From Xanthobacter autotrophicus Py2 (GTDB taxonomy: Bacteria > Pseudomonadota > Alphaproteobacteria > Rhizobiales > Xanthobacteraceae), in the NCBI GenBank assembly GCA_000017645.1, contig CP000781.1:1950001-2014000 (forward strand): DNA of 64,000 bases, given 5' to 3'. Positions 1 through 64,000 of the stretch are shown in pieces. The position numbers were made by a program, and so were the translations under genes. A model generated the notes under the pieces. The model was not told where the DNA came from. It did not search any database and saw only the letters and a list, made by a program, of their open reading frames with translations. Each line of letters begins with the position of its first letter. Positions within the stretch are counted from its first letter, which is position 1.

Positions 1-633
1 GCGCTCCAGCGACAGGACCGGGATCTGGATCAGGTCCTTGCGCGGCAGGAGATAGTTGAAGAAACGCAGCTCGAGGGGGTGCAGCACGTCCTCGGCGTCG
101 TGCAGCACGAGGCCGGCGAACTCGGTGCCGGTCATCTCCTCGTGCTGGAAGATGGCGCGCACCACCGCGTTGAGGCAGTCCGCCTTGTTGGTGGGTCCGG
201 GATTCTTCACCTCCACCCGCACCAGCTGCTTGTAGCGCCGGCGCATGCGCTCCACCTCGGCGATGGTGTCGGGATCGTTGGGATAGGTACCCACGAAGAT
301 CACGTAGCGCCGGTAGTCGAGCACGCTCACCATGTTCTCGATCATGGCCGCGATCACGCCGGATTCGAGCCAGGCGGGAATCATGATGGCGAGCGGCTGC
401 TCGTCCCGCTGGTAGAGGGCAGCAGGGGTGAGCGGGCGGATGAACGGCTCGATGACGAAGCGGCGGTAGATCCGCCGCCCCCAGTACCAGGCATCGACGA
501 ACAGGTCGTCGAGGGAGGAGATCAGGATGATCACCGCCACCACCGCCGCAGCGTATTCCACCACGCGGATGTAATCGGCCAGGAGGAATGGCCAATAAAG
601 GGACAGCCCGTCGAGGGACAGCGCGGTGGACAT
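1..633 (-). CDS. nfrB: NfrB-like c-di-GMP-regulated inner-membrane glycosyltransferase (5' part, runs off left edge)
   Basis: Only the first 211 codons are present. I translated this frame directly. A short N-terminal segment with a hydrophobic helix (about residues 27-40) is followed by the start of a family 2 glycosyltransferase domain. Several blocks match what I know of E. coli NfrB, the phage N4 receptor subunit: PLAIMIPAWLESGVIAAMI, IFVGTYPNDPDT, GPTNKADCLN, LHDAEDVLHPLELR and the Asp-x-Asp-like site HDAED. NfrB is known to polymerise UDP-ManNAc under c-di-GMP control through a C-terminal MshEN domain, which here would lie outside the window. The start lies 19 nt after the bcsB-like stop, so it is the last visible gene of the wecB operon. 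A generic cellulose-synthase-like enzyme is the alternative, but the NfrB blocks are specific. Confidence 0.85.
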   Translation of the reverse strand, partial: MSTALSLDGLSLYWPFLLADYIRVVEYAAAVVAVIILISSLDDLFVDAWYWGRRIYRRFVIEPFIRPLTPAALYQRDEQPLAIMIPAWLESGVIAAMIENMVSVLDYRRYVIFVGTYPNDPDTIAEVERMRRRYKQLVRVEVKNPGPTNKADCLNAVVRAIFQHEEMTGTEFAGLVLHDAEDVLHPLELRFFNYLLPRKDLIQIPVLSLER

Positions 634-652
634 GGCGGTGATCTTTCCGGCG

Positions 653-2947
653 TCAGCTACCGCGACGGCGCACGTAGGAGGCGCGGATCAGCAGCAGGAA
701 GAACAGGGCGGCGGCGCCGATGCCGAGCGGCAGGCCCCAGTCCGACGATTTCTGCCACAGCCGCTGAAGGGTGCCGGCCGGCCCGTCGGTGTCGGCGACC
801 CGCACCGTGCCCGGCGCGGCGCCCGAGGCGCTGAGCTCGGTGAGCGTGCCATCCACCCCCACCAGAGCCACGTCGCCCCGGGAGAGGCGCACCGGCTTCT
901 CCGGCGTCATCGCCACCGGGCCGATGCTCTGCCAGACGATGCCACGGGCGTCGTCCGCGCGCAGGGCCTGCACCAGCGCCACGTTCTTCAGGCCGGAGAT
1001 GTCGAGCAGGCGCGCCTTGTCGTCGGTGCCGACGATGAGCCGGTCACCTTCCACCCGCGCCTTGGGGGTGATGCCCTGCACCGGTACGTCAAGGGCGAGG
1101 AAGGCCCCGGCGGCGCGGAAGGAGGCACCGGGACCGGCCACCTCGAAGCTGCTGGAGCGGGCCGGGACGCCAGCGGCCGCCGCCGCCCGCACCACGCGGG
1201 GCAGGCTCGCCTTGGCGCTGGCGAGATAGGCGTCGGGCACCACCAGGTGACCGCCGGAGGCCATGGCCGCAATCACCCCGAGGAAATCGCCGCCGGGAGC
1301 AGCCCCGCCCAATTCGAAATGGCTGGTGGGCAGCACCGAGACCGGGAACGCCTGCGGCGTCTCGCGGCAGCGGTCGCTCACCGGCTGGCGCTGGAAGGTC
1401 ACGCGCAGCACGTTGCGGGCGGCCAGGGCATAGGGCGGCACGGCGGCGGTGAGATGCTCGGGATGGCCGGTGGCCTCCAGCCGCTTGGCGGCCAGCAGCA
1501 CGTCGTTTAGGAACACCGCCACCACCGGCTCGGAGGTGGAGGCGCCGGGGGCGGCGGCCACGTCGAGATTGAGCCGGCTCGGCAGGGAATGACCGCCGGT
1601 GGCGGCGGCGAGATCAAAGCTCACCACGAAATCGCCGCGGGCCAGCACGTCGAGGTTGCCCTCCGCCGGGCCGAGGCTGGCGAGGGAGACCGCCGACGGC
1701 TTCAGCGGCGCCGCATCCACCGCGCGGATGGTCACCGCGCCGGACGCCAGCGAGGTGCGCCAGAAGCTGTCGAACAGCGCCGTCGCCTTGCCGCCGGCAG
1801 CGCCGCCCACTGCGATCACCGGCCGGCCGGCGAGGGACTGCAGGCTCACCTCATCCGCCGCCACGGTGGCCGCGCCGAGGCTCGCCGCCTTGGTGCGCCA
1901 CTCGGTGAAGGCGGCCGAGGCCGGGCCGAGCCGGGCGCCGAGCGCGTCCAGCGCGCTCTTCATGGAGGTGAGGAGGCCAGCGTCGGCCACCGCCACGTCG
2001 GCGCCCAGCGGCGAGCCCGGCAGCACGAGGAGGGCGCCGAGATCGGCCGCGTCCTTGATGCGATATGTGCCGATACCGACGAAGTTCGAGAACGGTGCCA
2101 CCACGCGCAGCGAAGCCGGAACCTCGAGGCCGGAGAGGTCCACCTCGTCGCCGATGGCGGGCAGGGTCTTCACCACGAGGCGCTTGCCGGCGGCTTCCAG
2201 CGCCAGCCCGAGCCGCCAGGCGGTGTCATAGGTGTCCTTGGTCAGCGTCCCGCCCGCCACCAGCAGGCTGCCCGATCCGGGTATGCCGCTCCAGGCGGTG
2301 GCCAGGTCGCGCACGGCGCCGGCCTCGTAGGAATAGGTGAAGCGGCTTTTCGGGCTGATTTTCAACACGTTGCCGATGCCGCGCTCGTCCGCGCACAGAT
2401 ACTCGCCGATCACCGACGACCATGCGGTGCCGAGGCGCACGAAGCCGGTGGGACGCGGCTTGCCGTCCACGGCGATGGTGGCGGAGGCGCTGCCGCTGTC
2501 GCCTTCCAGACGGCGGGAATAGACCGGGGTGCCGTCCACCGAGAGCACGAGCGTGGTGCGCCCGCCGTCGCCGCGCAGATACTCGCCGTCGAGGGCGATG
2601 GCCGCATCGCTCAGCGGCACGCCGGCCGGCACCGGAAGATAAAGGTCGCGGCGCGCATCCATGCCCTGGAGCACCACCGGCCCGTCGATACCGAGATCGG
2701 ACAGGGTGTAGGAGCGCGTCACCCGCGTGTCCGCCGCCCGCTCCTGAATGGCCGAGACGATCGGGTCCGCCGTCTGCGCCATCGCGGGAGCCGCGCCGAA
2801 CAGGCCGGCCATAAGGCCGGCCGGCAGCAGGGCCGCCGCAAGCCGGACGGCGAGGGTCCGGGAGGCCCCTCTGCCAGTCCTGGCGCGGCCGCGCGCCGGG
2901 AGCACGGCGGGCGGGAGAGCCGGCGCGAAAGCGGGTTGGTGTCTCAT
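653..2947 (-). CDS. BcsB-like periplasmic cellulose-synthase-type regulatory subunit
   Basis: This 764-residue protein has a long N-terminal leader ending in an Ala-rich signal segment (cleavage near residue 57). A large periplasmic part carries the BcsB signature of jelly-roll domains (GIDGPVVLQGMDARRDLYLP, then a region rich in LVLSVDGTPVYSRRL). One C-terminal transmembrane helix ends in basic residues (LGIGAAALFFLLLIRASYV). BcsB proteins sit in the periplasm anchored to the synthase and guide the nascent glucan. No bcsA or bcsC is present: the neighbours are wecB, one nt upstream, and an nfrB-like synthase downstream. I therefore infer that it serves a non-cellulose glycan made by the NfrB-like enzyme. 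Family assignment is firm; the substrate is inference. Confidence 0.85.
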   Translation of the reverse strand: MRHQPAFAPALPPAVLPARGRARTGRGASRTLAVRLAAALLPAGLMAGLFGAAPAMAQTADPIVSAIQERAADTRVTRSYTLSDLGIDGPVVLQGMDARRDLYLPVPAGVPLSDAAIALDGEYLRGDGGRTTLVLSVDGTPVYSRRLEGDSGSASATIAVDGKPRPTGFVRLGTAWSSVIGEYLCADERGIGNVLKISPKSRFTYSYEAGAVRDLATAWSGIPGSGSLLVAGGTLTKDTYDTAWRLGLALEAAGKRLVVKTLPAIGDEVDLSGLEVPASLRVVAPFSNFVGIGTYRIKDAADLGALLVLPGSPLGADVAVADAGLLTSMKSALDALGARLGPASAAFTEWRTKAASLGAATVAADEVSLQSLAGRPVIAVGGAAGGKATALFDSFWRTSLASGAVTIRAVDAAPLKPSAVSLASLGPAEGNLDVLARGDFVVSFDLAAATGGHSLPSRLNLDVAAAPGASTSEPVVAVFLNDVLLAAKRLEATGHPEHLTAAVPPYALAARNVLRVTFQRQPVSDRCRETPQAFPVSVLPTSHFELGGAAPGGDFLGVIAAMASGGHLVVPDAYLASAKASLPRVVRAAAAAGVPARSSSFEVAGPGASFRAAGAFLALDVPVQGITPKARVEGDRLIVGTDDKARLLDISGLKNVALVQALRADDARGIVWQSIGPVAMTPEKPVRLSRGDVALVGVDGTLTELSASGAAPGTVRVADTDGPAGTLQRLWQKSSDWGLPLGIGAAALFFLLLIRASYVRRRGS

Positions 2948-2948
2948 G

Positions 2949-4178
2949 TCAGTCTCTCACGGGCATGGCAGCAAGGCCGGCCGGACGCCGGGGCGCAGGC
3001 GCAGCGGAGGGGAAGGCGGGGGCGGAGAAGGTGGGGGCGGCGGACAGTGGAGCGAATTCATCCACCGGCCGTCCGCAGAGGCAGTCGAGGATGCGGCGAC
3101 AGGCCTGCCCGTCGCCATAAGGATTGATGCGGCCGCTATAGGCGGCATAAGCGTCGGGGTCATCGAGCAGTCGCGTGACGGCGGCGACGATGGCGGCGCG
3201 GGCGGTGCCGACCAGCTCCACCGTACCCGCCTCCACCGCTTCCGGCCGCTCGGTCACCTCGCGCATGACCAGCACCGGCTTGCCCAGCGCCGGCGCCTCC
3301 TCCTGCACGCCGCCGGAATCGGTGAGCACCAGGTGGGCGCGCTGCAGCAGCCGCTGGAACGGCAGGTAATCGAGAGGCGGCACCAGATGGATGTTGGCCC
3401 GGCCGGCAAGTTCCTCTGTCACCGGCCCACGCACATTGGGGTTGAGGTGCACGGGATAGACGATCTCCACGTCGGACCGGCCGGCGATCTGTGCCAGCGC
3501 GGCGCAAATGGAGCGGAAGCCGTCGCCGAAATTCTCACGGCGGTGGCCGGTGACGAGCAGGATGCGCTTGGCGGGATCAAGCGCCGGCAGCGCCCGGTCG
3601 AGGGCGGCCGCGAGGTCCGGGTCGCCATCGATCCGCGCCTGCGTCGCCTGGAGGGCATCGATCACGGTATTGCCGGTGACCACCACCCGGCCGGCGAGCC
3701 GCTCGGCGGCAAGGTTCGCCCCGGCGCCGGCGGTGGGTGCGAACAGAAGGTCGGCGACCAGATCCACCACCCGGCGGTTCATCTCCTCCGGGAAGGGCTG
3801 GGCGAGATCATAGGTGCGCAGGCCCGCTTCCACATGCCCCACCGGGATGCGACGATGGAAGGCGGCCAGCGCCGCCGCCATGGCGGTGGTGGTGTCGCCA
3901 TGGACCAGCACGCGATCGGGCTGGACCTGCGCCAGCACCTGATCAAGGCCGGTGAGCGCGCCGGCGGCAAGGCCGCTGAGCCCCTGGTTGTGGGCCATGA
4001 GGCCGAGGTCGAAATCGGGGCGGATGTCGAACAGGCGCAGCACCGGGTCCAGCATCTCGCGGTGCTGACCGGTGACGCAGACCACGGACACGACCTCAGG
4101 CGCCCCCGCGAGGGTGCGGACCAGCGGCGCCATCTTGATGGCCTCCGGGCGCGTGCCGAAGATCGACAAAATTCTCAA
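2949..4178 (-). CDS. wecB: UDP-N-acetylglucosamine 2-epimerase (non-hydrolysing)
   Basis: This enzyme converts UDP-GlcNAc to UDP-ManNAc in the cytoplasm. Family blocks are clear: RILSIFGTRPEAIKMAPL at the N-terminus, TGQHREMLDPVL, GDTTTAMAAALAAF, GHVEAGLRTYDL, TGHRRENFGDGF, LTDSGGVQEEAPALGKPVL and ERPEAVEAGTVELVG. About 45 Pro/Ala-rich residues extend the C-terminus beyond the usual length. I chose a TTG start at 4178 because it places the canonical N-terminus at residue 2 and leaves room for a promoter whose -35 is at 4225-4230. The frame is also open from a GTG at 4214. The stop is separated from the bcsB-like start by one base (TGA-C-ATG), so the two are translationally coupled. The product is the donor expected for NfrB-type synthases. 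Confidence 0.93.
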   Translation of the reverse strand: MRILSIFGTRPEAIKMAPLVRTLAGAPEVVSVVCVTGQHREMLDPVLRLFDIRPDFDLGLMAHNQGLSGLAAGALTGLDQVLAQVQPDRVLVHGDTTTAMAAALAAFHRRIPVGHVEAGLRTYDLAQPFPEEMNRRVVDLVADLLFAPTAGAGANLAAERLAGRVVVTGNTVIDALQATQARIDGDPDLAAALDRALPALDPAKRILLVTGHRRENFGDGFRSICAALAQIAGRSDVEIVYPVHLNPNVRGPVTEELAGRANIHLVPPLDYLPFQRLLQRAHLVLTDSGGVQEEAPALGKPVLVMREVTERPEAVEAGTVELVGTARAAIVAAVTRLLDDPDAYAAYSGRINPYGDGQACRRILDCLCGRPVDEFAPLSAAPTFSAPAFPSAAPAPRRPAGLAAMPVRD

Positions 4179-4201
4179 GGCGCGTCCCCGGCGATTCGAT
4201 T

Positions 4202-4230
4202 TTGGAAAAAACACGAACCATTGTTGTCAA
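4202..4230 (-). promoter_or_regulatory. Candidate sigma-70 promoter for the wecB operon
   Basis: On the minus strand a consensus TTGACA (4230-4225) is followed after 17 nt by a weak -10-like TTCCAA (4207-4202). Transcription would begin near 4195, just upstream of the TTG start I assigned to wecB and downstream of the alternative GTG. The -10 match is poor, so this is tentative. Confidence 0.35.
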
Positions 4231-4392
4231 GGTCAAGTTTTTAGCACTGACGGAACGTGGAACGCAATTTACCGTTGGACGTGGTTTCCTCGGGCAGACT
4301 TGCGGGCATGCGGAGACCGCGTGCCGCCTCCCCTTCCATGGTCACGCACTGTGAACAGAGAAGGTTGAGCGACACTTAAGCCCAAAATCCTT

Positions 4393-4411
4393 ATTTCGCA
4401 AAATGCGAAAT
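4393..4411. other. Perfect AT-rich inverted repeat between tlpA-like gene and wecB
   Basis: ATTTCGCA and TGCGAAAT are separated by AAA. The element begins 16 nt after the stop of the TlpA-like gene on the minus strand and lies about 160 nt upstream of the candidate wecB promoter. It may be a weak terminator without a good T run, or an operator for a dimeric repressor. I cannot decide between these. Confidence 0.4.
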
Positions 4412-4427
4412 TCACGCCTACATGGTG

Positions 4428-5225
4428 TTACCGCACCGGCGATGTGCTCGCGCCGGTCCCGATCGCCGCGCGGACCAGAGCCTCAGCCTCGGCACCGCCC
4501 CATTCGGCAGGTCCCGCAAGGTAACCCATCTCGCAGCCGTCACGGTCCACGATGACCGTGGTGGGCAGGCCGAACCCCCGTCCAACCCCGCGCAGGGCCT
4601 GGAAAGTCTTCGTTGCCGGGTCGGCATAGAAGGCAAGGCGCTTCACCCCGATCTCGTCGAGGAAGGCCCGAGGCTTGTCGGGATCGCGGGTGTCGAGATT
4701 GACCGCCACCACCTCGAAATCCGGCCCGCCCAGGCTGCCCTGAAGCCGGTCGAGGTCCGGCATCTCCTTTCGGCAGGGGACGCACCAGGTCGCCCAGAGA
4801 TTGAGCAAAACCACCCGGCCTTTGAAGTCGGCCAGCGTCACCTCCTTGCCATTGGCGCCGGTAAAGGCGAGGGGCGGCAGGCGGCGCGGCTCGGTGGCCG
4901 GGGAGAAGGCGGCAAGGCCGCCCTTGGCCAGCGGCACGAACGCCCGCGCGCGCTCCACGGTGCCCTGGCAGGCGGCATCCGACACCTTGAACGCAGCCGG
5001 CTCCGCGGCCGGCGCGGAGGTGACCTGAGGCGCCTGTGCATTGCCGGGGAGGCGGTTCATCCCGTATAGGGCGAGCGCGCCGGCAACGGCGCCCGCCAGC
5101 GTCGCCAGCGCGACGAGACCGACGGTCCGCACGCCGGAGCCGCGCCGCCCCTTGGGAGGCGTCGTTGCCGGCCCGGTCGCCGTCTCGTCTGTTTCGGTCG
5201 CGCGGGGCTGGTCGGCTTCGGTCAT
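4428..5225 (-). CDS. TlpA-family membrane-anchored thiol:disulfide oxidoreductase
   Basis: An N-terminal cytoplasmic tail is followed by one transmembrane helix ([20 protein letters not shown]). A periplasmic thioredoxin-fold domain carries [20 protein letters not shown] with the redox pair WCVPC, and a cis-Pro region [20 protein letters not shown]. TlpA/ResA proteins reduce periplasmic disulfides, often in cytochrome c or oxidase maturation. The gene is head-to-head with argH. The ATG at 5225 leaves a 16-nt gap; a second in-frame ATG at 5243 would make the start codon overlap that of argH on the other strand. The arrangement of tlpA next to argH and lysA is common in Hyphomicrobiales as far as I know. 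Confidence 0.9.
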
Positions 5226-5241
5226 CACGAGGGGATCCGTC

Positions 5242-6630
5242 ATGAGCAACAAGATGTGGGGCGGGCGCTTTACCTCCGCCCCCGACGCCATCATGGAGGA
5301 GATCAACGCCTCCATCGGCTTCGACCAGCGTCTTTATGCGCAGGACATCGCCGGATCCAAGGCCCACGCAAAGATGCTCGCGGCCCAAGGCATCGTGGCG
5401 GCGCAAGATGCCGACAGGATCGCGGAGGGTCTAGACACGATCCTGTCAGAGATCGAGGCCGGCAATTTCACCTTCAAGCGCGAGCTCGAGGACATCCACA
5501 TGAACGTGGAGAGCCGCCTCGCCGAGCTGATCGGAGCCTCCGCCGGCCGCCTCCACACCGCCCGCTCGCGCAACGACCAGGTGGCCACCGACTTCCGCCT
5601 CTATGTGCGCGACACATTGGACGCCCTCGACGCCCAGCTCGCCGACCTGCAGCGGGCTCTGGCCGAGAAGGCGCTGGCCCACGCCGCCACCGTCATGCCC
5701 GGCTTCACTCATTTGCAGACCGCCCAGCCGGTGACCTTCGGCCACCACCTGATGGCCTATGTGGAGATGGTGGCGCGCGACCGCGGCCGCCTCGCCGATG
5801 CGCGCAAGCGCCTGAACGAGTGCCCGCTGGGCTCGGCGGCGCTGGCCGGCACCTCCTTCCCCATCGACAGGGACGCGACCGCGAAAGCGCTCGGCTTCGA
5901 CCGGCCCACCGCCAATTCGCTGGACGCCGTCTCCGACCGCGACTTCGTCATGGAGACGCTTTCAGCCGCCTCCATCTGCGCGGTGCATCTCTCGCGCTTC
6001 GCCGAGGAGGTGGTGATCTGGACCTCGCCGTCCTTCGCCCTGGTGAAGCTCTCGGACAAGTTCACCACCGGCTCGTCCATCATGCCGCAGAAGCGCAACC
6101 CGGACGCGGCCGAGCTGGTGCGGGCCAAGGCCGGGCGCATCATCGGCGCGCTCACCGGCATCCTGGTGGTGATGAAGGGCCTGCCGCTGGCCTATGCCAA
6201 GGACATGCAGGAGGACAAGGAAGGCGCCTTCGACGCCTTCTCGGCTCTGTCCCTGGTGGTGGCGGCCTCGGCCGGCATGGTGCGCGACATCGTCCCGGAC
6301 GAGAAGCGCATGGAGAAGGCGGCGGGCCAGGGCTATTCCACCGCCACCGACCTTGCCGACTGGCTGGTGCGCGCCCTCAACATCCCGTTCCGGGAGGCCC
6401 ACCACATCACCGGGCGCATCGTCGGGCTCGCCTCCGACCGCGGCATTGCGCTGCACAAGCTGTCCCTCGACGACATGCAGGGGGTGGATGCGCGGATCAC
6501 CCAGGACGTGTTCTCGGTGCTGTCCGTGGTGCGCTCCGTGCGCAGCCGGGTGAGCTATGGCGGCACCGCGCCGACCCGGGTGCGGACCCAGGCCAAGCGC
6601 TGGCTCAAGAAGCTCGGGGTCCCGGCGTGA
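5242..6630 (+). CDS. argH: Argininosuccinate lyase
   Basis: It cleaves argininosuccinate to arginine and fumarate, the last step of arginine synthesis, in the cytoplasm. The 462 residues are the normal length. Family signatures are intact: [11 protein letters not shown] at the N-terminus, [33 protein letters not shown] and the superfamily motif [20 protein letters not shown]. The frame is open upstream, but ATG 5242 has a clear Shine-Dalgarno (GAGGGG at 5229-5234) and gives the canonical MSNKMWGG start. It is followed by an lptM-like gene and lysA, an order I regard as conserved in related bacteria. Confidence 0.97.
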
Positions 6631-6737
6631 CGCACCCTGCTCCATCACCCATCTCGCAGCGCGGGAGGCGGGGGCTCGCCTTTGGCGCGGCGCGGGCTAT
6701 AGTGGCGGCCACCTTTTCCGGAACGGCCCCAACCGCC

Positions 6738-7088
6738 ATGCGCCCTCTTCTCGTCCCCCTCGCCCTCTGCGGCACCCTCGCCCTCGCGGCGTGTGGCGTG
6801 AAGGGACCGCTTGAGCCGCCGCCCGGCGCCCATGCCACGCCCGAGGCCACCAAGCCGGCGGTCCAGCAGGCGGCGGTCACCTCGGCCAAGCCGGGCACGA
6901 AGCCGAACGCGGCGGCCGATGCCCCCTATATCGCCCCCGCCTCGGATGGCGAGATCCTCGAAAGCGCCACCCCCCACGCGGAGTGGCAGAAAAAGAAAGC
7001 GGCCCCCGGCGCCACCACCGGCGAATCGCCGCTGCTGAAGGGCGTCACCAAGCCCGACCAGCCCTTCATCCTCGACAGCCTGCTCTGA
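6738..7088 (+). CDS. lptM: LptM (YifL)-like small lipoprotein
   Basis: This 116-residue protein starts with a type II signal peptide ending in LALAACGVKGPLEPPPG. The lipobox Cys (near residue 19) is followed by the GVKGPLEPP pattern typical of LptM/YifL proteins, which help LptD fold in the outer membrane of E. coli. The rest is Pro/Ala/Lys-rich and low in complexity, longer than the E. coli protein, which is usual in alphaproteobacteria. It sits directly upstream of lysA, as in many proteobacteria. Function beyond the lipobox region is by analogy. Confidence 0.85.
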   Translation: MRPLLVPLALCGTLALAACGVKGPLEPPPGAHATPEATKPAVQQAAVTSAKPGTKPNAAADAPYIAPASDGEILESATPHAEWQKKKAAPGATTGESPLLKGVTKPDQPFILDSLL

Positions 7089-7180
7089 AAGCAGGACCCA
7101 AGAGGTATAGCTTCGCGCCCGGCGGACGGGCCCCGACCGTCCCGGCCCGAACGACAGCGCGCACGGACCGCCCCCTCTCC

Positions 7181-8449
7181 ATGCACCATTTCGACTACCG
7201 CAACGGCCGCCTTTTCGCCGAGGACGTGGACATCACCCCCCTCGCCGCCGAGGTGCGCACCCCCTTCTATTGCTATTCCAGCGCCACCCTGGAACGTCAC
7301 TACCAGGTGTTCATGGAGGCGTTCAGCGGCCGCGACGTGCTGCTGTGCTACGCCCTGAAGGCCAATTCCAACCAGTCAGTCATCGCAACGCTGGCCCGGC
7401 TCGGCGCGGGGGCGGACATCGTCTCCGCCGGCGAGCTGGCGCGCGCCCGTGCCGCCGGCGTGCCGGCGGAGCGCATCGTCTTCTCCGGCGTGGGCAAGAC
7501 CCGCGAGGAGATGGCGGCGGCGCTGGACGGCGGCATCCTGTGCTTCAACGTGGAGAGCGAGCCCGAGCTTGCGGCCCTCTCCGAGGTGGCGACCGCCATG
7601 GGGGTGAGCGCCCCGGTCTCCATCCGCGTCAACCCGGACGTGGACGCCAAGACCCACAAGAAGATCTCCACCGGCAAGTCCGCCACCAAGTTCGGCATTC
7701 CCATCTCGCGGGCCCGCGAGGTCTACGACTATGCCGCGCGCCTGCCCGGCCTCGCCATCACCGGCGTGGACATGCACATCGGCAGCCAGATCACCGACAT
7801 GGCGCCCTTCGACAATGCGGTGACATTGCTGGCGGAACTGGCGCGCGACCTGCTCGCGGCGGGCCACAGGCTGCACCACATGGATCTCGGCGGCGGGCTC
7901 GGCGTGCCCTACGCCGCCTCCGACCCGGTGCCGCCGCCGCCCAGCGCCTATGCTGAGGTGGTCAGCCGCGCCCTCGGCGACCTGAAGCTGCCGCTGGTGT
8001 TCGAGATGGGCCGCATGCTGGTGGCCAATGCCGGCATCCTCGTCACCAGGGTGATCTATGTGAAGGAGGGCGAGGGCAAGACCTTCGTGGTGGTGGACGC
8101 CGCCATGAACGACCTCATCCGCCCCACCCTCTACGAGGCGCACCACGACATCATTCCCGTGGTCGAGCCGGCGGCCGATGCACCGCTGGTGGTGGCGGAC
8201 GTGGTGGGACCGGTGTGCGAGACCGGCGATTTCCTCGCCCTCGACCGTCCGCTGCCGCGCCTGAAGGCCGGCGACCTGCTGGCGGTGATGACGGCCGGCG
8301 CCTATGGCGCGGTGCAGGCGAGCACATACAATACCCGTCCGCTGGTGCCGGAGGTGCTGGTGCGCGGCGCGGCGGCGGCCGTGGTGCGGCCGCGCCTGGA
8401 GGTGGCCGACCTCATCGCCCTCGACCGCCCCGCGCCCTGGCTGGCCTGA
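7181..8449 (+). CDS. lysA: Diaminopimelate decarboxylase
   Basis: This PLP enzyme decarboxylates meso-diaminopimelate to lysine. The 422-residue product has the PLP-lysine block YALKANSNQSVIATLARLGA, the HIGSQI motif, a Gly-rich phosphate loop DLGGGLGVPY and the C-terminal VGPVCETGDFLALDR block that completes the dimer active site. I took the ATG at 7181 rather than the longer open frame because it gives the canonical MHHFDYRNGRLFAEDV start. It lies 92 nt after the LptM-like gene and is probably cotranscribed with argH. Confidence 0.96.
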   Translation: MHHFDYRNGRLFAEDVDITPLAAEVRTPFYCYSSATLERHYQVFMEAFSGRDVLLCYALKANSNQSVIATLARLGAGADIVSAGELARARAAGVPAERIVFSGVGKTREEMAAALDGGILCFNVESEPELAALSEVATAMGVSAPVSIRVNPDVDAKTHKKISTGKSATKFGIPISRAREVYDYAARLPGLAITGVDMHIGSQITDMAPFDNAVTLLAELARDLLAAGHRLHHMDLGGGLGVPYAASDPVPPPPSAYAEVVSRALGDLKLPLVFEMGRMLVANAGILVTRVIYVKEGEGKTFVVVDAAMNDLIRPTLYEAHHDIIPVVEPAADAPLVVADVVGPVCETGDFLALDRPLPRLKAGDLLAVMTAGAYGAVQASTYNTRPLVPEVLVRGAAAAVVRPRLEVADLIALDRPAPWLA

Positions 8450-8526
8450 GTCTGGAGGGCGTTATCCGCCTGCCCTCGTCCGCCTGCCCTCGATGACGCT
8501 GCACGCAGGCCGGACCGGGCCGGCGC

Positions 8527-9858
8527 TCAGCTCGCCAGCCGGCGGTCGGCGATAAAGGCGAGCAACGCCTCTTCGGTCATGGGATGGCCCAGGAAGAAGC
8601 CCTGGACCTCGTCGCAGGAATCGGCCCTGAGAATGGCGAGCTGGCTCTCCGTCTCCACCCCTTCCGCCACCACCTGCATGCCGAGCGCGCGCCCAAGGCC
8701 CAGGATCGCCTGCACGATGGCAAGCGCGCCCTTGGAATTGTCCAGGTCGCCGACAAAGCGCCGATCGATCTTCAGGGCGTCGAACGGGAAGGTCCGCAGA
8801 TAGCCCAGCGATGAATAGCCGGTGCCGAAATCGTCCATGGACAGGCGCACGCCCAGGTTTTTCAGGCCCTCCAGCACCTCAAGCGCCTTCTCGGCATTCT
8901 CGATCAGTACGCTCTCGGTGATTTCGAGCTCAAGCCGCTCCGGCGCAACGCGGGTGCTTTTGAGCACCGCATCCACCGTGTTGACGAGCGCATCATTGCG
9001 GAACTGCACCACCGAGACGTTGACGGAGACGTTCAGCTCCGGCAGGCGGGAGATGGTGTCGCACGCCTTGCGCAGCACCCATTCGCCGATGGGAATGACG
9101 AGGCCGCTCTTCTCGGCGATGGGGACGAACGCGTCGGGGGTCAGCAACCCCAGCTGGGGATGGTCCCAGCGGATCAGGGCCTCCACCCCGAGCAGCTTCA
9201 GCGTCCGCGCGTCGCAGCGCGGCTGGAACAGCAGCACGAACTCGTCGGATACGATGGCCCGCCTGAGGTCGCCTTCCAGCGTCCGCCGTCCGCTCATCTC
9301 CTCGTTCACATCGTCGGCGAAGTAGGAACAGGTGCCGGGACCGTCGGCCTTGGCCTGCTCCAGCGCCAACTCGGCGCAGCGCACGAGACCCTCGGCATCC
9401 TCCGCATCGAGCGGGGCGAGGGCGATGCCCATGTTGACCAGCGGGTAGGCCACCGCGCCGGACGACATGCCGATGGGCGCGTTCAGGGCCGACTGAAGCC
9501 GTCGGGTCAGGCCGTCCACCGCCTTCGCATCCCCGACACCGGTGGCGACGATGATGAAGGTGTCGGCATCCACCCGCGCCACCAGGTCATGGTCGCGCAC
9601 GCACCGGCGGATCCGCCGCGCGGTCTCGGCGAGGATGAGGTCACCCGCGTCCAGGCCGAACATCTCGTTGAAATGGTGGAAATTATCGAGGTCGATGCAG
9701 AAAACGGCCAACATCCGCCGGGTTTCCTGCGGCGAGCTGAGCGCGCCGGCGAGGAACTCGGTCATCAAGAGGCGATTGGGCAGGCTGGTCACCGGGTCGT
9801 GCAGGGCAAGATATTCCGATTTCCAGGGTCCACGCGCTCCATCGTCGGCGTCGCTCAC
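8527..9858 (-). CDS. Degenerate-GGDEF / intact-EAL protein, probable c-di-GMP phosphodiesterase
   Basis: Residues about 15-180 are a diguanylate-cyclase fold (HDPVTSLPNRLL, FCIDLDNFHHFNEMFG), but the signature loop reads RVDADTF instead of GGDEF, so cyclase activity is not expected. Residues about 195-440 are an EAL domain with the metal and catalytic motifs preserved: GVEALIRWDHP, LEITESVLI, MDDFGTGYSSLGYL, ALKIDRRFV and VVAEGVETE. No transmembrane or sensory domain is present, so it is cytosolic. Translation starts at a GTG. It probably hydrolyses c-di-GMP, and the degenerate GGDEF may bind GTP or a partner. It stands alone between lysA and the Pat-type gene, 4 kb from the NfrB-type synthase locus. 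Confidence 0.92.
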   Translation of the reverse strand: MSDADDGARGPWKSEYLALHDPVTSLPNRLLMTEFLAGALSSPQETRRMLAVFCIDLDNFHHFNEMFGLDAGDLILAETARRIRRCVRDHDLVARVDADTFIIVATGVGDAKAVDGLTRRLQSALNAPIGMSSGAVAYPLVNMGIALAPLDAEDAEGLVRCAELALEQAKADGPGTCSYFADDVNEEMSGRRTLEGDLRRAIVSDEFVLLFQPRCDARTLKLLGVEALIRWDHPQLGLLTPDAFVPIAEKSGLVIPIGEWVLRKACDTISRLPELNVSVNVSVVQFRNDALVNTVDAVLKSTRVAPERLELEITESVLIENAEKALEVLEGLKNLGVRLSMDDFGTGYSSLGYLRTFPFDALKIDRRFVGDLDNSKGALAIVQAILGLGRALGMQVVAEGVETESQLAILRADSCDEVQGFFLGHPMTEEALLAFIADRRLAS

Positions 9859-10182
9859 AAATCACCCAATGCCGATCGTTGCGATGGCCCGCCGGCGACC
9901 GGGACGCCCCAGAAGGTCGGCCCCTTCGACGATTGGCACATCCCCTCGTCCCCCGGCCCTGCCCCGATCATCGTCCCTATCGGGTAGCTACCGTCTGCGC
10001 CCGACATGGTGACCCCCGCCCGGCCGGGTTGCAAGAGCGATATCGCCGCCAAGCTCTCTCCCGTCAAGGTAGCGCTTTGCGTCAGGACCGAAAACTCCGG
10101 ACGCAGCGCCGGCTCGAAGCCGGCGGCGATGATTGAATACGTTAATACCGCATCCGCCTACGGTGCCTCTGGCAGGCGCGCG
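9859..10182. other. Intergenic region without a recognisable gene
   Basis: These 324 bases separate two minus-strand genes. I found no credible coding frame, tRNA or strong terminator. The promoter of the GGDEF/EAL gene presumably lies in the right half, but I could not place it. Confidence 0.5.
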
Positions 10183-12894
10183 CTAGAGCCCGGCACCGGC
10201 ACCCGCGCCAGCCGGCGCGGGGGTGGCGCTGAGGTCGAGGACCACCCGCATCACCGTGGGATCCTCGCTGCCGGCCGTGACCTTGAACCCCAGGTCCTCG
10301 GCCAGGTGCAGCATGGGCCCATTCTCGCGCAGCACGTCGCCGAACACCGTCTTCAGGCCGCGCTTGCGCGCATGAGCGAGGATCTCGGTCATCAGCTGGT
10401 AGCCGAGGCCTTTGCCCTTCATGTCCGAGCGCACCATGATGGCGTATTCGGCCGCCTCGTTGTCGGGATCGGAGATGATGCGCACCACGCCGCAGGTATC
10501 GCCGTTCGGCTCGATGGCCACGAACGCCATCTCCCGGTCGTAGTCGATCTGGGACAGGCGGGCCGCCATGAGGTGGGGAAAATCCTTCACCGAGCCCAGG
10601 AAGCGCATGCGCACGTCCTGCGGGTCGGAGCGGTGAACGAGATCCACGAGGGCCGGCTCGTCCTCGGGCCGGATCGGCCGGAGCGCCACCTTGGACCCGT
10701 CGGTCAGCGCCAGTTCGAACACCTCGCTGGAGGGATAGGGCTTGATGGCGAAGCGGTCGGTGCCCTCCACCCGCGTCTCATGCACCACGATGCGGGCGTC
10801 GAGGGCGATGACGCCGTTCTCGTCGGCGAGCAGGGGGTTGATGTCCAGCTCGGCGATCTGCGGCAGGTCGGCGAGCAGCTCCGCGAGCTTCACCAGGGTC
10901 CCGGCCACCGCGCCCATGTCGGCGGGCGGATGGTCGCGGTAGCCAGCGAGCAGCTTGGCGACGCGGGTGCGCTCGATCATCTCGCGGGCGAGGACGCCGT
11001 TGAGCGGCGGTAGGGCCACGGCGCGGTCGCCGATCACCTCCACCGCGGTACCGCCCTGGCCGAATAGCACCACCGGGCCGAAGGTCTTGTCATAGGCGAT
11101 GCCGGCGATCAGCTCCTGGGCGTTCGGCCGGCGCACCATAGCCTGCACCGTGAAGCCGGCGATGTGCGCTCCGGGCCGCTTCTCGGCCACCGAGGCGATA
11201 ATGGCGCGGCAGGCGTCCTCCACCGCGGCGGAGCTGCGCAAATCGAGTCGCACGCCGCCCACGTCGGACTTGTGGGTGAGGTCGTGGGACAGCACCTTCA
11301 CCACCACCGGCCAGCCGATCTCAGCGGCGCAGCGGCCGGCATCCTCCGGCGTCGCGGCCACCCGCGTCTCCACCACCGGAATGTCGTAGGCGCAGAGCAC
11401 CGTCTTCGCCTCCACTTCGGAGAGGGCGCTGCGGCCTTCGCCCAGCACCTTCTCCACCAGTTCGCGCGCCTTGGCCCGGTCGGGGTCCTCGAAGGTGCGC
11501 GCCGGGGGCGTCTCCATGAGCTGGGTCTGGTTGCGCTGGTAGGAGACCAGGTGGCCGAAGGCGCGCACTGCCTCGTCCGGGGTCTCATAGGTGGGGATCC
11601 GCCGGGCGGCGAAGCGGCGCCGGGCGCCGGCCGCCGCCGTTTCGCCGAGCCAGCAGGTAAGGACCGGCGCGCGCATGCGCGTCTCCAGTACCGTGATCAC
11701 CGCGTCGGCGGCCTGACCACTGTCGGCCACCGAAGATGGACAATTGAGCACCAGAACCGCATCCGCCCCCTTGTCGGCGAGCAGCACCTTCAGGGCGGCG
11801 CCGTAGCGGGCGCCGTCAGCGTCGTCCACGATGTCCACCGGGTTGGCGCGCGCCCACGACACCGGAATGATCTTGTCGAGCGCCTCCACCGTCTCCGGCT
11901 TCAGGACGCCGAGGCGGCCGGGAATGCCCTCCACCGCATCCACCGCCACCACGCCCGCGCCGCCGCCATTGGTGAGGATGGTGAGGCGGTCGCCGGTGAG
12001 CTTGATACCCGCCGCGAGGGTGGACACCGCCTCGAACAGCTCTCGCAGCTCGTGCACGCGCAGCATGCCGGCGCGGCGGAAGGCCGCGTCATAGACGAGG
12101 TCGCTGCCGGCCAACACCCCGGTGTGGGACTGCGCCGCCCGGGCGCCGGCGGCGCCACGCCCGGCCTTGATGACGATGACCGGCTTGGACCGCGCCGCGA
12201 TGCGCCCCGCCGACATGAACTTGCGGGCATCCTTCACGTGCTCGACATAGAGCAGGATGGCGCGGGTGGTGTTGTCGAGGGCGAGATAGTCGAGCATGTC
12301 GCCGAAATCCACGTCCGCGCTCTCGCCCAGCGAGACGACGTGGGAGAAGCCGAAGCCGCGGGTGTGGGCCCAGTCCAGCACCGCCGAGGTCATCGCCCCG
12401 GACTGGCTGACGAAGGCCACGTCGCCCTTGGCCGGCATCAGGTGGGCGATGCTCGCGTTGATGTGGGGCCGGGTGGAGATGAAGCCGAGCCCGTTCGGCC
12501 CCAGCACACGCAGGAGGTAAGGCCGCGCCGCATCCAGCATCGCCTGCCGCTGTTGCGCGGTCTCGATCTGCTCGCCCGGGCCGTAGCCGGCGCGCAGCAC
12601 CACCGCGGCGCGGCACCCCTTCTCGCCCAGCTGTGTGATGATGGCGGGCACGGTATCCGGCGGGGCGGCCACCACGGCGAGGTCCACCGCAATGGGCAGG
12701 TCCGCCACCGAGGCATAGTTGAGGGAGGAGCGGATGGCGCGCTCCTTCGGATTGACCGTAAGGATCGGCCCCTCGAACCCGGCCTCGAACAGGTTGCGCG
12801 CGATCACCGCTCCGATGCTGCCGGGTCGGTTGCTGGCGCCCACGAGGGCGATGGCGCGGGGGTGGAACAGGGCGTCAAGATTGCGCGTGGTCAT
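10183..12894 (-). CDS. Pat-type protein lysine acetyltransferase (NDP-forming acyl-CoA synthetase fused to GNAT)
   Basis: This 903-residue protein has the domain order of Salmonella Pat and Rhodopseudomonas Pat. A CoA-binding domain (LVGASNRPGSIGAVIARNLF) and succinyl-CoA-synthetase-like ligase domains come first; SHTGVLAGSDLVYDAAF holds the His that is catalytic in active ligases. An ATP-grasp domain (PVVVKVLSHDLTHKSDVGGV) follows, then a C-terminal GNAT acetyltransferase from about residue 730 (VRSDMKGKGLGYQLM). Such enzymes acetylate and silence acyl-CoA synthetases and other proteins. Start ATG 12894 gives the family N-terminus MTTRNLDALFHPRAIALVG. The gene is monocistronic. A bifunctional acetate-CoA ligase (ADP-forming) role is a less likely alternative. 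Confidence 0.9.
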   Translation of the reverse strand: MTTRNLDALFHPRAIALVGASNRPGSIGAVIARNLFEAGFEGPILTVNPKERAIRSSLNYASVADLPIAVDLAVVAAPPDTVPAIITQLGEKGCRAAVVLRAGYGPGEQIETAQQRQAMLDAARPYLLRVLGPNGLGFISTRPHINASIAHLMPAKGDVAFVSQSGAMTSAVLDWAHTRGFGFSHVVSLGESADVDFGDMLDYLALDNTTRAILLYVEHVKDARKFMSAGRIAARSKPVIVIKAGRGAAGARAAQSHTGVLAGSDLVYDAAFRRAGMLRVHELRELFEAVSTLAAGIKLTGDRLTILTNGGGAGVVAVDAVEGIPGRLGVLKPETVEALDKIIPVSWARANPVDIVDDADGARYGAALKVLLADKGADAVLVLNCPSSVADSGQAADAVITVLETRMRAPVLTCWLGETAAAGARRRFAARRIPTYETPDEAVRAFGHLVSYQRNQTQLMETPPARTFEDPDRAKARELVEKVLGEGRSALSEVEAKTVLCAYDIPVVETRVAATPEDAGRCAAEIGWPVVVKVLSHDLTHKSDVGGVRLDLRSSAAVEDACRAIIASVAEKRPGAHIAGFTVQAMVRRPNAQELIAGIAYDKTFGPVVLFGQGGTAVEVIGDRAVALPPLNGVLAREMIERTRVAKLLAGYRDHPPADMGAVAGTLVKLAELLADLPQIAELDINPLLADENGVIALDARIVVHETRVEGTDRFAIKPYPSSEVFELALTDGSKVALRPIRPEDEPALVDLVHRSDPQDVRMRFLGSVKDFPHLMAARLSQIDYDREMAFVAIEPNGDTCGVVRIISDPDNEAAEYAIMVRSDMKGKGLGYQLMTEILAHARKRGLKTVFGDVLRENGPMLHLAEDLGFKVTAGSEDPTVMRVVLDLSATPAPAGAGAGAGL

Positions 12895-12947
12895 GAACGG
12901 CCTCGCTGCTGGTGCCCGGCGGCCTTCAGGATCAGGCCGATCGTGTC

Positions 12948-12967
12948 CGTAACCGGGACAGGTTACG
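12948..12967. promoter_or_regulatory. Inverted repeat upstream of the Pat-type gene
   Basis: CGTAACC and GGTTACG are separated by 6 nt, about 55 nt upstream of the assigned start at 12894. The position fits a repressor or activator operator. No regulator can be named from it. Confidence 0.3.
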
Positions 12968-13129
12968 CACGGGAACACCAAAAGAGTACGTCCCAATCAT
13001 ATCGCACTGCAACATGATCGGCAAAACGGTCTCTTTTTTGAGGTTTGAAGCCGGATTCACCGATGGGGTTTGGTCAACCGAACCGGACCCGGCTCCGGGG
13101 AGAGGCAGGCAGAGCGGAGCGAACCGTGT

Positions 13130-13519
13130 TCAGCACCGGCCCGAACGCGCGAAACTGTCGCGCACGGCCTCGCTGAGCTGGTTGCCAAGGAGGGGTTTCT
13201 CGATGATGGCCACGCCCTGGGCGGTGGCGCGGCTGCGCACATGCAGGGCGGGATTGCTGGTGATGAGGAAGGCCGGAAGATGCACGTCGCGCCGGTCCAG
13301 CTCGCGCAGCAGGTCGAGGCCGTTCAGGCCGGGCAGATTGTAGTCCACGATCATGCAGCCGCCGTGGGACAGCTCGGCCGCGAGCACATCCGCCGAACCG
13401 GCATAGGTCCGCACGTTGAAGCCATCGACTTCAAGCGCGAACTTCAGCGAGTTGCAAACCGCCGGATCGTCATCCACCACATGGACGACGAAGCCAGGCG
13501 CCTCGTTGGACACGATCAT
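13130..13519 (-). CDS. Single-domain response-regulator receiver, FixT-like candidate
   Basis: This 129-residue protein is a receiver domain with no output domain. It keeps the acidic pocket (HVVDDDPAV), the phosphoacceptor in CMIVDYNLPGLNGLDLL, the Thr/Ser switch (LITSNP) and the Lys in IEKPL. It contains three Cys, including one as the final residue. It lies downstream of fixLJ on the same strand and has a perfect FixK-type box 117 nt upstream of its start. In Caulobacter and Sinorhizobium, FixT is a small FixK-dependent inhibitor of FixL, and the Caulobacter FixT is a lone receiver. The context makes this a FixT candidate; a phosphate sink for FixL is the alternative. Start ATG 13519 has an AAGGA-like site, and the frame is also open upstream to 13591. 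Confidence 0.75.
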   Translation of the reverse strand: MIVSNEAPGFVVHVVDDDPAVCNSLKFALEVDGFNVRTYAGSADVLAAELSHGGCMIVDYNLPGLNGLDLLRELDRRDVHLPAFLITSNPALHVRSRATAQGVAIIEKPLLGNQLSEAVRDSFARSGRC

Positions 13520-13628
13520 TTCCCCGGTCCTTCCCACGACCACCTCGCGGGTCCACGCGGCCGAGCAGAGCGCAGCAGCACACATGGGCAATTGGCTTTT
13601 AGCCTACTTTGGGAGGAGGCGTCCGGCG

Positions 13629-13642
13629 TTGCGCTAGATCAA
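13629..13642 (-). promoter_or_regulatory. FixK/FNR-type box upstream of the FixT-like gene
   Basis: TTGCGCTAGATCAA matches TTG(A/C)-N6-(T/G)CAA exactly. Its right half is the canonical ATCAA. It sits in the 161-nt gap between fixJ and the FixT-like gene, centred 117 nt upstream of the latter's start, so class II activation would give a leader of about 75 nt. Confidence 0.6.
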
Positions 13643-13680
13643 GCGGCGGCACGATAGTGCTACACCCCATGATGCTACCC

Positions 13681-14322
13681 CTATGCCGCCTTGGGCGAGA
13701 TGCCCGCCAGCAGCGCCATGCGCACCAGCTCGGACAGGCTCTGCGCCTTCATCTTGGTCATCACGTTGGCGCGATAGACTTCCACGGTGCGGGGGCTGAT
13801 GCCAAGCTCGTAGGCGATGGTCTTGTTGGCCTGGCCCACCACAAGGCATTCCAGCACCTGGCGCTCGCGCTGGGACAAGGCGGCGATGCGCTCCGAGACC
13901 TGCTCGCGCAGCGCATCATGCTGGTAGGCCTTCTCGCGCCGCGCCAGCGCGGACTTCACCGTATCGAGGATGGCCACATCGTCGAACGGCTTCTCCAGGA
14001 AGTCGGCGGCACCGAGCTTCATGGCCTCCACCGCCAGCGGCACGTCGCCATGGCCGGTGACGACGATCACCGGCACGGTGGAGCCCTTCTCCTGCAAATG
14101 CTGCAGCAAGTCGATGCCGGTCATGTCCGGCATGCGCACGTCGGTGATGATGCAGCTCATGGACGGGTCGGCGGCCGGCATGCCGGCGTCCAGGAAATGC
14201 CGGGCCGAGGCGTGGGTGTGCACCGTGTGGCCGGCGGTGGCGAGAAGGAAAGCCAGCGACTCGCGCACGGCCTCGTCGTCATCGATGACATGGATCACCG
14301 CAGACATCCGTGCATCAGTCAT
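13681..14322 (-). CDS. fixJ: Two-component response regulator FixJ
   Basis: The N-terminal receiver has [19 protein letters not shown], the phosphoacceptor in [17 protein letters not shown], the switch Thr in VVTGHGD and KPFDD. The C-terminal LuxR-type helix-turn-helix has [19 protein letters not shown] and [17 protein letters not shown]. The 213 residues match FixJ length. The start overlaps the fixL stop by 8 nt (ATGACTGA), so fixL and fixJ are translationally coupled. FixJ phosphorylated by FixL at low oxygen activates fixK, which is divergent from fixL here. Confidence 0.95.
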
Positions 14323-15847
14323 GAAGCGCCGCCTCCTCGCCAACGGCGCGCAGGGTGAAGCGGAACACCGCGCCGCCCTCCGGGTTGGGCTCGGCCCAGA
14401 TGCGGCCGCCATGGCCCTCGATGATGGTGCGGGAAATGGATAGCCCCACCCCCATCCCGTGCTTCTTGGTGGTGACAAAGGGTGTGAACAGCTGCGGTGC
14501 AACCTCGGTCGAGATGCCGAGGCCCGTATCCGAGACGCTGATCATCACCATATCGTCCTCCGCCGCCTCGGTCTTCACCAGAAGCTGGCGCCGCGGCGCC
14601 TCCATCATTGCCTCCAGGGCGTTGCGCATCAAGTTCAGCAATACCTGCTGGACCTGCACTTTGTCGGCAAGCACGAGGTCGCACCTGGGATCATAGTGAA
14701 AGCGCACCTGGATACCGTGTTCCTTGGCGCCGACCAGGGCGAGGGCACTCGCCTCCTCGACCAGCTTGGACAGGCTCTCCACCCGTCGCTCACTCTCCCC
14801 GCGGGAGACGAAGTCGCGCAGGCGGCGGATGATCTGGCCGGCGCGCAAGGCCTGCTCCCCGGCCTTTTCCAGCGCCCCCTGCAGCATCTCCACCTTGACG
14901 GTACCGGCATCCAAAAGGCGCCGCGAGCCCTTGATATAGTTGGCGATGGCGGAAAGCGGCTGGTTCAGCTCGTGGGCGAGCGTGGACGCCATCTCGCCCA
15001 TGGCGGTGAGGCGGGAGATGTGGACCAGCTCGGCCTGCAGTTCCTGCAGGCGCGCCTCGGTCTCCTGCCGCTCGGTCAGGTCGCGGATGAAACCGGTGAA
15101 GAAGCGCTCGCTGGCGGAGCGCATCTCGCCCACCGCCAGCTCCATGGGAAAGGTGGAGCCGTCCTTGCGCTCGCCCACCACCACCCGGCCGACGCCGATG
15201 ATGCGACGCTCCCCGGTAGTGTGGTAGCGCGCGAGATAGCCGTCGTGGGCCTCCCGATGGGGCGTGGGCATGAGGATCGAGACGTTCTGCCCCACCGCCT
15301 CCGCCGCCGTGTAGCCGAACAGGCGCTCGGCCGCGCTGGAGAAGGAGCGCATGATGCCGCGCTCGTCGATCACCACCATGGCGTCGGGCACGGTGTCGAG
15401 GATGGAGGAGAGGTGCGCCTCGCGGGCCAGCAGGTCGCGGTTGCGGGCGGCGGCATCGAGCCTCGTGCGGCGCAGCCGCTCGCCGAGCACGGCGATGCCC
15501 AGCCCCACAGCGATGAACAGGGCCAGTGTCGCCGGATCGAAGGCGCCACCGGAGTTTCGCGCTCCGGTGACGAGAGCGAGCGCACCCCCGCCCGCGATGG
15601 CCACCGCCAGCGCGCTGCCGCCGGCGACCAGCCCCCGCCCGCTCACCAGCATCACGCCGGCGAGCTGGAGCATCAGCCCCTCGGCCCGGAACGGCGGGAA
15701 GCCGACCACCACGTCGAGCCCGAGGACGAGAAGCGCCACCGCGCCGCCGACCAGGGCATCAGGCCATGCGGCGCGCCCTGCCGGGCGCCTTGCGGCCGTA
15801 TCGCTCACCACGCTGTCCATCCCGCCTGTCACGCCGTCCCTTGCCAA
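14315..15847 (-). CDS. fixL: Oxygen-sensing histidine kinase FixL
   Basis: The N-terminus has four likely transmembrane helices (residues about 30-120). A PAS domain with a haem pocket follows: the block [17 protein letters not shown] holds the proximal haem His (His201) and [17 protein letters not shown] is typical of FixL. A kinase core comes next, with the phospho-acceptor His292 in [20 protein letters not shown] and N, G1 and G2 boxes near the end ([25 protein letters not shown]). FixL is inhibited when oxygen binds its haem. The gene is divergent from fixK and coupled to fixJ. A start at a second in-frame ATG (codon 10) is also possible. Confidence 0.95.
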
Positions 15848-15897
15848 AACATCTTTGCGACCCTGCCCCTTCAGCCGGTTCCGGCCTCCGTAAAACT

Positions 15898-15919
15898 ACT
15901 TAAGGGCACCGACTTAAGT
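15898..15919. promoter_or_regulatory. Direct repeat in the fixL-fixK promoter region, candidate FixJ site
   Basis: ACTTAAG at 15898-15904 recurs as the palindrome ACTTAAGT at 15912-15919, 14 nt apart, about 75 nt upstream of the fixK start. The position suits a FixJ-P binding region. The match to known FixJ sites is only partial. Confidence 0.35.
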
Positions 15920-15989
15920 GTTCGATCCGAATTTTGCGATGCGTCAATGCCGGTTATCCCTTTCTGCAACGTGATGGAAGGGTAAACCG

Positions 15990-16700
15990 ATGCCGAGCCC
16001 CGCTGCAGCGATCGCCCAGAAGGCTTACGCTCACCCCATGACCGCTCCGCGCTGGGGCGACGAGGCCGAGAGCCGCTCCCCCATCGATGTGGTGGCCCGC
16101 CTCGGTATCGTGGCTTCATATGCCCGCAACGCTGAGATCTTCGGCGAAGATCAGCCCGCCGACCATCTCTACATCGTTCTGTCGGGCGCCGTGCGCATCT
16201 GCAAGCTGCTCGGCGACGGACGCCGCCAGATCGAGACCTTCTGCCTCGCCGGCGACGTGTTCGGCTGGGAGATGGAGCCCCGCCACCGCTTCTCCGCCGA
16301 GGCCGTGAGCGAATGCAAGGTGGTGCGCGTCAAGCGGAGCATCCTGTTCTCCCGCGCCGCCGATGACGCCGAGCTGGCCCATGCCCTGTGGGCGCTGACC
16401 GCCTCCGAGCTTGGCCGGGCGCAGTCCCATCTTCTGGTGCTCGGCCGCAAGACCGCGCAGGAGCGGGTCGCCACCTTCCTGCTCGACATGGCGGCGCGCG
16501 CCGGCTCCGGCCAGGGCACGAGCGGAATCGAGGTGACGCTGCCCATGTCGCGTCAGGACATCGCCGACTTCCTCGGCCTCACCATCGAGACGGTGTCGCG
16601 GACCCTGACCCATCTCGAGGAGATTTCGGCCATCGCCCTTCCCTCTTCCCGCCGCGTCGTGTTGCGCGACGGAGCAGCGCTGCGGCGCCTGAATTCCTGA
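15990..16700 (+). CDS. fixK: Crp/Fnr-family transcriptional regulator FixK
   Basis: A cyclic-nucleotide-binding-like domain (residues about 40-150: DHLYIVLSGAVRICKLLGDG, CLAGDVFGWEM) is followed by a winged helix with the recognition helix FLGLTIETVSRTLTHLEE. The contact residues E-SR are those that read TTGAT-type sites. No N-terminal Cys cluster for an Fe-S centre is present, which separates FixK from Fnr. A GGAAGGG Shine-Dalgarno lies just upstream. It is divergent from fixLJ, so it should be the transcriptional output of oxygen sensing. The FixK-type boxes upstream of hemN and the FixT-like gene are likely local targets. Confidence 0.94.
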   Translation: MPSPAAAIAQKAYAHPMTAPRWGDEAESRSPIDVVARLGIVASYARNAEIFGEDQPADHLYIVLSGAVRICKLLGDGRRQIETFCLAGDVFGWEMEPRHRFSAEAVSECKVVRVKRSILFSRAADDAELAHALWALTASELGRAQSHLLVLGRKTAQERVATFLLDMAARAGSGQGTSGIEVTLPMSRQDIADFLGLTIETVSRTLTHLEEISAIALPSSRRVVLRDGAALRRLNS

Positions 16701-16745
16701 CCGGTTTCCCCCGGCGTGCCGCATCATCTGCGGCATACCTCCTTC

Positions 16746-16780
16746 GGCACGCGCTTCCGGGCGCGTGCCTTTTCTTTTTT
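16746..16780 (+). terminator. Rho-independent terminator of fixK
   Basis: A perfect 9-bp stem GGCACGCGC / GCGCGTGCC with loop TTCCGG is followed by TTTTCTTTTTT. It lies 46 nt after the fixK stop, in the converging gap with hemN. Confidence 0.93.
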
Positions 16781-16828
16781 GGGGTGAAGTAAGGCGAGCC
16801 GCCACGCGGCTCGCTCATGGCGACGCCG

Positions 16829-18232
16829 TCAGACCGCCGCGGCGTGGCGCTTCTGCTCCGGGGCCGCGGCCCGGCTTGCCATGAGGCGCGTGTCGAACAC
16901 GGCGCAGACCACTCGGGTGAAGGGGCGGCTCGCCTCCGGCACCTCCACCACCGCGCCGTGGCGCCATGCGAGACCGTCGGCGATCAGCGGCTCCAGGGCG
17001 TGAATCTCGTCGGCGAAGAAGCCGCGCGGGAAGCCGTGCTGCATGCAGGCCTCATCCAGATCCACCGCGAGGTCGCACATCAGCCGCTCGATGACGTGGC
17101 GGCGCAGCCGGTCCTCGTCGGTCAGCGCGATGCCGCGCGCGATGGGAAGGGCGCCGGCCTCCACCGCCTTGTGCCACTGGGGCGTGGCGGGCAGGTTCTG
17201 CACATAGCCCTGCGGCAGCGCGCCGATGGCGGACGCGCCGAAGCCGATCAGCACCGGGGCGTCATCGGTGGTGTAGCCCTGAAAATTGCGCTTCAGCGTC
17301 CCTGCCGCCGCCCGTTCCGCCATGGCGTCCGAGGCGCGGGCGAAATGGTCGAGCCCCACCGGCACGTAGCCATGGGCGGCGAGCACGTCCGCCACCAGTT
17401 CCGCCTGCGCCAGGCGCGCACCGGCGCCGGGCAACGCGTCTTCCGGGATCAGGGCCTGATGCTTCTTCATCCACGGCACATGGGCATAGCCGAACACGGC
17501 GATCCGATCCGGGTCGAGGCCGAGAGCCGCCTCCACCGTGCGGCGGACGGAAGCTTCGTCCTGATGGGGCAGGCCGTACATGAGGTCGAGGTTGAGGGCG
17601 GCGATGCCGGCGGCGCGCAGGGCATCCGCCACCGCCTGCGTCTCCTCGCACGACTGGTGGCGGCCGATGGCCTGCTGCACGGCGGGATCGAAATCCTGCA
17701 CGCCGAGGCTGGCGCGGTTGAAGCCCTCGCGGGCCAGCGTCGCCACCTTGTCCGCATCCATCACGCGGGGGTCGATCTCGATAGCGATCTCGGCGTCCGG
17801 GGCGAAATCGAAGGTCTCGCGCAACGCGCCCAGAATGGCGGCGAAGTCCTCATCCGCGAGCATGGTGGGCGTGCCGCCGCCGAAATGCAGGTGCGACAGC
17901 TTCAATCGGCCCGGCAGGTGACGGGCCACAAGGCCGATCTCCTCCACCAGGCGCTCCGCATAAGCCTTCACCGGCGCGCGGCTGCGGGCCACCGCGGTCT
18001 GGCAGCCGCAATAGAGGCACAGCTCGGCGCAGAACGGCACATGCACATAGGCCGACACGCGTGCATCCCCCGGCACGGCAGCGAGCCACGAGGCATAGGT
18101 CGCGGCATCGACGGCGGGGGAGAAATGGGGGGCGGTGGGGTAGCTCGTATAGCGCGGCACCGGCTGCCCGTAGCGGGCAAGGAGGGTTGCGGCATCAAGC
18201 TTGGGGGCGGGGCAGGAGGAAGCTTGGGTCAT
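16829..18232 (-). CDS. hemN: Oxygen-independent coproporphyrinogen III oxidase
   Basis: This radical SAM enzyme makes protoporphyrinogen IX in haem synthesis under low oxygen. The 467-residue protein has the HemN cluster motif YVHVPFCAELCLYCGCQ (Cys68, Cys72 and Cys75 bind the 4Fe-4S cluster, and Cys77 gives the extra CxC of true HemN). RYTSYPTAPHF lies upstream, HLHFGGGTPTML follows and the C-terminal HemN domain is present. A FixK-type box is centred about 42 nt upstream of the start. The gene converges with fixK and lies in the low-oxygen block, which supports oxygen control. Confidence 0.95.
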   Translation of the reverse strand: MTQASSCPAPKLDAATLLARYGQPVPRYTSYPTAPHFSPAVDAATYASWLAAVPGDARVSAYVHVPFCAELCLYCGCQTAVARSRAPVKAYAERLVEEIGLVARHLPGRLKLSHLHFGGGTPTMLADEDFAAILGALRETFDFAPDAEIAIEIDPRVMDADKVATLAREGFNRASLGVQDFDPAVQQAIGRHQSCEETQAVADALRAAGIAALNLDLMYGLPHQDEASVRRTVEAALGLDPDRIAVFGYAHVPWMKKHQALIPEDALPGAGARLAQAELVADVLAAHGYVPVGLDHFARASDAMAERAAAGTLKRNFQGYTTDDAPVLIGFGASAIGALPQGYVQNLPATPQWHKAVEAGALPIARGIALTDEDRLRRHVIERLMCDLAVDLDEACMQHGFPRGFFADEIHALEPLIADGLAWRHGAVVEVPEASRPFTRVVCAVFDTRLMASRAAAPEQKRHAAAV

Positions 18233-18267
18233 GGCCGCGACCTTGCGGCGCCGGCCCTTGCGGCGCC

Positions 18268-18281
18268 TTGATGTGGCGCAA
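18268..18281 (-). promoter_or_regulatory. FixK/FNR-type box upstream of hemN
   Basis: TTGATGTGGCGCAA fits TTG(A/C)-N6-(T/G)CAA, with outer arms CCTTG and CAAGG extending the symmetry. It is centred 42 nt upstream of the hemN start codon. If FixK acts at -41.5, the transcript would begin at or next to the start codon, so either the mRNA is nearly leaderless or the site works differently. Confidence 0.6.
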
Positions 18282-18335
18282 GGGGGCGGGCGCTGCGGCC
18301 ACCCCCTTGAATGCCCCTTTGTCGCACCCGCTCAG

Positions 18336-18473
18336 ACCAATGACGCGTGAGCTTCGCTCATGGGTCATTGGTCAAGCCCGCGCGGCGCCCGGCTCCGGCC
18401 ATTGCCGGATCCGGCTTTGACATCCACAACTCGGGAACACCCGAGTTGTGGCGTGTACCCACTTGGCATCGGT
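18336..18473 (+). repeat. Structured intergenic repeat, copy 1
   Basis: This segment of about 138 bp shares most of its length with the inverted segment 47521-47645. Common blocks include GGCGCCCGGCTCCGGCCATT, GCTCATGG and ACCCACTTGGCA. It folds into hairpins: ACCAATGAC...GTCATTGGT around TGAGC-TTC-GCTCA (18336-18372), and a perfect 9-bp stem CAACTCGGG / CCCGAGTTG (18427-18448). It lies between divergently placed hemN and the 3' end of the nfrA-like gene. It looks like a dispersed REP-type element. Confidence 0.8.
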
Positions 18474-18494
18474 CAACGACCGAGGCCGATGGTA

Positions 18495-21400
18495 TTAATA
18501 GGACAGGAAGGCCCCGGCAAAGATGCCCTCGGCGCGATCGTCCCCCGCCAGCTTGAAGCGATATTGCAGCGTCAGGTCGAGGTAGGAGCGGGGCGCCGTG
18601 TATTCGTCCTCGTTGAACCAGTAGCGCAGGGTCGCACCCGGACCCGCGCCGAGGGCAAACGGCGTGGCATAGCCGGTGTCATAGCCGCCGCCGATGGCGA
18701 GATAAGGCCACAGCACCAGGTGGTCGGAGAGGGCGTCGAGCCGCCAGGCATGGCCGTAGCGCGCCTCGAAGGTGGCCACCGTCTGCGGCGTCATCAGGAA
18801 ATAATTGTAGTCGGCATAGATCTGCCACGCCCGCCAATTGTCCACGTCAACCCGCAGATCGGTGCCCTCGCTCTTGGAATAGGCGGCGCGCAGCAGCACG
18901 TCGTCGCGGGCATACTGGCCCACCGGGAACAGGTACGACACCTCCAGCACCAGGTTCTCGCTCTTGAACGGCTTCCACCGCGCGCCGGCGCCGCCCTGGA
19001 TCGTGTCGATGCCGGTGGGTCCGCCGGCATCGCTGTAGAGCGTGCCGAAGCCGCGCACGAACAGCTCGAAGATGGAGCCGTCGCGATAGCCGATGCCTGG
19101 CGGGCGCCAGTAGATCTCGCCGCCCGCACCGATGGTGTGGTTGGCGCCCGGCGAGGGCGGGGCCAGATAGGAGCCGGGGGCGACGCCCACCGCGCCGTAG
19201 CTCACCGAGGCATAGGCGCCCCAGGTCCGCGACAGCTCCGCCACCTCGCGCCGGAGGCCGAAGAGATATTGCGGATCAAGCTGGAGCTTGCCCTCGCGGG
19301 CCTCGTCGATGGCGGACTTGAAGTAATCCACCGCCTCCGCGTTGTGATAGGTGTGCCGCGCCGCATAGCCGGCATTGATCAGGTTGGTGCCGCGCAATTG
19401 CCAGCGGCTGTTGGCCTCGGAGAAGTATTCGTAGGCGAGATCATCTTCGCCCGCCTGGCTCGCCAGCACCGCGAGGTCCACCGCCTTCATGCCGCGCAGG
19501 GCACCGGAATTGTAGGCGGAGAGGAACAGCTGGCGCGCCTCCTCCTTGCGTCCGAGCTGGGACAAGACGCCGATGCGCGCCGTGAGCATGGCCATGCGCT
19601 CCTGCCCGCTGCGCGCGCCGGCGGCGGCCAGGGTGAAGGCTTCAAGCGCCCCTTCCTTGTCGTCGAGGGCGAGCGCGGCGAAGCCGACCCGCGCCTGCAC
19701 TTCGTAGCTCGCCTCGCCCCGGTAGGGCGCGAGGGCGTCAAGGGCGATGGCCGGCTGCTTGGCCGAAAGGCCGGCGTCGGCAAGGCTCAGACGCACCTGC
19801 CGCACCTGTCCGGCCGGCAGGCGGCCGGAGGCGAGGGCGGCGCGGAAATCCTGGATGGCGCCGGTGAAATCCCGCGCCCGCATGCGCAGATTGCCCCGCT
19901 GCACCAGCAGCGTCACATCGCGCGGGTTGCCGGCAAGCAGGCGGTTCGCCACCGCCTCGGCCTCCTGGTAGCGGCCCGCCGAGGTGAGGGCGTTGAGCAG
20001 CAGCACCTGATAGGACGTATTGCCCGGCTCGGCGTCCACGGCGCGGCGCGCCTCGGCGATGGCGGTTGAATAGTCGCGCCTGCCAAAGGCGGCATAGGCG
20101 GCGCTGGCGGCGGCATAGCCCGGCGCGGCCGGGTTCAGGCCGGCCCCCGCCACCTGCATGGACTGGCCGGCGAACACCGAGCAGATGATGCCGTAGAACG
20201 TGGGCTGGCACAGCACCACCGGCTGCACCAGGGCCGGACGCGGGCCGCCCGGCGCCTTCACCAGTGCCTCCGCCTGCTTGTGTAGCGGCACGATTTCCTT
20301 GTTCTTGCCTGCGTCGAGGGGCTCCAGAAGCTTCAGCGCTTCGGCCGCCTGCCCGGCGGCGAGCGCCGCATTGGCGGCGATGAGGCGGAAATTGAGGTCT
20401 TCGAGATCGGTCAGCACCGGACTGGCGAGCGCCGTGTCGAATTCCTTGACCGCCTCGTCGCGCTGGCCGAGCTTCTGCACCAGATAGCCGCGCAGCACGT
20501 GGGGCAGCGGCTCGCGGGGATTGTCGGCGACCGCGCCGGCGGCGGCGGCCTCGGCTTCCTTGAGCTGACCTGCCGCCATCAGGGCGTTGATGAGCACGAT
20601 CCGGAACACCAGCGCGTCCGGCGCCCGCTCCACCGCCTGCCGCGCGAGGGTGACGGCGGCCGGCGCCTTGCCGCGCGCCAGCTCCTTGATGGCCTGTTCC
20701 GCCAGCGGTTCGGCGAGGCGCTTCTCGTTGGCGGCGCGCAGGGCGAGCAGGGTCGGATCGGTGTCGCCCTGGGCGATGGCGTCGCGGATGGCGACGTCCA
20801 GATCCTTGAACTTCCTGGCGCGCTCCAGCGTGTCCACGAGCAGGCGGCGCCAGGTGGGATTGCCGGGATTGTCCTTCAGCGCCTCGCGGATGCGGGTCTC
20901 GGCCAACGCATCGTTGCCGTCGCGATAGGCGTTGAAGGCTTCGAGCGCGGCATCGTAGCCGGGCGTGTCGGAGACCCCGCCGCCGGGGGGCGTGGTGGCG
21001 GGCACGAGGCTGCACGAGGGACCGTAGGGCGTGTCGACACACTTCTGGTAGGGCACGGGCAGGCTCTGGAACGCCTTGTCCGGCACCAGATTCGGGTTCT
21101 TCTCCTGGGCCCGGGCCACACGCAGGCGCCCGGCGATGGCGGCATCCTGCGGCTGCACCTGCTCCAGCAGCTTGATGGCGCGCTGGGGGTGGCCGGCGGC
21201 GATGGCGGCATCGGCCATCACCAGGCGCACGTCGCGCGCGGTGGCCCCGCTCAGCACCTCGTCCTTGAGCGCGGTGTCGAAATCCTGCTCGGCCTCGGCG
21301 ATGCGGCCGAGCCGCTCGCGCAGATAGCCGCGCAGGGTGCGGGGCAGGAAGGATTGGGGATCCACCTCCACCGCCTCGCCGGCGGCCTTCTCCGCCGCCT

Positions 21401-21968
21401 CGATCTGGCCGTCGGCGATGAGCGCGTAGACCAGCAGCATGCGGTAGCTGAGATCGTCCGGAACCAGCGCGATGGCCTTCTTCGCTGCCTCCACCGCCGC
21501 CTTCGGATTGGAGGCCTCCAGCGCCTTGTTGGCGGCGAGCGAGGGCGCCTGCGCCAAAATCTTGCTCTGCGCCCGCACTCGCGCCACCAGCGTCTGGTCG
21601 GTGATGCCGGCGGCAATGGCCTGGTTGCCGGCGGCCACCGCCTCGGCGGTCTTGCCCTGGGCCTCCAGCGCATCCATCAGCAGCAGCCACAGGCGCGGCA
21701 CGTCGGGCCGCAGCTTCAGGGCCTCGCGGGCATAGGTGACCGTCTCCGAATATTTCTTGTCGCGCTGGGCGGCATAGGCCCGGTCGGCCGCGGCCCAGGC
21801 CGCGCCGGTCAGCTCGGGCGGCTCGGCGCGGGCCGGCATCGCCCCGGCGAGCAAGCCCACCGCCACCGAGGTGGACAGCATCAGGCCGAAGGCCGTGCGC
21901 TTGAGGCCCCTCGGGCGACGGGGCGACGGGGACGGAAGAGCCGTGCGGAGAGGATTCGCGGTGGTCAT
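18495..21968 (-). CDS. nfrA: NfrA-like outer-membrane polysaccharide export protein with TPR repeats
   Basis: This 1157-residue protein has an N-terminal signal peptide (hydrophobic core around LMLSTSVAVGLLAGAMPARA). A long run of TPR-like helical repeats (residues about 55-900) includes three clearly repeated modules of about 270 residues. The C-terminal portion of about 220 residues is aromatic-rich and beta-type (GAGARWKPFKSENLVLEVSY, WRAWQIYADYNYF, ending in GAFLSY), resembling the C-terminal domain of E. coli NfrA. NfrA is the outer-membrane partner of NfrB, thought to export its glycan, as BcsC does for cellulose. It lies immediately downstream of the algF-algI-algJ genes, not next to the nfrB-like gene 18 kb away. 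Confidence 0.82.
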   Translation of the reverse strand: MTTANPLRTALPSPSPRRPRGLKRTAFGLMLSTSVAVGLLAGAMPARAEPPELTGAAWAAADRAYAAQRDKKYSETVTYAREALKLRPDVPRLWLLLMDALEAQGKTAEAVAAGNQAIAAGITDQTLVARVRAQSKILAQAPSLAANKALEASNPKAAVEAAKKAIALVPDDLSYRMLLVYALIADGQIEAAEKAAGEAVEVDPQSFLPRTLRGYLRERLGRIAEAEQDFDTALKDEVLSGATARDVRLVMADAAIAAGHPQRAIKLLEQVQPQDAAIAGRLRVARAQEKNPNLVPDKAFQSLPVPYQKCVDTPYGPSCSLVPATTPPGGGVSDTPGYDAALEAFNAYRDGNDALAETRIREALKDNPGNPTWRRLLVDTLERARKFKDLDVAIRDAIAQGDTDPTLLALRAANEKRLAEPLAEQAIKELARGKAPAAVTLARQAVERAPDALVFRIVLINALMAAGQLKEAEAAAAGAVADNPREPLPHVLRGYLVQKLGQRDEAVKEFDTALASPVLTDLEDLNFRLIAANAALAAGQAAEALKLLEPLDAGKNKEIVPLHKQAEALVKAPGGPRPALVQPVVLCQPTFYGIICSVFAGQSMQVAGAGLNPAAPGYAAASAAYAAFGRRDYSTAIAEARRAVDAEPGNTSYQVLLLNALTSAGRYQEAEAVANRLLAGNPRDVTLLVQRGNLRMRARDFTGAIQDFRAALASGRLPAGQVRQVRLSLADAGLSAKQPAIALDALAPYRGEASYEVQARVGFAALALDDKEGALEAFTLAAAGARSGQERMAMLTARIGVLSQLGRKEEARQLFLSAYNSGALRGMKAVDLAVLASQAGEDDLAYEYFSEANSRWQLRGTNLINAGYAARHTYHNAEAVDYFKSAIDEAREGKLQLDPQYLFGLRREVAELSRTWGAYASVSYGAVGVAPGSYLAPPSPGANHTIGAGGEIYWRPPGIGYRDGSIFELFVRGFGTLYSDAGGPTGIDTIQGGAGARWKPFKSENLVLEVSYLFPVGQYARDDVLLRAAYSKSEGTDLRVDVDNWRAWQIYADYNYFLMTPQTVATFEARYGHAWRLDALSDHLVLWPYLAIGGGYDTGYATPFALGAGPGATLRYWFNEDEYTAPRSYLDLTLQYRFKLAGDDRAEGIFAGAFLSY

Positions 21969-22148
21969 GGCGCCACCCTCTCAGGGATTATTTAAGCCAT
22001 GGTTAACCTTAAGAAATACGGTGAATGGAATACTTCGATAAATACTCTGTTTACCATATCGTCCGGCGCAAACCCGCAGGCGCGCACAAGAAACGCGCCA
22101 TCTCCTTCACCGTGGAGGCGCGCCGGACCTCTCTTCTTAACTTGCTGT

Positions 22149-23153
22149 TTACTTCCCGATGGCCGCACGCATCCGCTCGCGCCAGGTCTCACCGCTCATG
22201 AGGGAGGGCGCATCCCACTGGTCGGCGGCGTGTGGGCCGCTGTGGAACGGCCCCTCGTTGAACTGCCACACCAGCACCTGCGGCGGCGCCTTGGCGAAGT
22301 CCGGCGTGCCCACGGCCTGGAGGAAGGTGACCCATGGCCCCACGTTGCCGGGGTTCCAGGTGAGAGAGACCGGCCGGTCGAGCCCATTGGAGAGCTTCTG
22401 CGGGAAGCCGAGATAGGGCTGCACGAAGCTGTTGCCCACCACATGGACGGGCGCCGGGCCGCCATCGAGAAGGGACGCCTTGGCGGCGGGCGGGGTACGC
22501 ACGGTGTAGAGGTCGGGGCCCACCTGCTTCTGCTGGTCGGGCGGCAGGAAGCGCTCGGCAAGGTCGCCCAGATGGCGCTGGGTGACCCACTCCCCCAGCT
22601 TGTCGCCGCCCGGCGAGCCCGCGAGCTTGGGCACTTTGGTCTTGATGAAGGCGGCCACGGCGTCCGCCGCCGCCTCGGACGACCAGGCGGTCCAGTGGTA
22701 GTCGGCCCGGTAGAAGCTGGTCTGCCGTCCGGTCTCCACCGATTTCAATGCGGGCCGCAAGTCCAGCGTGTCGATGCCGGCCTTCTTCAGCTCATCGAGG
22801 ATGAAGTCGTACTGCCCCACCACGTCCGCCGAGAGGCTGGTGCCCTCGGGCAGGCGCGCCGCAGAGAAGCGCGCCTTCAGCGGCACCACGAGCGTGACGA
22901 GGGTGACGCCCCTCGCGGCAAGTGCCGCCTTGGCGTCCTTGATCAGCGCCACATTGGCGGTGATGCCGGCCCGGTCCAGGACGGTGAGGCTCTCCCAGCC
23001 GGGAAATAGCCAGCCGTCCTTGCCGATGATGAGGGTGGTGCCGCCGGACGGGCCCTGCGCAGCCGCCGGAGCCGTCATCCCCGCGACGGCGAGCGCCGAG
23101 GCGAGGGCGACGCCGGCCAAAAGCCGGCGGCGGGTGAGGGCGTGACGCGTCAT
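22149..23153 (-). CDS. AlgJ/AlgX-like periplasmic O-acetyltransferase, Tat-exported
   Basis: This 334-residue SGNH-like protein starts with a twin-arginine signal (TRRRLLAGVALASALAVAG). The AlgJ/AlgX catalytic features are present: RADYHWTAWSS with Asp151 and His153, and VVGNSFVQPY with the likely nucleophile Ser242. It lacks the C-terminal carbohydrate-binding domain of AlgX. Start ATG 23153 overlaps the stop of the previous gene by 4 nt (ATGA), so it is translationally coupled. It likely transfers acetyl groups to an exported polysaccharide. A second AlgJ-like protein is encoded just upstream. Confidence 0.88.
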   Translation of the reverse strand: MTRHALTRRRLLAGVALASALAVAGMTAPAAAQGPSGGTTLIIGKDGWLFPGWESLTVLDRAGITANVALIKDAKAALAARGVTLVTLVVPLKARFSAARLPEGTSLSADVVGQYDFILDELKKAGIDTLDLRPALKSVETGRQTSFYRADYHWTAWSSEAAADAVAAFIKTKVPKLAGSPGGDKLGEWVTQRHLGDLAERFLPPDQQKQVGPDLYTVRTPPAAKASLLDGGPAPVHVVGNSFVQPYLGFPQKLSNGLDRPVSLTWNPGNVGPWVTFLQAVGTPDFAKAPPQVLVWQFNEGPFHSGPHAADQWDAPSLMSGETWRERMRAAIGK

Positions 23154-24232
23154 GTCGGATCTCCCAGAAATCGGCGTTCGGTCTCCGTCAGCGGGCGGGT
23201 GAGCGCACGCATGGGAAACTCCCACACGATGAGCCGTGTCTGCGCGAGACTTTCGGGCTCATCCATCAAAAACGCGAGAAGCTGGCCGGCAAAGCCGCTG
23301 CCGTCGGCGCTCTTCTGCGCCACCTCATAGCCGGACGCCGCCTGCAGATAGTCCAGGAAGCCGGAATTGCGCGAGAAGGACGAGCCCGCCAGCACCACCG
23401 CGGGGGCGGGCACGTCATCGAGCAGGCCGCCGGTGCGGGCGATGGCGACGGACACGTCCGGCACCTGGTCAGGCTCGGGACCGGACCAGGGCCAGGAGCG
23501 CTCCAGCCCGGCAAGGCGCATGAGGTCGCCCACGCGCGCATGCGGCGCGCTTTCCTTCAGCGTCACCTTCTGGGTCCCGGCGCCGATCTTGCGCGCCACA
23601 TGCTCGGCCACACGCGTGGCGGCAAGGCGCGCGCCCAGAGGGCTCCAATGGGTGTCGGTGCGCAGGAAACCGTCCGCGCCGGGAAAGCCCGGCGCGATCT
23701 CCACCTGGTCGAGGCCGAGGCCACGGCTGCCCTCCCACCACGCGGCGGAACGCTTGGCCGCCAGATCCGCCACCGGCAGGCCGCAAAGCCTGTCTGCCGC
23801 CAGCAAGGCCTTGTCGGGCACCGGCAGCACCACGAGGGCAATGTTCCGCGCGGCGAGATGATCGCGGATCTTCGCGGCGAGCCGGATGCGCTCGGCCACA
23901 GGGGCCTCCCGCTCGCGCGGCTCGACGATCTCGTCGGCATAAAACAGCCAGCCCGGGCACCCGGCGCGCACCAGCGGCCCGGCATCGCCGAGAAGGCGAT
24001 AGGCAAGGCCCGAAGCCATGTCGTCGAGCGCCGTCAGCTTGGGCAAGGCGGCCACCACCTGCTTGTCCAGCACGGCGGTGAAGCGGCCTTCGAGGAAGTC
24101 GGCCGGGCCGGCAACGGCCGCAAGCGCCTCCCGGCTTTCGGAGCCCGAGAGCCGCGCCGCGACGAAGCCGAGACCGGCGAGCATCAGCGCCAGGAAGGCC
24201 AGGGTGGCGAGGGTGCGGGCGAGGCGCGTCAT
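23150..24232 (-). CDS. algJ: AlgJ-like membrane-anchored O-acetyltransferase
   Basis: This 360-residue protein has an N-terminal membrane anchor or signal (LATLAFLALMLAGLGFVAA). An SGNH-like catalytic domain follows, with FLRTDTHWSPLGARLAA (Asp193, His195) and VVLAGSSFSRNSGFLDYL (likely nucleophile Ser285). In alginate acetylation AlgJ works with the MBOAT protein AlgI, which passes acetyl groups across the membrane. It starts 6 nt after algI and overlaps the next algJ-like gene. The genome context lacks alginate synthesis genes within the window, so the substrate is probably a different polymer. Confidence 0.88.
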   Translation of the reverse strand: MTRLARTLATLAFLALMLAGLGFVAARLSGSESREALAAVAGPADFLEGRFTAVLDKQVVAALPKLTALDDMASGLAYRLLGDAGPLVRAGCPGWLFYADEIVEPREREAPVAERIRLAAKIRDHLAARNIALVVLPVPDKALLAADRLCGLPVADLAAKRSAAWWEGSRGLGLDQVEIAPGFPGADGFLRTDTHWSPLGARLAATRVAEHVARKIGAGTQKVTLKESAPHARVGDLMRLAGLERSWPWSGPEPDQVPDVSVAIARTGGLLDDVPAPAVVLAGSSFSRNSGFLDYLQAASGYEVAQKSADGSGFAGQLLAFLMDEPESLAQTRLIVWEFPMRALTRPLTETERRFLGDPT

Positions 24233-24238
24233 GGCACG

Positions 24239-25639
24239 TCAGAACTGGAAATAGAGGAAGGGCACGACGATCCGCCCCTGCAGCACGAACACCGCGAACA
24301 GGAACAAGGGCAGCGCCGTCCACGCCCGCAGCGCATGGCCCGGATTGGGTGCGGAAGGGTCGATGCGCATCAGCTTGGGCAGATAGATGAGGCCGATGCC
24401 GAGGGCGAGGGTGACCAGCTCCACCGGCCGGAGCGCCGCCCCCATGGCGGGCGAAAGCGAAAGCCCGTGGGCGCCGGCGAGGCCGGAGAAGATACGCCCC
24501 GCCTCGTCCCAGCTCGCGGCGCGGAACAGCGCCCAGCCGACCATGACGAAGGCGAGGGTGAGCACATGGCCAAGAAGCGCGCCTCCTGGCAGCGCACCGG
24601 TGCCGGGCAGGCGCGCGGCCTTCCACACCCGCCCCACCATCAGGCCGAAGCCGTGCCACAGGCCCCAGATGAGGAAGGTCCAGCTCGCTCCGTGCCACAG
24701 GCCGCCGAGACCCATGGTGACCAGCAGGTTCATGGAGACGCGGCCGGTGGATCCCCGGTTGCCGCCGAGCGGAATGTAAAGATAGTCGCGCAGCCAGCTG
24801 GACAGGGAGATGTGCCAGCGCCGCCAGAACTCGGAAAGCGAAATGGCGAGATAGGGATTGTCGAAATTCTCCGGGAATTTCAGCCCCACCATCAGCCCGA
24901 GGCCGATGGCCATGGCGCTGTAGCCGGAAAAATCGAAATAGAGCTGCAGCGTATAGCCTGCCACCGCCAAGAGCACGTCCGCCGTGGTCGGCTCGGCGAG
25001 GGCGTAGCCCGCGTCCACCATGGGGGCGAGCGTGTCGGCGATGAGCACCTTCTGGGCGAAGCCGAGCATGAAGCGCTCCACCGCGAACATGAACTCGGCG
25101 CGGTGAAAGGTGCGCGCCTTCAGCCGCTGCGCCACCCATTCGTAGCGCACCACGGGGCCGGCCACGAGATGGCCGAACATGGACTGGTAGGTGGCATAGT
25201 TCACGAACGAGGGCTCGGCCGCGACCGTGCCGCGGAACACGTCGGTGGAATAGGAGATGGCGCCGAACACGAAGAAGCTGAGGCCGATGGGCAAAAGTAC
25301 GTCCTGCCAGCCCCAGACCGAGGCCCCGAGCGCCCCGGCCGAATGCACGAACATGTTGGCGTATTTGAACCAGACGAGGGAGGCCAGCGGCCACGCGATC
25401 CCCACCATCAGCGCCCGCCGCCGTCCGGCGCCGTCCGTCCGCGCGATCCACAGGCCCGTGGCCCAGGACCACACGGCGATGGAGACGATGAGCGGCAGGA
25501 AGTCCGCCCGCCACCACGCATAGAACAGCCAGGAGAAGGCGAGGATGGCAAGGTTTCGCGCCGCCCCCGGCGTCAGCGCGTAGACGATGAGGAACACCGG
25601 CAGGAACAGGAACAGGAAGCTGTCGGAGGCGAAGACCAT
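24239..25639 (-). CDS. algI: AlgI-like MBOAT acetyl-transfer protein
   Basis: This 466-residue polytopic inner-membrane protein belongs to the MBOAT family. It has the AlgI start (MVFASDSFLFLFLPVFLIVY), DFSGYSAMAIGLGLMVG, FWRRWHISLSSWLRDYLYIP and the catalytic-His motif GLGGLWHGASWTF (His316). AlgI moves acetyl groups from a cytoplasmic donor across the membrane to AlgJ/AlgX-type transferases. It lies 13 nt after algF and 6 nt before algJ, in a co-directional operon. Confidence 0.95.
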   Translation of the reverse strand: MVFASDSFLFLFLPVFLIVYALTPGAARNLAILAFSWLFYAWWRADFLPLIVSIAVWSWATGLWIARTDGAGRRRALMVGIAWPLASLVWFKYANMFVHSAGALGASVWGWQDVLLPIGLSFFVFGAISYSTDVFRGTVAAEPSFVNYATYQSMFGHLVAGPVVRYEWVAQRLKARTFHRAEFMFAVERFMLGFAQKVLIADTLAPMVDAGYALAEPTTADVLLAVAGYTLQLYFDFSGYSAMAIGLGLMVGLKFPENFDNPYLAISLSEFWRRWHISLSSWLRDYLYIPLGGNRGSTGRVSMNLLVTMGLGGLWHGASWTFLIWGLWHGFGLMVGRVWKAARLPGTGALPGGALLGHVLTLAFVMVGWALFRAASWDEAGRIFSGLAGAHGLSLSPAMGAALRPVELVTLALGIGLIYLPKLMRIDPSAPNPGHALRAWTALPLFLFAVFVLQGRIVVPFLYFQF

Positions 25640-25652
25640 GGACCCCGCCCGG

Positions 25653-26354
25653 CTAGTTGGCGGCGCCGCGATAGGGCTCCGTCTCGTCGCGCTGGCCGGT
25701 GAGCACCGGGCCGGAGGCGCCCGGCAGCAGGAACAGGCTGTAATGGTCCCCGGCCTTCAGGGGCGGCAGGGTGAGGGGGCCGGAGGCCGCCGCCCCGCAG
25801 GTCGCCGCAAGGATCGCCTCGATGGGATTGATGGCGCGCTGGCGGGTGGCGTTGGGCGCCACCGCCTCGAATACGGTGGGGCCGCCATCGGCCACGGTCA
25901 CCGCGCCGTCGCAGCCGGGCACGAGATTGTAGAATCGCAGCTGGGCCTTCAGGTCGTTGCGGCCCTCGGTGGAATCGGCGACGACCACAGCCGGGCCGCC
26001 CGCAGGCACCACCACGGTGGAGAAGGCGTCCGCCGCCGGCACGATCTCCCCGGCCACCGGCCGGCCATCGATGCTGAGGGCGAGCGGAGCCCCACCCTTC
26101 ACCACGCGATAGATCGTGGCCGTGTCGTCCTGTGGCACCGGTGCCGCAGGACCCGATCCGAAGGCGATGGGCGCGCCGCTGCGGGACAGGTCGATCACCC
26201 GCACATAGGCCGAGCCCGCCGGCGGCTTGGGTGCATAGAGCCGGGTCAGCTCCTGCGCCTGTGCGCCGAGGCCTCCCAGGGCGAGCGCAAGCGCGCCGAG
26301 GCCAACGGCGATCCGGCTTACAGCGGCACGCGTGACACGATGGAAAACAGGCAT
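25653..26354 (-). CDS. algF: AlgF-like periplasmic O-acetylation accessory protein
   Basis: This 233-residue protein has a signal peptide (core VGLGALALALGGLGAQAQ). Its mature part resembles AlgF: it opens with LYAPKPPAGSAYVRVIDLS and ends in GDHYSLFLLPGASGP. AlgF is required for alginate O-acetylation and is thought to mediate acetyl transfer or complex contacts between AlgJ and AlgX. It is the first gene of the algF-algI-algJ-algJ-nfrA series. Confidence 0.85.
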   Translation of the reverse strand: MPVFHRVTRAAVSRIAVGLGALALALGGLGAQAQELTRLYAPKPPAGSAYVRVIDLSRSGAPIAFGSGPAAPVPQDDTATIYRVVKGGAPLALSIDGRPVAGEIVPAADAFSTVVVPAGGPAVVVADSTEGRNDLKAQLRFYNLVPGCDGAVTVADGGPTVFEAVAPNATRQRAINPIEAILAATCGAAASGPLTLPPLKAGDHYSLFLLPGASGPVLTGQRDETEPYRGAAN

Positions 26355-26536
26355 GCGCGGACCCCTGACCAGCCTGAAGACGGCTCAAGCCTTCGGCGTG
26401 GCCCCAAGATCAGATCCGGGGGTCGCGCCTCGCTCGAACGCTAGACAGTTATGCCCTGCGCCGGCCGCAGACAACCGAGCCGCCCAACCATCGCCGCCTA
26501 TGGTTACGCATGGTGACCGAGGTCGGCGCGCCCGGC

Positions 26537-27151
26537 TCAACCTTGGTACTTCTCCAGGAACGCCTCGATGGGGAGCGCGCGGAAGTCCGGCAGGGCCGTC
26601 CGAAGCTGCTCATGGCTCCAATCCCACCACCCCAGCGCCTGGAGGCGCGCGGCGATGTCCGCCGGGAAGCGCTCCTTCACCACCCGCGCCGGCACCCCGG
26701 CAACGATGGCGTAGGCCGGCACATCCCTGGCCACCACCGCCCCTGCCGCCACCACCGCGCCGGTGCCCACGCTGCGTCCGGCGAGCACCACGGCCCCATG
26801 GCCGATCCACACGTCATGGCCGAGGGTCAGGCGCTGGTCGCGGCGCCACTGGAAGAACTCCGCCTCGTCCTCCTCGCCGGGAAAATAGGCGGAGGCGCGA
26901 TAGGTGAAATGGGCCTGCGAGGCCCGCCAGGTGGGGTGGTTGCCCGGGTTGAGGCGCGTCATGGCGGCGATGGAGCAGAACTTGCCGATGCGCGCATAGG
27001 CGATGTCGGCGTCGTTCACCACGTAGGAATAGTCACCCATCTCCACTTCGAGCAGCTTGGTGCGGGCACCCACCTCGGTATAGCGGCCGAGGGTGGAGGC
27101 CTTCACCTGCGCGGTGGGATCGATGAGGGGGGTCTCCCCCAGCACCTTCAC
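26537..27151 (-). CDS. Phosphonate-operon-type hexapeptide-repeat acetyltransferase
   Basis: This left-handed beta-helix protein of about 204 residues has isoleucine-patch repeats ([40 protein letters not shown]) and the xenobiotic-acetyltransferase-like active-site region [18 protein letters not shown]. The length and order fit the transferase hexapeptide family that accompanies phn (C-P lyase) genes. The GTG at 27151 shares a GTGA overlap with the DUF1045 stop and gives the family N-terminus; an ATG at 27166 is the alternative. No C-P lyase genes are in the window, so substrate and pathway are unknown here. Confidence 0.8.
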
Positions 27152-27867
27152 AGGAGGCCCCCGCAAGGCTCACCCCCGAACGGCAGGCGCGTGAGGATGC
27201 GGAAGCGCGTGGCGGGCGTGTCCTGCACATAAAGGGCGATATCGCCAATGTTCACCGGCACCTCCGCGCCGCTGGCCCGGTAGGCGTCGGCGAGGGCGTT
27301 CATGGCGTGGCTGCGCTCGCCCTCGGCCAGCGGGCCGGTGAGCGTCATGTGGAAGCGGAACTCGTCCAGCACATAGGGATAGCCGTAGGTTTCAAGATAG
27401 CCCATCTGCCGCGCCGACAGGCGATCCGGCTTGCGCCGCGCCATGTCCGCCGGCGAAAGCTGTGCCCGCATGCCCTCCAGCTCCAGCACGCAGGAGGCGG
27501 CGAGGTGATCGAGCTTGGGCGCCGCCACCGCCGGCACCAGCGCCACGAACGGGCCGATGGCGCGGACCTCCAGAGGCGGCATCTCGAACGGATGGTGGCC
27601 GGCGGCGCAGGCCGCGGCCGCATCCACGAGGTCCTGTTCCGTCTTTCCGTCCGCAAGGCGGAACGGCGCCTTCAGCGTGCCGTGGAAGCCGTAGCGTCGG
27701 GGCTCGGCGGTGGCCACATGCCAGGCCTCGGCATCGAATCCGGGCAGGTCGGGGCAGGCCGGCTCGGCGCCGGTCTGCGCATCGTAGCCGAGCACGCACG
27801 AGCCGAAGCGCCACAGGGCGCTCTCGGCGGGCGGCGCGAGATAAAGGGCATAGCGCGGGGCGGTCAC
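27148..27867 (-). CDS. DUF1045 phosphonate-metabolism-associated 2H-type protein
   Basis: This 239-residue protein matches the DUF1045 family often found in phosphonate operons. It starts with [19 protein letters not shown] and has two His-x-Thr motifs typical of the 2H phosphoesterase fold: [12 protein letters not shown] and [12 protein letters not shown] 2H phosphoesterase role on a phosphorylated intermediate is plausible but not proven. It is coupled to the hexapeptide transferase gene by a stop-start overlap. The pair probably forms a two-gene unit. Confidence 0.82.
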
Positions 27868-27931
27868 GGTGGCAGCGCCTCCTTGCGCGTCACGGGCGGA
27901 AGATCAGGGGGCAGAGGTCAGCGCGGCAAAA

Positions 27932-28573
27932 TCAACGCGGCAGAAAAGGGTTGTGGGCCTTTTCGTCGCCGATGCTGGTGACAGGACCATGACCGGGCAG
28001 GCAGACCACATTGTCCCCCAGCGGCAGCAGCTTGCCGACGATGCCCGCGATCAGCAGGTCCGGATCGCCATAGGGAAAGTCGGTGCGCCCCACCGAGCCG
28101 CGAAACAGGGTGTCGCCCACGATGGCGATGCCGACGCCCTTGTGCACGAAGACGAGATGGCCCGGCGTGTGCCCGGGCACGTGCAGGATATCGAGGGTGA
28201 GATCGCCCACGCTCACCGTCTCGCCCTCGCTGAGATAGCGGTCGGGCGTCACCGCGCGGGCATTGGGGATGCCATATTTGGCGGCCGTGGCGGGGATGTC
28301 GTCCATGATGAACTGGTCAGCCTCCCCCGGCCCCTCCACCTTCACGCCGAGGGTTTCGGCCAGCTCGGCGGCGCCGGCGGCGTGGTCCACATGGCCGTGG
28401 GTCAGAAGGATCTTGTCCACGCTGATCCCGGTCTCGGCGATGGCCGAGCGGATCTTGTCGAGATCGCCGCCGGGATCGATCACCACGCCCTTCATGGTCC
28501 TGGTGCACCACAACAGCGAGCAGTTCTGCTCGAACGGCGTGACGGGGACGACGGCGATCTGGATCGGCTGCAT
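27932..28573 (-). CDS. YcbL/glyoxalase II-like metallo-beta-lactamase-fold hydrolase
   Basis: This 213-residue cytosolic protein has the binuclear zinc motif LLTHGHVDHAAG, a second His in HVPGHTPGHLVF, the bridging Asp in AIVGDTLFRGSVGRTDFPYG and the final His in CLPGHGPVTSIG. The compact length without the C-terminal helical domain of classical GloB fits YcbL-type hydrolases that act on S-acyl thioesters such as S-lactoylglutathione. Start ATG 28573 is chosen for the family N-terminus MQPIQIAVVPVTPFEQNC. No partner gene suggests a pathway. Confidence 0.9.
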   Translation of the reverse strand: MQPIQIAVVPVTPFEQNCSLLWCTRTMKGVVIDPGGDLDKIRSAIAETGISVDKILLTHGHVDHAAGAAELAETLGVKVEGPGEADQFIMDDIPATAAKYGIPNARAVTPDRYLSEGETVSVGDLTLDILHVPGHTPGHLVFVHKGVGIAIVGDTLFRGSVGRTDFPYGDPDLLIAGIVGKLLPLGDNVVCLPGHGPVTSIGDEKAHNPFLPR

Positions 28574-28718
28574 GAAGGGCTCCGCGAGAGCGCATTTGGA
28601 GCCGGCGGCGGGCGTGGCCCGTCTCCGGTTAGGTTGCAAAGGGTCCGGCAGGATGGGCGCGGACGCAAGATGGCGGCAAGATGGCCGATGGTCCGCGATG
28701 GACGAAAGGCCTCCGGCG

Positions 28719-30074
28719 TCAGTCGCTGTCGCCGTGGGACCGGCGGATTCGCCGCACCACCGACCACACGCCGAGCACCGCCAACGGCACCGCGATCGCC
28801 GTCGCGAGACCCACGTCCAGATGGATGCCGAGGGTCCGCACGTCGATCCCGCTCTCGTGGATGCCCTCGGCCAAGTGGTGGAACAGACTGACCACATAAT
28901 AGGAGATGGCCGCCACCGAGAGGCCTTCCACCGTGCGCTGCAGGCGCAGTTGCAGGCGGGTGCGCTCGTTCATGGAGGTGAGCAGGTCGCGGTTCTGCTG
29001 CTCCAGCTCCACGTCCACGCGGGTACGCAGCAGATCGGCGGCGTTGGAGAGCTTGCGGGCGATCTTCTCCTGCCGCTCCTCCACCGCGAAGCAGGTGCGC
29101 ATGGCCGGCTGCATGCGGCGATCGAGGAATTGCTGCCAGGTAGGAAAGCCCGTCACCGGCACCTCGCGGATGGTGGCAAGGCGCAGCCGCACGATCTCCA
29201 TATAGGCCCGGCTGGCGCCGAAGCGGAACAGGGCGCCGGCCGCCCCCGCCTCCAGCTCGGCCGCGAGGCCGACCAGCTGGTTCAGGAGGTTGTTATTGTC
29301 CACCAGGCCTTTAGCTGAGGTCATGGCGGTCGCCGCGGTGGCGAGGCGCGCCTCGATGCGCGCCACCTCCGGCGACAGGCGCTGCGCCTCCGGCAGGCCG
29401 AGGAGCGCCAGCGTGCGGTAGGTCTCGATCTCCAGCAGGCGCTGCACCAGCGCACCAGCTGATTCCGCCCCGAGGCCTCGGTTGCGCACCAGGATGCGCA
29501 CAAAGCCGGAAGGGTCGGGCATGAAGTCGGTGGCGATCTCGGCCAGGCCATCGTTCACGTCGGAACGGGCGAGGCTCGAGCGGTCGAACACCTGGTCGAG
29601 GAAGAAATCCTCGGCGGTGTCGGGGACGAGATGGAGATCCACCGCCACCAGCAGCGGGCCGGGCTGCGGCACCTCTCCGAACGGGCTCGCCAGAGTTGCC
29701 GCCGGCGGCTGGAATGGCAGGCCGCCGGGCTGGATGCCGCTCGAGGGCAGGTCCCAGGTGTAGGTGCAGAATTCGGCGTGGCTCTCCCAGCGCAACTCGG
29801 CGCCGCCGAACGAGACGTGATGATACTTGGCGCTCGATGCCGGCGTGGGAAGTCCGCGCGCGTGGCAAAGGGCCGCCACGGCGGCGCGGTCGGCCTGGGC
29901 CGTGGCCGCATCCAGCAGGAAGGCGGCGTGAAGCATGCGCCTCGGCGCCTGCACCGGCGCGAACGGGCGCGCATGCAGCTCGCGCAAGACCTGCGCGCGC
30001 AAGGGATGGGCATGAAGCGCCCGCCCTTCGCCGATGACGAGATCGGCCTCGCCGCCCGAGCGCCCATTGGCCAT
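28719..30074 (-). CDS. DUF3422 family membrane protein
   Basis: This 451-residue protein matches the DUF3422 family, which is widespread in alpha- and betaproteobacteria and of unknown function. It opens with HPLRAQVLRELHARPFAP and has a predicted coiled region (QRLSPEVARIEARLATAATA). Two C-terminal hydrophobic segments (GLSVAAISYYVVSLFHHLAE and DVGLATAIAVPLAVLGVWSV) suggest an inner-membrane anchor with the bulk in the cytoplasm. Start ATG 30074 (MANGRSGGE) is preferred to the longer frame. I cannot suggest a specific role. Confidence 0.85.
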   Translation of the reverse strand: MANGRSGGEADLVIGEGRALHAHPLRAQVLRELHARPFAPVQAPRRMLHAAFLLDAATAQADRAAVAALCHARGLPTPASSAKYHHVSFGGAELRWESHAEFCTYTWDLPSSGIQPGGLPFQPPAATLASPFGEVPQPGPLLVAVDLHLVPDTAEDFFLDQVFDRSSLARSDVNDGLAEIATDFMPDPSGFVRILVRNRGLGAESAGALVQRLLEIETYRTLALLGLPEAQRLSPEVARIEARLATAATAMTSAKGLVDNNNLLNQLVGLAAELEAGAAGALFRFGASRAYMEIVRLRLATIREVPVTGFPTWQQFLDRRMQPAMRTCFAVEERQEKIARKLSNAADLLRTRVDVELEQQNRDLLTSMNERTRLQLRLQRTVEGLSVAAISYYVVSLFHHLAEGIHESGIDVRTLGIHLDVGLATAIAVPLAVLGVWSVVRRIRRSHGDSD

Positions 30075-30210
30075 TGCGTCCGCTCCCCTATGTGTTTTCT
30101 CCGTGCTGGCACGGCAGCGGCGCGCGATCAAGGCGCATGGCCCGTCACAAGCGTCGCACCGGACCGGAGGGCAGAGGCGGAGGCGATCGGGAAGGGCTCA
30201 GCCCTCCCCC

Positions 30211-32766
30211 TCACAGATGCCGCAGCACCCGCGCCGGCGGCACCGAAAGTGCCCGCAGGGTTCCGGCCAGGCCGACGCCCACGGTGACCACCAGCGCGCC
30301 GATGACTGCCCCCATGGCTGCCGGCAGGGAGAAGCTGAAGCCGATGTCCATCACCTGCGTCACCACCGCGAAGGCGGCAAGGCTGCCCGCCGCCACCGCC
30401 ACCAGCGCGGTGGCGAGCCCGAGCCCCGCATATTCGAGGCCATAGGCGAACATGAGCCGGCCCCGCGTCGCCCCCAACGTCTTCAGGATCACCGCATCAT
30501 AGATGCGGCCCTCGCGCCCCGCCGCCAGCGCGCCGGCCAGCACCAGCACCGAGGTGATGAGGGTGACGAGGCTCGCCGCGCGGATGCCGAGCGACAGGTT
30601 GTCCAGCATGCGCTGGGCCTCCTCCAGCGTCTCCTTCACCCGCACCGTGGTGATGGCCGGGAACCGCCCCGCCACTGCCTTCAGCAGGGCCACCTCCCGC
30701 GCGGTGTCGCCGCCATCGGGAAAGGTGAGGGTGGCGAGCACGGTGTGCGGCGCCCCGGCGAAGGTGGCCGGCGAGAACACCATGACGAAATTGATGCCGA
30801 GCCGCTCCCACTTCACCTCCCGCAGATTGGCGATGCGCGCGGTGATGGAGCGGCCGAGCACGTTCACCGTCACGCTGTCCCCCAGCGCGAGGCCGAGGCC
30901 CTTGGCCAGCTCCGCGTCGAAGGAGACCAGGGGCTCGGTCTCGTCGCCGGTCCACCATTGGCCTGCCACCACCCGCGAGCCCTCGGGCACCTCGGCGGCG
31001 CTGGAGATGCCACGATCGCTCTGCAGCACCCAGGCGGCATCGGCGCGCGGCTTCACCTCCTCGGCGGGGGTGTCCTTCACCCTGGTAATGCGCCCGCGCA
31101 GCATGGGCACCGCCTTCACCTCGGCGCCGGGGGCGGTTGCCGCCAGGAAGGCGCGGAACTCCGCTTCCTCGCCGCTGGGCACATCCACGAAGAAGAAGCT
31201 CGGCGCCGCCTGCCGCAGCGGGCCGGCCAGTTCCCGGCTCAGGCTCGCATCGATGAGGGCGATGCCCACCATCAGCGACAGGCCGAGCCCCAGGGACAGC
31301 ACCACGGACGGCGTCAGCGCCCCCGGCCGGTACACATTGGCCAGCGCAAGGCGCACCATGGCATCCTTGGGCCGGGGCGCCCGGCGGGCCAGCGCCATCA
31401 GGCCGGCGGCGACCCCGCGCAGCAGCAGGAAGACCAAAGCCGCCGCGCCAAGGAAGACGGCGGCGGCGCGCCGGTCCTCGGACGTTGCCATCGCCAGCAC
31501 CACCAGCGCCGCGCCCACCCCCGCCACCGCGAGAAAAGTGCCGACGCCGACCTTCGCCGCCGGCTCGCCGATGGCGTCGCGGAACAGGGCGGAAACCCGC
31601 GCCTGCTGCGCCCGCGCCAGCGGCAGCAATGAGAACAGGGCCGACACCAGCACACCATAGAGCGCTGCCAGCGCCAGCGCCGCCGGATCGATGCGCGGCT
31701 CCAGCGGAAACGGCACCAAAGCGCCGATGGCCGCACTCGCCGCGAACGGCAGCGCCGCCCCCAGCACAAGACCAATACCGATGCCCAGAGCCGCGATGAG
31801 CCCGATCTCGGCGGCATAGATGAGGAAGATGTCCCGCCGCGTCGCCCCCACCGCCTTCAGGGTGGCGATGACCTCGCGCTTGGCCGCCAGATGGCTCGAC
31901 ACTGCATTGGCGACCCCCACCCCGCCCACCATGAGCGCGGTGAGCGCCACCAGCGCCAGGAACTGGCTGATGCGCCGCACGTTGCGGGCGAGTTGCGGGG
32001 TGGCGCCGTCGCGGGTGCGCATGTCGAAGCCCGCCGCGCCGAAGCGCTCGCGGGTGGCATCCATGAAGGCGGTGAGGGCCGCCGGCGCGGGATCGGCCAG
32101 CGCCACGCGATAGCTCCAGCGCACCAGGCTTCCCGGCTGGATCAGCCGGGTCTGCGGCAGCACCGCCTGCGACACCAGGAGCCGCGCGCCGAAGCCGATG
32201 CCGGAGGAGAGCTTGTCCGGCTCGCTGTCGAGCACGGCACGCACCTCCACCATGGCATCGCCCAAAAGCAGGCGGTCGCCCACCTTCAGGCCGAGCCGGC
32301 CGAGCAGCACCGGGTCCGCCGCCGCGCCATAGAAGCCGCCCTTTTCCCCCAGCACCTCGGCGATCGGCGCGGGCGGGCTGAGTGCCACCTGCCCCACCAG
32401 GGGATAGCGACCGTCCACCGCCTTCACCTCGGCCAGCGCCGCGTCACCTCCGGCGGTGCGGGCCATGACCCGCAGCAAGGCGGTGGTGCCGAGCGTGCCG
32501 GCGCTTTCGAGCACGGCGCGCTCGTCGGCGCTCGCCTCGCGCTGCACCAGGGTGAAGGCGGCATCGCCGCCGAGGATGGCGCGACCCTCCCGCTCCAGCC
32601 CCTGGGTGAGCGCGCCGGCAAAGGAGCCGATGCCGGCAATGGCCATCACGCCCAGCACCAGGCAACCGAGGAACACGCCGAAGCCCCGCCGCGCCCCGCG
32701 CAATTCACGCAAGGCGAAGCGCAGGGACCGGGGAAATCGGGGAGCGGCGGCGACGAACGCCGCCAT
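30211..32766 (-). CDS. ybbP: ABC transporter permease, FtsX/YbbP type
   Basis: This large inner-membrane protein of about 851 residues has two FtsX-type blocks: an N-terminal helix (GFGVFLGCLVLGVMAIAGIG), a periplasmic domain, three helices, a second periplasmic domain and three closing helices. Together with the adjacent ATPase and divergent tesA this is the YbbA-YbbP-TesA layout of E. coli. These are MacB/Lol-type transporters that act on lipids, peptides or envelope components rather than importers. The ATG at 32766 overlaps the ATPase stop in TGATG; a GTG at 32769 is also possible. Confidence 0.9.
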   Translation of the reverse strand: MAAFVAAAPRFPRSLRFALRELRGARRGFGVFLGCLVLGVMAIAGIGSFAGALTQGLEREGRAILGGDAAFTLVQREASADERAVLESAGTLGTTALLRVMARTAGGDAALAEVKAVDGRYPLVGQVALSPPAPIAEVLGEKGGFYGAAADPVLLGRLGLKVGDRLLLGDAMVEVRAVLDSEPDKLSSGIGFGARLLVSQAVLPQTRLIQPGSLVRWSYRVALADPAPAALTAFMDATRERFGAAGFDMRTRDGATPQLARNVRRISQFLALVALTALMVGGVGVANAVSSHLAAKREVIATLKAVGATRRDIFLIYAAEIGLIAALGIGIGLVLGAALPFAASAAIGALVPFPLEPRIDPAALALAALYGVLVSALFSLLPLARAQQARVSALFRDAIGEPAAKVGVGTFLAVAGVGAALVVLAMATSEDRRAAAVFLGAAALVFLLLRGVAAGLMALARRAPRPKDAMVRLALANVYRPGALTPSVVLSLGLGLSLMVGIALIDASLSRELAGPLRQAAPSFFFVDVPSGEEAEFRAFLAATAPGAEVKAVPMLRGRITRVKDTPAEEVKPRADAAWVLQSDRGISSAAEVPEGSRVVAGQWWTGDETEPLVSFDAELAKGLGLALGDSVTVNVLGRSITARIANLREVKWERLGINFVMVFSPATFAGAPHTVLATLTFPDGGDTAREVALLKAVAGRFPAITTVRVKETLEEAQRMLDNLSLGIRAASLVTLITSVLVLAGALAAGREGRIYDAVILKTLGATRGRLMFAYGLEYAGLGLATALVAVAAGSLAAFAVVTQVMDIGFSFSLPAAMGAVIGALVVTVGVGLAGTLRALSVPPARVLRHL

Positions 32767-33491
32767 CACAGCGCCTCCGCGCCGGCGCGCGGCGCCATCG
32801 CGCTGTCGTCCTTCACCACGCCGGAATGCAGGGACAGCACCCGCTGGCAGCGCCGCGCCAAAGCCGTGTCGTGGGTGACCAGCACCAAGGTGGTGCCGCG
32901 CGCCCGGTGGACGGAAAAGATGAGGTCCATGATCTGCCGGCCGGTGGCCTCGTCCAGATTGCCGGTGGGCTCGTCGGCAACGAGGATGGGCGGCTCGGGG
33001 GCAAGCGCGCGGGCGAGCGCCACCCGCTGCTGCTCGCCGCCGGAGAGCTGTCCGGGATAATGCTGCGCGCGGGCGGAAAGCCCCACCGCCTCCAGCTCCT
33101 GCGCCGCGCGGGCGAAGGCGTCGGTGCGGCCCATCAGCTCCAGCGGCACGGCCACATTTTCCAGCGCCGTCATGGTGGGGATGAGGTGGAAGGACTGGAA
33201 CACGATGCCGATGTGCCGGCCGCGAAACCGCGCCAGCGCATCCTCCCCGAGCCTTGTGATGTCGGTGCCGGCGACTGTCACGCGGCCCTTGTCCGCGCGC
33301 TCGAGGCCCGCCATCACCATGAGCAGCGTGGACTTGCCGGAACCCGAGGGCCCCACCAGCCCCACGGCCTGCCCCGCCCCGATCTCGACAGAGATGTCCT
33401 TCAGGACATGAACCCGGGCCGCCCCGGTTCCCAGGGAGAGATCCACGTGCGACAGCGCAATGGTGGAACGCGGAGAGGACACATCATCCAT
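32766..33491 (-). CDS. ybbA: ABC transporter ATPase, LolD/YbbA type
   Basis: This 241-residue ATPase has Walker A GLVGPSGSGKSTLL, Q-loop VFQSFHLIPTMTALENV, signature QLSGGEQQRVALARAL, Walker B PPILVADEPTGNLD and the His loop VLVTHD. The EPTGNLD box marks the MacB/LolD/FtsE type. It pairs with the permease encoded next. Its start codon shares the tetranucleotide CATG (33489-33492) with the start of the divergent tesA gene, so each gene's promoter must lie inside the other's coding region or be internal to this junction. Confidence 0.94.
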   Translation of the reverse strand: MDDVSSPRSTIALSHVDLSLGTGAARVHVLKDISVEIGAGQAVGLVGPSGSGKSTLLMVMAGLERADKGRVTVAGTDITRLGEDALARFRGRHIGIVFQSFHLIPTMTALENVAVPLELMGRTDAFARAAQELEAVGLSARAQHYPGQLSGGEQQRVALARALAPEPPILVADEPTGNLDEATGRQIMDLIFSVHRARGTTLVLVTHDTALARRCQRVLSLHSGVVKDDSAMAPRAGAEAL

Positions 33492-34239
33492 GCCTGAAAA
33501 TGCCGTGGCTCGAAAAAAGGGATCTGCGACGATCGCCACCGGAGAACGCCGGCGCGCTCACCTATGGGAGACGGCATTTAAGGCACTGGCGGGGCTGATG
33601 GCCGCGCTCGGCCTGTTCACGTTCGCGTCAGGCCTTCCTGGGCCGGGAGCCGCCTCGGCGGCCGAGGCCCGGACGGTACGCATCGTCGCCTTCGGCGACA
33701 GCCTCACCGCCGGCTACGGACTGCCCGCCAGCGCTGCCTTCCCGGTCCAGCTGGAGGCGGCGCTGAAGGCCAAGGGACTCGACGTGAGCGTCGAGAATGC
33801 CGGTGTCTCCGGCGAGACCGCGTCCCAGGGCCTCGCCCGGCTCGACTGGTCCATCCGCGAGGGCACCGACGCGGTGATCGTGGAGCTGGGCGCCAACGAC
33901 ATGCTGCGCGGCCTCAACCCCGCCACCACGCGCAAGGCGCTGACCGAGATCGTCCAGCGGCTGAAGGGGCGCGGCATCACCGTGCTGCTGGCCGGCATGA
34001 AGGCCGCGCCCAACCTGGGCAGGCCCTATCAGGAGACGTTCGACGCCATCTTCCCGGAACTCGCCGCGGCGGAGGGAGTGCTGCTCTATCCCTTCTTCCT
34101 CGACGGCGTGGCCGGCGAGCGCGCGCTGGTGCAGCCGGACGGCCTCCATCCCACGGCCGAGGGCGTCAGGCGCATCGTCTCCGGCATCCTGCCCAAGGCG
34201 GAGGAGCTGGTGGCGCAGGTTCAAGCCAAGGGGAAATAG
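33490..34239 (+). CDS. tesA: TesA-type SGNH arylesterase / lysophospholipase
   Basis: This 249-residue protein has an N-terminal signal or anchor segment (KALAGLMAALGLFTFASGLP). The four SGNH blocks are present: I AFGDSLTAGYGLP (Ser nucleophile), II Gly in NAGVSGETASQGL, III VELGANDMLRGL and V DGLHPTAEG (Asp/His). TesA proteins hydrolyse thioesters and lysophospholipids in the periplasm. ATG 33490 is preceded by GGAGAGGA, which supports this start. It is head-to-head with the ABC pair as in E. coli, suggesting a shared role in lipid or envelope turnover. Confidence 0.92.
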   Translation: MPENAVARKKGSATIATGERRRAHLWETAFKALAGLMAALGLFTFASGLPGPGAASAAEARTVRIVAFGDSLTAGYGLPASAAFPVQLEAALKAKGLDVSVENAGVSGETASQGLARLDWSIREGTDAVIVELGANDMLRGLNPATTRKALTEIVQRLKGRGITVLLAGMKAAPNLGRPYQETFDAIFPELAAAEGVLLYPFFLDGVAGERALVQPDGLHPTAEGVRRIVSGILPKAEELVAQVQAKGK

Positions 34240-34413
34240 GCGGGCGCGGGCGATAGGCCAGCCTTTCTGACTAATTTTTCAGCATTTTTGGCACCAGCCA
34301 TCAGCACTTGACCAATCCATAATCATTCATCTAAATTCCGCCGCTTTCCGGGAGGGATCGCCCTGCCCAATTCGTTGCGTTTGCGTACCCATTTGCTTGA
34401 AACAACAGTGAGA

Positions 34414-34728
34414 ATGACAATGGTTCGGGAATTCGAGTATCAGGGCGAGACCTTCCGTGTCACCGCCCACGGCGTTCATGGCCACGAAGAGATTTTCATC
34501 GTGCATATTGAAGAAGACGGCGTGGAGGGCGCGGAAATCTCCATCGACCGCATGACCGAGGAGAATGACACCAGCGCGCCCATCGAGGCCATCCTGGTGA
34601 TGCTCTGCGACAAGCTCATCCCCCAGAGCGAGATCAAGGTGCAGAACCCCGCCGCCCCCTTCGCGTGGCGCGAGGGCAATGTGGTGTTCCAGGTCCACGA
34701 CGGCCTCCAGGACACCAAGCACGACTGA
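34414..34728 (+). CDS. Small acidic protein of unknown function
   Basis: This protein of about 104 residues is acidic and predicted soluble, without signal peptide or membrane segment. It opens with MTMVREFEYQGETFRVTAH, contains a His-rich turn HGVHGHEEIFIVHIEEDG and ends in VFQVHDGLQDTKHD. Two ATGs, 6 nt apart (34414 and 34420), could start it. I do not recognise the family. The codon use looks like its neighbours and a strong terminator follows, so it is very likely a real gene. Confidence 0.7.
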   Translation: MTMVREFEYQGETFRVTAHGVHGHEEIFIVHIEEDGVEGAEISIDRMTEENDTSAPIEAILVMLCDKLIPQSEIKVQNPAAPFAWREGNVVFQVHDGLQDTKHD

Positions 34729-34771
34729 TCGCGATCGGGCGCCGGCGGCGCCTACCCCCTTGAAACGAAAG

Positions 34772-34804
34772 CGGCCGTCCCGGGGCCTCCGGGACGGCCG
34801 TTTC
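34772..34804 (+). terminator. Terminator hairpin after the small acidic gene
   Basis: A perfect 12-bp stem CGGCCGTCCCGG / CCGGGACGGCCG with a 5-nt loop is followed by TTTCAT. The T run is short, but the stem is very stable. It lies 43 nt after the stop. Confidence 0.8.
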
Positions 34805-34814
34805 ATGTGAAACA
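34799..34814. promoter_or_regulatory. parS-like 16-mer
   Basis: CGTTTCATGTGAAACA matches the ParB-binding consensus TGTTTCACGTGAAACA at 14 of 16 positions. The differences are the first base and one base of the central CG step. It directly follows the terminator stem. It could be a weak parS site or chance. Confidence 0.3.
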
Positions 34815-34867
34815 TCGTTAACGGAACGTTGCGCCGCGGCTCAAATCCGAGCCGCGGCGGCGCGGTC

Positions 34868-36910
34868 CTACTTCTTCTTGGCGGGCACCGGCGCAGCGGC
34901 GGGCGCGGGCGCAGGGGCCGCCGGCTTGGTTGGAACCTCCACCACCACCTTGCGCGGCGGCAACAGCTGCAGCGCCTGCACCGCCTGTCCGGCGAAGCCG
35001 TTCAAGAGCTCGTTCTGGTCCGCCACCGTGGTGTTGGGCTCGGCCACCACCACCCGGCAATAGGCCGCGATCAGCGCATTGGCCACGTCGGCGGGGGGCG
35101 CCTTGGGGTTCTGCTGGTACAGCGTCGTGGCGAGGGTGGAGATGGCATCCCCCGCCATCGGCGGCTTGGGCGCGCCCAGCAGCTTGGTGGCGGCGGCGGA
35201 CAGGTCCGCGGGCACCGCCTTGCCGTCATCGGCCGGGCAGGCGAGCTTGCCCACGAGGCTCTTCGGCTCCTTCAGGACGAGACCCGGCCCCACCGGCAGC
35301 GCCCAGGCGATGGGCTGGCTGTCCACCGGGCCGGTGATGGTCCGCCGCGACACCTCCAGCGCCGTCTGCAAGGTGAAGCGGCGCAGCTCCGCATATTTCT
35401 GCCAGGTCGGCGCGTCGCTCTTGGCCACCACCGGGCAATAGGCGGCGGTGAGCGCATCCACCACCGTGCCGCTGCCAGCACTGCCCGAGGCGGCCTTGTA
35501 GGCGTCCACCATCATGGGAATGGAGTGCTGACCGCCGGCCATCATGGCGGAGAGCGCCGCCACCGCCTTCGGATCCGGCCCGTCCGAACCGGGGGCGCCG
35601 CCCACGTCGGGGCAGGTGAAGGCATCCGCTGCCTGCGTGCCATAGTCCGGCACATGGGTGGTGGCGCGCCAGGAGGCGACCATGGAAGCGGTCACGTTCG
35701 GCGCCGCGGTGTTGCCCCAGGAGGTGCGCACATAATTGGCGAGATCGGCGATCTGCCGGTCGTCGAGCCGGCCGGCGAAGGAGGGCATGGCGCCGTAGGT
35801 GCCGCCGGTGGGCAGGCCGCCGAGCACGGCCATGATGATGTTGTAGGGCTCCACCGCCACCACCGCCGGATTGCCGGCCAGCGCCGGCACCGTGTCGCCG
35901 CGGCCGGCGCCCTTGTCCATGTGGCAGACGGCGCAATTGTCCACATAAAGCGCGGAGGCGCGGGTGTAGACGGCGGCCGGCAGCGGCGAGGCCGCCTGTG
36001 GCGCCGGCACGTCCGCCGGCCGGGGTGAATCGAACAGATAGGTGACGATGGCGGCACGGTCGGCATCGGTGAGGAAGCCGAGGGAGTCATGCACCACCTC
36101 GGCCATGGGGCCGAACACCGAGGTCTTGGCGGGCGCCGAGCCGGTCTTGAGGAACACCGAGAGGGTGTCCACCGTCCAGCCGTCCTTCATCAACGCGTCG
36201 GTGGCGATGTCCGGCGCCCAGAAGCCGTCCACGTCGGCGCCGAGGAAATGGGCCTTGCCCTTGGTGGCGCCCATGATGTTGCGCGGGGTGTGGCAGTCCG
36301 AGCAATGGCCCAGCGCATTCACCAGATAGGCGCCGCGATTCCATTCCGCGCTCTTGGCTGCGTTGGGGACGAAGCGGGCGTTCTGGAAGAACAGCTCGCG
36401 CCACGCCAGCATGCCGAGGCGCACGTTGAAGGGGAATTCCAGCCCGTTGGCCGGGGGAGTGTTGGGAATGGGCGGAATGCGCCGCACGAAGGCCCACAGG
36501 GCCTTCATGTCGTCGTCGCTGATTTCCGTATAGGCGTCGAACGGCATGGCGGGATAGAGGTAGGCGCCGTCCTTGCGGATGCCGTTACGCACCGCGTTCA
36601 CGAACTGCTCATAGGTCCAAAGGCCGATGCCGGTGGAGCGGTCCGAGGTGATGTTGGGCGAATAGATCATGCCGAACGGGGTGTTCAGCCCCAGCCCTCC
36701 GGCGAAGGGCTTGGCCTTGTCGCCGGTGTGGCAGGGCATGCAGTCCGCCGCCTTGGCGAGATATTCGCCGCGCGCCACGAGGTCGGCGTCCTTGGCCGCG
36801 TCGGCCACCGGATAGGTGGCGATCTGCGCCACCGCCGGCGCGCCGGCGCTCAGGAAGGTGGCGGCCGCCAGCGCGGCGATCCTGCGGGAAAATCCTGAAG
36901 CCCTGACCAT
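34868..36910 (-). CDS. Tri-haem cytochrome c, alcohol/gluconate dehydrogenase subunit type, with duplicated C-terminal tail
   Basis: A signal peptide (IAALAAATFLSAGAPAVAQ) is followed by three class I cytochrome c domains with CMPCH (57-61), CSDCH (203-207) and CAVCH (326-330). This is the arrangement of the membrane cytochrome subunit of periplasmic alcohol or aldehyde dehydrogenases. The family usually ends near residue 430. Here about 220 further residues form two similar modules, each with a paired Cys 59-60 residues apart (Cys433/Cys492 and Cys558/Cys618), the second Cys in YCPVV or YCRVV, and then a low-complexity Pro/Ala/Lys tail. No dehydrogenase subunit is adjacent. It is monocistronic and divergent from ligA. 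Confidence 0.88.
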   Translation of the reverse strand: MVRASGFSRRIAALAAATFLSAGAPAVAQIATYPVADAAKDADLVARGEYLAKAADCMPCHTGDKAKPFAGGLGLNTPFGMIYSPNITSDRSTGIGLWTYEQFVNAVRNGIRKDGAYLYPAMPFDAYTEISDDDMKALWAFVRRIPPIPNTPPANGLEFPFNVRLGMLAWRELFFQNARFVPNAAKSAEWNRGAYLVNALGHCSDCHTPRNIMGATKGKAHFLGADVDGFWAPDIATDALMKDGWTVDTLSVFLKTGSAPAKTSVFGPMAEVVHDSLGFLTDADRAAIVTYLFDSPRPADVPAPQAASPLPAAVYTRASALYVDNCAVCHMDKGAGRGDTVPALAGNPAVVAVEPYNIIMAVLGGLPTGGTYGAMPSFAGRLDDRQIADLANYVRTSWGNTAAPNVTASMVASWRATTHVPDYGTQAADAFTCPDVGGAPGSDGPDPKAVAALSAMMAGGQHSIPMMVDAYKAASGSAGSGTVVDALTAAYCPVVAKSDAPTWQKYAELRRFTLQTALEVSRRTITGPVDSQPIAWALPVGPGLVLKEPKSLVGKLACPADDGKAVPADLSAAATKLLGAPKPPMAGDAISTLATTLYQQNPKAPPADVANALIAAYCRVVVAEPNTTVADQNELLNGFAGQAVQALQLLPPRKVVVEVPTKPAAPAPAPAAAPVPAKKK

Positions 36911-36975
36911 TCTGCCCCCCGTCGAATCTTGTTCCGTTGCTCTAGCTTGGACATCTTACAAGATAGAGACATTGA

Positions 36976-39270
<2,295 letters not shown>

Positions 39271-39320
39271 ATGCCCCGGCCCCTTGACGCGTCCGCTGCC
39301 AGCGCCCATTGCTCCCCCAC

Positions 39321-39706
39321 CAGCCGGCCGGGCGGCCGCGGTGTGGGACCTTGCGTCCGCATCGAGGAAAGTCCGGGCTCCACTCAGACACGGTGCCGGA
39401 TAACGTCCGGCGGGGGTGACCCTAGGGAAAGTGCCACAGAAAACAAACCACCCGCGAAGGACTTTCGGGTCCGCGTGGGCCAGGGTGAAACGGTGGGGTA
39501 AGAGCCCACCGCGCGACCGGCAACGGGAGCGGCACGGCAAACCCCACCGGGAGCAAAGTCGAATAGGGACGGCACGGGAAACCACCCCTGTCTGCGGGGC
39601 GCCGTCCGGGTTGACTGCTAGAGGCGCCGGGCAACCGGCGTCCCAGAGGAATGGTCGCCACGCGGGTGCAAGCCCGCCGTACAGAACCCGGCTTACAGGC
39701 CGGCTG
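39321..39706 (+). ncRNA. rnpB: RNase P RNA (catalytic subunit)
   Basis: The conserved core GAGGAAAGTCCGGGCTCC lies at 39363-39380. The 5' arm CAGCCGGCC (39321-39329) pairs with the 3' arm GGCCGGCTG (39698-39706) to form helix P1. The near-3' block GAACCCGGCTTACAGGCC (39684-39701) is also typical. The length of about 386 nt fits an A-type RNA that matures tRNA 5' ends. It is transcribed in the ligA direction, 50 nt downstream of that gene. The exact ends are estimated from P1 pairing. Confidence 0.95.
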
Positions 39707-39887
39707 GTGCATACCCCTCCCCGAGGTGATGGGTCATGCCGTCACCCTTCATCAGCCATGCATCTGGCGCATGGCAAGCGCCGGGGCTCCCGGGGGAAAG
39801 CGGGTTGGCGTTCCGCCGGGCTGCGGCCATAAGGCTTCAATCCCACCGTTTTGGTGTTGATTACCCCTGCCCCGCACTGCCCCGCCC

Positions 39888-40598
39888 ATGACCAAGCCGC
39901 CCCCCGTTCCCCTCACCTTGCACGGCATGCTGCATGGCGCGCGCGAGACCCTTCCGCTGATGCCGGGGCTCGCCGCCTTCGGCATGGCGTTCGGCGCCGC
40001 CTCGGTGCAGAAGGGCTTCTCCATGCTGGAGTCCGTGCTGTCCAGCGGCCTCATCTTTGCCGGCCTCGCCCAGATGGTGGCGCTCGAAGGGTGGCGGGAG
40101 CAGTGGACGCCGGCCGCGCTCCTCGCCCTCGGCCTGCTGACCATGACCGTCAACATGCGCCATGTGCTCATGGGAGCATCCATGCGGCCCTGGCTGTGGT
40201 CCATGCCCGCCTGGAAGACCTACCCTTCCCTGCTGCTGATGGCGGACAACAACTGGGCCGCCGCCATGCGCTACCATCAGGAGGGCGGCAACGACGCCGG
40301 CTACTTCGTCGGGTCGGGGCTCGTCACCTGGATGCTGTGGGTGGTCTCTACCGCGGCCGGGCACGCCATCGGCGGCGGCATTCCCGATCCCAAGGCGGTG
40401 GGCATCGACTTGGTGGTGCCGGCCTTCTTCGTGGCCATGCTGCTGCCCAACTGGAAGGGCCGGCGCGAGGCGGTGGGCTGGGGCGTGGCCGCCGCGGTCT
40501 CCATCGCGGTGTCGTTCGTGCTGGCGGGGTGGTGGTTCATCGTCATCGGCGCTCTGGCCGGCGCGTTCGCAGGCGGGTTCACCGACGATGAGCGTTGA
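39888..40598 (+). CDS. azlC: AzlC-family branched-chain amino acid exporter, large subunit
   Basis: This 236-residue polytopic membrane protein has the AzlC pattern: ETLPLMPGLAAFGMAFGAAS, then FAGLAQMVALEGW and MTVNMRHVLMGASMRPWL. AzlC works with the small AzlD protein to export branched-chain amino acids or analogues. It overlaps azlD by 11 nt, a typical two-gene arrangement. The actual substrate is not evident from the sequence. Confidence 0.9.
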   Translation: MTKPPPVPLTLHGMLHGARETLPLMPGLAAFGMAFGAASVQKGFSMLESVLSSGLIFAGLAQMVALEGWREQWTPAALLALGLLTMTVNMRHVLMGASMRPWLWSMPAWKTYPSLLLMADNNWAAAMRYHQEGGNDAGYFVGSGLVTWMLWVVSTAAGHAIGGGIPDPKAVGIDLVVPAFFVAMLLPNWKGRREAVGWGVAAAVSIAVSFVLAGWWFIVIGALAGAFAGGFTDDER

Positions 40599-40893
40599 TC
40601 CGCAAACCCTCGCCGCCATCTGCGTGATGGCGCTCGCCACCGCCTTCAACCGGTCGGCGGGCTTCTTCCTGATGCGCCTCATTCCGGTGACGCCGCGGGT
40701 GCGGCGGGTGCTGGACTGCCTGCCAGGGGCGGTGCTGGTGGCGCTGCTGGCGCCCGGCGCGGTCCACGGCGACGCCGCCATGCTGGCGGGCCTTGGCGCC
40801 GCCTTCCTCGCCGCCAAGCTCACGCGCAGCGACCTGCTCGCCGTGGTGGCCGCCATGGCGACGGCGGCTGGCCTGCGCGCCTTGGGGATCTGA
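40588..40893 (+). CDS. azlD: AzlD-family small membrane subunit
   Basis: This 101-residue protein has three or four hydrophobic helices and the family core FFLMRLIPVTPRVRRVLDCL followed by PGAVLVALLAPGAV. It pairs with AzlC, whose coding end it overlaps. Confidence 0.88.
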   Translation: MSVDPQTLAAICVMALATAFNRSAGFFLMRLIPVTPRVRRVLDCLPGAVLVALLAPGAVHGDAAMLAGLGAAFLAAKLTRSDLLAVVAAMATAAGLRALGI

Positions 40894-40984
40894 CCCCCAA
40901 ACAAAACGCCGGCGCGGCGAGGAGCCGGCCGGCGTGTTGAGTGCTCCAAATCGGTTACCTGAAAACCAGTCCCCCGAACCGGGC

Positions 40985-41683
40985 TCAGCCCGGGGCGCCA
41001 GGCCGGGCCGCGGCCTGGGTGCCGGGCACGGACGGGTCGGCAGCAGGGGCCGGCGCGGCAGGCGCCGCGGGAGCCGCAGGCTTGGGCTTCGGCTTCGGCT
41101 TGTTGGTGATGGACCGCACCTGGGCCATGACCTCCTCGTGCAGCCGGGGCGACTTCTCGATGTTGAAATGATCGATGGAGCCGATGGCGTCGAGGTTGCG
41201 GTTCACGATGTTGCCGCGGAAGCCGCGAGCGGCGGTCAGGCGCTTACCGTAGCCGTTGTTGGACTGGTAGTAATTGACGAAATAGCCGAGCGACGGCCCC
41301 ACCTGGGTCACGCCCACCGGATCAAAAGTCACCACCAGCTTGGGCGGCACGCCGAGGGCGGTGAGACGCTCGGCCATCTCGATGGCGGCGTCGGCACCCA
41401 GCGAATGGCCGACGATGACGATGGGCGAATTGCCGGTGGCCCGGCTCTCGGCGGCCGCCGCATCGGCGAGCTGCTGCCACTGGCCGTATTCATGCACCGT
41501 GGCGGGGATGCCGCGCGCATTCATCTTCGCGGCGAGATCGTCCATGCCCAGCGAAAAGACGTTGGCGAGGCCGCGCAGCAGATAGACGTGACCGCGATTC
41601 TGCTGGGCCAGCGCGGGCTGGGCGACACAGAATACGATGATCGCTGCGAGCAGCGCCTGAGCGAAGCGCAAGCCAGACTTCAT
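40985..41683 (-). CDS. Secreted alpha/beta hydrolase (lipase-like)
   Basis: This 232-residue protein has a clear signal peptide (FAQALLAAIIVFCVAQPALA). A short alpha/beta hydrolase domain contains the nucleophile elbow IVIVGHSLGADAAIEMAERL, an Asp in VVTFDPVGVTQ and a His in DHFNIEKSPRLH as a likely triad. The tail is an Ala/Pro/Lys repeat (KPKPKPAAPAAPAAPAP), probably a flexible linker. ATG 41683 is chosen over the longer frame because the signal peptide begins there. Substrate is unknown; the upper half resembles GHSLG lipases and thioesterases. Confidence 0.8.
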   Translation of the reverse strand: MKSGLRFAQALLAAIIVFCVAQPALAQQNRGHVYLLRGLANVFSLGMDDLAAKMNARGIPATVHEYGQWQQLADAAAAESRATGNSPIVIVGHSLGADAAIEMAERLTALGVPPKLVVTFDPVGVTQVGPSLGYFVNYYQSNNGYGKRLTAARGFRGNIVNRNLDAIGSIDHFNIEKSPRLHEEVMAQVRSITNKPKPKPKPAAPAAPAAPAPAADPSVPGTQAAARPGAPG

Positions 41684-41937
41684 GATGGCACCGTCCTTGA
41701 TGGTGACCGAGTTCTGCCGCCAAAATACGAGGCGAGCAACTGCGGATCGGTTATCCGGCGCACAACCTCGGGCAAGGGCTGCACTTTTCGCCACTTGCGT
41801 GGCCCGCCTGCATCAGGAGCGCGCGGAATGGGACGTTAGGTAAATTTGAATGTAGGTATGGATACACCCCCATCCACCCATGCAGGTTGTATACCTTCGA
41901 TCTTCGACCTAAAACGTCTCGCGGTGAGGACAAGAGC

Positions 41938-42246
41938 GTGAACGCACATCTCACAGGCTTGATCGTACACCGCGATGGGCGCGGTTTTCCTCCTGACCTT
42001 CAGGTTCTCGCGAACCTGCGGCTGGATACCGAGCTGAAGCGCGAGCGTCTGGCGCGGCGGCCGGAACCGGAAGCGCCCGATTCGCGCCCCCCAGGCAGCG
42101 TGCTGATCGTAGCCGCCTTGTCGGCCATCTCCGGCGCGGTGATGGGCCTCGTCTTCGGCGGGCATTTCACTATCGCGACCGCCGTTCTCGTCAGCGTCCC
42201 CGTCGGGGTCGCCGTGGGCATGTGGGTGCGGGGGCTCGCGGGCTGA
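41938..42246 (+). CDS. Small membrane protein of unknown function
   Basis: This 102-residue protein has a soluble N-terminal half with a charged stretch (DTELKRERLARRPEPEAP) and two closely spaced C-terminal hydrophobic segments (VLIVAALSAISGAVMGLVFG and TIATAVLVSVPVGVAVGMWV). A GAGGA Shine-Dalgarno (41925-41929) precedes the GTG start. I do not recognise a family. The first codons contain one copy of a 20-bp repeat that recurs 365 nt downstream. Confidence 0.6.
   Translation: MNAHLTGLIVHRDGRGFPPDLQVLANLRLDTELKRERLARRPEPEAPDSRPPGSVLIVAALSAISGAVMGLVFGGHFTIATAVLVSVPVGVAVGMWVRGLAG
41943..41962 (+). repeat. 20-bp direct repeat, copy A
   Basis: CGCACATCTCACAGGCTTGA recurs at 42308-42327 with one mismatch. 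This copy covers codons 2-9 of the small membrane protein gene and lacks the second hairpin arm found in copy B. Confidence 0.7.
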
Positions 42247-42307
42247 GCCGCTTCAGCGGCAGTTCGTCGGATCTGTTCTGGAAAACTTCCCTAGAATAAT
42301 GAGTTAG

Positions 42308-42342
42308 CGCACATCTCGCAGGCTTGAGTTCGCGAGATGTGC
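42308..42342. repeat. 20-bp direct repeat copy B, folded into a hairpin
   Basis: Copy B (42308-42327) is the left arm of a perfect 11-bp stem: GCACATCTCGC (42309-42319) pairs with GCGAGATGTGC (42332-42342). It lies between the converging small membrane protein gene and lutC. It may act as a bidirectional terminator, although no T run follows on either strand. Confidence 0.6.
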
Positions 42343-42380
42343 CTGCGGCCTGGCGGCCCGCGTTTCCCCGATCTCCGGCG

Positions 42381-43061
42381 TCAGGCGCCGCCCACCAGCA
42401 GAACATGCAGGCTGCGCGGACCGTGGGCGCCCAGCAGCAGCGTCTGCTCGATGTCGGCGGAGCGCGACGGCCCGGTGATCCAGTTCACCGTGCGCGGCAT
42501 CTCCCCCTGCCCGAAGCGCTCGCGCACGCGTGTCCACACGCTCTCATAATCGCCAGCCACGTCGGCGGCATCCACCACCACCAGGTGATGGTCCGGCAGA
42601 AGGTTCAGCGTGCTCGGATTGTCCGGACCCGACAGCATCACCAGCGTGCCGGATTCCGCCACCCCGGCGAAGGCGTGGGACAGGCCGGCGAGCTGGCGCC
42701 CGTCGGAGGCTCCGATCCACACGTCGAGATTGGGCTCGCGTTCCCACGGCAGCGACGCCAGCCGGGCATCGCCGCCGCGCAGGATGGTGGGCGGCAGGTT
42801 GCGACCGCGCAGATAGGCCGCGACCGCGCCGGGCACATCCTCCGCGCTCGGCAGATGATCGATGCTGGCGGCAGCCGCCACCACCATGTCCTTGAACAGG
42901 GCGAGGCGCTCGGCCGGCGGAAGCTGGGCGCGGGCGGGCACAAGGCCGCGCGGATGGCCGGCAAGCCGCCCGTCCACCTCCTGCCGGCGCGGCGCCTCCT
43001 GCGAGGTGACACCCAGCGCGCGGCGGACCGAGGCGAAGACCGTGTCGCGGGAAGAGGTCAT
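42381..43061 (-). CDS. lutC: Lactate utilisation protein LutC (LUD domain)
   Basis: This 226-residue LUD-domain protein has the GVAESGTLVMLSGPDNPSTL and HHLVVVDAADVAGDY blocks and ends in RSLHVLLVGGA. LutC forms the L-lactate dehydrogenase complex with LutA and LutB. ATG 43061 overlaps the lutB stop (ATGA), so the three genes are coupled. The longer upstream frame is out-of-frame lutB. Confidence 0.93.
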   Translation of the reverse strand: MTSSRDTVFASVRRALGVTSQEAPRRQEVDGRLAGHPRGLVPARAQLPPAERLALFKDMVVAAAASIDHLPSAEDVPGAVAAYLRGRNLPPTILRGGDARLASLPWEREPNLDVWIGASDGRQLAGLSHAFAGVAESGTLVMLSGPDNPSTLNLLPDHHLVVVDAADVAGDYESVWTRVRERFGQGEMPRTVNWITGPSRSADIEQTLLLGAHGPRSLHVLLVGGA

Positions 43062-44530
43062 GAACGGGTGTCCCTGTTGGCGTCCCTGTTGGCCTGCCGG
43101 GTCGTGCGCGCGGCCCGCTGGGCGCGCCACTGGGCCTGGAAGGTGCCGCCCTCGGGCGCGGGGAAATCGCGATGGCCGGTCCAGCCGCCGGCGAGTGGCA
43201 GCGCGGCGAAGCGCCCCTTCTTGCGGCCGAGGACGGAAAGCAGCTTCATGGCAAGGCCCGTCGCCGGCCGGTAAAGCCAGCCGCGCCGCGCGAAGAAGCC
43301 CCACACCGCAAGCCCGTAGCGCTGGGGCGCGGGCGTGAGGTGCCGCTCGAACTCCTTCTCCCGCCAGTGTCGCATCAGCTTGGGCAGCGGGATGCGCACC
43401 GGGCACACCTCCTCGCAGCGGCCGCAGAAGGTGGAGGCGTTGGGCAGGTTCGCGCCCTTCTCGATGCCGATGAGCGCGGGGGTCAAAACCGATCCCATGG
43501 GGCCGGGATAGACCCAGCCATACGCATGCCCGCCCACCGCATGGTAGACCGGGCAATGGTTCATGCAGGCGCCGCAGCGGATGCAGCGCAGCATCTCCTT
43601 CAGCGGGCCGCCGAGCATGCCGGAGCGGCCGTTGTCGAGAATCACCACGTGATATTCGCCCGGCCCGTCCGGGTCACCGGGACGGCGGGGGCCGGTGGAG
43701 AAGGTGGTGTAAACGCTCATCTCCTGCCCGGTGGCCGAGCGGGCCAGCACGCGCAGCAGCTGGCTCACGTCCTCCAGCGTCGGCACCAGCTTTTCCAGCG
43801 AGGCGAGCACGACGTGGGCCTTGGGCAGGGTCTGGGTGAGGTCGCCGTTGCCCTCGTTGGTGACGATGATGGAGGTGCCGGTCTCCGCCACCAGGAAGTT
43901 GGCGCCGGTGATGCCCACGTCCGCCACCAGGAACTTCTGGCGCAGCTCGCCCCGCGCCTCGGCGAGCAGGGCCGTGGGCTCGGAGAGATTGCGCTCGGGG
44001 GCGAGGTGCGCGTGGACGCGGCGGAAATCCTCCTCCACCTGCTCCTTGTTGAGGTGGATGGCGGGGGCGATGATGTGGGACGGCGCCTCGCCCCGGATCT
44101 GGATGAGATATTCGCCGAGATCCGTCTCCACCGGCTCGATGCCGGCGGCGGAGAGGTGATCGTTGAGGCCGATCTCCTCCGAGATCATGCTCTTGCCCTT
44201 GGTCACGGTCCTGGCGCCGAGGTCGCGGCAGATCTTCGTTACGATGTCCCGGGCCTCGGCCGCGTCCACGGCGAAATGCACATGGCCGCCGGCCGCCTTC
44301 ACCTTCTCCTCGAAGCGCTCCAGATAGAGGTCGAGGTGGGCCAGCGTGTGGTTCTTGATGTCCCGCGCCGAGTCGCGCAGGGCGTCGAACTCGGGCAGCT
44401 TTTCCGCCGCCGCCGTCCGCTTGCCGATGAACCCGGGGCCGACCTTGGACAGCGCCGCCTGCAGCGGCACGTCGGCGAGGGCATGCTTCGCGTTGTCCTT
44501 GAAGCGGGGCGAGGTGATCTCGACGCTCAT
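43058..44530 (-). CDS. lutB: Lactate utilisation iron-sulfur protein LutB
   Basis: This 490-residue protein has an N-terminal LUD-type domain with FLVADVGITGANFLVAETGT. Two ferredoxin-like 4Fe-4S motifs follow, CIRCGACMNHCPVYHAVGG and CGRCEEVCPVRIPLPKL, and then a C-terminal DUF3390-like tail. It is the electron-transfer subunit of the LutABC L-lactate oxidase system. It overlaps lutA upstream and lutC downstream by 4 nt each. Confidence 0.95.
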   Translation of the reverse strand: MSVEITSPRFKDNAKHALADVPLQAALSKVGPGFIGKRTAAAEKLPEFDALRDSARDIKNHTLAHLDLYLERFEEKVKAAGGHVHFAVDAAEARDIVTKICRDLGARTVTKGKSMISEEIGLNDHLSAAGIEPVETDLGEYLIQIRGEAPSHIIAPAIHLNKEQVEEDFRRVHAHLAPERNLSEPTALLAEARGELRQKFLVADVGITGANFLVAETGTSIIVTNEGNGDLTQTLPKAHVVLASLEKLVPTLEDVSQLLRVLARSATGQEMSVYTTFSTGPRRPGDPDGPGEYHVVILDNGRSGMLGGPLKEMLRCIRCGACMNHCPVYHAVGGHAYGWVYPGPMGSVLTPALIGIEKGANLPNASTFCGRCEEVCPVRIPLPKLMRHWREKEFERHLTPAPQRYGLAVWGFFARRGWLYRPATGLAMKLLSVLGRKKGRFAALPLAGGWTGHRDFPAPEGGTFQAQWRAQRAARTTRQANRDANRDTRS

Positions 44531-45327
44531 GGGGTTTTCTCCGCAGCCGGCTCGCCGAGGGCGGGGGCGTCGCCCATGCCCGCGAGCACCTCGGCCACAT
44601 GGCGCGCCACCACGGGACGGCCCTGGCGCTGGAGCTTGCCGGCCATGTTCATGAGGCAGCCCAGATCCCCCGCCAGAAGCGTGTCCGCCCCCGAAGCGGC
44701 GATGTTGGCCGCCTTCTTCTCCACGATGGCGTTGGAGACATCCGGATATTTCACGCAGAAGGTGCCACCGAAGCCGCAGCAGGTGTCGGCGTCCGCCATC
44801 TCGGACAAGGTCAGCCCCTCCACCGAGGCGAGCAGCGCGCGCGGCTGGTCCTTCACCCCCAGCTCACGCAGGCCGGAGCAGCTGTCGTGATAGGTGACGG
44901 TGCCGTCATAGGCGGCCTCCACCCGCGTCACCCCGCGCACGTCCACCAGGAACGACACCAGTTCGTGGACCTTGGCGCAGAAGCGATCCACCCGCGAGGC
45001 CCAGTCCGGCTCGCCGGCGAACAGCTCGGGATAATGAGCCTTGATCATGCCGGCGCAGGAGCCGGACGGGGCGACCACATAATCGAAATTCTCGAACGCC
45101 GCGATCACCTGCTCGGCCAGCGCGCGGGCGGTGGCACGGTCGCCGGAATTGAAGGCGGGCTGGCCGCAGCAGGTCTGCGCCGGAACGTCCACGTCGCAGC
45201 CGGCATCCTCCAGCAGCTTGGCCGCTGCGAACCCGATGGAGGGCCGAATCATGTCCACGAGGCAAGTGCAGAACAGGCCGACCCGCGGCGGCGACAGGTC
45301 CGCATGGCGTGGCGAAGAGGAGGGCAT
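44527..45327 (-). CDS. lutA: Lactate utilisation protein LutA (CCG domain)
   Basis: This 266-residue cytosolic protein has two cysteine-rich CCG domains: VDVPAQTCCGQPAFNSGD and DADTCCGFGGTFCVKYPDVS. These bind Fe-S clusters in heterodisulfide-reductase-like proteins. It is the first gene of the lutABC operon. No lactate permease or LutR regulator is adjacent. This lut is lactate utilisation and is unrelated to the lanthanide lut genes of methylotrophs. Confidence 0.94.
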   Translation of the reverse strand: MPSSSPRHADLSPPRVGLFCTCLVDMIRPSIGFAAAKLLEDAGCDVDVPAQTCCGQPAFNSGDRATARALAEQVIAAFENFDYVVAPSGSCAGMIKAHYPELFAGEPDWASRVDRFCAKVHELVSFLVDVRGVTRVEAAYDGTVTYHDSCSGLRELGVKDQPRALLASVEGLTLSEMADADTCCGFGGTFCVKYPDVSNAIVEKKAANIAASGADTLLAGDLGCLMNMAGKLQRQGRPVVARHVAEVLAGMGDAPALGEPAAEKTP

Positions 45328-45474
45328 GGCATCCCTGGCGTTGTGGGGTGTGCGCGCGGCGCGGTGAAGCAGACGCGCATTTTAGAACGATTCATATAGC
45401 ACCCAGTCCGACGCCCCGGAAAGGCGCGAGCAGGCCGGCGCCGTGTCTCGGTTTGAAAGAAATGCGCCGGCCAA

Positions 45475-45502
45475 CTCCCTCGCCCGCCTGCGGGGGAGGG
45501 GT
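45475..45502. repeat. GC-rich palindrome in the lutA / L,D-transpeptidase gap
   Basis: CCCTCGCCCGC and GCGGGGGAGGG form a near-perfect 11-bp stem with a 2-nt loop, flanked by G-runs. Similar CCCTC/GAGGG palindromes follow dctD (53997) and dctA (49089). This looks like a small family of intergenic palindromes. Confidence 0.5.
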
Positions 45503-45585
45503 GGGGAGGGGGCATGGCACCGGGGCAGAACACAGGGTGGGGGCAGTCAAAGCAGCCGATTTCAAAACTGAGACGCCGCCGCCCC

Positions 45586-46140
45586 TCACGCCTCGATGAC
45601 CATCCGGGATGCGCGGGACAGCCGGGCCAGCAGGCGCAGCATATCGGCCCGCCTCAAGGCCACGCAGCCCTCGGTGGGCCGGAAGCCGGGACGGGCCAGA
45701 TGGACGAACACCGCCGAGCCCCGCCCCGCCACCCGCGGGCGGGTGTTGTGATCGAGCACCATCACCAGATCGTAGAGCCCATCGTCCCGCCACATGCGCT
45801 CATGGGAAACCTTGCGGGAACCGCCCATGGGCAGCGTGACGGGCTGGTTGTAGCGACGGTCGGCGGCCTCGTCGCACCAGCCGTCGCTCGGCTTCAGCGC
45901 GCGGCAAGGCAGGCGCGTGACCGGGCGTGGGCCGTGGTCAGGCCGGTAGAGCAGACGCAGGATCCGCCACCGCCCCGCGGGGGTCCGCCCGTCGCCCTCG
46001 CGCTTGTCGAAGGCGATGCCGGAGCGGCCAAGCGCCACCGGAAGGGCGAGGCTGCCGCAGCGCAAAATGCCCTCATGGCGGGTGCCGGGGCGTCGCCTGA
46101 CGCTGACTTGGGAGATGCCCACAGGATATCGCTCCCTCAT
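45586..46140 (-). CDS. L,D-transpeptidase (YkuD domain)
   Basis: This protein of 184 residues carries the YkuD catalytic block with the His in FVHLARPGF and the nucleophile in RPTEGCVALRRADM. Upstream it has IAFDKREGDGRTPAGRW, typical of the short L,D-transpeptidase form. I see no clear signal peptide, which is usual for this subtype in Hyphomicrobiales. Such enzymes cross-link peptidoglycan or attach proteins. ATG 46140 is preferred. It is divergent from a response-regulator gene. Confidence 0.88.
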   Translation of the reverse strand: MRERYPVGISQVSVRRRPGTRHEGILRCGSLALPVALGRSGIAFDKREGDGRTPAGRWRILRLLYRPDHGPRPVTRLPCRALKPSDGWCDEAADRRYNQPVTLPMGGSRKVSHERMWRDDGLYDLVMVLDHNTRPRVAGRGSAVFVHLARPGFRPTEGCVALRRADMLRLLARLSRASRMVIEA

Positions 46141-46251
46141 GACGTAGTGTAATACCCCCCGACGCCCGTCCATGGATGGAAATTTGCGTCAAGCCATGGG
46201 CATGCTCTACTTGCGCGATTCGCGCGCCTGCAAGGGCGCAGGAGGAATTGA

Positions 46252-46938
46252 ATGCCCAATGCGTGGAAAATCCTGGTGGTCGAAGACGACCCGGAGCTGC
46301 GCGACGCCCTGATCGAACAGCTCGCGCTCCAGGACGAGTTCGAACCGGTGCCCGCCGAGACCGCCGCCGGCGCCATGGAACTGGCGAAGAACGGCGCCAT
46401 CGATCTCGTCATCATGGATGTGGGCCTGCCCGACATGGACGGGCGCGAGGCGGTGCGCCTGATGCGGCGCTCGGGCTTCAAGGCGCCCATTCTCATGCTC
46501 ACCGGGCACGACACCGACAGCGACACCATCCTGGGCCTCGAGGCCGGGGCCAACGACTATATCATCAAACCGTTCCGCTTCGCCGTGCTGCTGGCGCGCC
46601 TGCGAGCGCAGATGCGCTCCCACGAGGCGAGCGAAGACGCGGTGTTCGCCATCGGCCCCTATTCCTTCCGGCCCGGCGCCAAGCTGCTGCTGACCGATCG
46701 CGGCTCCAAGATCCGCCTGACCGAGAAGGAGACGGCGATCCTGCGCTATCTCTACCGCGCCGGGAAGACGCCGGTGCCCCGCGAGACCCTGCTGCAGGAA
46801 GTGTGGGGTTATAATTCCGGGGTCACCACCCATACTCTGGAAACCCACATCTACCGCCTGCGCCAGAAGATCGAGCCCGATCCCTCCAACCCCACCCTGC
46901 TCGCAACCCAGGCCGGCGGCTACAAGCTGGTGCCCTGA
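46252..46938 (+). CDS. OmpR/PhoB-family response regulator
   Basis: The receiver has ILVVEDDPELRDALIEQL, the phosphoacceptor in LVIMDVGLPDMDGREAV, MLTGHDTDSD and IKPFRFAVLLARLRAQMR. The C-terminal winged helix has LTEKETAILRYLYRAGKTPV and TTHTLETHIYRLRQKIEPD. The 228 residues are full length. No kinase gene is adjacent, so it is an orphan here. It is followed 59 nt later by a cyclic-nucleotide-binding protein and is divergent from the L,D-transpeptidase gene, a plausible target. Confidence 0.92.
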   Translation: MPNAWKILVVEDDPELRDALIEQLALQDEFEPVPAETAAGAMELAKNGAIDLVIMDVGLPDMDGREAVRLMRRSGFKAPILMLTGHDTDSDTILGLEAGANDYIIKPFRFAVLLARLRAQMRSHEASEDAVFAIGPYSFRPGAKLLLTDRGSKIRLTEKETAILRYLYRAGKTPVPRETLLQEVWGYNSGVTTHTLETHIYRLRQKIEPDPSNPTLLATQAGGYKLVP

Positions 46939-46997
46939 GCCCTGGGGATGCGCGTCCAGCATCCCTGCGGCTCCAACGAAGTGAGGAAACCCCGTCG

Positions 46998-47483
46998 GTG
47001 AGCATTGAGAGGGACATCGCGCTGCTTCGGTCAGTCGCCACCTTCGACATGCTGAACAGCGAGGCGCTGCGCCTGCTGGCGGCCGACGCACGCACCGAGA
47101 CCCTGGCCAAGGGCACCACCCTGTTCCGCATGGGCGAGATCGCCGAATGCGCCTATGTGGTGGTCTCCGGCCGCATCCGCCTGGTGGACGACCGCAAGGC
47201 GGACGCGCCGCGCCTCCTGAAAGAGGTCGGCCCCGGCACCCTCATCGGCGAGACCGCCCTCATCGTGCCGACGCCCCGCCCGGTCACCGCGGTGGCCGAG
47301 GACGAGGTCCAGCTGCTGAAGATCCCGCGCACCGCTTTCGTCGCCATGCTGGAGCGCTTCCCGGACGCCACCGCCAAGATCCGGCGCGCCATCGCCAAGC
47401 GTCTGGAAGACACCATCCGCGCCCTCGACACGGTACGCCTGAAGCTCGAGGACCAGCGCGCGCGCCAGCGCCGTCGCCGCTGA
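46998..47483 (+). CDS. Stand-alone cyclic-nucleotide-binding domain protein
   Basis: This 161-residue protein is a single CRP-type beta-barrel sensor (FRMGEIAECAYVVVSGRIRL, GPGTLIGETALIVPTPRPVT). A C-terminal helix rich in Arg follows instead of a DNA-binding domain. The GETAL...R phosphate-binding cassette is nearly canonical, so it could bind cAMP or cGMP. A GTG start with GAGGAAA upstream is assigned. It probably forms an operon with the response-regulator gene. Confidence 0.85.
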   Translation: MSIERDIALLRSVATFDMLNSEALRLLAADARTETLAKGTTLFRMGEIAECAYVVVSGRIRLVDDRKADAPRLLKEVGPGTLIGETALIVPTPRPVTAVAEDEVQLLKIPRTAFVAMLERFPDATAKIRRAIAKRLEDTIRALDTVRLKLEDQRARQRRRR

Positions 47484-47520
47484 GCGGACCTCAGACCTCG
47501 GCCCCGGTCTTCAGTTGGTG

Positions 47521-47645
47521 CCAAGTGGGTCACGCTCCCCAACTTGGGGCTCCCGAATTGCAGATCTTGAATCCGGTCCGGCAATGGCCGGAGCCGGGCG
47601 CCACTCGGGCTTGAACAAAGGTCCATGAGCAAAGCTCACTGGCCT
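47521..47645 (-). repeat. Structured intergenic repeat, copy 2 (inverted relative to copy 1)
   Basis: This segment is the reverse complement of the element at 18336-18473 over most of its length: the blocks TGCCAAGTGGGT, GGAGCCGGGCGCC and CCATGAGC are shared. The hairpins are conserved with changes, for example CAATTCGGG / CCCAAGTTG replacing CAACTCGGG / CCCGAGTTG. It lies between the converging cyclic-nucleotide-binding gene and chrA. Confidence 0.8.
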
Positions 47646-47655
47646 TCGGATCGGA

Positions 47656-48936
47656 TCAGGCGAGCAGGACCCCGGCACCCGCGAGCAGCACCACCACCGC
47701 CAGCGGCGGCACGCGCCACACCGTGAGCAGCAGGAAACCGCCCACCGCCGCCACGAAATCCGGCGCATCGAATACCGCGCCGGTGAACACCGGGCTGTAG
47801 AGCGCCGCCCCGATGAGGCCCACCACCGCCGCATTGGCGCCGCGCATGGCGGCCTGGGCGCCGGTTCGCCGCCGCAGCTGGTCCCAGAACGGCAGCATGC
47901 CGGTCACCAGCAGCAGGCCCGGCAGGAAGATGGCGACGAGCGCGATGGCAGCTCCCGCGATGCCGTTGGGCTCAGGCCCCATGGCCGCACCGAGATAGGC
48001 GGCGAAGGTGAAGAGCGGGCCGGGTACCGCCTGCGCAAGGCCATAGCCAGCGAGGAAGGTGGAGGCGGAGACCCAGCCGGGCGCCACCACCTCGGCCTGG
48101 AGCAGCGGCAGCACCACGTGGCCGCCGCCGAACACCAGCGCGCCGGAGCGGTAGAAGGCATCGAACAGGGCCAGGGCCTGCACGTGGCTCGCCGCCGCGA
48201 TCACCGGTGGCACCACCAGCAGCACCGCGAACAGCGCCAGCAGGAGCGCGCCGGTGCGCCGCGTCAGCGGCACCGACAGGGTCGGCTCGGGACCCGATAC
48301 ACTCCCGCGCACGGGCGGCGCCTCGGCGCACAGGACGAGTCCGGCGAGGGCGCCCAGCGCGATGGCCACCACCTGCCCCAGGGCACTGCCGGCGAACACC
48401 ACGAGGGCGAGGGCGGCAAGGGCGATGCCGGCGCGGTCGCGATCCGGCGTCAGGGTGCGGGTCATCCCCCAAACCGCCTGCGCCACCACGGCCACGGCCA
48501 CCAGCTTGAGGCCATGCAGCACGCCGTCGGTCCCGGCAAGGCTCGCCGCGCCCAGCGCGCAGCCTGTCAACGCGATGGCAGAGGGCAGGGTGAAGCCGGC
48601 CCAGGCGGCCAGCCCGCCGAGCAGCCCGCCGCCGCGCAGCAGGCCGAGCGTGAAGCCGAGCTGGCTGGAGGCGGGGCCGGGCAGGAACTGGCACAGGGCG
48701 ACGAGATCGCCATAGGCGGCATCGTCCATCCAGCGACGGCGCAGCACCAGCTCGTCGCGGAAATAGCCGAGATGGGCGACAGGGCCGCCGAAGGAGGTGA
48801 GGCCGAGCTTGAGGAAGGCACCGAATACTTCGCCGGGCGAGCCGGGAGGTGCACCTGTCCGGTGTTCGCCCGTCTCCTGCGCGCCCGTCTCCTGCGCGCC
48901 CGTCTCCTGCGCGCGTGGCGCGCCCTGCTCCGTCAT
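47656..48936 (-). CDS. chrA: Chromate transporter ChrA (long-chain CHR family)
   Basis: This 426-residue polytopic protein has two homologous CHR domains. The N-terminal copy contains LKLGLTSFGGPVAHLGYFRD and ALCQFLPGPASSQLGFTLG; the C-terminal copy has FGGGHVVLPLLQAEVV and GLAQAVPGPLFTFAAYLG. It exports chromate or a related oxyanion. The extreme N-terminus contains three tandem GAQET units (15-bp repeats at 48871-48915) ahead of the first helix. No chrB regulator is adjacent. Confidence 0.92.
   Translation of the reverse strand: MTEQGAPRAQETGAQETGAQETGEHRTGAPPGSPGEVFGAFLKLGLTSFGGPVAHLGYFRDELVLRRRWMDDAAYGDLVALCQFLPGPASSQLGFTLGLLRGGGLLGGLAAWAGFTLPSAIALTGCALGAASLAGTDGVLHGLKLVAVAVVAQAVWGMTRTLTPDRDRAGIALAALALVVFAGSALGQVVAIALGALAGLVLCAEAPPVRGSVSGPEPTLSVPLTRRTGALLLALFAVLLVVPPVIAAASHVQALALFDAFYRSGALVFGGGHVVLPLLQAEVVAPGWVSASTFLAGYGLAQAVPGPLFTFAAYLGAAMGPEPNGIAGAAIALVAIFLPGLLLVTGMLPFWDQLRRRTGAQAAMRGANAAVVGLIGAALYSPVFTGAVFDAPDFVAAVGGFLLLTVWRVPPLAVVVLLAGAGVLLA
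48871..48915 (-). repeat. 15-bp tandem repeat (three units) within chrA
   Basis: CGTCTCCTGCGCGCC occurs three times in a row, the last unit with one change. It encodes repeated Ala-Gln-Glu-Thr-Gly. The unit is a multiple of three, so copy-number change would keep the frame. Confidence 0.85.
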
Positions 48937-49020
48937 GACGTGCGGCCCCATTCTGTCGGAGCCTTCGATGTCACCGGCGCCCGTCAGCCGTCAAGGCGGC
49001 GCATGCGCATGCCGTCCGCA

Positions 49021-49052
49021 AACAGAAACCGCCTCCCCTGAGGGGAGGCGGT
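49021..49052 (-). terminator. Terminator of dctA
   Basis: On the minus strand a perfect 11-bp stem ACCGCCTCCCC / GGGGAGGCGGT with loop TCA is followed by TTCTGTT. A second, loopless 22-bp palindrome (49089-49110) lies between it and the dctA stop. Confidence 0.75.
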
Positions 49053-49088
49053 GACGGACCTTGCGGTCCTGATCCGGCGGGCCCCCGC

Positions 49089-49110
49089 CCGCCTCTCCGC
49101 GGAGAGGCGG
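49089..49110. repeat. 22-bp perfect palindrome downstream of dctA
   Basis: The half-site CCGCCTCTCCG followed by CGGAGAGGCGG forms a perfect dyad with no spacer. It may strengthen termination or belong to the same intergenic palindrome group as 45475 and 53997. Confidence 0.55.
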
Positions 49111-49137
49111 AGCCCGCCAGATGTCATCAGGGCCTGC

Positions 49138-50484
49138 TCACTCGGCCGCGATGGCCGGGGTGCCGGTGGTCTCCAGCTCGTCCTCGAGGGAGAAGTGCTC
49201 GCCGTTGAGGGCACGGCTGAGCTGGTCCTTGTTCAGCTCGCCTTCCCAGCGGGCGACGACGATGGTGGCCACCGCATTGCCGATGAAGTTGGTGATGGCC
49301 CGGCACTCGGACATGAAGCGGTCGATGCCGAGGATGAGGGCGAGGCCCGCCACCGGCACGCTCGGCACCACCGAGAGGGTGGCGGCGAGGGTGATGAAGC
49401 CGGCGCCGGTGATGCCCGCCGCGCCCTTGGACGAGAGCATGGCCACCAGAAGCAGCAGGATCTGTTCCTCGAACGACAGGTGTATGCCGGTGGCCTGCGC
49501 GATGAACAGGGCCGCCAGCGTCATGTAGATGTTGGTGCCATCGAGGTTGAACGAGTAGCCCGTGGGGATCACGAGGCCCACCACCGACTTGGCACAGCCG
49601 GCGCGTTCCATCTTCAGCATCAGGCCCGGCAGGGCGGCTTCAGAGGAGGAGGTGCCGAGCACGAGGAGCAGTTCCTCGCGGATATACTTCAACAGCTTCC
49701 ACAGGGAGAAGCCGTTGTAGCGCGCCACCAGGCCCAGCACCACGAAGATGAACAGCGCCGCGGTGATGTAGAAGGTGACGATCAGCATGGCGAGGTTCGC
49801 CACCGAGCCGATGCCGTATTTGCCGATGGTGAAGGCCATGGCGCCGAACGCGCCGAGGGGGGCCGCCTTCATCAGGATCGCCACCAGCCGGAACATGGCC
49901 GCCGAGGCCGAGTTCAGGATCTTCATCACCGGCTCGCCGGCCTCGCCGACGCCGCCCAGGGCGATGCCGAACAGCACGGCGAAGAACAGCACCTGCAGGA
50001 TGTCGCCCGAGGCGAGCGCCGAGATGGGCGTCGTCGGGATGATGTTCATCAGGAAGCCGATGATGGTGGAATCATGGGCCTGCGCCGCATAGCCGGCCAC
50101 CGCCTTGGGATCCAGCGACTTGGGATCGATGTTGAGGCCCGAGCCGGGCTGCACCACGTTCGCCACCACGAGGCCGATCAGCAGCGCCAGGGTGGAGAAG
50201 GTGATGAAGTAGATCATGGCCTTGCCGGCCACGCGCCCGACCTTGGCGAGGTCCCGCATGCCGGCAATGCCGGTGACCACGGTGAGGAAGATGACCGGGG
50301 CGATCACCATCTTGACGAGCTTGATGAAGGCGTCGCCGAGCGGCTTCAGGCTGGCGCCCACATCCGGGTAGAAATGGCCGAGCAGGATGCCCGCGATAAT
50401 GGCGATGATGACCTGGAAATACAGGTGGTGGTAGAATTTGCGAGGATGCGCCGGCACCGCCGCGGCGGGAATTGCATGGGCCAT
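49138..50484 (-). CDS. dctA: C4-dicarboxylate:cation symporter DctA
   Basis: This 448-residue DAACS-family transporter takes up succinate, fumarate and malate. Family motifs are intact: [20 protein letters not shown], the serine-rich loop [34 protein letters not shown] and [19 protein letters not shown] 50484 gives the usual N-terminus before [19 protein letters not shown]. The longer upstream frame is not needed. It is divergent from dctBD and preceded by a sigma-54 promoter, the classic rhizobial arrangement. Confidence 0.97.
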
Positions 50485-50589
50485 TGGAGAGTTCCTCCGC
50501 CGGGGCCGGGTGCCTCTTGCGATGGGCACTGCGGACGCCGGATGCTTCGTTGACAGGATGGCGCAGGACGCCGGGTACGTCCCCTCTTG

Positions 50590-50605
50590 CGCAAGCTGCA
50601 TGCCA
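50590..50605 (-). promoter_or_regulatory. Sigma-54 (-24/-12) promoter of dctA
   Basis: TGGCATGCAGCTTGCG on the minus strand fits TGGCAC-N5-TTGCA with the invariant GG and GC correctly spaced. Transcription would start near 50580, giving a leader of about 95 nt. DctD, encoded divergently, is the expected activator. Confidence 0.8.
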
Positions 50606-50759
50606 GTCCTGCGTTACACGCGCATCTTTGTTAGGCCATTGCGAACCATCGATAATTTCTCTGAGGTCGGGAATCGGGCTCGACTCGGCGTGCGGATGGA
50701 TGCACTCTCGCCCTCAATCACGTGCGGAAAATCGCACACATCGAGATGAGGAAACGGGA

Positions 50760-52607
50760 GTGGACGCGTCTCCCAGCGCGGATCGTCCGGCGCGCCGGCG
50801 GCCCATCCTCGTGGCGGCGGGGGTGGTGGCGGCCATCGCCCTCACTCTGCTGGGCCTCGACCGGGTGGCCGACTATGCCGCGCGCCGCTGGGCCCTCGCC
50901 CAGGTGGAGTCGAGCGCGGCCACCGCCGCCGCCCTGCGCGTGGCGGTGCTGCGCTCCGAGATCGAGAAGCAGCGCTCCCTGCCCCTCGCCCTGGCCCAGG
51001 ACCCGGACGTGCGCCGGGCGCTGGAGATCGGCAACGCGGCGCGCATCGACGCCCTGAACACGCGGTTCGAGCATCTGGCCGCCAGCATCCGCACCGGGGT
51101 CATCTACCTCATCGATGCCGACGGCCACACCATCGTGGCGAGCAACTACCGCACCCCCGAGAGCTTCCTGAACAGCGACTACGGCTTCCGCCCCTATTTC
51201 CGCCTCGCCCTCGCGCAGGGCCGGGCCGAGCATTTCGCCTTCGGCACCGTCAGCCGCCGTCCGGGCCTCTATCTCGCCCAGCGGGTGGAGGCGGACGGCG
51301 TGCCCATCGGCGTGCTGGTGCTGAAGGCCGAGTTCGACGCGCTGGAGGACGAGTGGCGGCGCTTCGCCGAGCCCACCTTCGTCACCGATGCCCGCCACAT
51401 CGTGCTCATCTCCAGCGTGCCCGGCTTCCGCTTCCGCACCACCCGCCCCCTCGACAAGGTGGAGCGTGAGGCCATCCGCGAAAGCCTCCAGTTCGGTGAC
51501 TCGCCCCTCGAACTGCTCGACCTCGACCCCACCGCCGCCGATCCGGCGGTGAAGCGGGTGCGGTTGCCCGGCCAGGCCAAGCGGGAGGATTTCCTCGAAT
51601 CCTCCCTGCCCGTGCCCACCACCGACTGGACCCTGTCGGTGCTCGCACCCACCGCCGCCACCACCAACCTCGCTGGCACCGCGGCGCGCACCTCCGCCGC
51701 CCTGCTCGGGGTGGTCGCCATCGGCTCGGCGGGGCTATGGCGCACCCGCCGTCGCCGCCGCGCCCGCGCCGAGGCGCAGGAGGCGGAAGCCCGGCGCGAG
51801 CTGGAGGCCCGGGTCGCCGACCGCACCACCGAGCTGAGCGCCGCCAACGCCCAGCTGCGCACGGAGATGGAGGAGCGCCGCCGCTCCCGCCTTGCCATCG
51901 ATGCCCTGCAAGACGAACTGGTGCAGGCCTCCAAGCTCGCGGTGCTGGGCCAGATCGCGGCCGGCGTCGCCCATGAGGTGAACCAGCCGGTGGCGGCCAT
52001 CCGCACCTTCGCCGAGAATTCCCGCGCCTTCCTGGCGCAAGGCCAGACCGGTCCGGCGGTGGAGAATCTCGCGACCATCGCCGCGCTCACCGAGCGCATC
52101 GGCGCCATCACCGGCGAATTGCGCGCCTTCGCCCGCAAATCCGCCGCGCGCCTCGAACCGGTGGGGCTGGGCACCGTGGTGGACGGGGCGCTGCTGCTGC
52201 TGCGCTATCGGCTGCTGCAGAACGACATCACCCTGAAGGTCGACCTCGACGTGCCGGAAGTGCAGGTGACGGGCGACCGCGTCCGGCTGGAGCAGGTGTT
52301 CGTCAACCTCATCCAGAATGCCGCGGAAGCCCTCGACACCCGCCGCGACGGCGAGATCCGCATCGCCTCCGCCACGGGCGCGGACAAGGTGGTGGTCACG
52401 GTGGCCGACAACGGCCCCGGACTGCCGCCGGAAGTGCTGGGGGCGCTGTTCCTGCCCTTCACCACCACCAAGACGCAGGGGCTGGGGCTGGGCCTCGTCA
52501 TCTCCAAGGACATCATCACCGAATCCGGCGGTACGCTGGCCGTGGCCAATGCGGGCGGCGCCGTCTTCACCATCACCTTACCAAGGGCATCCGAGGCAAC
52601 CTCATGA
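50760..52607 (+). CDS. dctB: C4-dicarboxylate-sensing histidine kinase DctB
   Basis: This 615-residue kinase has two transmembrane helices ([18 protein letters not shown] and [16 protein letters not shown]). They flank a periplasmic double-PAS sensor with the DctB block [21 protein letters not shown] coiled-coil linker ([20 protein letters not shown]), the H-box [19 protein letters not shown] and the catalytic domain ([29 protein letters not shown]) follow. The GTG start follows GAGGAAACGGGA. It overlaps dctD in ATGA and is divergent from dctA. Confidence 0.95.
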
Positions 52608-53971
52608 GCGATGTCGCCTTCATCGACGATGACGACCTGCTGCGCGCCGCCAATGTGCAGGCGCTGATGCTGGCCGACCTCACCGTCACCGGCTACGGCT
52701 CGGCGCTGGCCGCGCTGGAGGAGATCGGCGCCGACTTTCCCGGCGTCGTGGTCAGCGACGTGCGCATGCCGGGGATCGACGGGCTGGAATTGTTCCGGCG
52801 GCTGCGGCGGATTGATCCCGACCTGCCGGTCATCCTCATCACCGGCCACGGCGACATCGCCATGGCGGTGGATGCCATGCGCGAGGGCGCCTACGATTTC
52901 CTCGCCAAGCCCTATGCCAACGACCGCCTCCTCACCAGCGTGCGCCACGCCCTCGACCGCCGGCGCCTGGTGCTGGAAAACCGCGACCTGAAGCGCTCGG
53001 TGGAGGCGGCAAGCGAGGACATGCCCCTTTTGGGCACCACCCCGGTGATGGCGCGCATGCGCCAGATGCTACGCCAGATCGCCGATGCCGACGTAGACGT
53101 GCTGGTGGAGGGCGAGACCGGCTCCGGCAAGGAGGTGGTGGCGAATGCGCTCCACCGCTGGAGCCGCCGCGCCGCACGGCCGTTCGTCGCGGTCAATTGC
53201 GGCGCGCTGCCGGAAAACGTCATCGAGAGCGAATTGTTCGGCTACGAGGCCGGCGCCTTCACCGGCGCGCTCAAGAAGCGGGTCGGGCGCATCGAGCACG
53301 CCAATGGCGGCACCCTCTTTCTCGACGAGATCGAGGCCATGTCGCCAGCCTTGCAGGTGAAGCTGCTGCGGGTTCTGGAAGCCCGCGAGATCGCGCCGCT
53401 CGGCACCAACGACACCCGGCGCGTGGACATCCGCGTGGTAGCCGCCTCCAAGGTGGACCTGCCGGCGCTGGTGCGCCAGGGCGCCTTCCGGGAGGACCTC
53501 TATTATCGCCTGCACGTGGCCGGCGTGCGGATTCCCGCCCTGCGGGAGCGGCGGGCGGACGTGCCGCTGCTGTTCGGCCATTTCCTCGCCCGCGCGGCCG
53601 AGCGCTTCAACCGGCCGCCGCCGGAGCTCGACGCCGCCGTGCGCAAGCATCTGGCCGAGCACGACTGGCCCGGCAACGTGCGCGAGCTGGTGCATTATGC
53701 CGAGCGGGTGGCACTGGGGCTGGTGGACGACCTCACGGCGGACGTCGGGGCGGATCTGGGCGCGCCGGGCGGGCTGACGGACGGCACGCTTCCGGAGCGG
53801 GTGGACCGTTTCGAGGCCGGCGAGATCCGCGCCGCGCTGGAAGCCAACCAGGGCGACATCCAGGCCACGGTGGCGGCCCTCGGCATTCCGCGCAAGACCT
53901 TCTACGACAAGCTGCGCCGCCACGGCATCGACCAGTCCGCCTACCGCCCCACCCGCCAGACCGCGCGGTGA
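52604..53971 (+). CDS. dctD: Sigma-54-dependent response regulator DctD
   Basis: The receiver has [18 protein letters not shown] and [17 protein letters not shown]. The AAA+ domain contains Walker [17 protein letters not shown], the sigma-54 contact loop GAFTGA and [20 protein letters not shown]. The C-terminal Fis-type helix-turn-helix reads [20 protein letters not shown]. The 455 residues are full length. It should activate the sigma-54 promoter of dctA when phosphorylated by DctB. Confidence 0.96.
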
Positions 53972-53996
53972 GGGTGGCCGCCTTCAGAAGCTAACG

Positions 53997-54024
53997 CCCC
54001 CCTCTCCCGCGTGCGAGGGGGGTT
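53997..54024 (+). terminator. Terminator of dctBD
   Basis: An 8-bp stem CCCCCCTC / GAGGGGGG with a 10-nt loop is followed by TT. It lies between the converging dctD and SoxYZ-like genes. The T run is poor, so it may be only a stability element. Confidence 0.5.
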
Positions 54025-54071
54025 CCCACCGTCCCTCGGCGAGACGACGACCTCAAAACCTCAGGTCCCCT

Positions 54072-54938
54072 TCAGCTGCCTCCGCCCGGAAAGGTGCGGG
54101 TGAAGACCTTGCCTTCGGTATCCTCGGCGCGGACGCTCACCTGATCCGATGAGGGCGTGTAGCTGAAGCGGAAGGTGGGGTCCTCGCTGATGGAGATGCC
54201 GCCCTCCATGGCGAAGATCAGCTTCTCGCCCTGCTTCACCTCCACCTCGCGCACGAACCAGGCCGGGGTGTAGCCGCGCGTCTCCGGATCGATCTGGAGG
54301 CCGGAGAAGTTGGGATGGCGGATCTGCACCTGGGCTTCAGGCCGGCCGGTGGCGGCGAACGAGCGGAAGCGCATCTCGCCCACATGGGCGATGGAATCCG
54401 CCGTATCCTTGGTGGCCGGCGCGGAGCAGCCGCCCGCCGCCTTCACGTAGGCCTTGGTCATCAGCAAGGCGCCGTCGCTGGTCTCCGCCACCGCGCGGAC
54501 GAAGGAATAGGAATTCACCCGCACCCGCAGCGACAAGGAGAAGTCCCGCGTGCCCTCGGCCAGGGTGAAGCGGCCGGCCATGGGCGCGGGGTTCTCGTCC
54601 ACCACGAGCGTCACCGCCTTCAGCGTGCGCGGATCGCCCACCGGCAAGGCGAGCTGGATGGTGATGGGGACGAGGGCGGCATCCTCCGCCCGGCCCGGCG
54701 CGTCGAGCTGGACGATGGCGCCAGCGTCTGCGATGGCCTTGCCCGGGAAGAGATCGGGCCGGATGGAGGCCCAGGTGGCCTCCCGAGAGGCGGACTCGCG
54801 GTTCGGTTCAGTGGCAGCCCCCTGGGCGGCTTCTGGCGCCTGCGCCAAGGCCGGGCCGGCACCGGGCAGCACGGCGCACAGCGCCAGCGCGACAAGGCCC
54901 GCCCGGCCGGCGGTGCGGGATGGAGAGCGGCGCATCAT
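54072..54938 (-). CDS. Quinoprotein dehydrogenase-associated SoxYZ-like carrier
   Basis: This 288-residue secreted protein has a signal peptide (GLVALALCAVLPGAGPALAQ). An N-terminal SoxY-like domain (residues about 50-165) has the swinging-arm motif YVKAAGGCSAP, whose Cys carries the cargo in Sox proteins. A SoxZ-like domain follows (QIRHPNFSGLQIDPETR, FVREVEVKQGEKLIFAMEGG). This fused family is known to accompany PQQ alcohol dehydrogenases. It is the last gene of the minus-strand xox series. Its exact role in the 'quinoprotein relay' is not established. Confidence 0.88.
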   Translation of the reverse strand: MMRRSPSRTAGRAGLVALALCAVLPGAGPALAQAPEAAQGAATEPNRESASREATWASIRPDLFPGKAIADAGAIVQLDAPGRAEDAALVPITIQLALPVGDPRTLKAVTLVVDENPAPMAGRFTLAEGTRDFSLSLRVRVNSYSFVRAVAETSDGALLMTKAYVKAAGGCSAPATKDTADSIAHVGEMRFRSFAATGRPEAQVQIRHPNFSGLQIDPETRGYTPAWFVREVEVKQGEKLIFAMEGGISISEDPTFRFSYTPSSDQVSVRAEDTEGKVFTRTFPGGGS

Positions 54939-54974
54939 GGCGGTTCCTCCTTATGCCGGATCAAGGGTGCCGGA

Positions 54975-55562
54975 TCAGGGACGGGGCGTTGCGGGCACGA
55001 GCGGAAGGCCTGCCTGCGACCAGCCGTCGGTTCCTTCCGGAAACCAGGCGACATTGCGATAGCCGTCTTCCAGCGCCCGCTTCGCCGCGTTCCACGACAT
55101 CCAGCACTGACGCTGGCAGAAGATGACGAGGGGTGCGTTCACATCGCCGCGACTGGCGGCGTCCAGCCCGGCGCGGAAATAGGCCTCGGTGTCAGCGTTG
55201 AGGGCGCCGAAGCCAACGTTGGGCAGCCACATGGCGCCGGGAATGCTGTCATGGGGCGGATCGCGCCACACCGTCCCGGCGGGCAGGCCGGCGGGCCTGG
55301 GCGGGCGCGGCAGCACGTCGATGAAGGCGGCGGTGCCGGCGCGCCAGAGTTCGGCGGCGGCGTCCGTGTCCAACACCTTGGCGCCGGCGAGGGTGGCCGG
55401 CGTCGGCGCGCGATAGGCCTCAAGCCGATAGTCCGCCGGCTCCGGCGGCGCCTCCTCGGCGGCGGCGATGGAAATGGAAAGGCACGCCACGACGCAGAAG
55501 GCCGCCAACGCGGCACGGGCAATTCCGCCGACGGCAGCCGTTGCCGCGCCCCCTGGTGTCAC
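54975..55562 (-). CDS. PQQ-dependent catabolism-associated CXXCW-motif protein
   Basis: This 195-residue secreted rhodanese-like protein has a signal segment (AALAAFCVVACLSISIAAAE) and the diagnostic block FCQRQCWMSWNAAKRALEDG, containing the paired Cys followed by Trp. MWLPNVGFGALN lies upstream of it. The family is found beside PQQ-dependent alcohol dehydrogenase genes and its function is unknown. ATG 55562 overlaps the xoxJ stop by 4 nt, so they are translationally coupled. Confidence 0.88.
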   Translation of the reverse strand: MTPGGAATAAVGGIARAALAAFCVVACLSISIAAAEEAPPEPADYRLEAYRAPTPATLAGAKVLDTDAAAELWRAGTAAFIDVLPRPPRPAGLPAGTVWRDPPHDSIPGAMWLPNVGFGALNADTEAYFRAGLDAASRGDVNAPLVIFCQRQCWMSWNAAKRALEDGYRNVAWFPEGTDGWSQAGLPLVPATPRP

Positions 55563-56482
55563 TGGCCGATCCTCGTGTCCCCGGCCGGCGCTGCGGCGGT
55601 GATGAGCGCGCCGTCGTCATCGACGAGGGGCACATGGGCGGCGAGCAGCACCTTCTCGATGTCCGCGGCGCGCTTGCGCAGCACGGTGTTGAGGGTCTGC
55701 TTCCAGGCATGATCGGTGGGCCGCACGCCCATGGTGATGCGATAGGTCATGGCCGGCCGCTCAGCTTCCTTCAGCAGCGGCACCACCTTGAGCGGCGTCG
55801 GCGACTGCGCGGCGAAGGCGCCGGCGGTGGGGCCCCACAGCAGCGCGCCGTCGATCTCGCCTTTGGCGAGGTCGTCCAGCATGTCCTGCGCGGGCGAGGC
55901 GAAGCGGCGGTCCACCAGAAGCGAATAGGTCCGCGCCTTGGGCAGCAAGCCATATTCGAGCATGTGGTCCGCCGGTGGGGTCGCCGCCATGACGCCGAGC
56001 CGGGCCTCCTTGAGGCGCGGATCGGACAATTGCTCGACACCGTCGAAGCGGCCCCCGGCCTTCACCACCAGCACATAGACCGACTGGTAATAGGGATTGG
56101 TATGCAGCACCGGGTCGGCCCCAGCGGCATAGCCGATGACCACGTCGCACAGCCGCCGGCCGAGGGTGTTGCGCACGAAGCCGGGACCCTGCGGCATGAA
56201 ATAGGTGCGCACCGGGACCTTCAGCTCGTCCGCCACGATGGCGGCGATCTTATTCTCGAACCCCTCTCCCGCCATGTTGGAATAAGGCATGTTCGCCGGG
56301 TCGGCGCAGACCCTGAGCGCGTCCGCCGACACCTGGTCGGGGATCTGCTGGCCGCGCGCCCCCGAGGCGCTCAGCAGCAGGATCGCGGCCAGCGCACCGG
56401 TGGCGAAGGAGGCGAGGAGCGCGGCGAAACGCTCCTTGGTCGCCGGGGCCCGGCTACTCGCCGAGGCAGGCTTTTTCCGCAT
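55559..56482 (-). CDS. xoxJ: XoxJ-like periplasmic binding protein
   Basis: This 307-residue SBP-fold protein has a signal peptide (LLASFATGALAAILLLSASG) and the MxaJ/XoxJ start ALRVCADPANMPYSNMAGEG. ATPPADHMLEYGLLP and IDGALLWGPTAGAFA follow. XoxJ is encoded with xoxF and xoxG and is thought to assist XoxF activation or cofactor loading rather than import. The start lies 29 nt inside the xoxG coding end, so the two overlap. Confidence 0.9.
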   Translation of the reverse strand: MRKKPASASSRAPATKERFAALLASFATGALAAILLLSASGARGQQIPDQVSADALRVCADPANMPYSNMAGEGFENKIAAIVADELKVPVRTYFMPQGPGFVRNTLGRRLCDVVIGYAAGADPVLHTNPYYQSVYVLVVKAGGRFDGVEQLSDPRLKEARLGVMAATPPADHMLEYGLLPKARTYSLLVDRRFASPAQDMLDDLAKGEIDGALLWGPTAGAFAAQSPTPLKVVPLLKEAERPAMTYRITMGVRPTDHAWKQTLNTVLRKRAADIEKVLLAAHVPLVDDDGALITAAAPAGDTRIGQ

Positions 56483-57002
56483 CGGTGGTTCCCTGCGTCT
56501 TGTCATCCCGCTTCGCGGGACGCACGCGGCCCAGTGCATCGTTCGAACGGGCGCGCAAGTAGACGTAGATGTCGTCCAGGTAGCACATCACATTCTTGTT
56601 CAGGCCGAAGGACGGCATGACCTTGTCGTTGCCGCTGCTGATGTTCTGCCGGCCGCCCACCACCACTTCGCTGAACTGGTCGAAGTTCATGGCCTTGACC
56701 GAATCGATAAGGGCCGGCGCATAGGTGGAGCCCATGCCGTCGGGGCCATGGCAGACATGGCATTCGGCGTGATAGCGCCGGTAGCCGGAATAGGTGAACC
56801 AATCCACCGTGCCGTCAGGCTTGACGTTGTAGGTGGGAGCGCCGGAGGCATCGAAATATTTGCCGTCCTCTTCCTTCACCGGCTTCGGGTCACCCGGAGG
56901 GGTGAATTCCGCGAACGCGGGCAGGCTGGCGCCGACCACTTGAAAGCTGAACGCGGCGAAGAAGAAAACGCCGGCGCGCTTCAGATTGACTGTTGAAACC
57001 AC
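56454..57002 (-). CDS. xoxG: XoxG-type cytochrome c, electron acceptor of XoxF
   Basis: This 182-residue protein has a signal peptide (FFFAAFSFQVVGASLPAFA) and one haem motif in YHAECHVCHGPDGMGSTYAP. The axial Met is probably in KVMPSFGLN. XoxG takes electrons from lanthanide methanol dehydrogenase. The GTG at 57002 has a GGAGAGA Shine-Dalgarno 5-6 nt upstream, so I prefer it to the longer frame to 57197. It lies 381 nt after xoxF on the same strand. Confidence 0.9.
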   Translation of the reverse strand: MVSTVNLKRAGVFFFAAFSFQVVGASLPAFAEFTPPGDPKPVKEEDGKYFDASGAPTYNVKPDGTVDWFTYSGYRRYHAECHVCHGPDGMGSTYAPALIDSVKAMNFDQFSEVVVGGRQNISSGNDKVMPSFGLNKNVMCYLDDIYVYLRARSNDALGRVRPAKRDDKTQGTTDAEKACLGE

Positions 57003-57383
57003 ACGATCTCTCCAAAAGGGCAGACGAAGGGCTAGAGCCGGCGCCGCAGCGGCGTTCCGTCCCTCGCTCTCCAATGCAAAGGCGCCAAAGCACGCGCGAG
57101 GAGGTGCATCGGCGCGCCCGAGCACGCGCCGATCCGCCTGCACCGCAAGCCGATCGGAAAACGCGTTCTCGTTTCTCAGAGTTAGAGGGCGATTCACTGA
57201 TCAGATTGTTTCATCTGATCAGATCACGCTCTAACGCGTCCGACTGGGTTCCAACCTTGAATGCGGTGCCGATTTCGGGACCGGCACGCCGCCTGTATCT
57301 AGGGGCGTGCCGGTCCTTCTGGGGACGCGCCGGAGATCCTGTCATCCGGAACGCGTCAGTCGCGCTTCAGGCCGTCCGTCCCG
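57003..57383. other. xoxF-xoxG intergenic region
   Basis: These 381 bases hold no credible gene. The main feature is the large dyad at 57182-57234. The xoxG ribosome-binding site is at the left end. A separate xoxG promoter may be present but I could not place it. Confidence 0.5.
57182..57234. repeat. Nested inverted repeat between xoxF and xoxG
   Basis: The inner arms CTGATCAGAT (57197-57206) and ATCTGATCAG (57213-57222) are perfect around a 6-nt loop. The outer arms TTAGAG (57182-57187) and CTCTAA (57229-57234) extend the symmetry. The transcript from xoxF would form a long hairpin about 150 nt after its stop, which could attenuate or stabilise the message. The sequence style suggests a dispersed palindromic element. 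Confidence 0.75.
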
Positions 57384-59189
57384 TCAGGGGACGGCGAACA
57401 CCGTGAGCTGGCCGCCGAGAGCAGTGTAGTTGCTCAGGGCCGCATAGCCACCCACAGCGCCGAGGCCGGCGTTGGGGTCGTTGAGGCCGGCCGCGAGGCC
57501 GATGCCGGCCCAGCCGCCGACGCCCGAGAGCACGGCCACATACTGCTTGCCCTGGTGGGTGTAGGTCATCACGTTGCCGATGATGCCGGACGGGGTCTTG
57601 AACTTGTAGAGTTCCTTGCCCGTCTTGGCGTCAACCGCCTTCAGGTAGCCTTCGAGGGTGCCGTAGAAGACCACGCCGCCAGCGGTGGCGAGCGCGCCGG
57701 ACCACACGGAGAACTGCTCCTTGTTGGACCACACGATCTTGCCCTGGCGGGCATCCCACGCGATGAAGTTGCCCATGCCACCGTGGCTGTTCGGCGCCGG
57801 GAACATGGAGAGCGTGGCGCCCACGAAGGGCTGGCCCGGGGTGTAGCTCACGCGGAACGGCTCGTAGTCCATGCACACGTGGTTGGTGGGCACGTAGAAC
57901 AGGCCGGTGTCAGGCGAGAAGGCCGCGGGCTGCTGGTCCTTGGTGCCAAGCGCCGCCGGGCAGATGCCGGTGGTGTTGGTGTCCTCGCCGCCCTTCTCGG
58001 TGGAGTAGCGGCCCACAACCAGCGGACGACCGTAGGTCGGGCTGTTGCGGTCCATGTCCACCTTGGTGGCCCAGTTCACGGCGGGGTCGTACTTTTCGGC
58101 CACCAGCAGTTCGCCGGTCTTGCGGTCCAGCGTGTAGCCGAAGCCGTTGCGGTCGAAATGGACGAGGAGCGAGCGATCCTTGTTGTCGATCTTCTGATCG
58201 ACCAGGATCATCTCGTTGACGCCGTCATAGTCCCACTCGTCGTGGGGGGTCATCTGGTACACCCACTTGGCGACGCCCGTGTCGGCATCGCGGGCGAACA
58301 CGGTCATGGACCACTTGTTGTCGCCGGGACGCTGCTTGGGGTTCCAGGTGGAGGGGTTGCCGGAGCCGTAATAGACGAGGTTGGTCTGGGGATCGTAGGA
58401 ATACCAGCCCCAGGTGCAGCCGCCACCGGTCTTCCACTGGTCGCCCTGCCAGGTCTTCAGCGAAGAATCCTTGCCGACCGGCTTGCCCAGTTCCGTGGTC
58501 TTCTCGGGATCGACGAGGATGTCGCTGTCCGGACCGATGGAATAGGCGCGCCAGATCTGCTTGCCGCTGTTCAGGTCATACGCCGTCATGTGGCAGCGCA
58601 CGCCGAACTCGCCGCCGGAGATGCCGACGAGGAGCTTGTCCTTCACCGGGATCACGGTCGCGGTATTGGTCTCACCCTTCTTGGGATCGCCGTTCACCGC
58701 CGACCACAGCACCTTGCCGTTCTGGGCGTCGAGGGCCACCACCTTGGTGTCGGCCTGATGCAGGAACACCTTGCCGTCAGCATAGGCGAGACCGCGATTG
58801 ACCGTATCGCAGCACATCACCGGGATCACGTTCGGATCCTGCTTGGGCTCGTACTTCCAGATGATCTTGCCCTCGTTCTTCAGATCGAGCGCATAGACGA
58901 TGTTCGGGAAGGGCGTGTGCACGTACATCACGTCGCCCACCACGAGCGGCGAGCCTTCATGGCCGCGCAGCACGCCGGTGGAGAAGGACCAGGCAACCTG
59001 GAGCTTGCCAACGTTGTCCGCAGTGATCTGCTTCAGCTTGGAAAAACGCGTGTTGGCGTAATCCCCGGTCTGGAGCGCCCACTGGTTGGGATCTTGAGTG
59101 AGTTTCAGAACACTATCATTGGCGCGTGCTGGCGCGCCGGCAAATGCCGTGACCACCGCCGCGGCGGTCAGAACCAAAAGACGTCTCAT
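57384..59189 (-). CDS. xoxF: Lanthanide-dependent PQQ methanol dehydrogenase XoxF
   Basis: This 601-residue periplasmic quinoprotein has a signal peptide ([20 protein letters not shown]) and eight-bladed propeller repeats. The adjacent Cys pair is in [14 protein letters not shown] (Cys126-Cys127) and the active-site block is [14 protein letters not shown]. The second Asp of DYD (Asp322) is the lanthanide ligand that calcium-type MxaF replaces with Ala, so a lanthanide enzyme is expected. It oxidises methanol, and often other alcohols or formaldehyde, passing electrons to XoxG. ATG 59189 follows GGAGGAAG. Several hundred upstream bases are open in frame but not part of the gene. Confidence 0.97.
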
Positions 59190-59534
59190 CCGGGCTTCCT
59201 CCGATGGATGCGCGCCCGCCTCCACCCACGTGGATCGGGTAACGCACTGAGCGCGTTGTTTTCGCCTTGGGGGACTCCATCTACTTCGGCAGCGTGTCAC
59301 GACCGGCGTGATGCCATGAAGCCATGCGGTGACTGGCGTCCCGCAGGCCTGCGAACCAACCCCGCGTTCCCCGCACGGAGTTGTTGAAGCCGAAGCTGAG
59401 AGGAACGTAAGCAATGTTCTCTCCGGACGCAATACGCCAAATGTCTGCCGCACCCGGAGTTTTGTTCTGCACCTGCGAAGTAACCATACGTAGATTTTGC
59501 ACTGCAAAAATGGCTGCGCTGCCACAGGAAAAAT
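59190..59534. promoter_or_regulatory. xoxF upstream region with palindrome and possible small ORF
   Basis: This 345-bp region should hold the xoxF promoter. It contains a perfect 15-bp palindrome TTTTGCACTGCAAAA (59495-59509). Eight nt beyond it on the minus strand, an ATG opens a 68-codon frame (59487-59281) whose composition is less GC-rich than the neighbours. I see no Shine-Dalgarno for that frame. The palindrome is a good operator candidate. Confidence 0.5.
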
Positions 59535-60482
59535 TTATTCCCACTCCATCTCGTGGAACGCGGTGGTGGCATTGCGGGCGTTGAAATCGTCGAACAGCTG
59601 CCAGTTTCCAGCCTCGCTTTGCCCCGCCTCCCGCGCCGCCTGCGAGAGGGTGCGCCCCTCCTGCACCATGACGCGCACATCGGCCACCAGCCGCTTGAGA
59701 TAGCGCTCCGTGGGCTCGGCCGCCTGCGGCCACGCCACCGAGGCCGGGCCGTGTCCGGGCACCGCGCGCGCGGCGGGACGGCGCTTAAGCTCTTCGATCA
59801 GCGCGATCCATCCCGCCGCCTTGCCGTCCAGCGCCGGCACATGACCGAGGAACAGGAGATCGCCGAGGAACCAGGTTCCGGTGGTCATATCGAGCACGGT
59901 GAGGTCGGTGGCGGTGTGGGCGGTGGGCCAGGCTTCCAGACACAGCACCCGGTCGCCGAGATCGATGTCACGCACGTCGGCGACGGTCTCGTCGGGCAGC
60001 ACCACGCGGGTGCCGGCCGCTGCCGGCCCCACCAGCCGCTCGGTGGCGGACACATAGGCTTCGGCGCGGGCGGCGAGCGCCTCCGGCAGGTTCCTGTGGC
60101 CGATGAAAGTCACGCCGGGGCCGACAAACGCGGCATTGCCGAGCACGTGGTCGGGATGCATGTGGGTGTTGATGACATAGCGCACCGGCAGCGCCGTTTT
60201 CTGCCGGATCGCGGCCTTCAATTGCTCCCCCGCCTCAAGGCTGCCGCCGGTGTCGATCACCGCCACGCCGTCGCGCCCGATGATGAAGCCGGCATTGCCG
60301 ACGAAGCCGAGATTGCGCGGCAGAGCCAGCGCATAGGGCGCCTGATGCACGAACACGCCGGGCGCCACCTCGCTCACCGTGAACGGCTCCGTCTCCGGTT
60401 GCGCCGCAGCATGAACAGGCACGGCGAAGAGCAGGAGTGCGGCGAGCCGCCGCAAGGGGCGAAAGGTCAACCGCAGGGCCAT
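59535..60482 (-). CDS. Quinoprotein relay system zinc metallohydrolase
   Basis: This 315-residue secreted metallo-beta-lactamase-fold protein has a signal peptide (LAALLLFAVPVHAAAQ) and zinc ligands in YVINTHMHPDHVLGN, WPTAHTATDLTVL, WFLGDLLFLGHVPAL and AVPGHGPASVAWPQ. It resembles SoxH-like hydrolases found with PQQ dehydrogenases and SoxYZ-like carriers. It lies upstream of xoxF on the same strand. It may process the species carried on the SoxYZ-like Cys arm; this is inference. Confidence 0.87.
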   Translation of the reverse strand: MALRLTFRPLRRLAALLLFAVPVHAAAQPETEPFTVSEVAPGVFVHQAPYALALPRNLGFVGNAGFIIGRDGVAVIDTGGSLEAGEQLKAAIRQKTALPVRYVINTHMHPDHVLGNAAFVGPGVTFIGHRNLPEALAARAEAYVSATERLVGPAAAGTRVVLPDETVADVRDIDLGDRVLCLEAWPTAHTATDLTVLDMTTGTWFLGDLLFLGHVPALDGKAAGWIALIEELKRRPAARAVPGHGPASVAWPQAAEPTERYLKRLVADVRVMVQEGRTLSQAAREAGQSEAGNWQLFDDFNARNATTAFHEMEWE

Positions 60483-60538
60483 GAGCCGTCTCCCGGAGCG
60501 CGTGCGTTGTTTCTCAATCTGCGTGGGATGTGTTGGAC

Positions 60539-61303
60539 TTAAACCTCGCTCAGGACCGGAAAGCGGGCGGCGAGGGCGGCACGCTCCGCCTCGATCCAGT
60601 CCGGCGAACGGGCCGCGCGCGGCACGCCAAGGCGCACCTCCTCGAGGATATAGGTGGGGCGCGGCGCGAGCAGCACCAGACGGTCGGCGAGCTGCAGCGC
60701 CTCGCGCACATTGTGCGTCACCATCAATACGCCCATTCGGCCAGCCGCGCCCGTGTGTTCGCGCTCTGCGGCCAGCATCACGCAGCGCCGCAGCTCCACC
60801 GCCGCCTGGGCATCAAGGGAGACGAAGGGCTCGTCCAGCACCAGGAGATCGGGCTCCACCGCCAGTGCCCGGGCCAGCGACACCCGCCGCGCCAGCCCCA
60901 GCGACAGCTCGCCGGGATAGCGGGCGCGATGCACCGCCAGACCGAAGCTCTCCAAAAGCACGCTGAGATCCATCCCACGCCGCGCCGGCGGCAGGACGAT
61001 GCGGATATTCTCCTCCACCGTCCGCCACAGCAGGAGCCGGGGCTCCTGAAAGGCGATGCCGATGGCAAGCTGCGCCGGATCGGGCGCCAGCGTGCCTTCA
61101 AAATCCCGGTCGAGGCCGGTGAGGATGCGCAGCGTGGTGGTCTTGCCGCACCCGGAGGGGCCGATGAGGCACACGAATTCCCCGCGCGCGAGGGTGAGGG
61201 AGAGGTCACGCACCGCTTCCATGGCAACGCCATCGGGCCGCCGGTAGGTCTTCCCCGTGATGCGGGCCTCAAGGAGGCTTTCGGCGGCGCTCACCTGTGG
61301 CAC
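60539..61303 (-). CDS. ABC transporter ATPase, NitT/TauT type
   Basis: This 254-residue ATPase has Walker A LIGPSGCGKTTTLRIL, Walker B PDLLVLDEPFVSLD and the His loop LMVTHN. The signature reads ELSLGLARRVSLARAL, so LSLG replaces the usual LSGG. It pairs with the permease gene 6 nt upstream and the binding-protein gene before it. The transporter sits between the xox genes and a TonB receptor gene, so it may import a metal chelate or cofactor for XoxF, but NitT/TauT importers usually carry small anions. Confidence 0.9.
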   Translation of the reverse strand: MPQVSAAESLLEARITGKTYRRPDGVAMEAVRDLSLTLARGEFVCLIGPSGCGKTTTLRILTGLDRDFEGTLAPDPAQLAIGIAFQEPRLLLWRTVEENIRIVLPPARRGMDLSVLLESFGLAVHRARYPGELSLGLARRVSLARALAVEPDLLVLDEPFVSLDAQAAVELRRCVMLAAEREHTGAAGRMGVLMVTHNVREALQLADRLVLLAPRPTYILEEVRLGVPRAARSPDWIEAERAALAARFPVLSEV

Positions 61304-61309
61304 CTCATG

Positions 61310-62092
61310 TCAGCGGGCCTCAAGGCGCCAGCGCCGGGCGTGGGCTTCGAAGGGTTGCAGCACGCCATATTCGATGGCCAGCATGACGGCCATGAAGGCC
61401 AGCGAATAGCCCAGCACGGCGGCCACATCGAACAGCTGGAAATAGACGGAGATGGCATAGCCCACCCCGTTGGGCCGCCCCAGCAATTCCACCACCAGCA
61501 CGATCTTCCACACCAGGGCGAGCCCGGAGCGCGCCGCCCCTGCAAGGTGCGGCTCAAGCTGCGGCAGCACCACATGGCGCATGCGGTCGAGGAAGGACAG
61601 GCGGAAGGCCCCGGCCATCTCGTCCAGCTCCGGCGACAGGGCCCGCGCGCCCTCCCGCAGCAGCACGGCGACGGTGGGGATCTTGTTGAGCGCCACCGCC
61701 AGCACTGCCGCCGTCTCGGTGAGGCCGAGCCAGATGTAGCAGAGCACGGTGATGACCAGGGCCGGCGTGTTCAGCAGCACCACCAGCCAGGTGTCGAACA
61801 CCCGGTCGAGCCGCCGCATGCGGCCGAAGGCAACGCCGATCACCGTTCCGATCGCCATGGCCACCACGAAGGACACCGCCACCCGCGCCAGCGTCACCGC
61901 AAGGTTGGAAAACAGGTCTCCCGACGCCGCCTCCTTCGACAGGAAGGCGAGCACCGCCTCGGGGGTGGGCAGGGCACGGCTGTGGGCCAGGCTCGCCGCC
62001 GCCTGCCACAGCGCCAGCAGAGCCGTGAGCGAGCCGACACGCACCAGGGCACCGGACCAGGGGAACCTCATGAACCGCGTCTCATCAAGCAC
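61310..62092 (-). CDS. ABC transporter permease, NitT/TauT type
   Basis: This 260-residue inner-membrane protein has about six helices and the importer EAA-type loop ALSPELDEMAGAFRLSFLDR followed by RHVVLPQLEPHLAGAARSGL. A GTG at 62092 and an ATG at 62071 are both possible starts. Three imperfect copies of CATCTCAT lie in the short gap to the binding-protein gene. It forms the channel with the ATPase encoded next. Confidence 0.9.
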   Translation of the reverse strand: MLDETRFMRFPWSGALVRVGSLTALLALWQAAASLAHSRALPTPEAVLAFLSKEAASGDLFSNLAVTLARVAVSFVVAMAIGTVIGVAFGRMRRLDRVFDTWLVVLLNTPALVITVLCYIWLGLTETAAVLAVALNKIPTVAVLLREGARALSPELDEMAGAFRLSFLDRMRHVVLPQLEPHLAGAARSGLALVWKIVLVVELLGRPNGVGYAISVYFQLFDVAAVLGYSLAFMAVMLAIEYGVLQPFEAHARRWRLEAR

Positions 62093-62109
62093 ATCTCATC
62101 GAACGCATC

Positions 62110-63135
62110 TCATGGCGCCACCCGCTCCGCCGCGAAGAAGAGGCCGGGCGGCAAGGCGGCCGCCGGCCCCACCAGGCGCTCGCCGCCCAGCTTTGCCAGC
62201 ACCGCATAAAGCTGCGCCGCCGCCGCTTCGTCCTCTGCCGGCGACAGGCGCGGCACGCCGGCGATGAAGCCGGCCTTGAGGGCAGCGAAGGTAGCTTCGT
62301 CCGGCGCCTGCATCTCCCGTCGCGCGGCGGCCCAGGCGGTCTCCGTCCGAGCCGGATCGGCGCCGGCGAGCGCCGCCTTGGTGGCGCGGGAGGCGCGGGC
62401 AAAGGCGGCCACGGTCTGGGGGTTGGCGCGGGCGAAGGCGCCGTCGAACACATAGCCCACCAGGGTCGGCTCATGCGGCACGCCGAAGCCGCGCACCAGT
62501 TCCTCCACGCTGATGAGCGGGCGGAAGCCCTTGGGCGCGAGCCGTGCGCAGAAGGTCCAGTAGAGTAGCGCGGCGTCGAGATTGCCCTGCTCCAGTTCCG
62601 CCGCCAGCAAGGGCGGGGCGGCGAACACCGGCTGCGCGGCGGTCTGGAGATCGAGGCCGGCCTGCGCCTGCGCATGGGCCTTCAGCATCAGCCAGCTCTT
62701 GTCGAGAGCGCCACCCGACACCCCCAGCCGCTTGCCGGCGAGATCCGCCACGGTCCTGAGGGGCGAATCAGAGCGCACCATCACCGCGCCCTCGGCGGAG
62801 GAGAAGGGCAGGTAGACGAGGTCACGCCCCCCCGCCTTCACCCGGGCGGCCCACAGAAGGTCGGAGAGGAAGGCATCCACCGCGCCGGCCTGGAAGGCAA
62901 TGCGGCCGGCATCATTGGAGGCGAAGCGCTGCGGGGCGAGGGCGACGCCGTAGGCCGCATCGAGCCCCAGCGCCGTCATGGCGGCGATCTCCCACGCCCC
63001 GGTGCCGAATTGCAGCAGGCCGAGGCGCAGCACGGGAGCCGCGCCGGTGGCTGCCCGCACGGGCAGCATCGGGAGCACGGCGGCACCCGACAGCACGCCC
63101 GCGGTGAGCGCGAGCATGCGGCGGCGGGTCAGCAT
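62110..63135 (-). CDS. ABC transporter substrate-binding protein, NitT/TauT type
   Basis: This 341-residue protein starts with a twin-arginine signal (LTRRRMLALTAGVLSGAAVL), consistent with export after folding, perhaps with a bound cofactor. It has the SsuA/TauA fold pattern: LRLGLLQFGTGAWEIAAM, RIAFQAGAVDAFLSDLLWAA and VADLAGKRLGVSGGALDKSW. It is the first gene of the SBP-permease-ATPase series and is divergent from the TonB receptor. The substrate cannot be read from the sequence. Confidence 0.88.
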   Translation of the reverse strand: MLTRRRMLALTAGVLSGAAVLPMLPVRAATGAAPVLRLGLLQFGTGAWEIAAMTALGLDAAYGVALAPQRFASNDAGRIAFQAGAVDAFLSDLLWAARVKAGGRDLVYLPFSSAEGAVMVRSDSPLRTVADLAGKRLGVSGGALDKSWLMLKAHAQAQAGLDLQTAAQPVFAAPPLLAAELEQGNLDAALLYWTFCARLAPKGFRPLISVEELVRGFGVPHEPTLVGYVFDGAFARANPQTVAAFARASRATKAALAGADPARTETAWAAARREMQAPDEATFAALKAGFIAGVPRLSPAEDEAAAAQLYAVLAKLGGERLVGPAAALPPGLFFAAERVAP

Positions 63136-63479
63136 CCCCTATCCTCCCTTGTCTCCTGCGGGGTGGTCGAAACCGCAGGCTTGATTGGGACGCAGTCTGG
63201 AGAAGTTCCAGTTTGCTGTCCACGACAACCCGATGCGCCGCCAATTCTGAGAGAAAAATGAGAGATCAGCTGCCGTCTTCGCACCTGCACTTGGCCCATG
63301 ACAGCGCATGTTGCCCAGAATTGCACGTCGATCGTTCTCAAATATCTCTAAAGATTTGAGGAGATTGACGGAACATCTGAAATCATTATCCTGCCACAAT
63401 CAAGAGACGGCGGTGATACTGCTGCACACTCACCGGAGCGCAGGTTCTGCGTCTGGATAGAAAAGCAGGGGACGGGGCG
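63136..63479. other. Divergent promoter region between binding-protein and TonB-receptor genes
   Basis: These 344 bases are more AT-rich than the genes and contain no credible coding frame. They hold the candidate promoter at 63365-63392 for the receptor and presumably one for the transporter operon on the other strand. Confidence 0.6.
63365..63392 (+). promoter_or_regulatory. Candidate sigma-70 promoter of the TonB receptor gene
   Basis: TTGACG (63365-63370) and TATCCT (63387-63392) are spaced by 16 nt. The leader would be about 80 nt. The -35 is close to consensus and the -10 is moderate. Confidence 0.45.
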
Positions 63480-64000
63480 ATGAGGGCGGAAACTTCCTGG
63501 CGGGCCATTGCCGTCGCACTCGGCCTTTCGGGCGCCACCCTGCCGGCAATGCCGTTCGTAGCAGGCCCGGCGCTGGCCCAGTCGGCGCAAAGCCAAGCGG
63601 CCCCGGAGGCCGGCGGCGCGATCGAGCTGCCCACGGTTGAGGTGGTCGCCACCACGCCGCTCTCCGGCACCGGCATCGACGTGGACCGGGTGCCCGGCGC
63701 GGTCACCACCATCTCGGCGGAGGAGTTCAACCGGCTGCAGTCCTTCTCCACCATCGACGCTTTGGTCCAGTACACGCCCAGCGCCACCTCCACCGACGTG
63801 CAGGGCAACGCCTTCTTCCAGGACTTCCGCTTCCGCGGCTTTGCCGCCTCGCCGCTGCAGGGCACGCCGCAGGGCATCGCGGTCTACCAGAACGGCATCC
63901 GCGTCAACGAGGCGTTCGGCGACACGGTGAACTGGGACCTCATTCCCGAGGTCGCCATCGACCGCGCCGAGGTGTTCTCCAACAATCCGGCGTTCGGCCT
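63480..64000 (+). CDS. TonB-dependent outer-membrane receptor (5' part, runs off right edge)
   Basis: Only 173 codons are present. A signal peptide (ALGLSGATLPAMPFVAGPAL) is followed by the plug domain: LPTVEVVATTPLSGTGIDVD, VPGAVTTISAEEFNRLQSFS, FRFRGFAASPLQGTPQGIAV and NEAFGDTVNWDLIPEVAIDR. The ATG at 63480 is preceded by AGGGGACGGGG. Receptors of this type import metal chelates or other scarce compounds. It is divergent from the ABC importer beside the xox genes, so lanthanide or PQQ-related uptake is a reasonable guess. Confidence 0.92.
   Translation, partial: MRAETSWRAIAVALGLSGATLPAMPFVAGPALAQSAQSQAAPEAGGAIELPTVEVVATTPLSGTGIDVDRVPGAVTTISAEEFNRLQSFSTIDALVQYTPSATSTDVQGNAFFQDFRFRGFAASPLQGTPQGIAVYQNGIRVNEAFGDTVNWDLIPEVAIDRAEVFSNNPAFG

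Follow-up and report, generated by a model that had tools for sequence, protein, structure and literature searches.

The window, a stretch of 64,000 nucleotides from Xanthobacter autotrophicus Py2 (G000:C1:1950001-2014000; the genome searched comprises 5.6 Mb on two contigs), carries at its left end wecB, a bcsB-like gene and nfrB. All three genes lie on the minus strand with gaps of 1 nt (wecB/bcsB-like) and 19 nt (bcsB-like/nfrB). The reading-frame coordinates confirmed this order and spacing as given by the initial annotation, which had interpreted the run as suggesting a ManNAc-based exopolysaccharide machine that mixes cellulose-synthase and NfrB parts and was not known to be described in alphaproteobacteria. 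nfrB crosses the left edge into the adjoining stretch L003, where a DUF4434/YbcH-like gene follows (Table 1). In a second block at 18495-26354, the acetylation genes are located directly upstream of nfrA on the same strand; these genes, inside the same window, had been missed in the first reading. nfrA shares its strand with wecB, which follows 14280 nt downstream of the nfrA end; the listed frames of the two algX-like genes have an overlap of 76 nt. All nine genes of both blocks have full-length reading frames (GC3 was computed for those inside the window).

Table 1. Genes of the two blocks with their coordinates (window positions unless L003, the stretch left of the window, is named).
Feature	Coordinates	Strand	Size and model match
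wecB	2949-4214	minus	421 aa; TIGR00236, 458 bits (cut-off 210)
bcsB-like	653-2947	minus	764 aa; PF03170, 33 bits (cut-off 21), weak by sequence
nfrB, first 211 codons in window	633 down to 1, crosses left edge	minus	NF012033, 1146 bits (cut-off 537)
nfrB, full gene	L003:13492-15633		713 aa; 1508 bases beyond the edge
DUF4434/YbcH-like	L003:12570-13436, outside window		288 aa; 55 nt after nfrB
nfrA	18495-21968	minus	1157 aa; TPR repeats; NfrA_C PF13283, 264-269 bits
algX-like SGNH O-acetyltransferase, first	22149-23225	minus	PF16822, 254 bits
algX-like SGNH O-acetyltransferase, second	23150-24232	minus	PF16822, 259 bits
AlgI-like MBOAT membrane O-acyltransferase	24239-25639	minus	PF03062, 96 bits
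algF-like periplasmic acetylation protein	25653-26354	minus	PF11182, 56 bits (cut-off 34)

A gene for a TlpA-like thioredoxin (4428-5315, minus strand; NF047696, 280 bits) precedes wecB at a distance of 213 nt and may be co-transcribed with it. The spacer between the blocks also holds a GGDEF-EAL gene (8527-9858, minus strand, 443 aa), 4.3 kb upstream of wecB. Its GGDEF signature looks degenerate (DADTF) while the EAL motif is present, and its product is probably a c-di-GMP phosphodiesterase; the gene is a candidate for a regulator dedicated to the system. Left of the window and past the end of the nfrB run, a ricin-type beta-trefoil lectin protein of 243 aa is encoded (L003:10004-10735, minus strand).

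WecB is of the non-hydrolysing UDP-GlcNAc 2-epimerase kind, with the PDB relatives 3dzc and 1vgv at E<1e-128, and is expected to yield UDP-ManNAc. It was the sole match in a search of the whole genome; the sugar-donor enzyme that the initial annotation had placed in one run with the bcsB-like gene and nfrB is hence the only WecB of this genome.

NfrB passed the NCBIfam model NF012033 but stayed below NF008411, the equivalog model of E. coli NfrB (643.6 bits against a cut-off of 1170). Since the sister model was passed and NF008411 was not, the protein is of the Nfr kind but not of the E. coli subtype; both proteins share 44% identity over 84% of the length. The GT2 motifs are LHDAED at 177, TED at 275 and QKARW at 338 (DxD-type, TED and QxxRW, respectively). 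Beyond the left edge, where a c-di-GMP domain had been suspected, the synthase does end in an MshEN domain: its C-terminus scored over the cut-offs of the MshEN-related c-di-GMP motif NF053729 (76.7 bits, in two stretches) and of Pfam MshEN PF05157 (34 bits), contains the motifs RLGELL and PLGR and has MshEN relatives in the PDB as well. For E. coli NfrB, the available parts of two studies report that the variants D169A, D267A and W330A did not complement phage N4 plating (PMC8669469) and that, within MshEN, G491L abolished N4 killing and G519S partly abolished it, most other substitutions being without effect (PMC8669472), and L490A had a moderate effect (PMC8669469). Matched by motif, D169, D267 and W330 can be read as D179, D277 and W342 of Xanthobacter NfrB, and G491 and G519 as G504 and G533. 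The columns matching the E. coli active-site residues were invariant in 16 aligned relatives, and so were both glycines among these sequences.

The BcsB-like protein has a hydrophobic (signal) segment at its N-terminus, a multi-domain body of BcsB type and, at residues 741-759, a hydrophobic C-terminal anchor. Its closest relative (97%, alignment A1) carries the source label Xanthobacter viscosus. PDB sequence searches with the BcsB-like and the DUF4434-like proteins found no relative apart from two chance-level rows, and the folds of both were therefore predicted. The model of the BcsB-like protein showed the BcsB fold, in line with the cellulose-type periplasmic partner that had been proposed beside NfrB. 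The Foldseek TM-scores to BcsB, however, remained below 0.5 by query length and the VIA rmsd was 5.9 Å; both count against the explanation preferred below, as does the weak sequence match, and the predicted domain arrangement either differs from that of BcsB or is uncertain. The YbcH-like protein has an N-terminal hydrophobic segment and a predicted TIM-barrel fold. It stayed below the cut-offs of PRK09936 and PF14488 (DUF4434), but was matched by hhalign to the product of the third gene of an E. coli nfr locus (96.1%, E 2.9e-9). We take this third gene to be ybcH from its position after nfrA and from its description in PMC8669469.

Given that related records annotate the BcsB-like protein as BcsB or cellulose synthase, it might serve a cellulose or another beta-glucan synthase and stand beside nfrB by inheritance alone. 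A GT2 gene at another genome position with weak resemblance to CelA would fit this, but its match of 113 bits was the best of the whole genome and far below the cut-off of 699 for cellulose synthase (TIGR03030). The domain search with full-length NfrB returned no PilZ row, and the only PF03170 matches of the genome are those of the BcsB-like gene. A continuation of the run into a BcsA-type PilZ domain and cellulose genes past the edge, named by the initial annotation as the outcome that would speak against it, was hence not observed, and a cellulose operon was ruled out. Together with the adjacency to nfrB and the distribution of this BcsB described next, these results make the beta-glucan role very improbable.

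An NfrB-alignment scan of named genomes yielded at least 479 confirmed relatives, of which the best 80 loci, the near end of the family, were inspected. In 78 of these 80, nfrB had bcsB as its immediate upstream neighbour on the same strand, so that the wecB-bcsB-nfrB arrangement is not due to chance; both loci without bcsB belong to Collimonas. In the same best 80 loci, nfrA and a DUF4434-like gene were each present in 70, algF in 19 and MBOAT in 17. Seven of the ten loci without nfrA are from Xanthobacter and three are cut within 0.9 kb after nfrB.

wecB was found in 72 of the best 80 loci, and in seven of the remaining eight the contig leaves less than 2.4 kb of sequence upstream of nfrB; only L082 has room for the gene and none was seen. 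This frequency, and the position of the genome's single wecB directly before bcsB-nfrB, argue against a polymer that is not based on ManNAc, for which the WecB product would be modified further (e.g. oxidised or mixed with GlcNAc) or used elsewhere. We consider such a polymer unlikely, bearing in mind that ManNAc was proposed in the literature from genetics and not from measured composition, according to the available parts of PMC8669472, PMC8669469 and PMC12507263. Neither a structure nor an assay was found for a glycan of this NfrB branch, which counts against the explanation preferred below.

In wider samples, an NfrB-type match (E <= 1e-60) was obtained in 28 of 398 genomes of the phylum and in 10 of 397 genomes of the order, the window's genome included in both cases. 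The co-occurrence with BcsB across the order, raised in the initial annotation, held for full-length NfrB (4/4 with >1100 bits) but not for shorter proteins (0/6 with <=505 bits). Within the family, matches to the BcsB-like protein were present in 16 of 100 genomes, twelve of them strong (E <= 4e-99) and four weak. The short NfrB-like glycosyltransferases (L104-L117 and L145-L149; frames of about 460-530 aa) are mostly alphaproteobacterial, and their matches end before the MshEN region; some adjoin wecB, and none has BcsB in the stretch examined. At L094 and L095, the NfrB match lacks its C-terminal part and ends near profile position 547 of 707, although bcsB, nfrA and acetylation genes accompany it.

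The presence of BcsB was then compared with NfrB phylogeny for 112 loci (L007-L086 and L091-L122). BcsB was nearby in 85 and not in 27, a BcsB-less locus being one with none detected in the flanks examined (about 7-10 kb per side unless the contig ended earlier). The NfrB tree had 77 rows after 36 BcsB-positive near-duplicates were dropped and the window was added; it was built by a quick method with SH-aLRT only, has several long branches and was midpoint-rooted for drawing. The BcsB label changed twice on this tree, compared to 22.6 changes for shuffled labels, and none of 500 shuffles was as low. The direction of these changes depends on the root; if it lies outside the BcsB branch, they read as one gain of BcsB and one loss in Collimonas. 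Eight E. coli-type NfrB rows formed a separate BcsB-less group (100, starred), and alphaproteobacterial rows were scattered over several places. BcsB is thus the usual partner in this NfrB branch, as judged from the tree and the 78 of 80 loci, and the idea of an ad hoc hybrid of cellulose synthase and NfrB had to be abandoned. When the BcsB-like profile was searched against 14 of the 27 BcsB-less cases (12 genomes and two plasmid records), only one was positive, and the match was on another contig. The two Collimonas loci (L065 and L068) have wecB-nfrB-nfrA-DUF4434 without bcsB; their NfrB groups inside the BcsB branch, which is an apparent natural loss of bcsB. At L121 (Nitratireductor sp. 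OM-1), the bcsB-like region comprises two overlapping annotated genes with matches in two frames, possibly a frameshift or sequencing error.

Mirror-tree distances were correlated for ten gene pairs over the 29 loci in which each of the five genes reached 70% coverage. NfrB-BcsB gave the best correlation (Pearson 0.974, and 0.878 after removing WecB), followed by BcsB-NfrA (0.929 and 0.796, respectively), all correlations being inflated by shared descent. This strong co-divergence speaks against a system in which polymer synthesis and export need only NfrB and NfrA, as in E. coli, with BcsB as an accessory (for chain length, stability or as acetylation scaffold). So does an NfrB/WecB-containing locus of Acinetobacter, in which deletion of the BcsB homologue pgrD is reported to abolish phage adsorption (PMC12507263). 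The lack of BcsB in the E. coli-type NfrB group and in Collimonas would agree with the accessory role, which we regard as improbable for Xanthobacter. Because E. coli NfrB has no adjacent BcsB and Collimonas lacks this BcsB, the protein need not be essential everywhere.

A missing exporter was suspected as nfrA does not adjoin the nfrB run, but this was rejected by the PF13283 match at 18510-19025, which was the single one in the whole genome (269 bits). The NfrA protein, the probable outer-membrane export channel, reached 42 bits with NF007302, the model of E. coli NfrA (cut-off 1223), and 16 bits with NF008520, the model of BcsC (cut-off 858). In two genomes of genus g14 from the same family (G013 and G057; L125 and L126), all genes form one run, wecB-bcsB-nfrB-algF-MBOAT-algX-algX-nfrA, in which no DUF4434-like gene was detected. 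A further genome (G001, L140) has bcsB-nfrB-algF-MBOAT-algX-algX followed by a partial nfrA where the contig ends, and no wecB was detected on the fetched stretch. At L127-L130, nfrA precedes wecB-bcsB-nfrB at a distance of about 1 kb; acetylation genes were not detected in these stretches. In Xanthobacter, about 15 kb separate bcsB and nfrA in the window's genome, G041 and G094; the blocks are 63 kb apart on opposite strands in G073 and on different contigs in X. agilis (G498). nfrA was present in all 15 Xanthobacteraceae entries, which had been picked for holding the BcsB-like gene and represent 13 distinct genomes, as two pairs are identical in coordinates. Because of the joined run in the g14 genomes, the nearby nfrA elsewhere and the presence of NfrA in 15/15 entries, we take both window blocks to be one system that is split in Xanthobacter.

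The separation of nfrA from nfrB counts against the explanation preferred below and could instead mark the locus as a decaying remnant, given the 14 kb in the window and the 63 kb and opposite strand in G073. With full-length frames for all nine genes, nfrA in every Xanthobacter genome searched and the acetylation block in all four whose nfrA region was examined, decay can practically be dismissed. A case against strict pairing was observed on another contig of G001 (L141, G001:C4), where a second wecB-bcsB pair has no nfrB in 15 kb around it. The next downstream frame looks like an IS transposase, and a YbcH-like frame on the other strand crosses the contig start.

The locus is probably best explained by a BcsB-containing exopolysaccharide machine of the Nfr (N4 glycan receptor) type, encoded in two gene blocks in Xanthobacter. 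This explanation was chosen because the active-site motifs are invariant, MshEN and the predicted BcsB fold are present and the sole WecB directly precedes bcsB; because the genome has NfrA but neither a CelA over cut-off nor another BcsB, and g14 has a single run; and because of the bcsB-nfrB adjacency among the best 80 of at least 479 relatives, the best co-divergence and the Acinetobacter deletion phenotype. Counted against it, besides the points above, are the L141 pair without nfrB, the absence of BcsB beside E. coli NfrB and in Collimonas, the inflation of the mirror-tree correlations and the lack of effect of most MshEN substitutions examined in E. coli. The machine is probably switched by c-di-GMP and likely makes and exports an acetylated cell-surface sugar polymer. 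WecB would convert UDP-GlcNAc to UDP-ManNAc, and NfrB, as a processive inner-membrane GT2 enzyme, would polymerise this donor once c-di-GMP binds to MshEN. The BcsB-like protein, presumably held beside NfrB by its C-terminal helix, would take the chain in the periplasm and pass it to the TPR porin NfrA for export. O-acetylation of the chain may be the task of the AlgI-, AlgX- and AlgF-like proteins, and its binding or trimming that of the YbcH-like TIM-barrel protein.

The pairing of NfrB and BcsB is already in print and genetically supported, and the Xanthobacter machine is of a kind seen in a few other bacteria. Of the initial interpretation, NfrB with MshEN, the BcsB fold and WecB in the same run were retained, but the novelty of the pairing was not, as it is described for Achromobacter xylosoxidans (Sellner 2021, PMC8669472) and Acinetobacter (PMC12507263). 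According to the available part of the former source, nfrA, nfrB and wecB of A. xylosoxidans are clustered with a BcsB homologue and periplasmic O-acetyltransferases. The Xanthobacter system has these components too; they are described as one cluster for A. xylosoxidans, whereas Xanthobacter has two blocks and a YbcH-like gene ending the nfrB run. The PGR locus of Acinetobacter baumannii is alike by description with PgrD (BcsB), PgrC (NfrB), PgrF (WecB) and the porin PgrG, and its PgrE, similar to the PgaB C-terminus, resembles the Xanthobacter TIM-barrel protein (PMC12507263); Xanthobacter holds this PGR-type set of BcsB, NfrB and WecB homologues, porin and PgaB-C-like protein together. It differs in that PGR has a degenerate diguanylate-cyclase-like PgrA, with none in either Xanthobacter block (the GGDEF-EAL gene lies between them), and in that no acetylation genes are named in the available description of PGR. 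NfrB homologues were reported as occasional in alphaproteobacteria and linked to wecB, and an alginate-type acetyltransferase cluster was reported for Simplicispira (both in the accessible part of Junkermeier and Hengge 2021, PMC8669469); the main text of that paper has no mention of BcsB. The split locus and the family-level regularity of BcsB with NfrB are useful additions. Neither the pairing in Xanthobacter nor BcsB as the mark of one NfrB lineage was found in the literature, searched mainly in open-access PMC, and no title on Xanthobacter slime or exopolysaccharide was on topic.

The BcsA-BcsB cellulose synthase likewise combines a GT2 synthase carrying a c-di-GMP-type domain with a C-terminally anchored partner of BcsB fold, but uses PilZ and the porin BcsC, while Xanthobacter has MshEN, the donor enzyme WecB and the porin NfrA. 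It is an evenly balanced proposal that MshEN-gated NfrB synthases acquired a BcsB-type guide a single time, after which it spread across the alpha-, beta- and gammaproteobacteria. Such synthases would form a separate c-di-GMP-gated class in which an often O-acetylated ManNAc polymer leaves NfrB, crosses a (possibly oligomeric) BcsB ring and reaches NfrA, with BcsB as a general periplasmic chain-guide module that is not cellulose-specific and with E. coli NfrB in the BcsB-less branch. If the explanation preferred above is right, BcsB, which is among the best-studied components of cellulose export, works with a different synthase, sugar and c-di-GMP switch in a system found in all three classes. 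The lineages with and without BcsB permit a direct comparison of what BcsB contributes to polymer export. The machine also has a bearing on phage host range, since phage N4 and an Acinetobacter phage use related machines as their receptor route. At L122, a 93.6 kb plasmid of Paraburkholderia dioscoreae, the system with acetylation genes is found near two integrase genes, and such plasmid carriage is a possible route of spread.

The E. coli nfrBA-ybcH (NGR) system shares NfrB with MshEN, the NfrA porin, a YbcH-type third protein and the use of WecB (PMC8669469 and PMC8669472, in the parts available). The E. coli locus examined (L118), whose NfrB is among the eight BcsB-less rows, has neither BcsB nor acetylation genes, in contrast to Xanthobacter with both, and E. 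coli WecB is encoded in the wec operon instead of the nfrB run. L118 stems from a 4.9 Mb E. coli record labelled as plasmid (NZ_CP134663.1), and its nfrB is interrupted. A broken nfrB is also reported for some E. coli strains in the available part of PMC8669472.
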